Position numbers and translations under genes: made by a program | In this document: positions 1-45,349 of the stretch, piece by piece | Layout: every line of letters starts with the position of its first letter | Numbering within the stretch: the first letter of the stretch is position 1 | Assembly: GCA_015232395.1 (NCBI GenBank) | Contig: JADFZT010000027.1 | Location: 1 to 45,349, forward strand | From: Magnetococcales bacterium | GTDB taxonomy: Bacteria > Pseudomonadota > Magnetococcia > Magnetococcales > JADFZT01 | DNA length: 45,349 nucleotides | Reading direction: 5' to 3' | Notes under the pieces: model-generated | Databases searched by the model: none | What the model was told of the DNA's origin: nothing | Seen by the model: only the letters and a program-made list of their open reading frames with translations

Positions 1-207
1 CTGACTCGTCATCCCCGCGAAGGCGGGGATCCAGAGAGATAATCATAACCCTCAAGGAAAAATAAAATCTTCAGCAAGGTCGGTATTTTGTTGAAAGTGA
101 AGCAATATTTGGAAGGTTTCGTGCCAGACGCCCTGGATTCCCGCATTCGCGGGAATGACGAAAAAAGTGCAACGGCATATATCCAATTCTTGATTCGAAT
201 GGCTATA
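1..207. repeat. Mobile-element-like intergenic repeat, copy A (left end cut by window)
   Basis: This copy matches 11550-11791 and 21679-21982 over its whole visible length. It contains a REP-like palindromic unit at 8-34 (stem ATCCCCGC / GCGGGGAT). A second unit in inverted orientation lies near 132-158 (stem ATTCCCGC / GCGGGAAT). The right end reads CGAATGGCTATA, as in the other copies. The left terminal inverted repeat lies outside the window. There is no coding capacity; short ORFs here only reflect the repeat. See copies B and C for the full structure. Confidence 0.8.
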
Positions 208-261
208 AAAAGCGGATCAGATCCCCCCATTTATCCGGCTTCATCACATCTTGGCAACATT

Positions 262-290
262 TTGACAATATTTTATCAAATTATTGTCAA
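262..290. repeat. AT-rich inverted repeat downstream of the carrier-protein gene
   Basis: TTGACAATA (262-270) and TATTGTCAA (282-290) form a perfect 9-bp inverted repeat with an 11-bp A/T-rich spacer. It lies 21 bp beyond the stop of the carrier-protein gene, which is read leftward. It lacks a G+C-rich stem or a T-tract, so a classical intrinsic terminator is unlikely. A protein-binding site or a weak processing hairpin is possible; no function can be assigned. Confidence 0.5.
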
Positions 291-311
291 TAATCCATCT
301 ATATTCGAGCT

Positions 312-566
312 TTAACCACTCCCCTTGCGCTTGGCGACCAGCTTGGCAATCTGCTCGATGGTGTCCAGCATCTCCAAGGAGACCTCAAAGGTGGGAAGCT
401 TGATTTCAAAGCGGTTTTCCAGATGATTGATCAGTTTCAACACATCCATGGAGTCCAGCAGATCGTTGGAAAAGAGGGGGCCATCCAGGGGATGATCCTC
501 CTCCAGGCCAAACTCATCCGCGAGAATGATCAAAACATCACCTTCAAACCTTTCCGGATTATTCAT
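312..566 (-). CDS. DltC-like acyl carrier protein
   Basis: This is an 84-residue acidic carrier protein. The phosphopantetheine attachment site is Ser39 in LLDSMDVLKL, and the segment after it (LENRFEIKLP, then DTIEQIAKLV) follows the DltC pattern more closely than fatty-acid AcpP, which has DSLD/DSVE around the serine. By family knowledge it carries an activated acyl or aminoacyl thioester in the cytoplasm. Its start overlaps the stop of the flavoprotein gene by 4 nt (ATGA), which suggests translational coupling. The MBOAT, SGNH and DltX-like neighbours indicate that its cargo is passed to an MBOAT acyltransferase. The carried group (D-Ala, other amino acid or acetyl-type acid) cannot be read from sequence because no cognate ligase gene is in the window. 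Confidence 0.85.
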   Translation of the reverse strand: MNNPERFEGDVLIILADEFGLEEDHPLDGPLFSNDLLDSMDVLKLINHLENRFEIKLPTFEVSLEMLDTIEQIAKLVAKRKGSG

Positions 567-2089
567 TCCAGGGCCTCCAATCGTCTGGTTTTTTCAGCTT
601 GTTGGTTTTCACGCTTTTCCCGGGCCAACGCAGTCAGCCGCCCCGACTCCGCATCCATCTGATCCCGTTCAGGGGAGATCACATAACCGATGGGGTTGTA
701 TTGGGTATCGGGCCTTTGGGCCTGGGCGCCAATTCGGGCGATGGTGGTTTGCACGGCGCTTTGGAGAAACAGCTCGAACTGATGGTGGCTGTAATCCATA
801 TTCAGCAGCGCCCCGTTTTGCTCCAAGCCGATGATGGGGTGGTGGAGAATGGCGTGGTGGCGAATCAGGGAGGTGAGCATGCGGATGTGCAGATTTTGGT
901 TGGTGTTGATCTCACTGATCACAAAGGGGGCCACCAGCCGGTCTGAAAGCATATAGTGGCCCCGGCGAATGTAGCGGGTGCGTTCGATAAACCGCTGATA
1001 GACGCTTTTGCCGTGGGCCCGGTCGATGGGGCTGTAGGCCATGAGCAGCACCGCATCGGCTGAAACCAGCCTGGCATGGTGCTGAACAAAAAAATCCTCC
1101 TTGCCACCGATGATACAGGCATACTCTTCTACCGGGGCGTGGTGGGTCGGGCAGAGGTCACAGGCGATACATCGGGCGATCTTTTCTTCTGTGAGATCAA
1201 TCACATCGAAGGCAACGTCCGCATTTTTTGACTGTTCGATATAGCGCTGAACGTACGCCTGCCCCCTTTTATCGGCGCTATCCTGAACGATCCAGATGCC
1301 CACGCGCACCGGCTCCTTCATGCGCCATTTGACCCCCTCACTCAAAGCACCAGCCACCCGTGCCAGACGCTTACCGCTGCCGATGGCGGTGTTGAGGCCG
1401 TAGCTGTCCTTCCACACCGTGCCCACATCCCCCGCTTGCAGGGTGCCGCCATATTGGGCGGTGGTTTCGGCGGAGTTGCCCAGAGCCAGCATGTTGAGGT
1501 TGGATAGATCGATGATCTGATAGATCAGGGAGGTTTCCTGGCCCCCATTGCGCTTGGCCCCGACACTCACCCCGGCATAGACCCGCCCCTGACAGTGACG
1601 TTTGAGATCGGGATCGTGGCGAAGGAGTTCGATAAATTCGTGGAGCAGGGAGGAGCGGTCGCCAAAATAGACCGGGCCTGAAATCAACAAAGCGTCCGCC
1701 GCCAGCACCACCTGCTTGAGTTGATCGATGTTTTTCGGCTCACCGCTCATGGGAAAGTGCGACGCCAGCCCCACATGTCGAATCCGGGCCCCTTCCTGGC
1801 AGGCCCCCCACAACGCCGCAGCCAACCCCGCCTCGGAGTTGGAAAGCCCTTTGTCACCAGGGTTTTTTCGTAAATTACGGTAGATCATGTCGAAGGGGAG
1901 ATTTTCTTTGCGACCAGCTGCGAGAAACGCCTCCACCTGAAAGGCGCTCTGCTCCTTGAGATAGTCCACCAGCGCTTCCTGGCTCTTCAGCTCCTGAATC
2001 TCTTCGACCAGAGCGTCACTGCCCCGTCCGAAACGGGCGTTACGCAGGGAGCCGACAACCCCAAGAATCGTGACATTTTTCCGTGACAT
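563..2089 (-). CDS. Tandem flavodoxin-fold protein with iron-sulfur-flavoprotein-like Cys motif
   Basis: This 508-residue protein appears to contain two flavodoxin-like (NADPH-dependent FMN reductase) domains. The first spans about residues 5-250: an N-terminal beta strand TILGVVGSLR, then SGPVYFGDRSS as the FMN-loop-like segment. The second spans about 265-430, starting at RVGIWIVQDSADKRGQAY. In the second domain C307, C310, C313 and C325 form C-x2-C-x2-C-x11-C, close to the compact cysteine motif of archaeal and bacterial iron-sulfur flavoproteins (usually C-x2-C-x2-C-x4-7-C). The C-terminal 70 residues are basic and charged. It probably binds FMN and perhaps a 4Fe-4S cluster and transfers electrons; substrate unknown. 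It lies between the DltX-like gene and the carrier gene, so it probably belongs to the acylation cluster. A start preceded by AGGA supports ATG at 2089. Confidence 0.75.
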   Translation of the reverse strand: MSRKNVTILGVVGSLRNARFGRGSDALVEEIQELKSQEALVDYLKEQSAFQVEAFLAAGRKENLPFDMIYRNLRKNPGDKGLSNSEAGLAAALWGACQEGARIRHVGLASHFPMSGEPKNIDQLKQVVLAADALLISGPVYFGDRSSLLHEFIELLRHDPDLKRHCQGRVYAGVSVGAKRNGGQETSLIYQIIDLSNLNMLALGNSAETTAQYGGTLQAGDVGTVWKDSYGLNTAIGSGKRLARVAGALSEGVKWRMKEPVRVGIWIVQDSADKRGQAYVQRYIEQSKNADVAFDVIDLTEEKIARCIACDLCPTHHAPVEEYACIIGGKEDFFVQHHARLVSADAVLLMAYSPIDRAHGKSVYQRFIERTRYIRRGHYMLSDRLVAPFVISEINTNQNLHIRMLTSLIRHHAILHHPIIGLEQNGALLNMDYSHHQFELFLQSAVQTTIARIGAQAQRPDTQYNPIGYVISPERDQMDAESGRLTALAREKRENQQAEKTRRLEALE

Positions 2090-2114
2090 GGTGGGAGTCC
2101 TGGTCCAAAATTTT

Positions 2115-2140
2115 TATTGGATCCTCTTAAGAATCCAATA
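2115..2140. promoter_or_regulatory. Inverted repeat between DltX-like and flavoprotein genes
   Basis: TATTGGAT (2115-2122) and ATCCAATA (2133-2140) form a perfect 8-bp inverted repeat with a 10-bp spacer, 26 bp upstream of the flavoprotein start. The spacing of half-sites is compatible with a dimeric regulator operator. On the leftward transcript it could also form a hairpin in the intergenic leader. No T-tract follows on either strand. Confidence 0.4.
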
Positions 2141-2238
2141 TTTGCGGGCCAACCTGGATGGTGCGTCAGAGAGCACCACAACGCCCAGGCATCACCGAAA
2201 GGCCCAGGAGTGGTTCGGATCCGGTGACGGAATCGACC

Positions 2239-2361
2239 TCAAAAGGCGGCATAACGAAAGAGTTGCAGATCACTCGCGGCCAGTACAAAAAAATGGATAT
2301 GGACAGCCAACGTCGTGACCATGATCGTCAACCAAAAGATATAATGAACCAGATAGCGCAT
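2239..2361 (-). CDS. DltX-like 40-residue membrane peptide with C-terminal FxYxxF
   Basis: This short gene begins with ATG at 2361, preceded by a strong GAGGA ribosome site with a 6-nt spacer, and stops with TGA at 2239. The product starts MRYLVHYIFW and has one hydrophobic segment of about 25 residues. It ends exactly with LQLFRYAAF. The terminal F-x-Y-x-x-F matches the motif of DltX, the small membrane protein of dlt operons whose Tyr has been proposed to carry the acyl group between the MBOAT protein DltB and the SGNH protein DltD. Here the neighbours are a DltC-like carrier, a DltB-like MBOAT and a DltD-like SGNH protein, which makes chance unlikely. The start lies only 23 bp from the divergent SGNH start, so the two promoters must overlap coding sequence. 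Gene is easily missed because of its size. Confidence 0.8.
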   Translation of the reverse strand: MRYLVHYIFWLTIMVTTLAVHIHFFVLAASDLQLFRYAAF

Positions 2362-2384
2362 GGGTTTTCCTCGTGTGCCACGCC

Positions 2385-3818
2385 ATGTTAACCCGCCTTC
2401 ACGAACGGACACAACGCCTCTTTCCGCTTGGTTTTTTCAAGCCAAGCCTGCCTCCGCTGCTGGCTGCCCTGGCGACGGTTCTGGGGGGGATTCTCCTGCT
2501 GCCCCATGTCGCCCTTCCCTTTATCACCACCTATGCCGAACGCACGGATGATCACCTGCGCAGCGCCTGGCATGTGGAGAGGCTGGTGCATCGCTTCAAA
2601 CCCCGGGGAGAGGCCAACGTCATCATACTGGGGGGCTCCCAGGTGATGCAGGGATTTCCATCCTCCGAAAGGATGGCTGAGATCTATCAACAGCGCTACC
2701 GGGAGCAAGTAAGGTTTTTGGAGGTGGGCTACAGCTTTCAGAGTATCGCCTCCTACTTGCAAATTTTGACTTATCTCGATATCAACGAAAACAGCGTGGT
2801 CTTTCTACACACCGCTCCCTCCAAATTTTCCACCCAGGGGCTCAACACCGACTGCCACGTCACCCGCCACCCGACCCTTTATAGCGACGACTATTTTGCG
2901 CTGACCGGGGAAAGTTTTGACCTCGCCTGCCGATTCCGAAAATATTCCCAGCTGCTCTACCGCTTTCACGATGCGGTACGGATTTTTGCCCGCCGGCAAC
3001 TGCTGCAGTGGCAGGGCAAACCCCTCCCCCCGGCGATTCGGTTTGATAAATTTGGCGGTGAAAAAGCCTACCTCGCCGATCCGATCCAATGGGTCCGCAA
3101 CAAGATCAGCCTCAACCTGGAACAGGAAGCCCAGGCAAAAGCAGAGCCAGAAGCCCCCCGCCCCCCCGATTTCAACCAAAATAAACGCAACCTGCTGGAA
3201 GACAAGACGAAAAACGTTTTTCCAGCGGCCAAGAAGAACCAAGAGACCAAAACAGCTCATGGGGAGCCCGCCAAAAAACCCTCCCCGGCTGAAATAAGGG
3301 AGGAAGCCGCCCAACGGGCCATCCGGCTTTTCCAAACCGCCATCGACTATCTGCGCTCCAAAGGGGCTCGGGTGGTGCTCTTCACCATGCCCTACAATCC
3401 CGGCTTTCCCAACGGCATGCCCGGCTACCACCCCTCCAGCCACCAAAACCATCCCCGGATTTCCCAATGGCTGACCCACCGGCTGCCGAAAAAAAGCCTG
3501 GCTGCGGATATCGGCTTCAATGTGGACAAAAAAACCCGCAACCCCGGATTGAGTCAGCTGTTTTTGGATCGAGTGGCACAACTCCCAGCCCCCTTTCACC
3601 CCTTCCAGGTGGAGAGCCTCACCGCCTCGGATTTTTATGACTCCTCCCACATGATCCGCTCCGGACGGGAAAAGTTCATGCCCGATTTTATGGAGGTGGT
3701 GAAGAGGGAAATAGCTGCCCGAACCGGATCGACTGACAACGGGGCAATAAACGGGAGAGCACCCCCCAAGCCCCCAAGCCAGATCAAAGATGAGACCCCT
3801 CAGGGAGCACCTCCATGA
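2385..3818 (+). CDS. DltD-like membrane-anchored SGNH-family protein
   Basis: This protein of about 477 residues has one N-terminal membrane segment (roughly residues 17-45, PPLLAALATVLGGILLLPHV) followed by an extracytoplasmic domain. LGGSQVMQGF places a nucleophile-like Ser85 after a beta strand. DFYDSSHMIRSG near the end supplies D419 and H422 in the D-x-x-H arrangement of SGNH hydrolases and DltD. In between, residues about 250-310 are Lys/Pro/Glu-rich and probably disordered. By analogy it would take the acyl group from the MBOAT side and place it on an envelope polymer. The stop overlaps the MBOAT start by 4 nt. ATG 2385 was preferred to GTG 2373; neither has a clear ribosome site. The acceptor polymer is unknown. 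Confidence 0.75.
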   Translation: MLTRLHERTQRLFPLGFFKPSLPPLLAALATVLGGILLLPHVALPFITTYAERTDDHLRSAWHVERLVHRFKPRGEANVIILGGSQVMQGFPSSERMAEIYQQRYREQVRFLEVGYSFQSIASYLQILTYLDINENSVVFLHTAPSKFSTQGLNTDCHVTRHPTLYSDDYFALTGESFDLACRFRKYSQLLYRFHDAVRIFARRQLLQWQGKPLPPAIRFDKFGGEKAYLADPIQWVRNKISLNLEQEAQAKAEPEAPRPPDFNQNKRNLLEDKTKNVFPAAKKNQETKTAHGEPAKKPSPAEIREEAAQRAIRLFQTAIDYLRSKGARVVLFTMPYNPGFPNGMPGYHPSSHQNHPRISQWLTHRLPKKSLAADIGFNVDKKTRNPGLSQLFLDRVAQLPAPFHPFQVESLTASDFYDSSHMIRSGREKFMPDFMEVVKREIAARTGSTDNGAINGRAPPKPPSQIKDETPQGAPP

Positions 3819-5482
3819 GGGGCAGCACCATCAACTGGAAGGCCTACGCCATCACGGTGGTGTCGGTGTTGCTGGTTCTGGCCATTCTGCTGGGGCAGAG
3901 CCCAAGCGATGTGGTGACCCTTTCCCATCCTGTGCCTGCCGCCTTTGAACTGGATCGAAAGGGAAGTAGGACAAGCGCCTTTATCAACCATCAGGTTTTC
4001 CCCAAGCTCGCCCTCTCCCTGGAACTCAAAGGCCAAGCCCAGGTGACGGTAGGGCAGAAAAAATTTCAGCTGGGCCCCACCTCCCCCCTCTGCAAACCCG
4101 CCGAGGCCGGATTCCACGCCTGCCGTATGGTGGTCAAAACCTCTACCAAAGAGTCCCCCCTCCTGTTTAGCTCCAATAAGGGCGCCTCGATCCAATATTT
4201 TCAGTGGACCCTGGTCAAATTCAAGCGCCAATCCACCCTTTCAGGCACCCTCTTTGAGCCTGGAGCCATGGGTTGGCTGGCGGGAGGGATGGGGGGATTG
4301 CTGCTCTTCGTTCTGCTGGCCCATCAGAGCCCCGGCCTCTCCCAATGGGGGCTGATCGGGGCAGCGGTGCTCTTTCTGTATTTGAATGACGGGATCTTTA
4401 CCGGAATTTTGCTGGTTTATCTCCTGGCGCTCTATCTTTTACGCCACCAGGTGAACGATGGCCGTGGCGGGCTTGGGCGACTCTTTGTGCTGGTTGTCTC
4501 CGCGATCGCTTTTCTGCTGCTCTTTAAATATGGCAAGGCAGGCATCTATGGGGTGTTTGCCGATCCGGGGGGATTCAATCTCCTCATGCCGGTGGGGATT
4601 TCCTATTTCATCATCCGTCTGGTGGACACCCTGCTGCGTTGGTTTCGCGGACAAAATCGCGAGGTCACCCTGCGGGAATTTTTTTGTTTCATCCTCTTCC
4701 CCGGCACCCTGGTGGCAGGCCCGGTGGAAAATATTCGGGATTTTTATCAAAAACGGCTCACCAAAATCACCGCCGACGACTATGCCTACGGCCTGTCCCG
4801 CATCTTTTTGGGCCTGTTCAAAAAAGTGGTGATCGCCGACGCCTTTCTCTACAAGGTGATGGCTGGGGGGAGTTTCATGTCCTGGATGTGGGGGGATAAA
4901 ACCCACAATCTGGTCAATCATCTGATCTTTGACCCCCAAGGGGCCTCCCTGGATAAAATCGCCGCCTTTGCCCTGGTGGGGCTGCTCTTTGCCTACATTG
5001 ATTTTTCCAGCTATTCGGATATGGCCATCGGTTTTTCCCGCTTGCTGGGATTCCGGATTCGGGAAAACTTTAACTGGCCCATTTTGGCCGCCAACCTCCG
5101 GGACTACTGGAAGAGATGGCACATTTCCCTCTCCGACTGGGCCTTCCAAAACATTTTTTTCCCTCTGATGATTCAAATTCGCAGCCCCTACCCGCCCCTT
5201 TTCGTCACCATGCTGACCATCGGCCTGTGGCACGCCTTCAACCTTTCCTGGTTTTCCTGGGCCATTCACCACGGCATCGGCATGACCCTGGTCGCCTGGC
5301 TGCAAAAGCATTTAAAAACCCCCAAAGCCGTGCTGTTTTGGCTGAGGCCCGTCAGAACCGCCCTCACCCTTCAGTTCGCTTCCATGGGCTTTTTGTTCGT
5401 TTATTTCAACGACTATGCCATCGCCGCCACCCTCTACAGCCGCTATTGGCTGGGAATTTTTGAGCTGCTGACGCCATTTTAA
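3815..5482 (+). CDS. MBOAT-family O-acyltransferase (DltB/AlgI-like) with an added N-terminal domain
   Basis: This 555-residue polytopic protein carries the MBOAT core. RDYWKRWHISLSDW (His436) and TIGLWHAFNLSW with the invariant His473 are the family signatures, and FILFPGTLVAGPVENI and FSSYSDMAIGFSRLLGF are typical DltB/AlgI segments. The family moves acyl groups across the membrane from a thioester donor. Unusual is the N-terminus: a membrane helix (about 11-30) followed by about 115 residues of beta-rich soluble sequence with two cysteines (about residues 32-145) before the next membrane helix, whereas DltB normally begins directly with the helical core. The start sits in ATGA with the SGNH stop and has GGGAG upstream, indicating an operon with the SGNH gene. 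The donor is probably the DltC-like protein at 312-566. Confidence 0.9.
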   Translation: MRGSTINWKAYAITVVSVLLVLAILLGQSPSDVVTLSHPVPAAFELDRKGSRTSAFINHQVFPKLALSLELKGQAQVTVGQKKFQLGPTSPLCKPAEAGFHACRMVVKTSTKESPLLFSSNKGASIQYFQWTLVKFKRQSTLSGTLFEPGAMGWLAGGMGGLLLFVLLAHQSPGLSQWGLIGAAVLFLYLNDGIFTGILLVYLLALYLLRHQVNDGRGGLGRLFVLVVSAIAFLLLFKYGKAGIYGVFADPGGFNLLMPVGISYFIIRLVDTLLRWFRGQNREVTLREFFCFILFPGTLVAGPVENIRDFYQKRLTKITADDYAYGLSRIFLGLFKKVVIADAFLYKVMAGGSFMSWMWGDKTHNLVNHLIFDPQGASLDKIAAFALVGLLFAYIDFSSYSDMAIGFSRLLGFRIRENFNWPILAANLRDYWKRWHISLSDWAFQNIFFPLMIQIRSPYPPLFVTMLTIGLWHAFNLSWFSWAIHHGIGMTLVAWLQKHLKTPKAVLFWLRPVRTALTLQFASMGFLFVYFNDYAIAATLYSRYWLGIFELLTPF

Positions 5483-5492
5483 TGGGAGAAGG

Positions 5493-5729
5493 ATGTTGAT
5501 GATGACCGCTTCCTGCTACCATTCCTTCAGGCCTATGGCTGCCCCCCCTCTTGGCCCCAAAGCCATGGCCCTAACGGCGTTTTATGATCTGACGGGAACC
5601 CAACCGCCTCCCCTGGATTCCAAAGGAGGGTGGAGCCCCGCCAGGGTGATTGCCGGGAAAAATCGGGATCACCCCCAACAGTCGCGCCATCTCATATCAT
5701 CGAGCACCCCCATCGGGAGCGCCCCATGA
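5493..5729 (+). CDS. Hypothetical short protein coupled to the cyclase gene
   Basis: This short frame has GGGAGAAGG directly upstream. ATG codons at 5499 and 5502 have better spacing than 5493. It encodes about 75 residues rich in Pro, Ser and Ala, without a membrane helix or a recognisable domain. Its TGA overlaps the ATG of the adenylate cyclase gene in ATGA, and its start follows the MBOAT stop by about 10 bp. These junctions argue for translation, but the composition is not convincing. It may be only a leader frame giving translational coupling. No function is proposed. Confidence 0.4.
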   Translation: MLMMTASCYHSFRPMAAPPLGPKAMALTAFYDLTGTQPPPLDSKGGWSPARVIAGKNRDHPQQSRHLISSSTPIGSAP

Positions 5730-7189
5730 ATCGGCTGACATTGGCCCATGTGGATCTGAAAAAGCGGCTTTGGTTACATGGGCTGACTGGCTTGGCGGTG
5801 GTTTTTCTCACCTTTTACGGCAAGGTGGTCTGCCCCTTCATCGACACCCTGACGGTGGTGCGGGTGGCCGCCGGGCTTGGGGTGGTCTGGATCTTTCAAA
5901 TTTTTGTCCGGGAGTGGCTCTATCGCTGGCTGCCCCGCCGGTTTCCCAACACCCACCCCGCCCGACAGGGATTTCATGGCTCGGTGATCGCCTGGCTTCT
6001 CTCCGGTATCGCCGCTTCAATCCTCCACGGCACACTCTATCCCGGTTTTCACTGGGCCAGCCACCTGAAGCTCCTCTCCGGTTATTGGGGGTTGGGAGCG
6101 GGCATCCTCTCCCAGCTGGAATATGTGATCCTGGAAAATCATTTTCGCACGCTGGAAAAACGGGGCATCCCCTTGGGAATGGAGCGGATTGCCCGCCGCC
6201 TGATGGAGGGCTTTTTTCTCTTCACCCTGGTGCCGGCCATGATGATGGTGCTCATGAGCTTTCGCTTCGTCTATGAAGGGTATACCCACCGGGCTGCGGC
6301 CTTTGAGGTGCTTTTTCTGGGAACCATTTTTGTCCTGGCCGGGCTCAGCGTCTCCTGGCTCTATGGTCGCGCACTGCGCAAGGATTGCGACCATCTGCTT
6401 CAAGTTGTGGAAGATGTCTCCATGGGCCACTTTCAGGTGGAGGTGGATCTGACCCGGGGGGACGAACTGGGGCGGGTGGCGGCAGGGATCCAGGAGATGG
6501 CCCAGGGGTTGGCCCAGCGGGAGCGCATTCGGGAAGCGTTTGGCCGTTTTGTCAATCCGGAGGTGGCCGAATCCTTTATCAAAAACTATGCCCAGACCGG
6601 CCTGGAGGGGGCTGTCAAGCTCGGCGGCAAACGTCAACAGGTAGCGATTTTGATGGCAGATATCCGCCACTTTACCCCCCTGTCGGAAACGATGCCCCCG
6701 GAAGCCCTGACCGGCCTGCTCAACAGCTATTTTTTGGAAATGGTCGCAGCCATCCAGGCCCATGGGGGGATGGTGGATAAATTTATCGGTGATGCGGTGA
6801 TGGCGGTGTTTGGTTTGACTCCGGGGCGTGAAGATTTTCCGGGAGATGCGGTGGCGGCGGCCCTGGAGATGCGACAACGCCTGGAACAGTTCAACTGGGG
6901 GCGCCACAACCTGGGGGAAGCGCCCATTGAAAACGGCATCGGCATTCATCTGGGAGAGGTGGTCGCAGGCTATATCGGCAGTCCGGACCGGCTGGAATTT
7001 ACCATTATCGGCCACTCGGTCAACCTGGCCGCCCGCATTGAGGGCCGCTCCAAGCCCCCCAACCCCCCCATTCTCTTCAGCCAGGCGATGGCAGACCATC
7101 TGGGGGATCGATTTACCCTGCGGGAGGTGGAGACCACCCAGCTCAAAGGCATCACCGGCACCACCACTCTCTATACGGTGGAGGTTTAA
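5726..7189 (+). CDS. Membrane-bound class III adenylate cyclase with HAMP domain
   Basis: The ATG at 5726 has GGGAG 6-11 nt upstream. The product is 487 residues. About five or six hydrophobic segments fill residues 10-215, followed by a HAMP-like linker (residues about 222-275, with DELGRVAAGIQEM). The catalytic domain follows at about residues 300-487. Metal-binding Asp312 (MADIRHF) and Asp356 (KFIGDAVMAVFG) are present. The Lys in DKFIGD and the Thr in EFTIIG correspond to the adenine-selecting pair of class IIIb cyclases, and NLAARIE supplies the Asn and Arg of the active site. All catalytic residues appear intact, so it should make cAMP from ATP in the cytoplasm. Six-helix-type membrane input suggests a sensor of membrane or redox state; the signal is unknown. 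Confidence 0.9.
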   Translation: MNRLTLAHVDLKKRLWLHGLTGLAVVFLTFYGKVVCPFIDTLTVVRVAAGLGVVWIFQIFVREWLYRWLPRRFPNTHPARQGFHGSVIAWLLSGIAASILHGTLYPGFHWASHLKLLSGYWGLGAGILSQLEYVILENHFRTLEKRGIPLGMERIARRLMEGFFLFTLVPAMMMVLMSFRFVYEGYTHRAAAFEVLFLGTIFVLAGLSVSWLYGRALRKDCDHLLQVVEDVSMGHFQVEVDLTRGDELGRVAAGIQEMAQGLAQRERIREAFGRFVNPEVAESFIKNYAQTGLEGAVKLGGKRQQVAILMADIRHFTPLSETMPPEALTGLLNSYFLEMVAAIQAHGGMVDKFIGDAVMAVFGLTPGREDFPGDAVAAALEMRQRLEQFNWGRHNLGEAPIENGIGIHLGEVVAGYIGSPDRLEFTIIGHSVNLAARIEGRSKPPNPPILFSQAMADHLGDRFTLREVETTQLKGITGTTTLYTVEV

Positions 7190-7314
7190 CCCCTGACCTC
7201 CAATGAGCTAAAGTATAAAGTGATCGAAATGCGGGTTAGCCGGATCGATCCTGATCCCGACACGGTCAGCCATGGGCCGGGTCAGAAAGGTATCGCCAAG
7301 ATGGCCTGTTTTAA

Positions 7315-7478
7315 CCTAAATCCGGCAGTTGGGCGTGTGTGGCTGGTGCACAATATTGGTTCGCATAGTGAATTGGGAGAAATCGCTGTCACCTGATTGG
7401 TCACAAGACTTTCTCCCGATTTGCTTGGTGGATCAAGAGGCTGGGGGCATGTACGTACGCCCAACTGCCGGATTTAGG
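7315..7478. mobile_element. 164-bp MITE-like element, copy 1
   Basis: The termini are perfect inverted repeats: CCTAAATCCGGCAGTTGGG at the left and its reverse complement at the right, extending to 22 bp inward. The element is flanked by TTTAA at 7310-7314 and again at 7479-7483, a 5-bp target duplication. A second copy of the same 164-bp length lies at 23872-24035 with a different duplication (TTCAA). It encodes nothing. Its right end lies 7 bp from the first possible start of the hybrid kinase gene, so insertion replaced the native upstream region of that gene. The mobilising transposase is not in the window. Confidence 0.85.
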
Positions 7479-7489
7479 TTTAACCAAGG

Positions 7490-10400
7490 ATGGACGACAT
7501 CATGACCACTCCTGACACGACGCAAGGGGATCATCCAGGTCAGAGCGGGGATCGATCTGCGACCCCGGAGGGATTCCCTCTGGTTCGAATTGCCTGGTTG
7601 GCGATCGCTTACGCCCTGATCGGCAAGGCAAGCCTGGAATTGGCCATTCCACCGGGCTATGCGACGGCGATTTTCCCCCCTTCGGGACTCGCTTTGGCAG
7701 CTCTCTTGATCTGGGGGTGGCGATGCTGGCCCGGGGTGTTTTTGGGCTCCACCCTTTTGAATCTCTGGGTAGCGCTCTCCGGGGGAGGCACTCTCACCGG
7801 GATGGGAACCCTGGTCGCCATGGGAATTGCCATGGGCTCCTCCCTACAGGCCTTGGTCTCCGCCTATCTGGTCAGGCGCTTTGTCGGCTTTCCCACCCCC
7901 CTGGCCCATGAAAAACAGATCATCCGTTTTATTTTCCTCTCAGGCCCTCTCAGCTGCCTCATAGCCGCGACCGTTGGTGCGGGGGTTCTCTGGGGCTCTG
8001 GTACGGTGCCCACGGCCCATCTTTTCTCCACCTGGTGGACCTGGTGGGTGGGAGATACCTTGGGCATCATTTTGATCACGGTGTTGATCTTCTGTTTCGT
8101 TGCGGAACCGAAACGTATCTGGCGAAGTCGCCGGGTATCGGTGGCGGTACCGTTATTGGTCCTGATGACCCTGGTGACCACCCTGTTTTTTCGAGTCAGT
8201 GACTGGGAAAACACCCGTATCCGGCTGACCTTTGAAAATCAGGCTGATCACCTGGCCTACAACCTGGAAGTCATCTTTCGAGGTTATCTGCAATCCATTC
8301 AATCCATCGAACGTTTTTACGCCAGCTCCACCCATGTCGATCCCGAGGAGTTCCGTGTTTTCACCAGTGACACCTTTAAAATGTTTCCGGGCATCCAGGC
8401 GCTGGAGTGGATCCCCCGGGTACGGGATGAGGATCGCCTGGCTTTTGAGAAAAAGGCCTCCAGTGAAGGGTTTCCAGGATTCCAAATCCGGGAGCAACAA
8501 GCCCAGGGGGTGATGGTGCCAGCCCTGAAACGGGAGGAATATTTTCCGGTCCATTATGTTGAACCTCTCCCTGGCAATGAAAAGGCGGTGGGTTTCGACA
8601 TCGCCTCCAATCCCACCCGTAAAGCGGCCCTTGATTTGGCTAGGGACAGTGGTCAAATGGTCGCCAGCGGTCGTATCACCCTGGTTCAGGAAAATCAGAA
8701 AAAGCATGGATTTCTGGTTTTTCAGCCCATCTACACCGGAGAAAGCCCCCCCCAGAGCATCGATCAACGCCGAAAACAGTTGCATGGGTTTGCCCTGGGC
8801 GTTTTCCGTATTGAGGATATGATGCGCTCGGCTCTGGAAGAACTGGTGCGAGAGGATATTCAGATCCGCTTCCTGGACAAAAGTGCTCCGGCTGCGTCCC
8901 AAGACCTGCTCCATGAGGTCGGTTTTGAGGAGCCGGTGGCCTTTGACGGTTTTTCATTTGACCATCCTTTTGACATGGCCGGTCGCCAGTGGGTGCTGCA
9001 ATTTTCCATTGATCAGCGTTACACCTCCCGCATGAGTAGTGACTACCCCTGGTTGGTGATGACAGGGGGGCTGGTGGTGAGTGGCTTGTTTGGCATTTTT
9101 CTACTGATATTGACAGGCCGCACCTCCCGCATCGCAGAGCTGGTTCAAGAGCGCACCGCCCAGCTGAAAGACAGTGAATCCCGCACCACCGCGATTGTAC
9201 AGTCGGCGGTTGACTGTATCATCACCATCGATGAATTCGGCCTCATCGAATCGGTCAATCTCGCAGTCTGTCGGCTTTTTGGCTATACCGAAAAAGAGAT
9301 GATCGGCCAAAACATCAAGATGCTCATGCCCTCCCCCCACCACGAAAATCACGATCTCTACCTGCAACGCTACCGGGAATCCGGCCAAGCACGGATTGTG
9401 GGCTTGTCCCGGGAAGTGGAAGGACTGGCAGCAGACGGCACGCTGATTCCCCTGGAACTGTCGGTCAGCGATATCAAGCTGGCCCAACGGCGTATTTTTA
9501 CCGGCATTCTCCACGACCTGACGGAACGCAAAAAAGCCGACAAGCTAAAGAGTGAATTTGTCTCCACCGTCAGCCACGAACTACGCACCCCCCTCACCTC
9601 CATCCAAGGCTCCCTGGGGCTGATCAAGGGCGGGGTGGGGGGAGAGCTGCCCAGCAAGGTCACCACCCTGGTGGAAGTCGCCCACCGCAACTGTGATCGT
9701 CTGGTACGGCTCATCAACGATATTCTCGATCTGGAAAAGATCGAAGCGGGGAAGATGACCTTCAAACTGGAGGTACTGGCGCTCTCTCCCCTGATCCACC
9801 ACGCCCTGGAGTCCAACCAGGCCTATGGGGACAAACACGGTGTCAGCCTCACTCTCCAGGAAGATCTCACTGATGCTCAGGTCAGCGTGGATGAGGATCG
9901 ATTGGCCCAGGTGATGGCCAATCTGCTTTCCAACGCCGTCAAGTTTTCCCCCAAAGGGGCCTCGGTGGACATTGCCATCCATCGGGAGGGAGGCTGGGTC
10001 AAGGTCAGTGTACGGGACTACGGTGAAGGGGTTCCGGAAGCATTTCAGGACAAACTATTCCAAAAATTCAGTCAGGCGGATGCGGGTAATACCCGCAAAA
10101 CCGGTGGGACGGGTTTGGGGCTTTCCATCAGCAAGGTGATCGTCGAACGCATGGGGGGGAACATTGGTTTTGATACCGAACCTGGTCGTGGCACCACCTT
10201 TTATTTTTCGCTGCCGGAATTTTGCCCCCCCCCTTCCTCCGGCTCCCACCTCTCCAAACCTCTCACCCACCCCCTGGCACGGGTGTTGATCTGTGAAGAT
10301 GAACCGGATATTGCCCGGACGTTGGGCATGATGCTGGCCAACGACGGCTATGAAACCGACATCGCCATGAGCGCTGCCCAGGCCCGGGAGCTGCTGGGGA

Positions 10401-11032
10401 AAAACAGCTATCAGGCCATGACCCTCGATCTGATGCTGCCGGATCAAAACGGGCTTGCCCTGCTCAAAGAGCTGCGAGAGGCGCCCGCTACCCGGAACCT
10501 ACCGGTGGTGGTGGTTTCCGCCTGGGTGGATCAGATGAAGCAGGAGGTGAACGGCAACGCCATCAACGTGACGGACTGGTTGGTCAAACCCCTGGATGCC
10601 GGTAGGCTCAAGCAGGCCATTGCCCACGCCTGTGGCGCGCACACGGCCAAACGCCGGATTTTGCACATTGAGGATGATCATTCGCTGTTTGAGGTGGTGC
10701 AGTCGCTGTTGTTGACTGTGGGAGAGGTGGAGGGCGCTTTTTCACTTGCCGAAGCCCGGGAAAAACTGGAAGCTGGCCCCTATGATCTCATTTTGCTGGA
10801 TCTCACCCTGCCGGACGGCTCGGGTGTGGAGCTGCTTCCCTGGCTGCGGGATCGTTTTGGGGAGACCCCGGTGGTGATTTTTTCCGGTAGTGAAGTGGAC
10901 TCGGAGCTGGCCCAAACGGTCAGCACCACCCTGGTTAAATCCCGTACCTCCAATGGGACCTTGTTGAAGACCATCGAAAAATGGCTCCAAAAAAAAGCGC
11001 CATCGTCCGGGAATGGTGACAACACGCCCTGA
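7490..11032 (+). CDS. Hybrid histidine kinase: MASE1-CHASE-PAS(FixL-like)-HisKA-HATPase-REC-REC
   Basis: The protein is 1,180 residues counted from ATG 7490; ATG 7502 has better spacing from AAGGATGG and may be the true start. MASE1-type membrane helices fill about residues 28-235, then a CHASE extracytoplasmic domain (about 237-513) and a membrane helix (519-543). The PAS domain (about 562-683) is FixL-like: His621 in ENHDLYLQRYR and Arg641 in IVGLSREV are 20 residues apart, exactly as FixL His200 and Arg220. The kinase follows, with His696 in VSHELRTP, N-box LLSNAVKFS and GTGLGLSIS. Two receivers end the protein (Asp980 and Asp1104). The predicted job is to sense a periplasmic ligand and possibly oxygen, then feed the adjacent lone receiver. 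The receivers have no DNA-binding output. Confidence 0.9.
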   Translation: MDDIMTTPDTTQGDHPGQSGDRSATPEGFPLVRIAWLAIAYALIGKASLELAIPPGYATAIFPPSGLALAALLIWGWRCWPGVFLGSTLLNLWVALSGGGTLTGMGTLVAMGIAMGSSLQALVSAYLVRRFVGFPTPLAHEKQIIRFIFLSGPLSCLIAATVGAGVLWGSGTVPTAHLFSTWWTWWVGDTLGIILITVLIFCFVAEPKRIWRSRRVSVAVPLLVLMTLVTTLFFRVSDWENTRIRLTFENQADHLAYNLEVIFRGYLQSIQSIERFYASSTHVDPEEFRVFTSDTFKMFPGIQALEWIPRVRDEDRLAFEKKASSEGFPGFQIREQQAQGVMVPALKREEYFPVHYVEPLPGNEKAVGFDIASNPTRKAALDLARDSGQMVASGRITLVQENQKKHGFLVFQPIYTGESPPQSIDQRRKQLHGFALGVFRIEDMMRSALEELVREDIQIRFLDKSAPAASQDLLHEVGFEEPVAFDGFSFDHPFDMAGRQWVLQFSIDQRYTSRMSSDYPWLVMTGGLVVSGLFGIFLLILTGRTSRIAELVQERTAQLKDSESRTTAIVQSAVDCIITIDEFGLIESVNLAVCRLFGYTEKEMIGQNIKMLMPSPHHENHDLYLQRYRESGQARIVGLSREVEGLAADGTLIPLELSVSDIKLAQRRIFTGILHDLTERKKADKLKSEFVSTVSHELRTPLTSIQGSLGLIKGGVGGELPSKVTTLVEVAHRNCDRLVRLINDILDLEKIEAGKMTFKLEVLALSPLIHHALESNQAYGDKHGVSLTLQEDLTDAQVSVDEDRLAQVMANLLSNAVKFSPKGASVDIAIHREGGWVKVSVRDYGEGVPEAFQDKLFQKFSQADAGNTRKTGGTGLGLSISKVIVERMGGNIGFDTEPGRGTTFYFSLPEFCPPPSSGSHLSKPLTHPLARVLICEDEPDIARTLGMMLANDGYETDIAMSAAQARELLGKNSYQAMTLDLMLPDQNGLALLKELREAPATRNLPVVVVSAWVDQMKQEVNGNAINVTDWLVKPLDAGRLKQAIAHACGAHTAKRRILHIEDDHSLFEVVQSLLLTVGEVEGAFSLAEAREKLEAGPYDLILLDLTLPDGSGVELLPWLRDRFGETPVVIFSGSEVDSELAQTVSTTLVKSRTSNGTLLKTIEKWLQKKAPSSGNGDNTP

Positions 11033-11101
11033 CGCCCCCTGAGCCTGACTTTAGGCAAAGTTTGGAATGGACGACACTTACAATCAAGGAGAACGCCCGG
11101 C

Positions 11102-11491
11102 ATGAGCAAATCCCTGGAGCGTATTTTATATGCAGAAGATGAGCCGGACATACAGGAAGTAGCGGGTTTGGCTTTGGAAGCGGTGGGGGGATTTACCCTC
11201 AAGATTTGCGATAACGGCCAGATTGCGGTGGATGCGGTGGGGGATTTTCAACCGGACCTGCTGCTGTTGGATGTGATGATGCCCACCATGGATGGCCCAT
11301 CCGCCCTGAAAGCGATCCGCTCACTCCCCGGCTACGAAAACCTCCCGGCGATCTTCATGACCGCCAAGGTCCAGCCCAACGAGGTGGGAGAGTACAAGGC
11401 GATGGGTGCCCTGGATGTGATCCCCAAACCTTTCGACCCCATGACCCTGGCCGATACGGTGCGGGAGATCTGGGAGCGGGGCCAGGGGTAG
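11102..11491 (+). CDS. Single-domain response regulator (CheY-like)
   Basis: This is a 129-residue receiver without an output domain. The acidic pair is AEDEPD, the phosphoacceptor is Asp57 in LLLLDVMMPTMDG, the switch Thr is in FMTAK, and the Lys is in PKPFDP. A clear AAGGAG site precedes the ATG at 11102. It follows the hybrid kinase by 69 bp in the same direction and is probably its partner in a phosphorelay or a signal to another target by protein contact. Confidence 0.88.
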   Translation: MSKSLERILYAEDEPDIQEVAGLALEAVGGFTLKICDNGQIAVDAVGDFQPDLLLLDVMMPTMDGPSALKAIRSLPGYENLPAIFMTAKVQPNEVGEYKAMGALDVIPKPFDPMTLADTVREIWERGQG

Positions 11492-11549
11492 CGGGTCTCG
11501 CACCAACTCGCCTGGTGGATGGTGGGAGCTGTCTTGCCCGTAGTTTCCT

Positions 11550-11791
11550 TATAGCAGTTCTACCTCAAAATTGGACACTCTTTCCTGACTCGTCATCCCC
11601 GCGAACGCGGGGATCCAGGGAGCTGATAATGACCCTCAAGGAAAAACCAAATCTTCAAGAAAGACCTGTGTTTGGCTGAAAGTGATACAAAATTTGGAAA
11701 GGTTCGTGCCAGACACTCTGGATTCCCGCATTCGCGGGAATGACAGCAAAAGTGCAACGGCATATGTCCAGTTCTTGATTCGAATGCTATA
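11550..11791. mobile_element. REP-doublet mobile-element-like repeat, copy B (complete)
   Basis: This is a complete 242-bp copy. The ends read TATAGCAGTTC...AATTGGACA at the left and the imperfect reverse complement (TGTCCAGTTCTTGATT...GCTATA) at the right. Both ends show TA at the outermost position, compatible with insertion at TA. A REP-like palindrome at 11592-11618 and a second, in inverted orientation, near 11719-11745 enclose a region with no ORF of merit. It is about 80-90% alike to copies A and C by eye. Confidence 0.8.
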
Positions 11792-12333
11792 TCTCTGAAA
11801 TCATGCAAAACCTCACCGCACACCCCACCCTGGACTTCAATCACGAACCACAAAGGGGTGATCCAAACCTGCCAGGATCACTTGTTCAAGTGCTTTCGGT
11901 GTAACAAAACAAAGCCCGGGAATACCCATTGATTTCCTGAACTTTTCAACCCGGTTGATCTGGATGCCGTCAGAAAAATGCCCCGACCTCCCTGGGATGG
12001 CTTCATTTTCCGCATTCCCTCTCCATCTGCCACCTCCAACACCCTGTCAGGCCAATGGAGTTCCCTGTTTAATCGACAAAACTCCCCGTTTGATCGGTAG
12101 AGAATGACGGGCAATCGTGACTGTAAAATTCAATCTACTGAACATCATTCATGTAAAGAGATATCGAGAAGTGACCGTTGAAAATGAGTGCCGTTGGACG
12201 TATATTTCTGTTGACGAAATGTTTACTTATGCGCTGGCAATGTGCACCCTGAAGGGTGACCATTGATCCGACGTGGATGGATGGATTCATAACCTGCTCA
12301 CCCAGGCTACGAAAGAACCACTGGCGGCCTCCG
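11792..12333. other. Intergenic region upstream of cheA; no convincing gene
   Basis: This 540-bp stretch has no frame with good start signals. A leftward frame at 11878-12114 would need a TTG start and shows no domain, so it is not called. GTGATCC / GGATCAC form a small inverted repeat near 11855-11880. CACCCT / AGGGTG form a tight hairpin near 12245-12258, covering the GTG that would extend cheA upstream. The A/T-rich part at 12120-12240 probably holds the cheA promoter, but I cannot identify -35 and -10 boxes with confidence. Confidence 0.5.
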
Positions 12334-14133
12334 ATGATGTTTGACGAAGAGACTCAAAAAGCGCTGCTGGAAGAGTTCCTCTCGGAAAATCGAGAGGCTT
12401 TGGGGCGCATTGAGCAGGGGCTGCTGCATCTGGAGAGCGATCCGGGCAACCGGGAACAGCTCAACTCCGTCTTCCGGGACATGCATACCGTCAAGGGCAA
12501 CTGCCGGATGATGGGGTTCGAGGCTCTGGAAGAGCTGACCCACGCCGCCGAAACCCTCCTTGATCTCCTCCGGGAAGATCGCCTTGCCATCAACCAGCAA
12601 ATCGGCTCCATCCTCCTGAAAGTGCTCGATTCGGTACGGGCCACCCTGGAAACCATCCACGCCAGCGGTTCCGAAGGGGAGGTGGACTTTACCCGGCAAA
12701 TCGAAGCTCTCGCCCAAATTCAAGGCCAAGCCGATCCAGAAAGCCCCTTTCACAGCGAAGCCGATCCAGAAGGCGCCGAATTGGATCTGGGCTCACCCGA
12801 TGACGCCCTCTCATCCGACCCAACCCATGATGAGACTGACGAGTCATCTGATGGTGGGGAAGATATGGCGGTGGATCCGGCTCTGCCATCCCCCCCATCC
12901 GGAACTGAAAACAGCGGCGTTATCTCCCAAACAAAGCTCGAATCCATCCGCCTCTCCATCGACCGCCTGGACGACTTGATGAACCAGGTGGGCGAACTGG
13001 GAGCCACCTTCAATCAGCTCAAATATACCCTCAAAAACAGACCCGACCAGGTGGACCAAAATCTGGAAGGGATGGGACAGCTGATCCATCAACTGCAAGG
13101 GGATGTGCTGCAATATCGAATGCAGCCCATCGGCCGGATCTGGGACAGCTACCATCGCCTGGTTCGGGATCTGGCGGTGGATACCGGCAAAAAAGTGCTC
13201 CTGGAGTTGGTGGGGGAAGAGACCGAAGTGGATCGCAACGTCCTCCTCTCCATCAAGGATCTGTTGGGACACTTGATCCGCAACGCCGTGGATCACGGAA
13301 TTGAATCCCCGGAAACCCGGGTAGAGAAAGGCAAATCACCCATTGGCAGCGTCGTGCTTTCCGCCGAACAAAAACACGGCCAGATCCATCTCGAAATCCG
13401 CGACGACGGCCAAGGGATCAATGAGGTCAAAGTTAAGGAAAAAGCCATCTTCCAGGGGTTGATCAGCCCTGAAGAGGCCGCAGAGATGGCCAAGCCCGAG
13501 CTGCTGAAGCTCATCATGGCCCCAGGCTTTTCCACCGCCCAGGAGGTGAGCAAAATATCCGGGCGGGGAACCGGCATGGATGTGGTGCAGGCAGCCATCG
13601 ACAAGGTCGGCGGCAATCTCACCATCTTCAGCACCCCGGGCCAAGGCTCCCGGTTTCTCCTGCGCATTCCCCAAACCATGGCCATCGTGCCGGTACTGCT
13701 GGTGACCGGTGGCGGGGAGACCTATGCCGCGCCCCAAAGCAACATCGTCGAACTGGTCTCTTATTTTGGCCCGGATATTCGAAAACATGTCGAAGGCAAA
13801 ATGCAAACCCCCATGGTCCAGGTGCGGGATAAGCTCCTGCCCCTGATTCCCCTGGAGCGCGCCCTGGCCCGGAGAGGCCATCAGCGCAGCAGCAGCCGGG
13901 AGCTTGAACGCATTCTCAAAAAATCCGAACTCCATGTGGTGATCCTCCACGCCGAAGAGGTCCATTTTGGTCTGGAAGTGGTCGAAATTTTGGAACCGGC
14001 CAGCCTCGTCATCAAACCTCTGAACCGAATTTTTGCCCATGTCCCCATCCTGTCAGGCACGGCCGTACTTGCCGATGGATCGGTCACTTTTCTTTTGAGT
14101 GTGACAGAGCTGATCAAAGATCTGGACAATTGA
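12334..14133 (+). CDS. cheA: CheA-type chemotaxis histidine kinase
   Basis: The product has about 599 residues from ATG 12334. The frame stays open to GTG 12256, but that codon lies in a hairpin, and typical CheA proteins begin close to the HPt helix as here (FDEETQKALLEEFLSE). Domains in order are: P1/HPt with His51 in MHTVKGNCRMMGF; an acidic linker instead of a P2 domain; the P3 dimerisation helices (about 200-275, LMNQVGELGATFNQL); an HATPase (NAVDHGIE, DDGQGI, GRGTGMDVV); and a C-terminal CheW-like domain (about 455-595). It autophosphorylates and would pass phosphate to the receiver at 14230. There is no CheW or receptor gene nearby, so array partners must be encoded elsewhere. Confidence 0.9.
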   Translation: MMFDEETQKALLEEFLSENREALGRIEQGLLHLESDPGNREQLNSVFRDMHTVKGNCRMMGFEALEELTHAAETLLDLLREDRLAINQQIGSILLKVLDSVRATLETIHASGSEGEVDFTRQIEALAQIQGQADPESPFHSEADPEGAELDLGSPDDALSSDPTHDETDESSDGGEDMAVDPALPSPPSGTENSGVISQTKLESIRLSIDRLDDLMNQVGELGATFNQLKYTLKNRPDQVDQNLEGMGQLIHQLQGDVLQYRMQPIGRIWDSYHRLVRDLAVDTGKKVLLELVGEETEVDRNVLLSIKDLLGHLIRNAVDHGIESPETRVEKGKSPIGSVVLSAEQKHGQIHLEIRDDGQGINEVKVKEKAIFQGLISPEEAAEMAKPELLKLIMAPGFSTAQEVSKISGRGTGMDVVQAAIDKVGGNLTIFSTPGQGSRFLLRIPQTMAIVPVLLVTGGGETYAAPQSNIVELVSYFGPDIRKHVEGKMQTPMVQVRDKLLPLIPLERALARRGHQRSSSRELERILKKSELHVVILHAEEVHFGLEVVEILEPASLVIKPLNRIFAHVPILSGTAVLADGSVTFLLSVTELIKDLDN

Positions 14134-14229
14134 CGGTCGATACGACCTGAAGCAGAATCAACTTGCATCGAAAACCAATCAAAACGGGGCTTAAAGAGAT
14201 GGCCCGCAACGCCATAAGGGAGGAGTGGA

Positions 14230-14589
14230 ATGGATAAGAAGACCGCCATGATCGTGGATGACAGTAGTCTGGCACGGATGATGGTGCGCAAAATTTTTGC
14301 CACCAACTTTAAGGAATGGAACCTCATCGAAGCCAAAAACGGCGATGAGGCCCTGAACAAAATTTCCGAGGTCAGCCTGGACCTGGCCCTGATCGATTTT
14401 AACATGCCCGGCATGAACGGTATCGAGCTGGCTGAAAAATTGATGACCCAAAAAACCGACGTTGTCATCCATCTGGTGACGGCCAACATTCAGGAACGCA
14501 TGCGCATGCGGGCTGAATCCATGGGGATCGGTTTCATCAAAAAGCCCGTCTCCGTGGATAAAATCAAAACCATACTGCCCACTGCCTGA
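14230..14589 (+). CDS. Single-domain response regulator (CheY-like)
   Basis: This is a 119-residue receiver: acidic pair in MIVDDSS, phosphoacceptor Asp56 in LALIDFNMPGMNG, switch Thr in LVTAN, Lys in KKPVS. AGGAG precedes the ATG by a normal distance. It lies between cheA and the first cheC-like gene, so it is the most likely CheA phosphoacceptor and CheC substrate in this island. Whether it acts on the flagellar motor or on another output cannot be told from sequence. Confidence 0.88.
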   Translation: MDKKTAMIVDDSSLARMMVRKIFATNFKEWNLIEAKNGDEALNKISEVSLDLALIDFNMPGMNGIELAEKLMTQKTDVVIHLVTANIQERMRMRAESMGIGFIKKPVSVDKIKTILPTA

Positions 14590-14648
14590 CCTCCCCGGAT
14601 TTTTTAGGCCTGGTTTCCCTGTTTTTGTTTCCATCAGGATGAAACGCC

Positions 14649-15326
14649 ATGTCCGACCTGACTGAGCTGGAATGTGACCTGCTGACCGAGGCCTTCAACA
14701 TCGGCCTGGGAGCGGGCTCTGCGGCCTTGAGTGAACTCCTGGGGGAGGAAATATTGGTCACGGTCCCTTCCCTCTCCATCCAGCCAAAACGCCCGGTTAT
14801 CGACCATTTTGCCGTTCTTTTCGATGAGCGGACCCACACCATTCGCCAGACCTTTTTCAGTCCCGAAAATGAAACCCTCTTTTCCGGGGATGCGTTTTTA
14901 TTTATCTCCGAAAAAAGCAGCCGCGCTTTGACTGAATTTTTGACCGACTCCCAAATCCCCGAGGAGGAGGTGCTGACGGAACTGGGCAACATCGTGCTTC
15001 ACGCCTGTCTGGGCAGCCTCGCCAACATGCTCGACACGGAATTGGAGTCGGACATTCCCGTCGTCCACATGCATCGCACCTCCGACATTCTGGTCAGGAT
15101 GGTGCGCAATGATGCCGAGTCTCAAGCTGAAGAGGAGATGTCGACTGCTGACCGGGAACGGCGCAACCTCTCTGAAGATCAGGATCCGGTGTTGCTGTTG
15201 GGTCTGCATTTTAAAACGGCAGAGCGGGAAATCGATGGTGATGTGATGCTGTTTCTGGAACTGGCCAAACTGGCTGAACTGAAAAAACAGATCGGTACTG
15301 CCTTAAAAAAGCTGTCCCTGCCATGA
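14649..15326 (+). CDS. CheC-like phosphatase, paralogue 1 (both sites intact)
   Basis: This is a 225-residue CheC/CheX/FliY-family protein. The two active-site helices are seen: LTEAFNIGLGAGSAAL with Glu14 and Asn17, and LTELGNIVLHACLGSL with E-x-x-N. The family removes phosphate from CheY-type receivers. Both catalytic pairs are complete here, unlike in the two paralogues in this window. An insertion rich in Glu, Asp and Arg (about residues 155-180) precedes the last strand. Its stop overlaps the next gene by ATGA. Confidence 0.85.
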   Translation: MSDLTELECDLLTEAFNIGLGAGSAALSELLGEEILVTVPSLSIQPKRPVIDHFAVLFDERTHTIRQTFFSPENETLFSGDAFLFISEKSSRALTEFLTDSQIPEEEVLTELGNIVLHACLGSLANMLDTELESDIPVVHMHRTSDILVRMVRNDAESQAEEEMSTADRERRNLSEDQDPVLLLGLHFKTAEREIDGDVMLFLELAKLAELKKQIGTALKKLSLP

Positions 15327-16036
15327 ACATGTTACAGCCGATCCATCAACCTCTCACAAATGAGAAAAAAACAATGTTTAAACTCAATGAGTTGGAAGAG
15401 GATGCCCTGAAAGAGTTTTTCAACATGGGGCTGGGCATGGCAGCGGATTCCTTGAGCCAGATGGTGGATAACGAGGTCCTCCTCTCCCTTCCCCAACTCA
15501 AGGTGGTGCCTTACGAAGAAGCGGTGCAGATGCTGGTTGAAAACGAAGAGGAAAAGCTGGTCGCCGTGCGGCAAAACTTCCAAGGCGAACTGGCCGGAAC
15601 CGCCCTCTTGATTTTTCCCGGCGCCGAAAGCCTGGAGTTGGTGCGCACCCTGTTGAATGAAGAGATGCCTCTGGAAGTGCTCACGGAGATTGAACAGGAG
15701 ACTCTGCTGGATGTGGGTAATGTCATCCTGAACGCCTTTCTGGAGAGCTTTACCCAGATGATGACGGTGGATTTTGAGTTTGAATCCGCTGAATTTTTAA
15801 AAGGCAGCTCCCGATTTCTCCTGGATGTCACCTCCCACCTGGCCCAACAAAGACAAACCCTCATGGCTGGGGCCGATGGCCAAAAAGAGCAGGCCTTTGT
15901 GTTGATGATGGATTTCAAGACCAGCGATGAAGAAAAAAAACAGCACACCCTGAGCGGTTTTGTGGTCTTGCTCTTCACTCAAAAAGCGATGGAAATATTA
16001 AAACGGGAACTGGAAGTTATTCTCTCGGAACTATAA
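15323..16036 (+). CDS. CheC-like phosphatase, paralogue 2 (second site altered)
   Basis: The product is 237 residues from ATG 15323, which lies in an ATGA overlap with paralogue 1; ATG 15374 (MFKLNELEED) is an alternative because the family fold begins there. The first catalytic helix is intact (Glu31 and Asn34 in LKEFFNMGLG). The second reads LLDVGNVILNAF, with Asp in place of the catalytic Glu. It probably keeps one functional dephosphorylation site. It is most like the paralogue at 22017 (LEEDALKE-F-N against MEEDALKELFN). Confidence 0.82.
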   Translation: MNMLQPIHQPLTNEKKTMFKLNELEEDALKEFFNMGLGMAADSLSQMVDNEVLLSLPQLKVVPYEEAVQMLVENEEEKLVAVRQNFQGELAGTALLIFPGAESLELVRTLLNEEMPLEVLTEIEQETLLDVGNVILNAFLESFTQMMTVDFEFESAEFLKGSSRFLLDVTSHLAQQRQTLMAGADGQKEQAFVLMMDFKTSDEEKKQHTLSGFVVLLFTQKAMEILKRELEVILSEL

Positions 16037-16105
16037 TATCCTTCAGGCTTTTATCCGCCGATTGATATTTGGGAGCGCCCGCAGCAAAGGGATAGATGTG
16101 GAATC

Positions 16106-18898
16106 ATGAGTGATTTGGACAAAAGATTGCTGCAGAGGGCTTTGGAGGTCAATGCTGTCGGCATCATTCTCCTGGACCAGGAGAGGGATGTCGTTTTTTG
16201 GAACGAATGGATGGAAAAGGGCTCTCAACTGGCTCGGGAAGAGGTGTTGGGTCGGCCTTTTCTGGCAATCTTTCCGGAGCTGGACAATTCCCGTATTGCC
16301 AGAGCTGTTGAGAGCGCCCTGAATGCCGGGCTGCCCACCATGCTCTCCCATCGCCTCAACCCCACCCCCTTTCCCCTCTATACCGCCTCGGAAAAAAGCA
16401 CCGACGGCTCCCGCATGAGCCAGATGGTGACGATCAAAGCGATCCGCAACCAGGACATGGAACGCTTTTGCATCATTCAGATCCAGGACATCACCAACAC
16501 CGTCTCCCGGGAAAATCTGCTGCGCAATCAGGCCAGGGAACTCCAATCCGCCAAAGAGTCCGCCCAGGAAGCCAATCGAGCCAAAAGCGATTTTTTGGCC
16601 AATATGAGCCACGAAATTCGCACCCCCATGAACGCCGTCATCGGACTGGCACACTTGTCCCTCAAGACCAATCTGGATGACAAACAGCGGGATTATATCA
16701 GCAAGATTCACCTTTCAGCCCGTTCGCTCCTGGGCATCATCAACGATATCCTCGATTTTTCCAAAATCGAAGCTGGCAAGCTTTCCATGGAGTCGGTCCC
16801 CTTTCATCTGGATGACGTGCTCAACAATGTCGCCGACCTGGTCTCCATGAAGTCCGATGAAAAAGGGTTGGAGGTCAGTTTTCATGTGGACAAGGGGGTG
16901 CCTCTGAACCTGATCGGTGATCCCCTGAGGCTGGGTCAAGTTTTGATCAACCTGACCAACAATGCGGTCAAGTTTACCCAAAAGGGCAACATCGTTCTGT
17001 CGGTCCACCTCAGGGAGATGGCTGATTTTCGGGTCGCCCTCCATTTTCAGGTGTGCGATACCGGCATCGGTATGACCGAAGAGCAGGTTGGTCGGCTTTT
17101 TACCGCTTTTTCCCAGGCAGACTCTTCCACCACCCGGCGCTTTGGCGGCACGGGGCTGGGGCTCACCATCTGTAAGCGCCTGGTGGAAATGATGGATGGG
17201 CGGGTGTGGGTGGACTCCACCCCCGGGGAAGGCTCCACCTTTCACTTTACCGCCTTCTTTTCCAGAAAAGACAACGACCGTCGTCGGTTTCGCCTCCCTT
17301 CGGTCAAGCTGGTGGGTTTGCGGGTTTTGGTGGCTGACGACAACCTTATCTCCCGGGAAATTCTGCAAAAAACCCTGGAATCCTTCTCCTTCCGTGTGAC
17401 CCTGGCGGCTTCCGGAGAGGAAGCCCTTTTTGAGTTGGAGCGCTCTTACACCAACAACCAACCCTTCAAACTGGTATTTCTCGATTGGAAGATGGGCGAA
17501 TTGGATGGCGTGAAGACTGCCAAGGAAATCTCCCGGCGATTCCCGGAGGTAACGATCCCCAAGATCGTCATGGTGACCGCCTACTCCCGGGAGGATGTCC
17601 TCCTCGCAGCCTCCGGCGCCGGTATCGACCTTTTCCTCACCAAGCCGGTCAATCTCTCTCTGATGTTCGAAACCGTCATGACGGCCCTGGGTGAGGAGAT
17701 CCCCCGGAGCCGCATTTCCGATGGCCTGACCGCTGGAAGCCTGAAGAATCTGGCACTCTCTGGAGCCCGCATTTTGCTGGTGGAAGATAACGACATCAAT
17801 CAGCAGGTGGCCCGGGAGCTGTTGGAAGAGGTGGGGATGATCGTCACCATCGCCAACAACGGCCAAGAGGGTCTGGCAGCAGTGCAATCCCAAGCATTCG
17901 ACGGGGTGCTGATGGATGTGCAGATGCCGGTGATGGATGGCTATGCCGCTACCCAAGCCATCCGGGCTGAGGAGCGATTCAAGGATCTCCCCATCATCGC
18001 CATGACCGCCAACGCCATGGCTGGAGACCGGGAAAAGTGTCTGGCAGTGGGGATGAACGACCACATCGGCAAACCCATCCACCCGCCGACCATGCTGGAA
18101 ACCATTGCCCGTTTCGTCAAACCCGAAAAGAGTCGGAAAGGCTCCACCGCTCTCGAACCCCCACTCCCAGTGGGTTCCAGCACGACCACACGATCACATT
18201 CAGCCAACCCGCCCGACACTCCGGAAGAGACCGCCCTGCCCCCCTCCCTGGACGGCATCGATATGGAAGCGGGGATGCTCAATGTCAATGGCAACCGCAA
18301 GCTTTATCTCAAGGTGTTGAGGGATATCCACAATCGAAATCAGGAGACCCTGAAACAGATCCGCGCTGCCTTGGATCGAGGGGCTGCCGATACCGCCCAA
18401 CGTATGGCCCACACCTTGAAAGGCGTGGCAGGCACCATTGGTGCGATGGAACTCCAGCAGGCGGCCTCTCTTGTGGAACAAGGGGTGACGGAGCCAGAAA
18501 ATCCAGAATTAAATCTCCTGTTGGAGCGTCTGGATGTCGCTCTGAACCGGATATTGATCGCCCTCTCTCCCCTCGCCACCTCCCCATCTGATCAAGTGAA
18601 ACCAGCCGCTGCAACAGAAGCTCCCTTGGCAGAGTCTCCCCCCCGCCAGAGTCAGACCAATCCCGCCCCTTCTCTGGATATCGACCGCTTGAGCACCTGT
18701 CTCCAAACCCTGAAAACCCTGATCGACGATGGGGATTCGGATGCTCTGGAGTGGATCGGGCCGGTTCAAACACTGCTAAGCGGTAACGAGTTGACCTCTC
18801 AAATCGATCAACTGGAGAGCCTGATTGATGAATATGAATTCGACGAAGCGGGAGCGATTTTAGGTCAAATCGTTGAAAAACTGGATTTAAAAATTTAA
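16106..18898 (+). CDS. Soluble hybrid histidine kinase: PAS-HisKA-HATPase-REC-REC-HPt-tail
   Basis: This 930-residue protein lacks membrane helices, so it senses inside the cell. Domains in order: PAS (about 10-130); kinase with His169 in [16 protein letters not shown]-box LTNNAVKFT and GTGLGLTIC; a first receiver (Asp460, but [10 protein letters not shown] departs from the usual MPxMDG); a second receiver (Asp604 in [10 protein letters not shown]); and HPt with His769 in [10 protein letters not shown]. After HPt, residues about 855-930 form a tail (ending around [16 protein letters not shown]) that is homologous to two tail repeats in the giant kinase at 29481. Phosphate would pass His169, receiver, His769 and then a separate receiver; candidates lie on both sides. 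Confidence 0.9.
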
Positions 18899-18958
18899 AT
18901 CGAGCCAGAAAATCCTGGACTCTTTAAAAACCTATGCGCGACGCAAAGACAGGATGAG

Positions 18959-19900
18959 ATGACTGAAACACTGAACATGCCAGACCGGCAAGGGAGCCAG
19001 GAACGCCCCAAAATTCTCATCGTTGATGATGAAAAGGTCAATCTCGACATTCTCATCGACCTGCTGAAACCCCACTACAAAACCGTTGCCGCCAAAAATG
19101 GGGAACAGGCGATGAAACGCCTGGAAAAAGCCCCCCTGCCGGATCTGATTCTACTGGATGTGATGATGCCGGGTCTGGATGGTTATGAGGTGTGCAGGCA
19201 GATCAAGGAGATACCAGCCATCCGGGACATCCCCATTATTTTTATCACCGCCAAGGCGACGGCGGCGGATGAAACCAAAGGCTTTGACACCGGTGCCGTG
19301 GATTATATCGCCAAGCCCTTCAGCCCCAAAGTGGTGCTGGCCCGGGTCAAGACCCACATCGAACTCAAACGCCGGGGGGACATGCTGGAACAGATGGCCA
19401 TTCTGGACGGCCTCACCGGCATTCCCAACCGCAGGCGTTTTGACCAGGTGCTGCAGGAAGAGTGGGAGCGTTCCCGCCGGTTTGGCCGGCCCTTTGCCGT
19501 GATTTTGATGGATATCGACCATTTCAAGCTCTATAACGACCATTATGGCCACGGCCAGGGGGATACCTGCCTGCGTCAGGTAGCCCAAGCCATTAACCAG
19601 GCCATGCCGCGCTGTGTCGATCTCGCAGCGCGCTATGGGGGGGAGGAGTTCAGCTGTATCCTGCCGGAAACCCATCACGAAGGGGCCATTGCCGTGGGGG
19701 GAAGAATTTTGCAGAGCGTCCGGGATTTGAAAGCGCCCCATGGAAAATCCAAAACCTCTCCCTTCGTTTCGGTCAGCATCGGCATTTCATCCACCATTCC
19801 CACCCGGGAGATGACCCCCCAGGAACTACTGGAAGCCGCCGACAAGGCGCTCTATCAGGCCAAGGAAAATGGCCGCAACCAGATGGTTTGCCTGGACTGA
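18959..19900 (+). CDS. REC-GGDEF diguanylate cyclase (PleD/WspR-like)
   Basis: The 313-residue product has a receiver (Asp67 in LILLDVMMPGLDG) followed by a GGDEF domain. The active site is intact: GGEEF at residues 227-231 with DIDHFKLYNDHYGH upstream. The product-inhibition site R-x-x-D is also present (RCVD, residues 218-221), five residues before GGEEF as in PleD. It should make cyclic di-GMP from GTP when phosphorylated and be inhibited by its product. Position directly after the hybrid kinase with HPt (60 bp) suggests that kinase as its phosphodonor. Confidence 0.92.
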   Translation: MTETLNMPDRQGSQERPKILIVDDEKVNLDILIDLLKPHYKTVAAKNGEQAMKRLEKAPLPDLILLDVMMPGLDGYEVCRQIKEIPAIRDIPIIFITAKATAADETKGFDTGAVDYIAKPFSPKVVLARVKTHIELKRRGDMLEQMAILDGLTGIPNRRRFDQVLQEEWERSRRFGRPFAVILMDIDHFKLYNDHYGHGQGDTCLRQVAQAINQAMPRCVDLAARYGGEEFSCILPETHHEGAIAVGGRILQSVRDLKAPHGKSKTSPFVSVSIGISSTIPTREMTPQELLEAADKALYQAKENGRNQMVCLD

Positions 19901-20081
19901 CGCGGCCAATGCCTGGATGATGGTCGCTCTGGACAAAACATTTCCATACCTGGATCAACCACCGTGTCGAGATGAATAGACCCATCCCTCAAATCCCGGC
20001 TGTGGTAATATATCTGGAAAGATTTTTCCAACGCCTTGATTTTCAAGGCTCCAGTTTAGCCGGATGCCCGACAGACCAGCC

Positions 20082-21185
20082 ATGAGCGAGCCCATTCCCC
20101 GCATTTTGATCGTCGATGATGAGAAAACCAACATCGATATCCTGGTGGAACTTCTCTCCGATCGCTACAAAACCGTCGTTGCCAAAAACGGCGCACAGGC
20201 TCTCAAACGCGCCAACTCCGACAAACCCCCAAATCTGATTCTCCTGGATATCATGATGCCCGGGATGGATGGTTTTGAGGTGTGTGAACGACTGAAACAG
20301 GAGCCAACTACAGCAGACATCCCGATCATTTTTATCACCGGAAAATCCGGGGTGGAAAATGAAACCCGGGCGCTGCAGGCAGGTGGGGTGGATTTTATTC
20401 GCAAACCCTTCAACCCCGATGTGGTCTTGGCCCGCATCCGTAATCATCTTATTTTTGAACGGCAAAAAAACCACCTGACGGAGCTGAACCAGATTAAAAA
20501 TCGTTTCCTGGGCATGGCTGCCCACGATCTGCGCAATCCCCTGAACGCCATCTGCGGCTTGAGCGAACTGCTGTTGGAGCTGGATCTGGCGGAGTCGGAC
20601 CGAAACCGCTATCTGCAAACCATCCACCGGGTGGGCCAGCAGATGCTGGGAACTATCAATGATTTGCTTGATGTTTCTGTCATCGAAAGCGGTCATTTCG
20701 ATCTGAGCCCCACCCCTGAAGATCTTCGGGAGCTGGCCAGGGATCGCATCGACTTGATCGGGTTTGCAGCGGAAAAAAAGAACATCACCCTCCAGGCCCG
20801 GCTGCAAGCCACCCCGATCATCCCCTTTGACTACGACCGCTTGGCCCAGGTCATCGACAATCTGCTCAGCAATGCCATCAAGTTTTCACCACCCGGCTCC
20901 GAGGTCACCATTCTGGTTGGAGAGTCCCAAGGGCGGCTTTTTTTTCGGGTCATGGATCAGGGGCCGGGCATTGACGAGGCGGAGCGGGATAAACTTTTCG
21001 GCACCTTCCAAAAACTGACTGCACGCCCCACCGGCAACGAAAAAAGCACTGGATTGGGGCTTGCCATCGTCAAAAAAATTATCGACGCGCATCAGGGGGA
21101 AATCCAGGTTGAAAGCCAGCCTGGAAAAGGATCCACATTCAGCGTTTATCTGACTTTGCCTGATAATCAGGGACAGGTTGATTAG
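20082..21185 (+). CDS. REC-histidine kinase (receiver-first sensor kinase)
   Basis: About 367 residues from ATG 20082 (ATG 20064 is an alternative). An N-terminal receiver (Asp56 in LLDIMMPGMDGFEVC) is followed by a HisKA domain with His148 in GMAAHDLRNPLNAI and an HATPase (NLLSNAIKFS, DQGPGI, GLGLAIV). The receiver closely resembles that of the adjacent diguanylate cyclase (shared IDILVELL-type and YKTV-AKNG segments), so the two probably arose from one duplicated receiver and may accept phosphate from the same source. It has no membrane segment and is 11 bp from the next receiver gene, its likely target. Confidence 0.88.
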   Translation: MSEPIPRILIVDDEKTNIDILVELLSDRYKTVVAKNGAQALKRANSDKPPNLILLDIMMPGMDGFEVCERLKQEPTTADIPIIFITGKSGVENETRALQAGGVDFIRKPFNPDVVLARIRNHLIFERQKNHLTELNQIKNRFLGMAAHDLRNPLNAICGLSELLLELDLAESDRNRYLQTIHRVGQQMLGTINDLLDVSVIESGHFDLSPTPEDLRELARDRIDLIGFAAEKKNITLQARLQATPIIPFDYDRLAQVIDNLLSNAIKFSPPGSEVTILVGESQGRLFFRVMDQGPGIDEAERDKLFGTFQKLTARPTGNEKSTGLGLAIVKKIIDAHQGEIQVESQPGKGSTFSVYLTLPDNQGQVD

Positions 21186-21196
21186 GAGAATGAAGC

Positions 21197-21592
21197 ATGG
21201 CAGACCCAAAAATACGCTTATTGCTGGTAGAGGATGATGCCCCCCTCAGGCTCATGTATCGCAAAGCCTTTGAGAAGAAGGGCTTTGAGGTGGTTGGTGA
21301 GGGAGAAAATGGCCAGGAGGGAATCGCCCTCTTCAAAACCCTGAAGCCTGACATCACCTTGATGGATATCAACATGCCGGTGATGAACGGTATTCACGGG
21401 TTAAAGGGTATTTTGAAGGCGGACCCCAAAGCCTTCGTGATCATGCTGACCAGTGAATTCCAGGCTGAACTTTGGGATGAATGCCTCCTGGCGGGTGCTG
21501 AATATTATATCCGCAAGGAAACCCCTCTGACTGAAACCCATCGCATCATATTGGAAAACTGGGAAGAACACCTCAGGACCAACGGGCGATGA
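21197..21592 (+). CDS. Single-domain response regulator
   Basis: This is a 131-residue receiver: acidic pair in VEDDAPLR, phosphoacceptor Asp57 in TLMDINMPVMNG, switch Thr in MLTSE, conserved Lys in IRKETPLT. AGGAG precedes ATG 21197. The 11-bp gap after the REC-kinase gene indicates co-transcription and a cognate pair. No output domain follows, and the downstream space is occupied by a mobile-element-like repeat. Confidence 0.87.
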   Translation: MADPKIRLLLVEDDAPLRLMYRKAFEKKGFEVVGEGENGQEGIALFKTLKPDITLMDINMPVMNGIHGLKGILKADPKAFVIMLTSEFQAELWDECLLAGAEYYIRKETPLTETHRIILENWEEHLRTNGR

Positions 21593-21678
21593 CTGCCCCC
21601 CTCCCCCCTCGTCGCCGGGTGTGGGAACCTGGCGCAAGGTACGGAAACTGCCATGACACTCCGACTCTCTCAATATGT

Positions 21679-21982
21679 TATAGCAGGCCTACCTATAGAA
21701 TTGGACACTCTTCTCTGACTCGTCATCCCCGCGAAGGCGGGGATCCAGGGAGCTGATGATTGCCCTCAAGAAAAAACAAAATCTTCAGAAAGGCCAGATT
21801 TTTACTGAAAGGGGTGCAAGATTTGGAAAGGTTCATGCCAGACACCCTGGATTCCCGCATGCGCGGGAATGACGTCACCGACCCGTTTCGTGACACATTG
21901 GGCAAACCTGGATTCCCGCATGCGCGGGAATGACAGCAAAAGTGCAACGACATATGTCCATTTCTTGATTCGAATGGCTATA
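21679..21982. mobile_element. REP-doublet mobile-element-like repeat, copy C (with duplicated palindrome)
   Basis: This 304-bp copy has ends TATAGCAGGCC and CGAATGGCTATA, as in copy B. It carries the left palindrome at 21722-21748. The right palindrome is present twice, at 21847-21873 and 21908-21934, separated by 34 bp, which accounts for its extra length. The right end is 34 bp upstream of the third CheC-like gene, so the element splits what would otherwise be one signalling operon. Confidence 0.82.
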
Positions 21983-22016
21983 AGTCCACAGCCTTTGGGA
22001 TGAGAGTGATGCTGCG

Positions 22017-22685
22017 ATGCTGAAACTGGATGAAATGGAAGAGGATGCGCTCAAGGAGCTTTTCAACCTGAGCCTGGGACGGGCTGCCTCCACCCTGAGT
22101 GAAATGGTGGATGCCGAAGTTTCCATTTCGGTTCCCTGCCTGGATTGGGCTGCTCCCAAGGAAGTGGCCAAGCACCTGGGCTCCCTGGCCGGAGCCTCTG
22201 TGGGTCTGGTGGCCATGCCCTACCGTTTTGAATTTTCCTCGGAAGAGATCCTGCCGGGGATGGCGGTGCTGCTGATGCGCTATCAGGATGTGGGGCACTT
22301 TTTGGATCTACTCTACGGCACGCCCATTCCAGCTGATATGGTCGACCAGGTGGAGGTTGAAGCGATGGAGCAGGTGGGGGATGTGCTACTCTACACCTGC
22401 ACCAGTTCGTTAAGCGCCTTTTTGCAGTCGGATATCGACAGCGATCCCCCCCGTTATTTAAAAGGGGAGCCCCAATCCCTGCTGGATCATCTGCCCCTCA
22501 CCAAAACTGAAGAGAGCGATTTAGCCACCACACCTGATCCAGAGGCCCAACTCCTCACCCTCCGGGTGGATTTTGCCATCGTCGAAAAAGAGGTGACCGG
22601 CTCCATCATGACCTGGATGGATGGCCGCTGCGTCAAGGGAATGGTGGCAGAGCTGGACCATCTGATCGACGACCACTGCCCATGA
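22017..22685 (+). CDS. CheC-like protein, paralogue 3 (second site lost)
   Basis: This 222-residue CheC-family protein starts with MLKLDEMEEDALKELFN; Glu14 and Asn17 of the first catalytic helix are intact. In the second helix the residues that should be E-x-x-N read Q-V-G-D (MEQVGDVLLYTC), so that site should be inactive. It precedes cheD by 67 bp, matching the frequent cheC-cheD association in which CheC binds CheD. It may be the CheD-binding member of the three. A mobile-element-like repeat lies directly upstream. Confidence 0.83.
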   Translation: MLKLDEMEEDALKELFNLSLGRAASTLSEMVDAEVSISVPCLDWAAPKEVAKHLGSLAGASVGLVAMPYRFEFSSEEILPGMAVLLMRYQDVGHFLDLLYGTPIPADMVDQVEVEAMEQVGDVLLYTCTSSLSAFLQSDIDSDPPRYLKGEPQSLLDHLPLTKTEESDLATTPDPEAQLLTLRVDFAIVEKEVTGSIMTWMDGRCVKGMVAELDHLIDDHCP

Positions 22686-22752
22686 GAGCCTCCCCCTTGC
22701 CTACCCCCATGATATTTTTACGCCCGCTTTTGACCCTGAGACATTTTTCCTG

Positions 22753-23316
22753 ATGAATGCTCCCCTCAAACTACCTGCCGTACGTCTGGATCCGGGAGAA
22801 CTTTTCATCGGTACCCGCCCTACGGAAGTCAATACGGTATTGGGCTCCTGTGTTTCGGTGACCATCTTTCATCCCCGCTCCCGTCAGGGGGCCATCAACC
22901 ACGGGCGCAGGCCGGAGCAAACCTGTGCGCAACCGAATACGGGGTTGAAGGTGTGCCGGGAACTGGGAGACTATGTGGACGGCTCTCTGGAATTCATGCT
23001 GGCCTGGTTTGACCGCAACGGGGTCTCTCGAAAAGAGCTGGAGGTCAAGCTGTTCGGGGGGGGGATGATGTTTAATCTGGAAAAGGGTAAACAGTCCAAT
23101 ATCATCTCGGTGGGCAAGCGCAACGTGGATGTCGCCATGCAGTTTATCCGGAAAAATCACCTGCACCTGACCTCCTCGGATGTGGGAGGGCCTTGGGGGC
23201 GAGTGATCGTCTTCAACACCGCGACCGGTGAGGTCAAACTGAAACGGGTCCGCAAAACAGTGACCGATATGGAAAACCTCTCCAACATTGGGGTGGATGC
23301 CGGGGCTGGGAGATAG
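22753..23316 (+). CDS. cheD: CheD receptor glutamine deamidase
   Basis: The 187-residue product has the CheD catalytic residues: Cys33 in VLGSCVSV and His50 in INHGRRPEQ, spaced 17 residues apart as in Thermotoga CheD (Cys27/His44), with a Thr shortly before the Cys. Later family segments are KLFGGGMMFN, ISVGKRNVDVA and SSDVGGPWGRVIVFNT. It deamidates glutamines on chemoreceptors and binds CheC. No receptor gene is in the window, so it must act on receptors encoded elsewhere. Confidence 0.92.
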   Translation: MNAPLKLPAVRLDPGELFIGTRPTEVNTVLGSCVSVTIFHPRSRQGAINHGRRPEQTCAQPNTGLKVCRELGDYVDGSLEFMLAWFDRNGVSRKELEVKLFGGGMMFNLEKGKQSNIISVGKRNVDVAMQFIRKNHLHLTSSDVGGPWGRVIVFNTATGEVKLKRVRKTVTDMENLSNIGVDAGAGR

Positions 23317-23373
23317 GCTGTTTTCCTTCATACCCACCTACCAGGACACTCTGGAGAAGCGAACAGCAGTGAG

Positions 23374-23844
23374 TCACCCTTGGCGCTTAAGGGCCTGGAT
23401 GGTGTTTTCCAGGGTGTTGAGGAAGCGGGAGCGATCTTTTTTGCCGAAGCTGGGATTATAGCCTGAAATTTCTCCCGTATCTCTGAGATGGGCGTTGAGA
23501 TCGCGCATGGCGAGCCCCATACCGATGGAATCTTCGTCAAAGGGCTTTCCCCCGGGACCGATCACCTTGGCCCCTTGCTCCAAACAGCGGGCGGCAAGGG
23601 GGATATCTGCCGTGATGGCGATATCCCGGGATCCGACCCGCTCGGCAATCCAGTCATCAGCCTTGTCGAGCCCCCCCTCCACCACAATCCCCTGCACCTT
23701 GGGAATGCTGGGCAGGCGCATCCACTGATTGCTCACCAGAATGACCACCAGTTGATGGCGCTGGGCGACCCGAACAATCTCCTCTTTCACGGGGCAGGCG
23801 TCCCCATCCACATAAATCTTGATCTCCTGAGCCATATTGATCAT
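23374..23844 (-). CDS. YaiI/YqxD family protein (UPF0178)
   Basis: About 156 residues from ATG 23844 (ATG 23835 also possible). Family signatures are IYVDGDACPVKEEI near the start, VSNQW, ITADIPLAARCLEQGA and a C-terminal RSRFLNTLENTIQAL. The family has a PIN/NYN-like nuclease fold but no settled function. The frame continues upstream another 65 codons, but that part is simply the 164-bp mobile element read through, so the longer start is rejected. Convergent with cheD. Confidence 0.85.
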   Translation of the reverse strand: MINMAQEIKIYVDGDACPVKEEIVRVAQRHQLVVILVSNQWMRLPSIPKVQGIVVEGGLDKADDWIAERVGSRDIAITADIPLAARCLEQGAKVIGPGGKPFDEDSIGMGLAMRDLNAHLRDTGEISGYNPSFGKKDRSRFLNTLENTIQALKRQG

Positions 23845-23871
23845 TCCATCCGTAAGTGGGGGTTGATTCAA

Positions 23872-24035
23872 CCTAAATCCGGCAGTTGGGCGTGTGTGGC
23901 TGGTGCAGAATATTGGTTCGCATAGTGAATTGGGAGAAATCGCCGTCACCTGATTGGTCACAAGACTTTCTCCCGATTTGCTTGGTGGATCAAGAGGCTG
24001 GGGCATGTACGTACCCCCAACTGCCGGATTCAGGT
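23872..24035. mobile_element. 164-bp MITE-like element, copy 2
   Basis: Same length as copy 1 at 7315-7478 and about 95% identical by eye. Left terminus matches copy 1; the right has two changes. TTCAA flanks the element at 23867-23871 and 24036-24040, a 5-bp target duplication differing from the TTTAA of copy 1. It lies between the YaiI-family gene and a small membrane-protein gene and adds an artificial N-terminal extension to the first. Confidence 0.85.
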
Positions 24036-24042
24036 TCAACCT

Positions 24043-24426
24043 TCAGCGGTAGCCCATGGCCGTGAGATAGAGCCCGAAAAATCCGGCACCGACCGCGATC
24101 ATGCGAAGAGTTTGGTCCTTCTGCATCATGGCTGCCGAGAGACGCAAAACCGGGCCGGGATGGAGCAGCAGCAGGAAACCTTTAAAAAGGGCCAGCCAAC
24201 CCACCAGGGTGATGATGAGGGTCCAGTTGAACCCCCAGACGTTGTGGAGATTGACCAGCACCAAACCCGCCACCGCCGCAGAAACGGCCCCCAGATAGGT
24301 CAAAGCCGGATTATCCAAAAAAGCCTGGATCATTTTCCGATATTCTCCCGGGTTCAGCACCATTCCCACTGCGACCAGAAGATAGAGGGGACCCAAAATT
24401 TTGGCTGTGAAGAGGGCAACATCCAT
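24043..24426 (-). CDS. Small integral membrane protein, function unknown
   Basis: 127 residues from ATG 24426, which has GGGAG seven bases upstream. Four hydrophobic segments are visible (around residues 5-25, 42-62, 68-90 and 105-125). I recognise no catalytic motif. It has a short conserved-looking PGEYRKMIQAF loop. Mobile element copy 2 lies just beyond its stop, so it is separated from the YaiI-family gene by an insertion. No function proposed. Confidence 0.7.
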   Translation of the reverse strand: MDVALFTAKILGPLYLLVAVGMVLNPGEYRKMIQAFLDNPALTYLGAVSAAVAGLVLVNLHNVWGFNWTLIITLVGWLALFKGFLLLLHPGPVLRLSAAMMQKDQTLRMIAVGAGFFGLYLTAMGYR

Positions 24427-24635
24427 GGGCAAACTCCCATTTTATCCAAACTCCCCCAGCGGGGTGGAGAGGGATGGTTGGCAGAAGGATTTTTGCAAAC
24501 AGCGATCCGACTCAACCCCTGGCGGCCACCTTGTCGATCCCTGAATATTCTGCCACTTTGCGGGTTGGTTCAAGTCGTTGCAAGGGGCTCTCCACCAAAG
24601 CCCCGGCATGCCGATCACAGGGAGATGGAAAGACA

Positions 24636-25355
24636 ATGACCGATCAAGCCACCTCAGTTGAGGTAAAAACGGATCTGGATGGTTTGGGCAGCCCTGAAAA
24701 AGCCCAACATCTCTCCCGCTTTTTCAAGACCGGCCCGGGGGAGTATGGGGAGGGGGATCGATTTATCGGGGTGCGGGTGCCACAACAGAGAGCCGTCGCC
24801 AAACGCTATCGGGGGCTGCCCCTGTCTGAGATCGATCTGTTGCTGGCCAGCCCCATTCATGAGCACCGCTTGACCGGATTGTTGATTCTGGTGGATCGCT
24901 ACCAAAAGGGCCAAGAGGAGAGTGAAAGAATTGAAATAGTTACGTTTTATCTCTCCAGACTCCACCGGGTCAACAACTGGGATCTGGTGGATCTTTCCGC
25001 ACCTAAAATTTTCGGAGAACACCTGCTCCACCACCCTGGAGAGCGGAAAAAACTCTTCACCCTGGTCCAATCAAGCCATCTGTGGGAACGCCGTATTGCC
25101 GTCGTCGCCACCTGGCCACTGCTCAAACAAAAACAGTTTGACGAACTGTTAACCCTGGCAGAAACCCTGCTCACCGACCGCCACGACCTGATACACAAAG
25201 CGGTGGGATGGATGTTGCGGGAGGCGGGTAAGGTTGATCTCGCCATTCTGGAAGGATTTTTGGACCAACACGCCAAAATCATGCCCCGTACCATGCTCCG
25301 CTACGCCATCGAAAAGCTCTCCCCTAAGCGACGTAAGCACTATATGGGGCGCTGA
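24636..25355 (+). CDS. AlkD-like DNA alkylation repair protein
   Basis: About 239 residues from ATG 24636 (GGGAG upstream); the open frame extends further back but without support. The product is an all-helical HEAT-like repeat protein. NNWDLVDLSAP gives Trp115 and Asp119, spaced as the catalytic Trp109 and Asp113 of Bacillus cereus AlkD, and WERRIAVVATW and HKAVGWMLREAGK are typical. The family excises positively charged N3- and N7-alkylated purines. A lone gene, not in an operon. Confidence 0.9.
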   Translation: MTDQATSVEVKTDLDGLGSPEKAQHLSRFFKTGPGEYGEGDRFIGVRVPQQRAVAKRYRGLPLSEIDLLLASPIHEHRLTGLLILVDRYQKGQEESERIEIVTFYLSRLHRVNNWDLVDLSAPKIFGEHLLHHPGERKKLFTLVQSSHLWERRIAVVATWPLLKQKQFDELLTLAETLLTDRHDLIHKAVGWMLREAGKVDLAILEGFLDQHAKIMPRTMLRYAIEKLSPKRRKHYMGR

Positions 25356-25657
25356 ACCCTATACGACAGTTGGGCGTGGGCGTATGGGGGCAGGCTACAA
25401 TCCGACCCCTCCGTTTCCACCATGGATACTCCCAACTCCCAATCAACAGGTAGATTATTCTCTACTGCTCGTTCCGAAGACAGCTATGATAAAGTGTGTC
25501 GCTGACGCCATGAATGAATTAAATTGGCTTGACTTTAAAAACATGGCCCGATTCCCCATCACGGAACCGATCTCTTTCGGGAAGAATGAGAGGGAATTGG
25601 TCTCGGTGATATAGCCAGATGGGATGACGGTTTGACAAACACAGAGGGGGTCTGTAA
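25356..25657. other. Intergenic region with possible degenerate repeat
   Basis: No gene is convincing here. CAGTTGGGCGT at about 25367 resembles the inner end of the 164-bp element and is followed by a GTATGGGGG tract similar to it, while CCCAACT recurs near 25432. This may be an eroded element or a chance match. A promoter for the PhnD-like gene is expected near 25500-25640, but I cannot place it. Confidence 0.35.
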
Positions 25658-26536
25658 ATGTCTGTTTCACCGCATAAATTTGGTTTAATCCGAAGAATGG
25701 CGCTTGTTTTCGGGGCGTTATGGGCCTTCACGACTCCACACCCGGTCCACTCCGGGGAAACCCTCACCTTGACCTTCGGGGTTTACCAATCGGACAAGGC
25801 CACGGTGATGTATCGCAAGTTTGTGCCTGTGCTGGAATATCTTCAGGAGTCCATGGAAGGGCAGCTGCAACGTTCAGTGGACATCCACCTGAAAATCTTC
25901 AAAGGCTATGAGGAGGCCAACGATGCAATTGTCGCAGGCTCGGTGGACTTTGTCCGTTTTGGCCCAGCATCCTATATCAAGGCCAAACAGCGCAACGACC
26001 AACTCAACCTTTTGGCCCAGGAAGTACGCGACGGCAAAAACTATTTCCACGGTGTGGTCATCGTGCCCGCCGCAAGTCAAGCCACCTCCCTCAAGGATTT
26101 GGTTGGCGGGCGTTTTGCCTTTGGCAATCCCAACTCCACCATCGGTCGATTTTTGGCCCAGGGAGAGCTGGTGCAAGCCGGTGTTCAAGGCCGGGATCTG
26201 GCAGCCTACGACTATCTGGGGCGCCATGACGTGGTGTTCAAGGCTGTGGCTTTGGGGGATTATGATGCTGGCGCGGTCAAAGAGACCACCCTTCACCGCT
26301 ATAACAAGCAAGGCGTTGTCCGGGTGCTGCACACCTTTTCCAACGATACCAAGCCCTGGATTGGGCGGGCTGGTCTCGACACCACAGTGACCCAAGCCAT
26401 TGGTAAAGCCCTTTTCCAACTCAAAAGCCCGGACATTCTGAAAGAACTCAAGGTGACCGGCTTCCAACCGGTGACCGACACGGTCTTCAACCCCCTGCGG
26501 GAAAAAATCGCCCTTTCCGCCCAATTTGGCTCCTGA
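25658..26536 (+). CDS. PhnD/SsuA-type periplasmic binding protein
   Basis: 292 residues with an N-terminal signal peptide (cleavage about residue 32, after PHPVHS) and a periplasmic binding fold. LTFGVYQSDKATVMYRKFVPVLEYLQ, GSVDFVRFGPASYIKA and FAFGNPNSTIGRFLAQ are typical of the phosphonate/phosphate-like (PhnD) class. No ABC permease or ATPase gene follows; a histidine kinase gene begins 40 bp downstream. It is therefore likely to be a periplasmic sensor subunit for that kinase rather than a transport protein. The ligand is unknown; oxyanions or phosphonates are family precedents. Confidence 0.85.
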   Translation: MSVSPHKFGLIRRMALVFGALWAFTTPHPVHSGETLTLTFGVYQSDKATVMYRKFVPVLEYLQESMEGQLQRSVDIHLKIFKGYEEANDAIVAGSVDFVRFGPASYIKAKQRNDQLNLLAQEVRDGKNYFHGVVIVPAASQATSLKDLVGGRFAFGNPNSTIGRFLAQGELVQAGVQGRDLAAYDYLGRHDVVFKAVALGDYDAGAVKETTLHRYNKQGVVRVLHTFSNDTKPWIGRAGLDTTVTQAIGKALFQLKSPDILKELKVTGFQPVTDTVFNPLREKIALSAQFGS

Positions 26537-26576
26537 TCATCCCCCATGCCTTGGATTAAATCTTTGGGACCGCCCC

Positions 26577-28985
26577 ATGCAACTGACTGATTTTTGGCAA
26601 CGCCAGCGGCTTGCTGTCAAAGTAATCGGAGCCGCCATGACCCTCCTGGGGGTGGTCACCTTTCTGGTGGGCTGGTATCTGATCGACCATGAACGCCAAG
26701 AACATCTCCGCCAGATCGAGACCACTGGCGCCTCACTGGCCAAAACCACAGCCGCCTTCTCTCTGGAACCTCTGCTCATCCTCGACATTCCGGTGTTGGA
26801 GACCCATATCCACAATCTGGTGCGGCAAAAAACCGATGTCAGTTATATTCGCCTGATTCGGGCCGATGGCAAAACAATTGCCGAAAGCCGAAAATCAACC
26901 ACCTCCATGGCAAAAGAGCTTAATAAACTAGCCATTTTTACAGCTCCCGTACGACTATACGACGACCTTTCCAGGCTCCCCCTGGGGCAGGTGGAAATCG
27001 GCATGCGAACGGATCGTTCCGAAAAATTGGCCGCTGCCCGCATTCGTTTCCTGGTGATCGCCTTCCTGTTGATCTTTGCCATTCTCACCCTCTCTTTGGC
27101 CTTTCTGTTGAAAAAACAGGTCACCGACCCCCTGGTGGCGCTCTCCCGAAGAGCCCGCAAGCTGGGGGAAGGGCGAATGGAAGAAAACATCACCCTGCCC
27201 GGTCAGGATGAACTGGGGGATCTGGCCCGGGCACTGAATGACATGCGCCTTCAGCTCAAAGCCTCCTACGGAGCCATTGCCACCCAAAACCAACAGCTCA
27301 AAGAGCTATCCCAAACCCTGGAACAGCGGGTCGAAGAGCGAACCCGGGAACTCTCCCGAATCAACGATGAACTGATTGAGGAAATACAACGGCGGCAACA
27401 TATCGAAGAGGCCCTACGCCACAGCGAGGGAAAGTATCGCGCCATCGTCGAACACGCCAACGTCGGCATTGTCCTGGCCGACTCCCAGGGCCGCTTTCAG
27501 GAGGTCAATCCCGCATTCACCCGCATGCTCAGCTATACCCCGGAAGGGTTGCAGGGAAAAACCTTCAAAGAGGTGACCGCTCCCGAAGATCTCCACAAAA
27601 GCAGAGCCTTTTTCCAGGAACTCCTCTCCGGCAAACACCACGCCTATCATTTTGAAAAACGCTATCGCACCCAGGATGGACGGATCGTCTGGGGGGATCT
27701 GTCGATTTCCACCGTGGGAGATGGTCCCGGGCAGCCCAGCCAGATGATCGGCATTATTCAGGATATTACCCAGCGCAAAGAGGTCGAAGCCAATCTGGTG
27801 CGCGCCAAACAGGCCGCCGATGCCGCCAATCGGGCCAAAAGCGAATTTTTAGCGGTGATGAGCCATGAAATCCGCACCCCCCTGAACGCCATACTCGGCA
27901 TGTCGGAAATTCTTCTGGAGAGCGAACTGGATGCCGAGCAGTCCCAATACATGGCGGTATTGAGCCGGGCCGGTGAAAATCTCCTCACCCTGATTGAGGA
28001 TATTCTGGATATCACCCAGATCGAATCGGGGCGGATGACCCTGGAGAAAAACACCGTCCACCTGGAAGAGTTGACCCGGGATGTGCTGGAGGTCCACGCG
28101 CAAAATGCCGCCAAAAAAGGGCTCGTTCTGGATGGCCATATCGACCCGGACACCCCCTCACAATTCCAGGGAGATGCCAAGCGGCTGAGGCAAATACTCT
28201 TCAATCTACTGGGCAACGGGGTCAAATTTACCGATCAGGGGGAGGTGAACCTCCGGGTTTCCAGCCCCACCCCCACCACCCTGCTTTTTTCGGTGCGGGA
28301 TAGCGGAATCGGCATTGCCAAAGAGCAGCAGCAGATGATCTTCACCCCCTTTTCCCAGGCTGACGGCTCCTCCACCCGTCGCCACGGCGGGGTTGGTCTG
28401 GGGCTCTCTCTCTGTCAAAAACTGGTACTCTCCATGGGGGGAGAGATCAAACTGGTGAGCACTCCCGGCCAGGGAAGTGAATTTTCCTTTTCCATTCCCC
28501 TGCCCCAGAGCCATTCAGAATCCTCTGCCTTTTCCCAGCCCCCCGCTGACCCATCCGTATCGTCCAAAAATCCAACCCCATCCACCCCCCCATCTCAGGC
28601 CACGCCTGGGACCTGTTCTCTCCTGCTGGTGGAGGATGTGGACCAAAATGCCCTGGTAGTCGAAGGGTTTCTCAAACAGACCCCCTACCGGGTGGAACGG
28701 GTGGTGGATGGCGAAAAAGCGGTGGAGAGAATCTTTTCCGGCAGACGCTATGATCTGGTGTTGATGGACATTCACATGCCCGGCATGGATGGCCTGGAAG
28801 CGACCCGACAGATTCGAAGTTGGGAGGCCGAACAGAAAGGTCAGCGCATACCGATTTTGGCACTCACAGCAGATGCCATGGCAGGAGATGCGGAAAAATC
28901 AGTGGCCGCTGGCTGTGACGGTCACATCACCAAACCCATCTCCCGAACCAAACTGATGACGGTGATCGAGCAGTTTGCTCTGTAA
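26577..28985 (+). CDS. Hybrid histidine kinase paired with the periplasmic binding protein
   Basis: 802 residues from ATG 26577 (GGGA upstream; a TTG-initiated extension is rejected because it overlaps the previous gene). A membrane helix (about 14-36), a periplasmic loop of about 120 residues and a second helix (about 157-180) lead to HAMP, a coiled coil (about 240-280) and a PAS domain (about 278-400). The kinase follows with His430 in [15 protein letters not shown] and GVGLGLSLC. A Pro/Ser-rich linker leads to a single receiver (Asp731 in LMDIHMPGMDG). There is no HPt, so it needs a separate phosphotransfer protein; the HPt domains of neighbouring kinases are candidates. The upstream PhnD-like protein probably docks on its periplasmic loop. 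Confidence 0.9.
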   Translation: MQLTDFWQRQRLAVKVIGAAMTLLGVVTFLVGWYLIDHERQEHLRQIETTGASLAKTTAAFSLEPLLILDIPVLETHIHNLVRQKTDVSYIRLIRADGKTIAESRKSTTSMAKELNKLAIFTAPVRLYDDLSRLPLGQVEIGMRTDRSEKLAAARIRFLVIAFLLIFAILTLSLAFLLKKQVTDPLVALSRRARKLGEGRMEENITLPGQDELGDLARALNDMRLQLKASYGAIATQNQQLKELSQTLEQRVEERTRELSRINDELIEEIQRRQHIEEALRHSEGKYRAIVEHANVGIVLADSQGRFQEVNPAFTRMLSYTPEGLQGKTFKEVTAPEDLHKSRAFFQELLSGKHHAYHFEKRYRTQDGRIVWGDLSISTVGDGPGQPSQMIGIIQDITQRKEVEANLVRAKQAADAANRAKSEFLAVMSHEIRTPLNAILGMSEILLESELDAEQSQYMAVLSRAGENLLTLIEDILDITQIESGRMTLEKNTVHLEELTRDVLEVHAQNAAKKGLVLDGHIDPDTPSQFQGDAKRLRQILFNLLGNGVKFTDQGEVNLRVSSPTPTTLLFSVRDSGIGIAKEQQQMIFTPFSQADGSSTRRHGGVGLGLSLCQKLVLSMGGEIKLVSTPGQGSEFSFSIPLPQSHSESSAFSQPPADPSVSSKNPTPSTPPSQATPGTCSLLLVEDVDQNALVVEGFLKQTPYRVERVVDGEKAVERIFSGRRYDLVLMDIHMPGMDGLEATRQIRSWEAEQKGQRIPILALTADAMAGDAEKSVAAGCDGHITKPISRTKLMTVIEQFAL

Positions 28986-29480
28986 AATCCCGTCAGCCCT
29001 TCTCCTCCAGCAGACGTCCCTCCCCTCCTCCCCTACTCCCCCCCGGATTATCGTCAGAGACAGCAGAGTGGACTAACCCCTTTTCCTGCCCGAACAATCG
29101 TCACCGATTGAATGGAAAATGGCTGGCAATCCCTCATAAATGCTTGGTTTTTTGAATAACTACAGAATCTCCCAGACCGTTTTATAGCAACAGGATGATG
29201 TCGGGAAACACGGATCCGGAATCTGATACCACGCTCCTTTTTTTGTAGTGACCCATTATAATTCAATCATTGAAAATCCGTGTAACATGAATGTGTCATT
29301 TTGTGGGTTTTCTGTAACAAAAAATAAAAGTAACCAAGCTACCTGTTGTGAATGAGAGCCATCACATGTGTTAACCGTCAAATTTTTTCACGCTTTATCA
29401 CTCTACCTTAGAACTGTCCCTCTATATGGGTTAGTCTATAGGGTCGAAAAAAAAGTCGATTTATTGTGGAGATGGATCCA
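28986..29480. other. A/T-rich intergenic region upstream of the giant kinase
   Basis: No convincing gene lies in this 495-bp gap; its base composition is clearly more A/T-rich than the flanking genes. TGTAACA occurs twice at 29281 and 29311. GTCGA occurs on both sides of an A8 run at 29447-29459. TATAAT is seen near 29254 but without a well-spaced -35. The region probably contains the promoter of the giant kinase gene and control sites for it. Confidence 0.45.
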
Positions 29481-32400
29481 ATGCGCCCGTTGCTGTTTTT
29501 GAGCCACCTGGTTTGTCTGTTGCTGTTCATGACCCCCGCCTGGGGAGCGGATAAGGTATTGACTGCCGACATTCGTCATCGTCCGCCAGAGATGATCGTC
29601 GATGGCGGATTCCAGGGTGGCCCACTGAAGGAAATTCTGGAAGAGGCCGCCAATCGGATAGGCTATCGCGTTCAGTGGCGAGACCTCCCCTTTCCAGTAA
29701 GCATCAAGGATCTCAAGGAGGGAAAAACCGACATCATCCCTCGCACCATCCGCCGCCCCAACCGGGAAAGCTTTGTTAATTTTTTAGGCCCCATCGGCTC
29801 CCAGCGCAAAGATATCCTCTTTTTGGTTCACCAAGGGGATGAGGCCACCATTCGTGATTATGCCGATTTGAAAAAACTGACGGTGGGGGTGAAGGCCAAA
29901 ACCGCCTATTTTTCCACCTTCGACAAGGATGACGAGATTAAAAAAATCCCCTCCGAAGGGGGGGATTATGGCCTGGCCCGGCAGCTCATTGAGGGGAAGG
30001 TGGATGCCGTTGCGGTATTGGATCGGGGGGCCATGGACAGCGCCCTGGCCGGTCTCGGCTTTCGGGATTACACCTATGCCACCTTTCGTCACATCCAAAC
30101 CATAAAAAATTATTACGGCATGTCGAAAACCTCGGCCAATGCCGCCCTCTACGATCAACTCAACCGCGTTCTTCTGGCGATGACCGAATCAGGCCGGGTG
30201 GAGGAGATCTACGGCACCCATCAAGCAGCCCCTGAGCCCATGGTCTCCAAGGATGTACGCCTGACTGTGGCTGAAAAAAAATGGCTCGCTGAAAATCCCG
30301 GCCCCTTTCTGGTTCACAACGAAGAGGATTATCCCCCCTTCAACTATGCTGAAAATGGCAAGCCCAAGGGGTTTTCCATCGACTATATGGATCTATTGGC
30401 TGCCAAGCTGGGAATTTCCATCCAATACGTCACCGACCCCTCCTGGGATCAATTTTTGAGGCAAATAAAAGATGGCAGCCTGGATATCATGCTCAACATC
30501 GTCAAAACCCCTGAGCGTGAAAAATATTTGAACTTTACCCTGCCCTATGTGGACAACCCATCGGTTTTTGTCACCCGCCAGGATCAGAAGCCGGTTCGAA
30601 ATATGTCCTCTCTTCTCGACAAGCGAATCACCATCCCCAAGGGTTTTTTCTATCAGGAGCTTTTAGAGCATCACTATCCCCAGATTTCCCTACACTTGAC
30701 TCAAACTTCGCTGGAAAGCCTGCAAGCGGTGGCAGGGGGTGAGGCGGATGTGGCCATGGGGGGATTGGCTATCGAAAACTGGCTGATCCAAAAGCATGGT
30801 CTTACCAACCTGCGGGTGGACAGCATTGTTGACGACCCGGTTTTTTCCAACAAACAGCGCATCGCCGTCCAGAAGAAATACCCCCTCTTGCGGGATATTC
30901 TGCAAAAGGCCTCTTCAGCGGTCACCCAGGAGGAGTATACCCAACTACAACGCCGCTGGTTTGGCGGCACCCTGACCACCTCCCGGGCCAAGCTGACCCC
31001 GGAGGAGCAATTTTGGATCGCTGATCTCAAGGAGCCCCTCAAAGTGGGCGCCGAGACCGATTGGCCCCCCTTTGATTTTGTCCACAACGAACATGCCACC
31101 GGTTATTCCAATGAGTTGATGCGCCTGATCGCCAAGGAGACCGGCCTGCCTGTCGTCTTCGAACATGGCTATACCTGGCCCGAATTGATGGCGCGGTTTC
31201 AGTCTGGTGAGCTGGATATTCTCCCCGCCATCAATCAGACCGTGGAGAGATCCAAATTCATTGCTTTTACCGACCACTATGCCATGAATCCCACGGTACT
31301 GGTCACCCGGGACATTGCCCTCCCCCCCACGGAACTGGAAGAGCTATTGGGAAAACGGGTGGCCATTGTCGCCGGAACCGCCACAGCCACCCTCATGGCT
31401 GAGCGCTTTCCCGATATCATTCAGGTTCCCTCCACCAATGATGCAGAGGGGCTCAAGCTGGTTTCATTGGGCAAGGCAGAGGCCTTTGTCGGCAGCCATG
31501 GGGTGATCAATCATCTCCTGAAAAAACACGATATTCCCGATATTCGCATCCAAAACGAGGTGTGGCTCAAACAACCCGAGGAGAGCCAGCTGCACATTGG
31601 CGTCAGAAAAGAGCAGACCATTCTGAGGAATATTCTCATCAAGGGTCTGGCCTCCATCGCCCCGGAAGAGATCTACCGATTGCGCCGGCAGTGGCTGCCG
31701 GTGGCAGCTGAAACCACGGATGAGTCACAAGTTCCCCTCACCCTCACGGAAAAAGCCTGGCTGAAAAAGCATCGCACGCTGCGTTTGGGGGATGATTTTT
31801 CCTGGCCTCCCTTTAGTTTCCGGGATGAAGAGGGAAACTACAGTGGGATCTCCGCAGGCTTTATGGAGGTTTTGTCAGAGCGACTGGGAATCACCTTCAA
31901 GCCGGTTTGGGGACTCAGTTGGCCGGAGGTTCTCCGGCGCCTCGTGGATCGGGAAATCGATGCAGCCCCTGCTGTGACGCCAACCGAACAGCGACGCTCC
32001 CGCTTCCTCTTCACCAAACCCTATCTCACCTTTCCGGTGGTGATCGCTTCCCGCAAGGATGGGGAATTTGTGGAAAATCTGGGAGATCTCTCCGGCAAGC
32101 GGGTGGGTGTGGTGGGAGGGTATGTCACCGAGCAATATTTAAGAACCGATCATCCAACCATCAAATTGGTTCCCCTGAAGAGTGTCAATGCCGGTATGGC
32201 ACTCCTGGACAGGCAGGGCCTTGATGCCTTTGTGGGCAATCTCGGGGTGATCACCTACTCCCTTGATCGCTTACAGATGGATGATATCAAGATTGCCGCA
32301 CCCACCCCCTACAATTTTGAAATTTCCATCGCTGTCCGCAAGGATTGGCCCGAACTGGTCGCCATCCTCGACAAAGCCCTGGACAGTTTGGAGGAGAAGG

Positions 32401-35400
32401 AAAAAGCCGCCATCAAAAACGCCTGGATGGCGGTTAACTATCAGTTTGGAGCAGATCTGAAGTCCATTCTCATCTGGGTCATTCCCATCGGTTTGGGCCT
32501 GCTTTTGATCATTGGCATGACCGTCTTTTGGAATCGTCGCTTGGGCCGGGAAGTGGAGCAGCGTCGGCAGGCGGAAGGAGAGCTGAAAAAACTCTCCATG
32601 GCGGTGGAAAACAGCCCCTCCGTGGTGATAATCACCACCCCCAACGGCCATTTTGAATATGTCAATCCCCGCTTTGTGGAGTTGACCGGTTACACCCTGG
32701 CCGATCTCAAGGGCAAAACGCCCGAAGTCATCAATTCCGGCGAAACCACAGCGGAAACCTACCGGGATTTGTGGCAGACCATCCGGGCTGGAAAGGTGTG
32801 GCGTGGGGAGCTGCTCAACCGCAAAAAGAGTGGCGAAACCTATTGGGCCGCCATCTCCATCAGCCCGGTCATTCAAGAAGGACGCATCGCCCACTTTATC
32901 GCCCTACAGGAAGATATCACCTCCAAAAAACAGGCTGCCAGAGAGCTGGAAAACTCCCAGCAACGACTCAAGCTGGCCCTCTCCAGCATGTCTGACGGCC
33001 TCTTTATGCTGGATGACGATCTCAATTTCGTCTTTTTCAATGACCTCTATATCACCCTTTTGCGTCTTCCTGAAAATTTGGTTCAGGTGAACGGGCCGAT
33101 CTCCCAGGTGGTGCGCTATCTGGCACAACGGGGAGATTACGGCCCCGTATCGACAGACCATTTCGTGACCGAACGCCTGGAGACCATTCTCAAGCGGAAA
33201 AACATCACTCTGGAGATGAAAACCCCTTGGGGCACTGTGCTGGAATTAAGACAATCCCCTACCAGCGCCGGTGGTGTGGTGGTCACCCTTACCGACATTA
33301 CCCAGCGCAAAAACAACGAAGAGCGGTTCCGGCTGGCTCTGGAAGGGGGCAACCTGGGTTTCTGGGATGTGGATCTGGCCTCTGGAGATACGATCGTCAA
33401 CGACCGCTATCGGGAGATCTTCGGCACCCCCGGTCAGGATGAACCCCACGCCCGCAATCATTGGCTGGAGTTGATCCTTGAGGAGGACCGGGAACGGGTT
33501 CTGGAAACGGGCCGCCGCTATCGGGAAGGGGAAATCGATGCCTATGAGATCGAATATCGCATTCGTCACCCCGATGGCGGTATTCGCTGGCTGGTTTCCA
33601 AGGGATCCGGAGTGGAGTGGAGCGAAGCGGGTCATATCAGTCGCATGGTGGGGACGGTCCAGGACATCACCGACCGCCGCTTGGCTGAAGAACGCATCAA
33701 GGGCCGGGAAAAACAGTTTCGAACCCTTTTGGAGCTGGCCCCCGACGCCATGGTTTTGGTCAACAACCAGGGTGTCATCGCCATGGTCAACCGCCAGGCG
33801 GAAATATTGTTCGGCTATGAACGCTGGGAAATGCTGGGCATGCAGGTGGAGATGCTCATTCCCCAAAAGATGGCTAAAGAACATGCCGCCAAACGGGAAG
33901 GCTATCTGGAATCCCCGGTGGCGCGCCCCATGGGTTCGGGCAAGGATCTGACGGCACGCACCAAATCGGGCAAGCTGATTCCCGTTGAAGTGAGCCTGAG
34001 CCCTATCGAAACCGATGAAGGCCGAATGGTGGCGAGTTCTCTACGGGATATCAGCCAACGCAAGGCGGCTGAACAGGCCATTCGGGAAGGAGACGTGCTC
34101 AAAGCGCGCATGGAGGATGTGGAACGGTTCAACCGGCTGGCCCTGGACCGGGAACAGCGGATCATCGAACTGAAGGAGACCATCAACAGCCTCTCCGAAG
34201 CACTCCATCGCCCTCCCCCCTTCGCAGACCCCCAAGCGATTGAGGAACAACTTGGGGAGGAGCTGCTTGAGAAAGATGACACTGAAACCGAACAAACGGA
34301 AGAGATGGATATGGCGGCTCTGCTCAACCTGGAGGAGCTGAGTGGTCTGTTTGACAATTTTTGCCGTAGCGTCGGCATTCCCGCCGCCATCATCGATTTG
34401 CAAGGAAAGGTTCTGGCTGCCTCCCAGTGGCAGCGGGCCTGTACCGATTTTCATCGGGTCAACGAAAAAACCTGTGCCCGCTGCATCGAAAGCGATACCG
34501 ATCTGGCCAACCGCCTGGATGAGGGCAAGGATTTTGCCATCTACCGCTGCCAAAATGGCCTCACGGATTGCGCCTCTCCCATCACGATTCAGGGAAAACA
34601 TGTCGCCAACGCCTTTGTGGGGCAGTTTTTCCTGAAAAAGCCCGATATCGACTTTTTCCGGGGCCAGGCGTTGGAATTTGGTTTTCAACCCAGCGACTAT
34701 ATTGCCGCCATCAGTGAAGTACCCATCGTCGATGAGGAAAAACTGCCGGATATTCTCTGTTTTTTAAGTGGCTTTGCCCGCATGGTGGGCTCTCTCTCCC
34801 TGGAGCGGCAGCGTTCCACCAATGCCGAGGCTTCCATTGCATCCCGTGCCGAAGAGCTGCAGCGGGAGCGCGCCGCCGCCATGAGTGTGGCGGAGGATGC
34901 CCAACAAGCCCGGGCCGAAATCCGCCGTCATCAGGAGCACCTGGAGCAGCTGGTGGAAGAGCGTACCGAGGATCTGGCCAAAAATCAGGAACAGATGCAA
35001 TCGATTTTGGACAACTCCCCGGCCCTGATCTACGCCAAAGATCTCGATGGTCGCTATTTCCTGGTCAACAAACAGTGGTCCCAGATTTTGGATCTGGTTT
35101 CAGGAGACGTTTTGGGCCGGACTGATTTTGAAGTTTTCCCCAAAGAACTTGCAGATGTTTTTTTCGAAAACGACCAAAAAGTACTCAAGAGTGGCCAAGC
35201 CCTGCAACTGGAGGAGGAGACCCAACACGACGATGGCACCCACACCTATATCTCCTTCAAATTTCCTCTGTTCGATCCCCAGGGCAAACCCTACGGGGTG
35301 TGCGGTATTTCCCAGGACATCACCCCGCTGAAGGCGGCGGAACTCAAAGTGGCCGATCAGCTGAGCTTTACCCAGGCTCTGGTGGATACCATTCCCTATC

Positions 35401-38270
35401 CTGTCTTTTACAAAGGGGCAGATACCCGGTATGTGGGCTGCAACCGGGCCTATGAAGAGACTTTCAACGTCAAACGGGAAAATTTTATCGGCAAACGGGT
35501 GATGGATCTGGACTATCTCTCCGAGGAGGATCGCCGCAACTATCAACGGGAGGATGAAGAGGTCATCAACTCCCTGGGAGAGCTGCACAAAGAGCTGGTC
35601 ATGCCCTTCTCCGACGGCAAAGATCATCACACCCTCTACTGGGTTCAGGCTTTTACCAAGAAGGATGGCTCCCCTGGCGGATTGGTGGGGACTTTCGTTG
35701 ATATTGAGGACCAGAAGCAGGCCGAACAGGCGATGATCAAGGCCAAGGAGCTGGCGGACGCCGCCAACCAGGCCAAATCAGACTTTTTGGCCAATATGAG
35801 CCACGAAATCCGCACCCCCATGAACGCCATTATCGGCATGTCCCATCTGGCGCTGGAGACTGAACTGACCCGGCGTCAGCGTAACTATATCCAAAAGGTC
35901 CATCGCTCCGCAGAATCCCTGCTCGGCATCATTAACGACATTCTCGACTTTTCCAAAATCGAAGCGGGCAAGCTCGACATGGAAGCGATCAACTTCAACC
36001 TGGAGGATGTTTTCGACAATCTGGCCAATCTGGTGGGGCTCAAGGCTGAGGAAAAAGGGGTGGAGCTGCTGTTCGACCCCCAACCCGACATGCCTACTGC
36101 TCTGGTAGGAGACCCCCTCAGGTTGGGACAGATTTTGATCAACCTGGGCAACAACGCCGTCAAGTTTACCGAAATCGGCCAGATCGTCATCGGGGTCAAG
36201 ATGATCGAGGAGCAGGGCAGCCAAGCCAATTTCCATTTTTCGGTATGGGATTCCGGCATCGGCATGACACCGGAGCAGCAGTCAAAGCTGTTTCAATCCT
36301 TTTCCCAGGCCGACACCTCCACCACCCGCAAATATGGTGGAACGGGTCTGGGGCTCACCATCTCCAAACGATTGACGGAGTTGATGAAGGGGGATATCTG
36401 GGTTGAAAGCGAGGCGGGTAAAGGGAGCGTCTTCCACTTTACAGCCTACCTGGAGACCCAGAAAAATCCCCAGGAGCGATTGAAGATAGACCGGGAGGGG
36501 CTCTCGGATTTGCGGGTTTTGCTGGTGGACGACAACGAAAGCGCCCAGGTGATTCTATCGGGCATGACCTCCTCTTATGGCTTGGAGGTGGAAGTGGCGC
36601 CCAGTGGTGAAAACGCCCTGGAACGCATTGGGGAAGCTCATGATAAAAAGCAACCCTATGATCTGGTTCTGTTGGATTGGCAGATGCCTGGCATGGATGG
36701 AGTCCAGTGCTTCAAACAGCTACAGGCTGCCCCCCATGAATCCCCCCCCGTCGCTCTCATGGTAACCGCCTACAGTCGGGAAGAGGCGATGCAGTCCATC
36801 CAACTCAATGGGGTTGAATTTAACACCATCCTGATCAAGCCCGTCATGCCATTCTCTCTGCAGGAGGCCATCGGCGAGTGTCTGGGAGGAGATCTGATCC
36901 AGCGACCTGAAGGAGGCGCCCTGGAGAAAGGACAGTCGGCTGAGGATGCCGCCATCAAGGTGCGAGGGGCCAAGGTACTGCTGGTGGAAGATAACGAGAT
37001 CAATCAAGAGCTGGCCCTGGAGCTGCTTGCCAATGGCGGGGTGATAACCGACCTGGCGGAAAATGGCCAGGAAGCCTTGGACAAGCTGGCCCAGGAGAGC
37101 TTTGACGGGGTGTTGCTGGATATCCAGATGCCGGTGATGGATGGTTACACGGCCGCCAGGGAAATTCGCAAGCAGGAAAAATTCAAGGATCTTCCCGTCA
37201 TCGCCATGACCGCCAACGCCATGGCCGGGGATCGGGAAAAAGTGCTCGAAGCGGGCATGAACGATCACATCGCCAAGCCCATCAACGTTCGGGAAATGTT
37301 CAACACCATGGCCAAATGGATCGTGCCTTCGGATCCCACCTTGGCCGTTGAAGCCCCTCAGGAGGAAGGAGCCCCTGCCAGCGAAGACAATTCCCTGCCT
37401 GAACTTCCGGGGATCGACATCAAGGCGGGGCTCGCCACCACCCAGAACAACACCACCCTGTTTCGTCGCCTGCTCAAGCGCTATCGGGAGAGCCAATCCG
37501 GGTTCGAAAGGGAGTTCCGTACCGCCCTGGAGGCTGACGACCTGGAAACCGCCACCCGCGTCGCCCATACCCTCAAGGGGGTATCGGCCAATCTGGGAGC
37601 CCGAGGGGTGCAGGAGAGTGCCCGACTGCTGGAGGAGGCCTGTGGCAACAAGGCTCCCATAGCAGAAATTGAACCGCTGCTGGAAGATGTACTGGAAGAG
37701 ATAAAACCCGTGATGGCGGGACTTGAAGGGCTGGATCAACCCCAAGGGGGAGCCGCTGAGGAGAAGGCAGCCCTGCCGGATCTCAGCCAGGTGATGCCCT
37801 TGATTGAGGAGACTCTGGCCAAGATCGATAATTTTGACAGCGGGGCGGTGGAGGATGTGGAAGCGCTGGAATCCCTTCTGGCCGGCACCCCCTTCGCAGC
37901 GATTCTGGGGCGGGTGAGCGCCCGCATTGGGGAGTATGATTTTGATGGCGCCGGGGAAGCCCTCAATGAGATGAACCAAGCCCTGCAAACCGCTGCTGCA
38001 TCAGAGGCAGATTCCCGGGAGCCTGCCAGCCATGCTACGGATTACAGCGCCATTCTGCCGACCATCAAGCCGATATTGGAAAAGATGGACAATTTTGACA
38101 GTGCGGCGGTGGAAGATGTCGAAGATCTGGAATCCCAACTGACCGGCACCCCCTTTGAGGCCACTCTGAAACGCGCGAGTGCCCGCTTGGCGGAGTATGA
38201 CTTCGATGGGGCCATGGATGCCCTCAAGGAGGTGCAGGAGGCGATGAAGGGGGTTGTGGAAGGGGAATGA
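29481..38270 (+). CDS. Giant hybrid sensor kinase with four periplasmic binding domains
   Basis: About 2,929 residues from ATG 29481 (TGGAG nine bases upstream; GTG 29466 and ATG 29472 are poorer). A signal peptide comes first. Four tandem family-3 solute-binding (Venus-flytrap) domains follow at about 23-250, 255-495, 505-740 and 753-992. A single membrane helix lies at about 996-1018. PAS domains follow at about 1038-1155, 1162-1280, 1282-1403 and 1411-1528, a PocR domain at 1615-1780 (Cys1654, 1665, 1668, 1690 and 1697), and two more PAS domains at 1838-1953 and 1962-2080. Then come the kinase (His2108), two receivers (Asp2399, Asp2547), HPt (His2696) and two 70-residue tail repeats containing YDFDGA. 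The plan resembles BvgS/EvgS, which have two flytraps. It should sense several small molecules and run a full phosphorelay. Confidence 0.9.
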
Positions 38271-38307
38271 GCTGTTCTGACATCGGCGGCGGGTTTGGCT
38301 GGGTTTT

Positions 38308-39219
38308 TTATCCTTCCCAGTCGGGATGTGCCTTCCAGCGACTACCCAGATAATCGATCAATGCCCGCACCCGGGCTGAGAGGTGACGCTGATGGGGGTA
38401 GAGGGCATGGATGCCCATCTCCGGGAGTCGATAACGGGTGAGGATCGGCAGCAGCCTGCCAGCTTTGAGATCCTGCCCGATAATGAAGGTGGGGCTGATG
38501 GTGATCCCCTGCCCTTGGAGCGCAGCCGCTCTCAACACATCGCCATTATTGGCCTTGAAGGGACCGCGCACCTTGATCCGATGGATCCCCCCCTCCCTGT
38601 TTTCAAACCGCCACACGCCGATGCTTTCATGCATCATCCCGGTGTAGATCAGGCAGCGATGCCGGGTCAGCTCCTCCGGGGTTTGGGGGGTTCCCTGGCG
38701 TTTCAGATAGTCGGGGCTGGCGCACACCACCCCCCGGGTTGAGGTCAGACGTTTGGCCATCAGGCTCGAATCTACCAGTTTTCCCACCCGTATGACCAGA
38801 TCAAACCCCTCCTCCAGGAGATCCACATAGCGGTCGGTGAGGTCCAGCTCCACTTCGAGTTCGGGGTGTTGCCCCATGAATTCCACCAGAGCCCGGGAGA
38901 GGTGGGAAAGACCAAAGGAGAGGGGGGCGCTTACCTTCAGCCGCCCCCGCACCGCTCCCCGCATCTGCCCCAGGGAGCGCTTGCTCTCTTCCCAGTCCGC
39001 CACCATCTGGATCGCCCGGGGTAGCAGGCTCCGGCCCTCTTCGGTGAGGGTGAGTCTGCGGGTGGTGCGCTGCATAAGCCGCACCTCCATGGACTCTTCC
39101 AGCGCCCCCAGATATTTACTCACCGCCCCCTTGCTGATGCCCATGCTCCGGGCCGCCCCCGTCAGCGTGCCGACTTCGGCGACGGTGACGAAGGTTTCCA
39201 GCAGAGTGAGTCGATCCAT
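38308..39219 (-). CDS. LysR-family transcription regulator
   Basis: 303 residues from ATG 39219, with AAGGA eight bases upstream. The N-terminal winged helix-turn-helix is clear (LLETFVTVAEVGTLTGAARSMGISKGAVSKYLGALEE), followed by a substrate-binding domain (GRLKVSAPLSFGLSHL, DLVIRVGKL, GQGITISPTFI). It is of the CrgA/DsdC-like subgroup that starts MDRL. It is divergent from cytochrome b561 and YceI genes with about 120 bp between starts, an arrangement typical of a LysR protein and its target operon. Confidence 0.9.
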   Translation of the reverse strand: MDRLTLLETFVTVAEVGTLTGAARSMGISKGAVSKYLGALEESMEVRLMQRTTRRLTLTEEGRSLLPRAIQMVADWEESKRSLGQMRGAVRGRLKVSAPLSFGLSHLSRALVEFMGQHPELEVELDLTDRYVDLLEEGFDLVIRVGKLVDSSLMAKRLTSTRGVVCASPDYLKRQGTPQTPEELTRHRCLIYTGMMHESIGVWRFENREGGIHRIKVRGPFKANNGDVLRAAALQGQGITISPTFIIGQDLKAGRLLPILTRYRLPEMGIHALYPHQRHLSARVRALIDYLGSRWKAHPDWEG

Positions 39220-39342
39220 GGTCAATGTCCTTGCTCAGTGTTCACAATATGGAAACAATGTGTCAATAAATAGATGGATTGTTTATGACGACTTTCTGGT
39301 CCAAGATCAAGACATCATCAACGCTTGATTGGGAGAGATGCC

Positions 39343-39897
39343 ATGGAAGCCCCTGTTGTCATTAACCGTACCGCCCGCTTGCTTCACTGGGTGATGGCGA
39401 TCTTGATTTTGTTTTTATTGGGATTGGGGGTCTACATGGTGGAGTTGACCTATTACGACCCCGACTATAAGAGCAGCCCGGACCTGCATCGCTCCCTGGG
39501 TTTGGTGGTCTTCGTGCTGGTGTGGGTCCGGCTGGCCTGGCGATTGAAGCACCCTCCCCCACCCCCCAACCCCAACCACGCCCCCTGGGAACATTTTGTG
39601 GCCGGGGCCACCCACCTGGCGCTTTATGGCTTGATGCTGGTGCTGCCCATCACCGGATTTTTAATCTCCACCGCCAAAGGTCACCCGGTCGAGGTGTTTG
39701 GGCTGTTTGAAATTCCAGCGATAACCAGCGGCAAGATGCAGGAGGAGGTGTTTGGATCTCTCCACGCCTGGCTGGCTTATGGGGGGGCGGGATTGATGGG
39801 GCTCCATGCAGCTGGGGCCTTGAAGCACCACCTGATCGATAAAGATGACACCCTGATGCGGATGATTGGCCCTTGGGGTCAAAATCGTAGCCAATAA
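39343..39897 (+). CDS. Cytochrome b561
   Basis: 184 residues from ATG 39343 (GGGAGAG upstream). Four membrane helices carry candidate haem-ligand histidines: RLLHWVMA, SPDLHRSLGLVVF, GATHLALYGLML, and GSLHAWLAY with GLHAAGALKHH. The family moves electrons from quinol in the inner membrane, often to periplasmic partners. The YceI gene follows by 42 bp, a recurrent pair. The LysR gene is its likely regulator. Confidence 0.88.
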   Translation: MEAPVVINRTARLLHWVMAILILFLLGLGVYMVELTYYDPDYKSSPDLHRSLGLVVFVLVWVRLAWRLKHPPPPPNPNHAPWEHFVAGATHLALYGLMLVLPITGFLISTAKGHPVEVFGLFEIPAITSGKMQEEVFGSLHAWLAYGGAGLMGLHAAGALKHHLIDKDDTLMRMIGPWGQNRSQ

Positions 39898-39939
39898 ATG
39901 AATCTTTTGAATAACTGAAACGTACGAGGAGAATGGCAA

Positions 39940-40512
39940 ATGAAACGTCTGACTTTAAAATCCGGATGGTTGACCTTGGCTCTCATTATGGGGATGAGCC
40001 TGCCCACTCAGGGGGAAGCTGACACTTTTAAGCTCGATCCCACCCACAGCTTTGTGGATTTTTCCATCTCTCACCTGGGCTACAGCGTGCTACGGGGCCG
40101 CTTTAACGATCTTTCCGGCCATTTTGAGCTGGGAGTAAAAAATCCGTCGATCCAAGTGACGGTGAAGACCGCCAGTGTGGATAGCAACCATGCGGAGCGG
40201 GACAAGCACCTGCGGGGAGATGATTTTCTCGATGTGAAAAACCATCCCGAAGCCAGCTTCGCCTCCACCCACATCGCTGAAACCGCCACCGGAGCCCAAG
40301 TGCAAGGCAACCTCACCCTCCATGGTGTCACCAAAGCGGTCTCCTTTGACGCCGTCAAGATCGGTGAAGGCAAGGATCCCTGGGGAGGTTATCGGGCGGG
40401 CTATAAGGGGGATCTGGTGATCAAGCGCAGCGACTACGGCATCAGCTATAACCTGGGCCCCGCGGCCCAATCCATGACCCTCCACCTCTTCATCGAAGGG
40501 ATCCGCCAATAA
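39940..40512 (+). CDS. YceI-family periplasmic lipid-binding protein
   Basis: 190 residues with a signal peptide (cleavage about residue 27, after GEA) and the YceI lipocalin-like barrel: FKLDPTHSFVDFSISHLGYSVLRGRF, SVDSNHAERDKHLRGDDFLDV and a C-terminal LHLFIEGIRQ. The family binds polyisoprenoids and is commonly next to cytochrome b561. AGGAG lies eight bases before ATG. Probably co-transcribed with the b561 gene and controlled by the divergent LysR protein. Confidence 0.92.
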   Translation: MKRLTLKSGWLTLALIMGMSLPTQGEADTFKLDPTHSFVDFSISHLGYSVLRGRFNDLSGHFELGVKNPSIQVTVKTASVDSNHAERDKHLRGDDFLDVKNHPEASFASTHIAETATGAQVQGNLTLHGVTKAVSFDAVKIGEGKDPWGGYRAGYKGDLVIKRSDYGISYNLGPAAQSMTLHLFIEGIRQ

Positions 40513-40629
40513 CCGATAGCTGAACCGGGCTCAACAAACGCCTCTTCAGCCATGGAATGGCCTCTCCTCCCCCTCCCCCACAAAACCGATCTGGGGTGAG
40601 CGGGGGGGATAATCTCACCACTGGATGGA

Positions 40630-41262
40630 TCAGGTTTGACACCCGTTGGCGGAGTGTCTCTGCCAGCCAGCGGTTTCAGAGGTGGGAATCGCCACGGTGG
40701 GGTGACGTTTATGGCCCTCCTCCGGAGTCACTTTGAAAAGGTATAGAAATTTATCGTTGTTCAGCAAAAGACGATAACAGCCTGCTGCCAACTCCTGTTT
40801 GATTCCTGACTCTTCGGGGATCGCACTCTTTTCCTTCAGCCAGACTTTTACCGTGGGGAATCTGGGAAAACCCGCTTCCTTCTGGCTGTCATACAATTCT
40901 TTGGCCCGCATGCCACCCAACTGGATTCCTATGATGATCATGATGGGAATCGTCAAAATGGCCAGTACGTGGAGAAGGGTGGGCAAATAGGCCATATGAG
41001 GCCAGCGTTGTGGCAAAGAGCTGACTCCGATGGCAGCGAAAAAAAGCAACAGCGCAAAAAGCCAATGACTCTTCCAGGCCATAAAACCGTAGAGAAAAAA
41101 AACCTCCTTTGGGAGTTTCAGGCCCAATAGACCCACATCGTACAGATTAAAATGATGCACACCATATGACCAACCAGAAGCGTAGAGCAGTGCGGTCAGA
41201 AAAGCGGTGAGGATGGCGGTTTTTCCCAGCCACTCCAGGTTTTTAGGTGAGGTTGCTTTCAT
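40630..41262 (-). CDS. Membrane protein with C-terminal soluble domain, function unknown
   Basis: 210 residues with three or four hydrophobic segments (about 15-33, 67-85 and 93-115) followed by a soluble domain of about 90 residues that contains KELYDSQ and YRLLLNNDKFLYLFKV. I recognise no family. It is a single gene between convergent yceI and divergent gapR, with a hairpin just upstream of its ribosome site. No function proposed. Confidence 0.65.
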   Translation of the reverse strand: MKATSPKNLEWLGKTAILTAFLTALLYASGWSYGVHHFNLYDVGLLGLKLPKEVFFLYGFMAWKSHWLFALLLFFAAIGVSSLPQRWPHMAYLPTLLHVLAILTIPIMIIIGIQLGGMRAKELYDSQKEAGFPRFPTVKVWLKEKSAIPEESGIKQELAAGCYRLLLNNDKFLYLFKVTPEEGHKRHPTVAIPTSETAGWQRHSANGCQT

Positions 41263-41283
41263 GGTTTTTGTTTGATCCTCCCT

Positions 41284-41302
41284 TTGGGGCCACCAGCCCC
41301 AA
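41284..41302 (-). promoter_or_regulatory. Hairpin upstream of the membrane-protein start
   Basis: TTGGGGC (41284-41290) and GCCCCAA (41296-41302) form a perfect 7-bp stem with a CACCA loop, in the leader of the leftward membrane-protein gene and next to its GGAGG site at 41276-41280. It could influence translation, or it could end transcription from further upstream; it lacks a T-tract. Confidence 0.4.
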
Positions 41303-41647
41303 TGACAAATCCCAAGCTGAAAAAATCTTTAGACCAACCGCTCCCCTCTCCCAAAGGGTTTCCCAGCCAAATCATCTCTAGACCTGATGAGAACAGGCTG
41401 TGGGGCCGAGGGTTTTGAGCAAAAGTTGTTGCTGTCAGAAAATTCACATGCTTAAGAATATTGATGTCGTGTGGCACGGGGCAATGAAAAAAGGGATGTC
41501 ATCACCAGGTGGGATCAGGAAGAGTTGGGCAGAAGGAAAAGAATAATCACGGCCTGTTTTCGGAGTGGAATGGTTAGGGGCGGGGGAGCGTGAGGCAGGT
41601 TGGTTTGCAGAGACTTGGCGCAAAACTTGCGAGCTACCCCTCACATA

Positions 41648-41718
41648 CGGCGAAAGCGCCGAAATATTGACCACCCTGCCCTGGGTGGGAAGCACTGAAC
41701 AGCCCCAACGGATTGGGG
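41648..41718 (+). promoter_or_regulatory. Three consecutive hairpins in the gapR leader
   Basis: Three small perfect stems occur in 71 bp just upstream of the gapR ribosome site: CGGCG/CGCCG (41648-41661), CCACCC/GGGTGG (41671-41688) and CCCCAA/TTGGGG with a CGGA loop (41703-41718). AAAGGAG follows immediately at 41727. Such a run in a 5' leader suggests a structured untranslated region. None is followed by a T-tract, so plain intrinsic termination is unlikely. I cannot assign a known riboswitch. Confidence 0.45.
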
Positions 41719-41739
41719 TCCCTTGGAAAGGAGACGAAC

Positions 41740-42039
41740 ATGCAGGCAGCAGTTTCACAAGAGTCGGCCAAACCTCAGCCCACCACCACCGGCGGCATCA
41801 CCGGCGAGCATTTGAGCCAGTTGGTGGAGCGCATCGAGCGACTCGAAGAGGAAAAAGCGGATCTCGGCCAGGACATTCGGGATATCTACACCGAAGCCAA
41901 AGGCCACGGCTTTGACGCCAAAGTGATCCGACAGATCATCAAAATTCGCAAAATGGATCAAAACGAGATGGATGAACAGGAAGCCCTCCTCCATCTCTAC
42001 ATGCAGGCGATCGGCATGCGGCCCACTCAGGCCCACTGA
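41740..42039 (+). CDS. gapR: GapR/DUF2312 family nucleoid-associated protein
   Basis: 99 residues from ATG 41740, which has a strong AAAGGAG site. The fold is a coiled coil: LSQLVERIERLEEEKADLGQDIRDIYTEAKGHGFDAKVIRQIIK is the family signature (shown in Caulobacter GapR). The family binds over-twisted DNA ahead of replication and transcription and works with gyrase. The gyrB gene is the next gene, in the opposite direction, which is an interesting functional neighbour. An N-terminal extension of about 25 residues rich in Thr, Gln and Ser precedes the family core. Confidence 0.88.
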   Translation: MQAAVSQESAKPQPTTTGGITGEHLSQLVERIERLEEEKADLGQDIRDIYTEAKGHGFDAKVIRQIIKIRKMDQNEMDEQEALLHLYMQAIGMRPTQAH

Positions 42040-42272
42040 TCGTAGGCGACCTGATCAGCAGTTGGGCAACCCCTCAGGGGTGGGGGGTGTGGAGCGAATT
42101 CCACTTGAAACAAAATCAAGCATGACCTTGGCGGGGATGCGGGTTTGTTTCAACGCAGGGTGGGGTTCCAAACGGGTGGTGCAAACCGGCCACAAAGCCC
42201 AACTGCTGATCCAGGCTCAAGCCCAACGAAAAACACTCGACAAACAAGCCACGCTCTAAAAAAATACGCTTT

Positions 42273-42303
42273 AAAAAGAACACACTACAAAAAAGAACAC
42301 ACT
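42273..42303. repeat. Short A-rich direct repeats
   Basis: AAAAAGAACACACT occurs at 42273-42286 and 42290-42303 (period 17 bp), within an A-rich block (42250-42350) that also contains ACGCT followed by C/T and an A-run three times (near 42251, 42266 and 42324). The strong purine bias differs from the flanking genes. It could be a binding array or simply a low-complexity tract. Confidence 0.45.
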
Positions 42304-42470
42304 CTATATACAAAAACGCTCCAAAAAACTCTCTCAAAGAAAAAAACTTCCAAAGCAGGCTCTCTCAAGATCCCTCATGCCAATCATCCACCCCACAGGG
42401 GGGAGATAACGGGCAGGAACAGGATCTGGCATGAAAAGAGGTCACATTGGGAAGAGAATGCAGCAAGTGA

Positions 42471-42522
42471 ACGCTTGCCCGGGAACGGTCGGTACTTAAT
42501 CGACCTTTTCCCGGGCAAGCGT
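42471..42522. repeat. Long perfect inverted repeat with nested stem
   Basis: ACGCTTGCCCGGGAA (42471-42485) pairs with TTCCCGGGCAAGCGT (42508-42522), a perfect 15-bp stem. Inside it, GGTCG (42487-42491) pairs with CGACC (42501-42505). The resulting 52-nt structure is very stable. It is not followed by a T-run on either strand, so it is not a standard terminator. It lies in the 680-bp gap between gapR and gyrB. No gene is convincing in that gap. Confidence 0.6.
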
Positions 42523-42570
42523 GCTACTCTCAGGTCGCTTCTAAAGGTCACTCACGCAACCCGTGCAACT

Positions 42571-42607
42571 CGTAGGATGTGGTGAGCCACGCGAACCGCA
42601 TCAATCA
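42571..42607. repeat. REP-like palindrome (GTAGGATG...CGCATCAATC type)
   Basis: GATGTGGT (42576-42583) pairs with ACCGCATC (42595-42602) with one G-T pair, inside a sequence of the widespread 'GTAGGATGcGGTGAGC...GAACCGCATCAATC' kind known from many proteobacteria. It is the only copy in the window. Family identity is from memory. Confidence 0.55.
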
Positions 42608-42720
42608 AGGAATCAAGGCTATGGAAAGTCCCTCAAACGCCCCCTCCCCCCTCTAAAAGGCATTTGCAGCATCCAGACAAGAATCCCCCTGAAATGGCCA
42701 GGAAAACCCTTTTTACACCA

Positions 42721-45349
<2,629 letters not shown>

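Follow-up and report, generated by a model that had tools for sequence, protein, structure and literature searches.

A probable DltX-like acyl-shuttle microprotein adjoins an MBOAT acyltransferase without a shuttle motif in a Magnetococcales genome

The window analyzed here, a stretch of 45,349 nucleotides, comprises positions 1–45349 of contig C27 from a Magnetococcales genome of 4.94 Mb that is 99% complete. The genes and features at the locus are as follows.

312–566, minus strand: acyl carrier protein (ACP), with the phosphopantetheine site LDSMD (Pfam PP-binding, E 4e-6)
563–2089, minus strand: FMN-reductase-like protein, NADPH-dependent, 508 aa (Pfam FMN_red, E 2.6e-15, residues 94–205)
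2239–2361, minus strand: DltX-like microprotein gene, 40 aa, one transmembrane helix, C-terminal FRYAAF (Tyr37)
2368–2372, minus strand: GAGGA ribosome-binding site, 6 nt upstream of the microprotein ATG
2373–3818, plus strand: SGNH protein, putatively DltD-like, with an N-terminal transmembrane segment; start GTG at 2373 or ATG at 2385
3815–5482, plus strand: MBOAT acyltransferase (P0003), DltB-like (Pfam MBOAT, E 1.5e-10)

The first-pass annotation had proposed a 40-residue gene at 2239–2361 without giving a strand, and we found the open frame at exactly these coordinates, on the minus strand. The features claimed for this gene were also borne out: the GAGGA site precedes the ATG, and the product (P0002, MRYLVHYIFWLTIMVTTLAVHIHFFVLAASDLQLFRYAAF, with a stop after residue 40) has one hydrophobic stretch at residues 11–29 (Kyte–Doolittle maximum 1.97), which is the sole predicted helix and is followed by an 11-residue tail that ends in FRYAAF and places the motif tyrosine 8 residues beyond the helix end. 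The position of the gene had been misjudged, however. Rather than lying between the SGNH and MBOAT genes, which overlap on the plus strand, the small gene diverges from that pair, and 11 nt separate its ATG from the earliest start available to the SGNH gene; no consensus promoter was found in this 11-nt gap. On the 3′ side of the microprotein gene and on the same strand are the FMN-reductase-like gene (2089–563) and then the ACP gene (566–312). The contig ends ~310 bases past the ACP gene, and additional genes may therefore lie there. In the FMN-reductase-like protein, the first half holds the FMN_red domain, whereas the second half has no assigned domain but contains a cysteine cluster, RCIACDLCP; one further genome of the order encodes a full-length relative (42% identity), which is accompanied there by other polysaccharide-type genes.

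The window contains 543 frames that are 25 aa or longer, and of these only the microprotein ends in FxYxxF. The chance expectation for frames of 30–100 aa with this ending, determined from 60 windows simulated with a trinucleotide-Markov model, was 0.033 per window, with a maximum of 1. A direct sequence search of 61 genomes with the 40-aa protein returned itself and chance matches only, and a PDB search with P0002 returned aquaporin-helix matches only, at an E-value of 0.8, which we took as chance.

In the Dlt pathway, the tyrosine of the terminal FxYxxF motif of DltX accepts D-alanine from DltB and passes it to DltD (PMC12148441). In PatA, the same hexapeptide forms the C-terminus of the acyltransferase, where two extra helices carry it; the motif tyrosine becomes acetylated, and its replacement by phenylalanine eliminates labelling (PMC12148441). 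The DltX of Bacillus thuringiensis has 48 residues and ends in TFIYNEF, and Firmicute DltX proteins conserve a leucine 22 residues before the tyrosine (positions 23 and 45 in B. thuringiensis; PMC5541007). The window protein shares with DltX its length class, a single helix, a terminal FxYxxF and encoding by a separate gene, as well as its context of a motif-less partner MBOAT, a putatively DltD-like SGNH protein and a carrier protein nearby. Compared to the ~50 residues, one transmembrane helix and short tail of DltX, it has 40 residues, one helix and an 11-residue tail, in a predicted orientation, and Tyr37 of FRYAAF occupies the place of the invariant tyrosine. It differs in ending with FRY rather than FIY, in having Val15 at the position equivalent to the helix leucine, and in giving no match to Pfam DltX (PF12459) at an E-value of 1; no protein of the whole genome matched at an E-value of 10, and the relatives' microproteins are likewise unmatched by this profile, which gave no hit above its cut-off in the genomes of the relatives either. 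The locus differs from Firmicute dlt operons in its divergent gene order, the lack of a linked dltA, the inserted FMN-reductase gene and the host. Thus, the earlier description of the product as DltX-like holds for its anatomy and proposed role, whereas the protein is not a recognizable member of Pfam DltX.

The MBOAT at the locus ends ..YWLGIFELLTPF (..WLGIFELLTPF), without FxYxxF, and its alignment stops before the two extra C-terminal helices on which PatA- and AlgI-type MBOATs bear the hexapeptide, so that it does not belong to the PatA type. PatA/PatB and AlgI-type pairs share with the window system the logic of an MBOAT, an SGNH protein and an acyl-tyrosine hexapeptide, but they carry this hexapeptide fused to the MBOAT and use acetyl-CoA as donor (PMC12148441), whereas in the window it is encoded by a separate gene. 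The other three MBOATs in the genome all end in FIYFQF and so follow the usual design of envelope MBOATs, in which two additional C-terminal helices bear FxYxxF; thus, the MBOAT that lacks a shuttle motif is the one adjoining a shuttle-like microprotein. His436 and His473 are invariant in the MBOAT alignment, and the best PDB match of its AlphaFold model (pLDDT 73, with most of the core above 90) is DltB (6bug, E 3.3e-12). The alignment, the side of the tree described below and this fold match characterize the protein, at the level of sequence and model, as a predicted DltB-type MBOAT without a shuttle motif of its own. We rejected the NCBIfam DltB profile as a discriminator because a cis-type MBOAT matches it equally well. 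The window MBOAT also has ~150 extra N-terminal residues (3815–4260) that are absent in relatives and comprise a helix plus a region modeled with low confidence. Pfam gave no match for the SGNH protein, but it contains the catalytic blocks, namely a GGS block (Ser89) and a DxxH block (Asp423, His426), and residues G87, S89, D423 and H426 are invariant in its alignment to SGNH proteins from related loci. The ten best PDB matches of its low-confidence model (pLDDT 58) are all DltD, although these matches are weak (first E 5e-4).

For a comparative test, we collected MBOATs from 61 genomes and one scan of GTDB representatives, which gave 108 related MBOATs, and scored each for a C-terminal motif of its own (in cis) and for a separate frame of 25–110 aa ending strictly in FxYxxF within 5 kb (in trans). 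Such a frame was present near 24 of 39 motif-less MBOATs compared to 1 of 69 motif-bearing ones (Fisher p 8e-13, uncorrected for relatedness). The 15 motif-less exceptions mostly reflect cut contigs, a copy just past the distance limit, or near-motifs (FRYANI, FRYGDI, FNYMGW, FAYMAL, FIYREM, PVYQGY). In a tree of the 108 MBOATs, the change between cis and trans occurs once, on one branch with an SH-aLRT support of 98, or 97 when the C-terminal columns were removed and only core columns were used. Solved DltB (6bug, aligned part) falls on the trans side, and the window MBOAT groups with a clade associated with ACP and ligase genes (SH-aLRT 90); finer placement is unsure because the window MBOAT and DltB form long branches. 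By alignment, the microproteins stand in for exactly the C-terminal motif present in the cis MBOATs. The tyrosine is kept in 29 of 29 collected microproteins, partly by selection, as the search required it. The relatives' small genes are under protein-level selection, with pN/pS values of 0.29 in Thermoleophilia and 0.41 in Opitutae plus a cyanobacterium; these values come from the relatives because the window gene has no alignable sequence relative. Loss of the small frame or its motif in relatives that keep the MBOAT and SGNH genes had been named beforehand as evidence against the gene, and such relatives instead retain small frames with a terminal tyrosine in the same order (L006 and L043), Pseudohalioglobus, Bdellovibrionales, Thermoleophilia, Planctomycetota, Bacteroidota, Opitutae and a cyanobacterium. 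These sequence comparisons yield a rule that holds across phyla: where an MBOAT has no FxYxxF of its own, a separate small gene supplies the motif.

The gene sets around these split systems vary. At the locus of the window MBOAT's nearest relative within its order (L043/L006, L043 being a Magnetococcales assembly), genes for an SGNH protein, a 47-aa peptide ending in FRYAGF and an MBOAT are adjacent, in a cluster of ACP, PLP decarboxylase, sulfotransferase, AMP ligase, SGNH, microprotein and MBOAT genes. The order in Pseudohalioglobus (L053, P. lutimaris, with the microprotein gene at 7769–7912 and the ending FKYQGF) is SGNH, microprotein, MBOAT, PLP decarboxylase and AMP ligase, and the Bdellovibrionales microprotein (L097) ends in FRYEGF. 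Thermoleophilia loci have ACP, microprotein (FRYVGF) and AMP ligase genes followed by SGNH and MBOAT genes, with overlapping genes in L051. Compact Dlt-like operons of Thermoleophilia/Actinobacteria (L041, L042, L044, L046, L047, L048, L050 and L051), some with two SGNH-like genes, had no description that we could find in the open-access literature searched. The PLP-dependent decarboxylase genes that cluster with an AMP ligase gene in two split loci (L053, 9423–10673; L043, 2965–4221) hint that the transferred group might be a modified amino acid; the L053 decarboxylase matches NCBIfam dCO2ase_PEP1 and lysA, both below cut-off. Opitutae loci are arranged as MBOAT, SGNH and microprotein, mostly without a ligase or carrier gene, and microproteins ending in FIYVAF accompany MBOAT and SGNH genes in polysaccharide-type clusters of Opitutae and one cyanobacterium where carrier and ligase genes are not present (L073, L074, L080, L085, L089, L094, L095, L099, L107 and L116). 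These FIYVAF systems are apparently split shuttles without a carrier donor. In the sampled non-Firmicute loci, FRY and FKY endings accompany ligase genes, and most loci with FIYVAF have no ligase. We treat the contrast between FRY and FIY only as a correlation among these loci and reject it as a general marker of a carrier, because B. thuringiensis DltX has FIY yet has a carrier. A weak match of one relative's peptide to the viral domain ‘Salyut’ was taken as chance.

The window ACP provides the locus with a carrier protein. It scored 36 bits against the NCBIfam DltC profile PRK05087, below the profile cut-off, and is 34–46% identical to ACPs adjoining microprotein genes in the Thermoleophilia and Bdellovibrionales loci; it is probably the donor carrier, in the role of DltC. 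An adenylation enzyme (DltA) is absent from the window cluster. Elsewhere in this genome, contig C61 encodes a candidate AMP ligase that shares 39% identity with the ligase of L067 and 36.5% with that of L051; at an E-value of 1e-60 it is present in 1 of 48 genomes of the order, namely this one. This result, from a single genome, fits a dispersed pathway.

Taken together, these results make it very probable that the small gene encodes a divergent DltX-like acyl-shuttle microprotein in a carrier-protein-fed Dlt-like system. This reading builds on the observed gene with its helix and motif, on the tendency of such genes to accompany MBOATs lacking the motif, on the fold shared with DltB and on the catalytic blocks in the SGNH protein; the acyl-tyrosine chemistry would follow by analogy with DltX and PatA (PMC12148441), and carrier use is suggested by the adjacent ACP and the tree neighborhood. 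An acyl or aminoacyl group would be loaded onto the neighboring ACP. The loading enzyme would probably be a DltA-like AMP ligase whose gene lies at another place in the genome, for which the C61 enzyme is the candidate. The DltB-like MBOAT would then carry the group through the inner membrane to Tyr37 in FRYAAF, and the microprotein tail would swing into the catalytic center (Ser89/Asp423/His426) of the DltD-like SGNH protein, which would esterify a putative acceptor, an envelope polymer. We count against the shuttle reading the divergent layout with only 11 nt and no consensus promoter separating the start codons, the missing Pfam DltX match, the low confidence of the SGNH model, the FMN-reductase-like gene, which has no place in the proposed route, the lack of linkage between the candidate ligase and the window cluster, and the restriction of the 40-aa protein's detectable likeness to the motif.

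An acyl-CoA donor is the alternative that we regard as unlikely but credible. The microprotein would be a true subunit of the MBOAT–SGNH complex, the group transferred would be acetyl or another simple acyl, and the ACP and FMN-reductase genes would belong to another pathway. The Opitutae and cyanobacterial FIYVAF loci without a ligase or carrier nearby fit this model, as a split shuttle therefore seems not to need a carrier, and the ligase of this genome is unlinked. The grouping of the window MBOAT with the ACP/ligase-associated clade argues against it, however, as do the ACP gene on the microprotein strand, two genes downstream, and the company that FRY and FKY endings keep with ligase loci in the non-Firmicute sample.

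It is highly improbable that the frame arose by chance or encodes a leader peptide, with a coincidental FxYxxF end. The gene is short, the exact protein occurs in one genome only, and its third-codon G+C of 0.54, although computed from only 41 codons, lies below the 0.66–0.71 of its neighbors. Against coincidence, an ending expected only 0.033 times per 45-kb window is found beside the genome's one motif-less MBOAT, the nearest relative keeps its FRYAGF microprotein beside SGNH and MBOAT genes, and separate frames track motif-less MBOATs (24/39 versus 1/69). We also give very little credence to a structural or regulatory single-helix subunit with an unacylated tyrosine. This model draws on the fact that the acyl-tyrosine step here rests on analogy, but the tyrosine is present in every collected microprotein (in part by search design), these proteins replace exactly the motif that cis MBOATs carry, and the PatA tyrosine is both acetylated and needed for labelling (PMC12148441).

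More broadly, we lean toward the view that split acyl-tyrosine shuttles make up a broadly distributed lineage of acyltransferases of the envelope in at least eight phyla, with Firmicute Dlt as one branch, some members being carrier-fed, as here, with an aminoacyl group other than D-alanine, and others being carrier-free. If true, this view would overturn a published rule under which MBOAT–SGNH pathways outside Dlt have neither a DltX-like microprotein nor a carrier protein (PMC12148441). DltX in Gram-negative bacteria is not new in itself, because dlt operons of Dickeya and Pectobacterium were mentioned in 2017 as encoding a DltX of the same topology without sequence similarity to Firmicute DltX (PMC5541007). 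Those cases are dlt operons, whereas the window holds a dispersed magnetococcal cluster with similar split systems in further phyla. Within the open-access literature searched, which excludes subscription papers and preprints, both the magnetococcal variant with its dispersed gene set and the wider split-shuttle rule across phyla appear to be new. The motif-less-MBOAT rule allows overlooked small genes to be found systematically, each with a testable catalytic tyrosine, and suggests that Gram-negative and actinobacterial lineages contain unrecognized systems that acylate or aminoacylate the envelope.

Elsewhere in the window, matching translated stretches revealed two kinds of dispersed repeat, one at 1–180 and about 11593–11853 and the other at 7282–7505 and about 23374–23560; the repeat translations contain HSRECGNP... 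and ...PPSKSGESLVTNQVTAISPNSLCEP....
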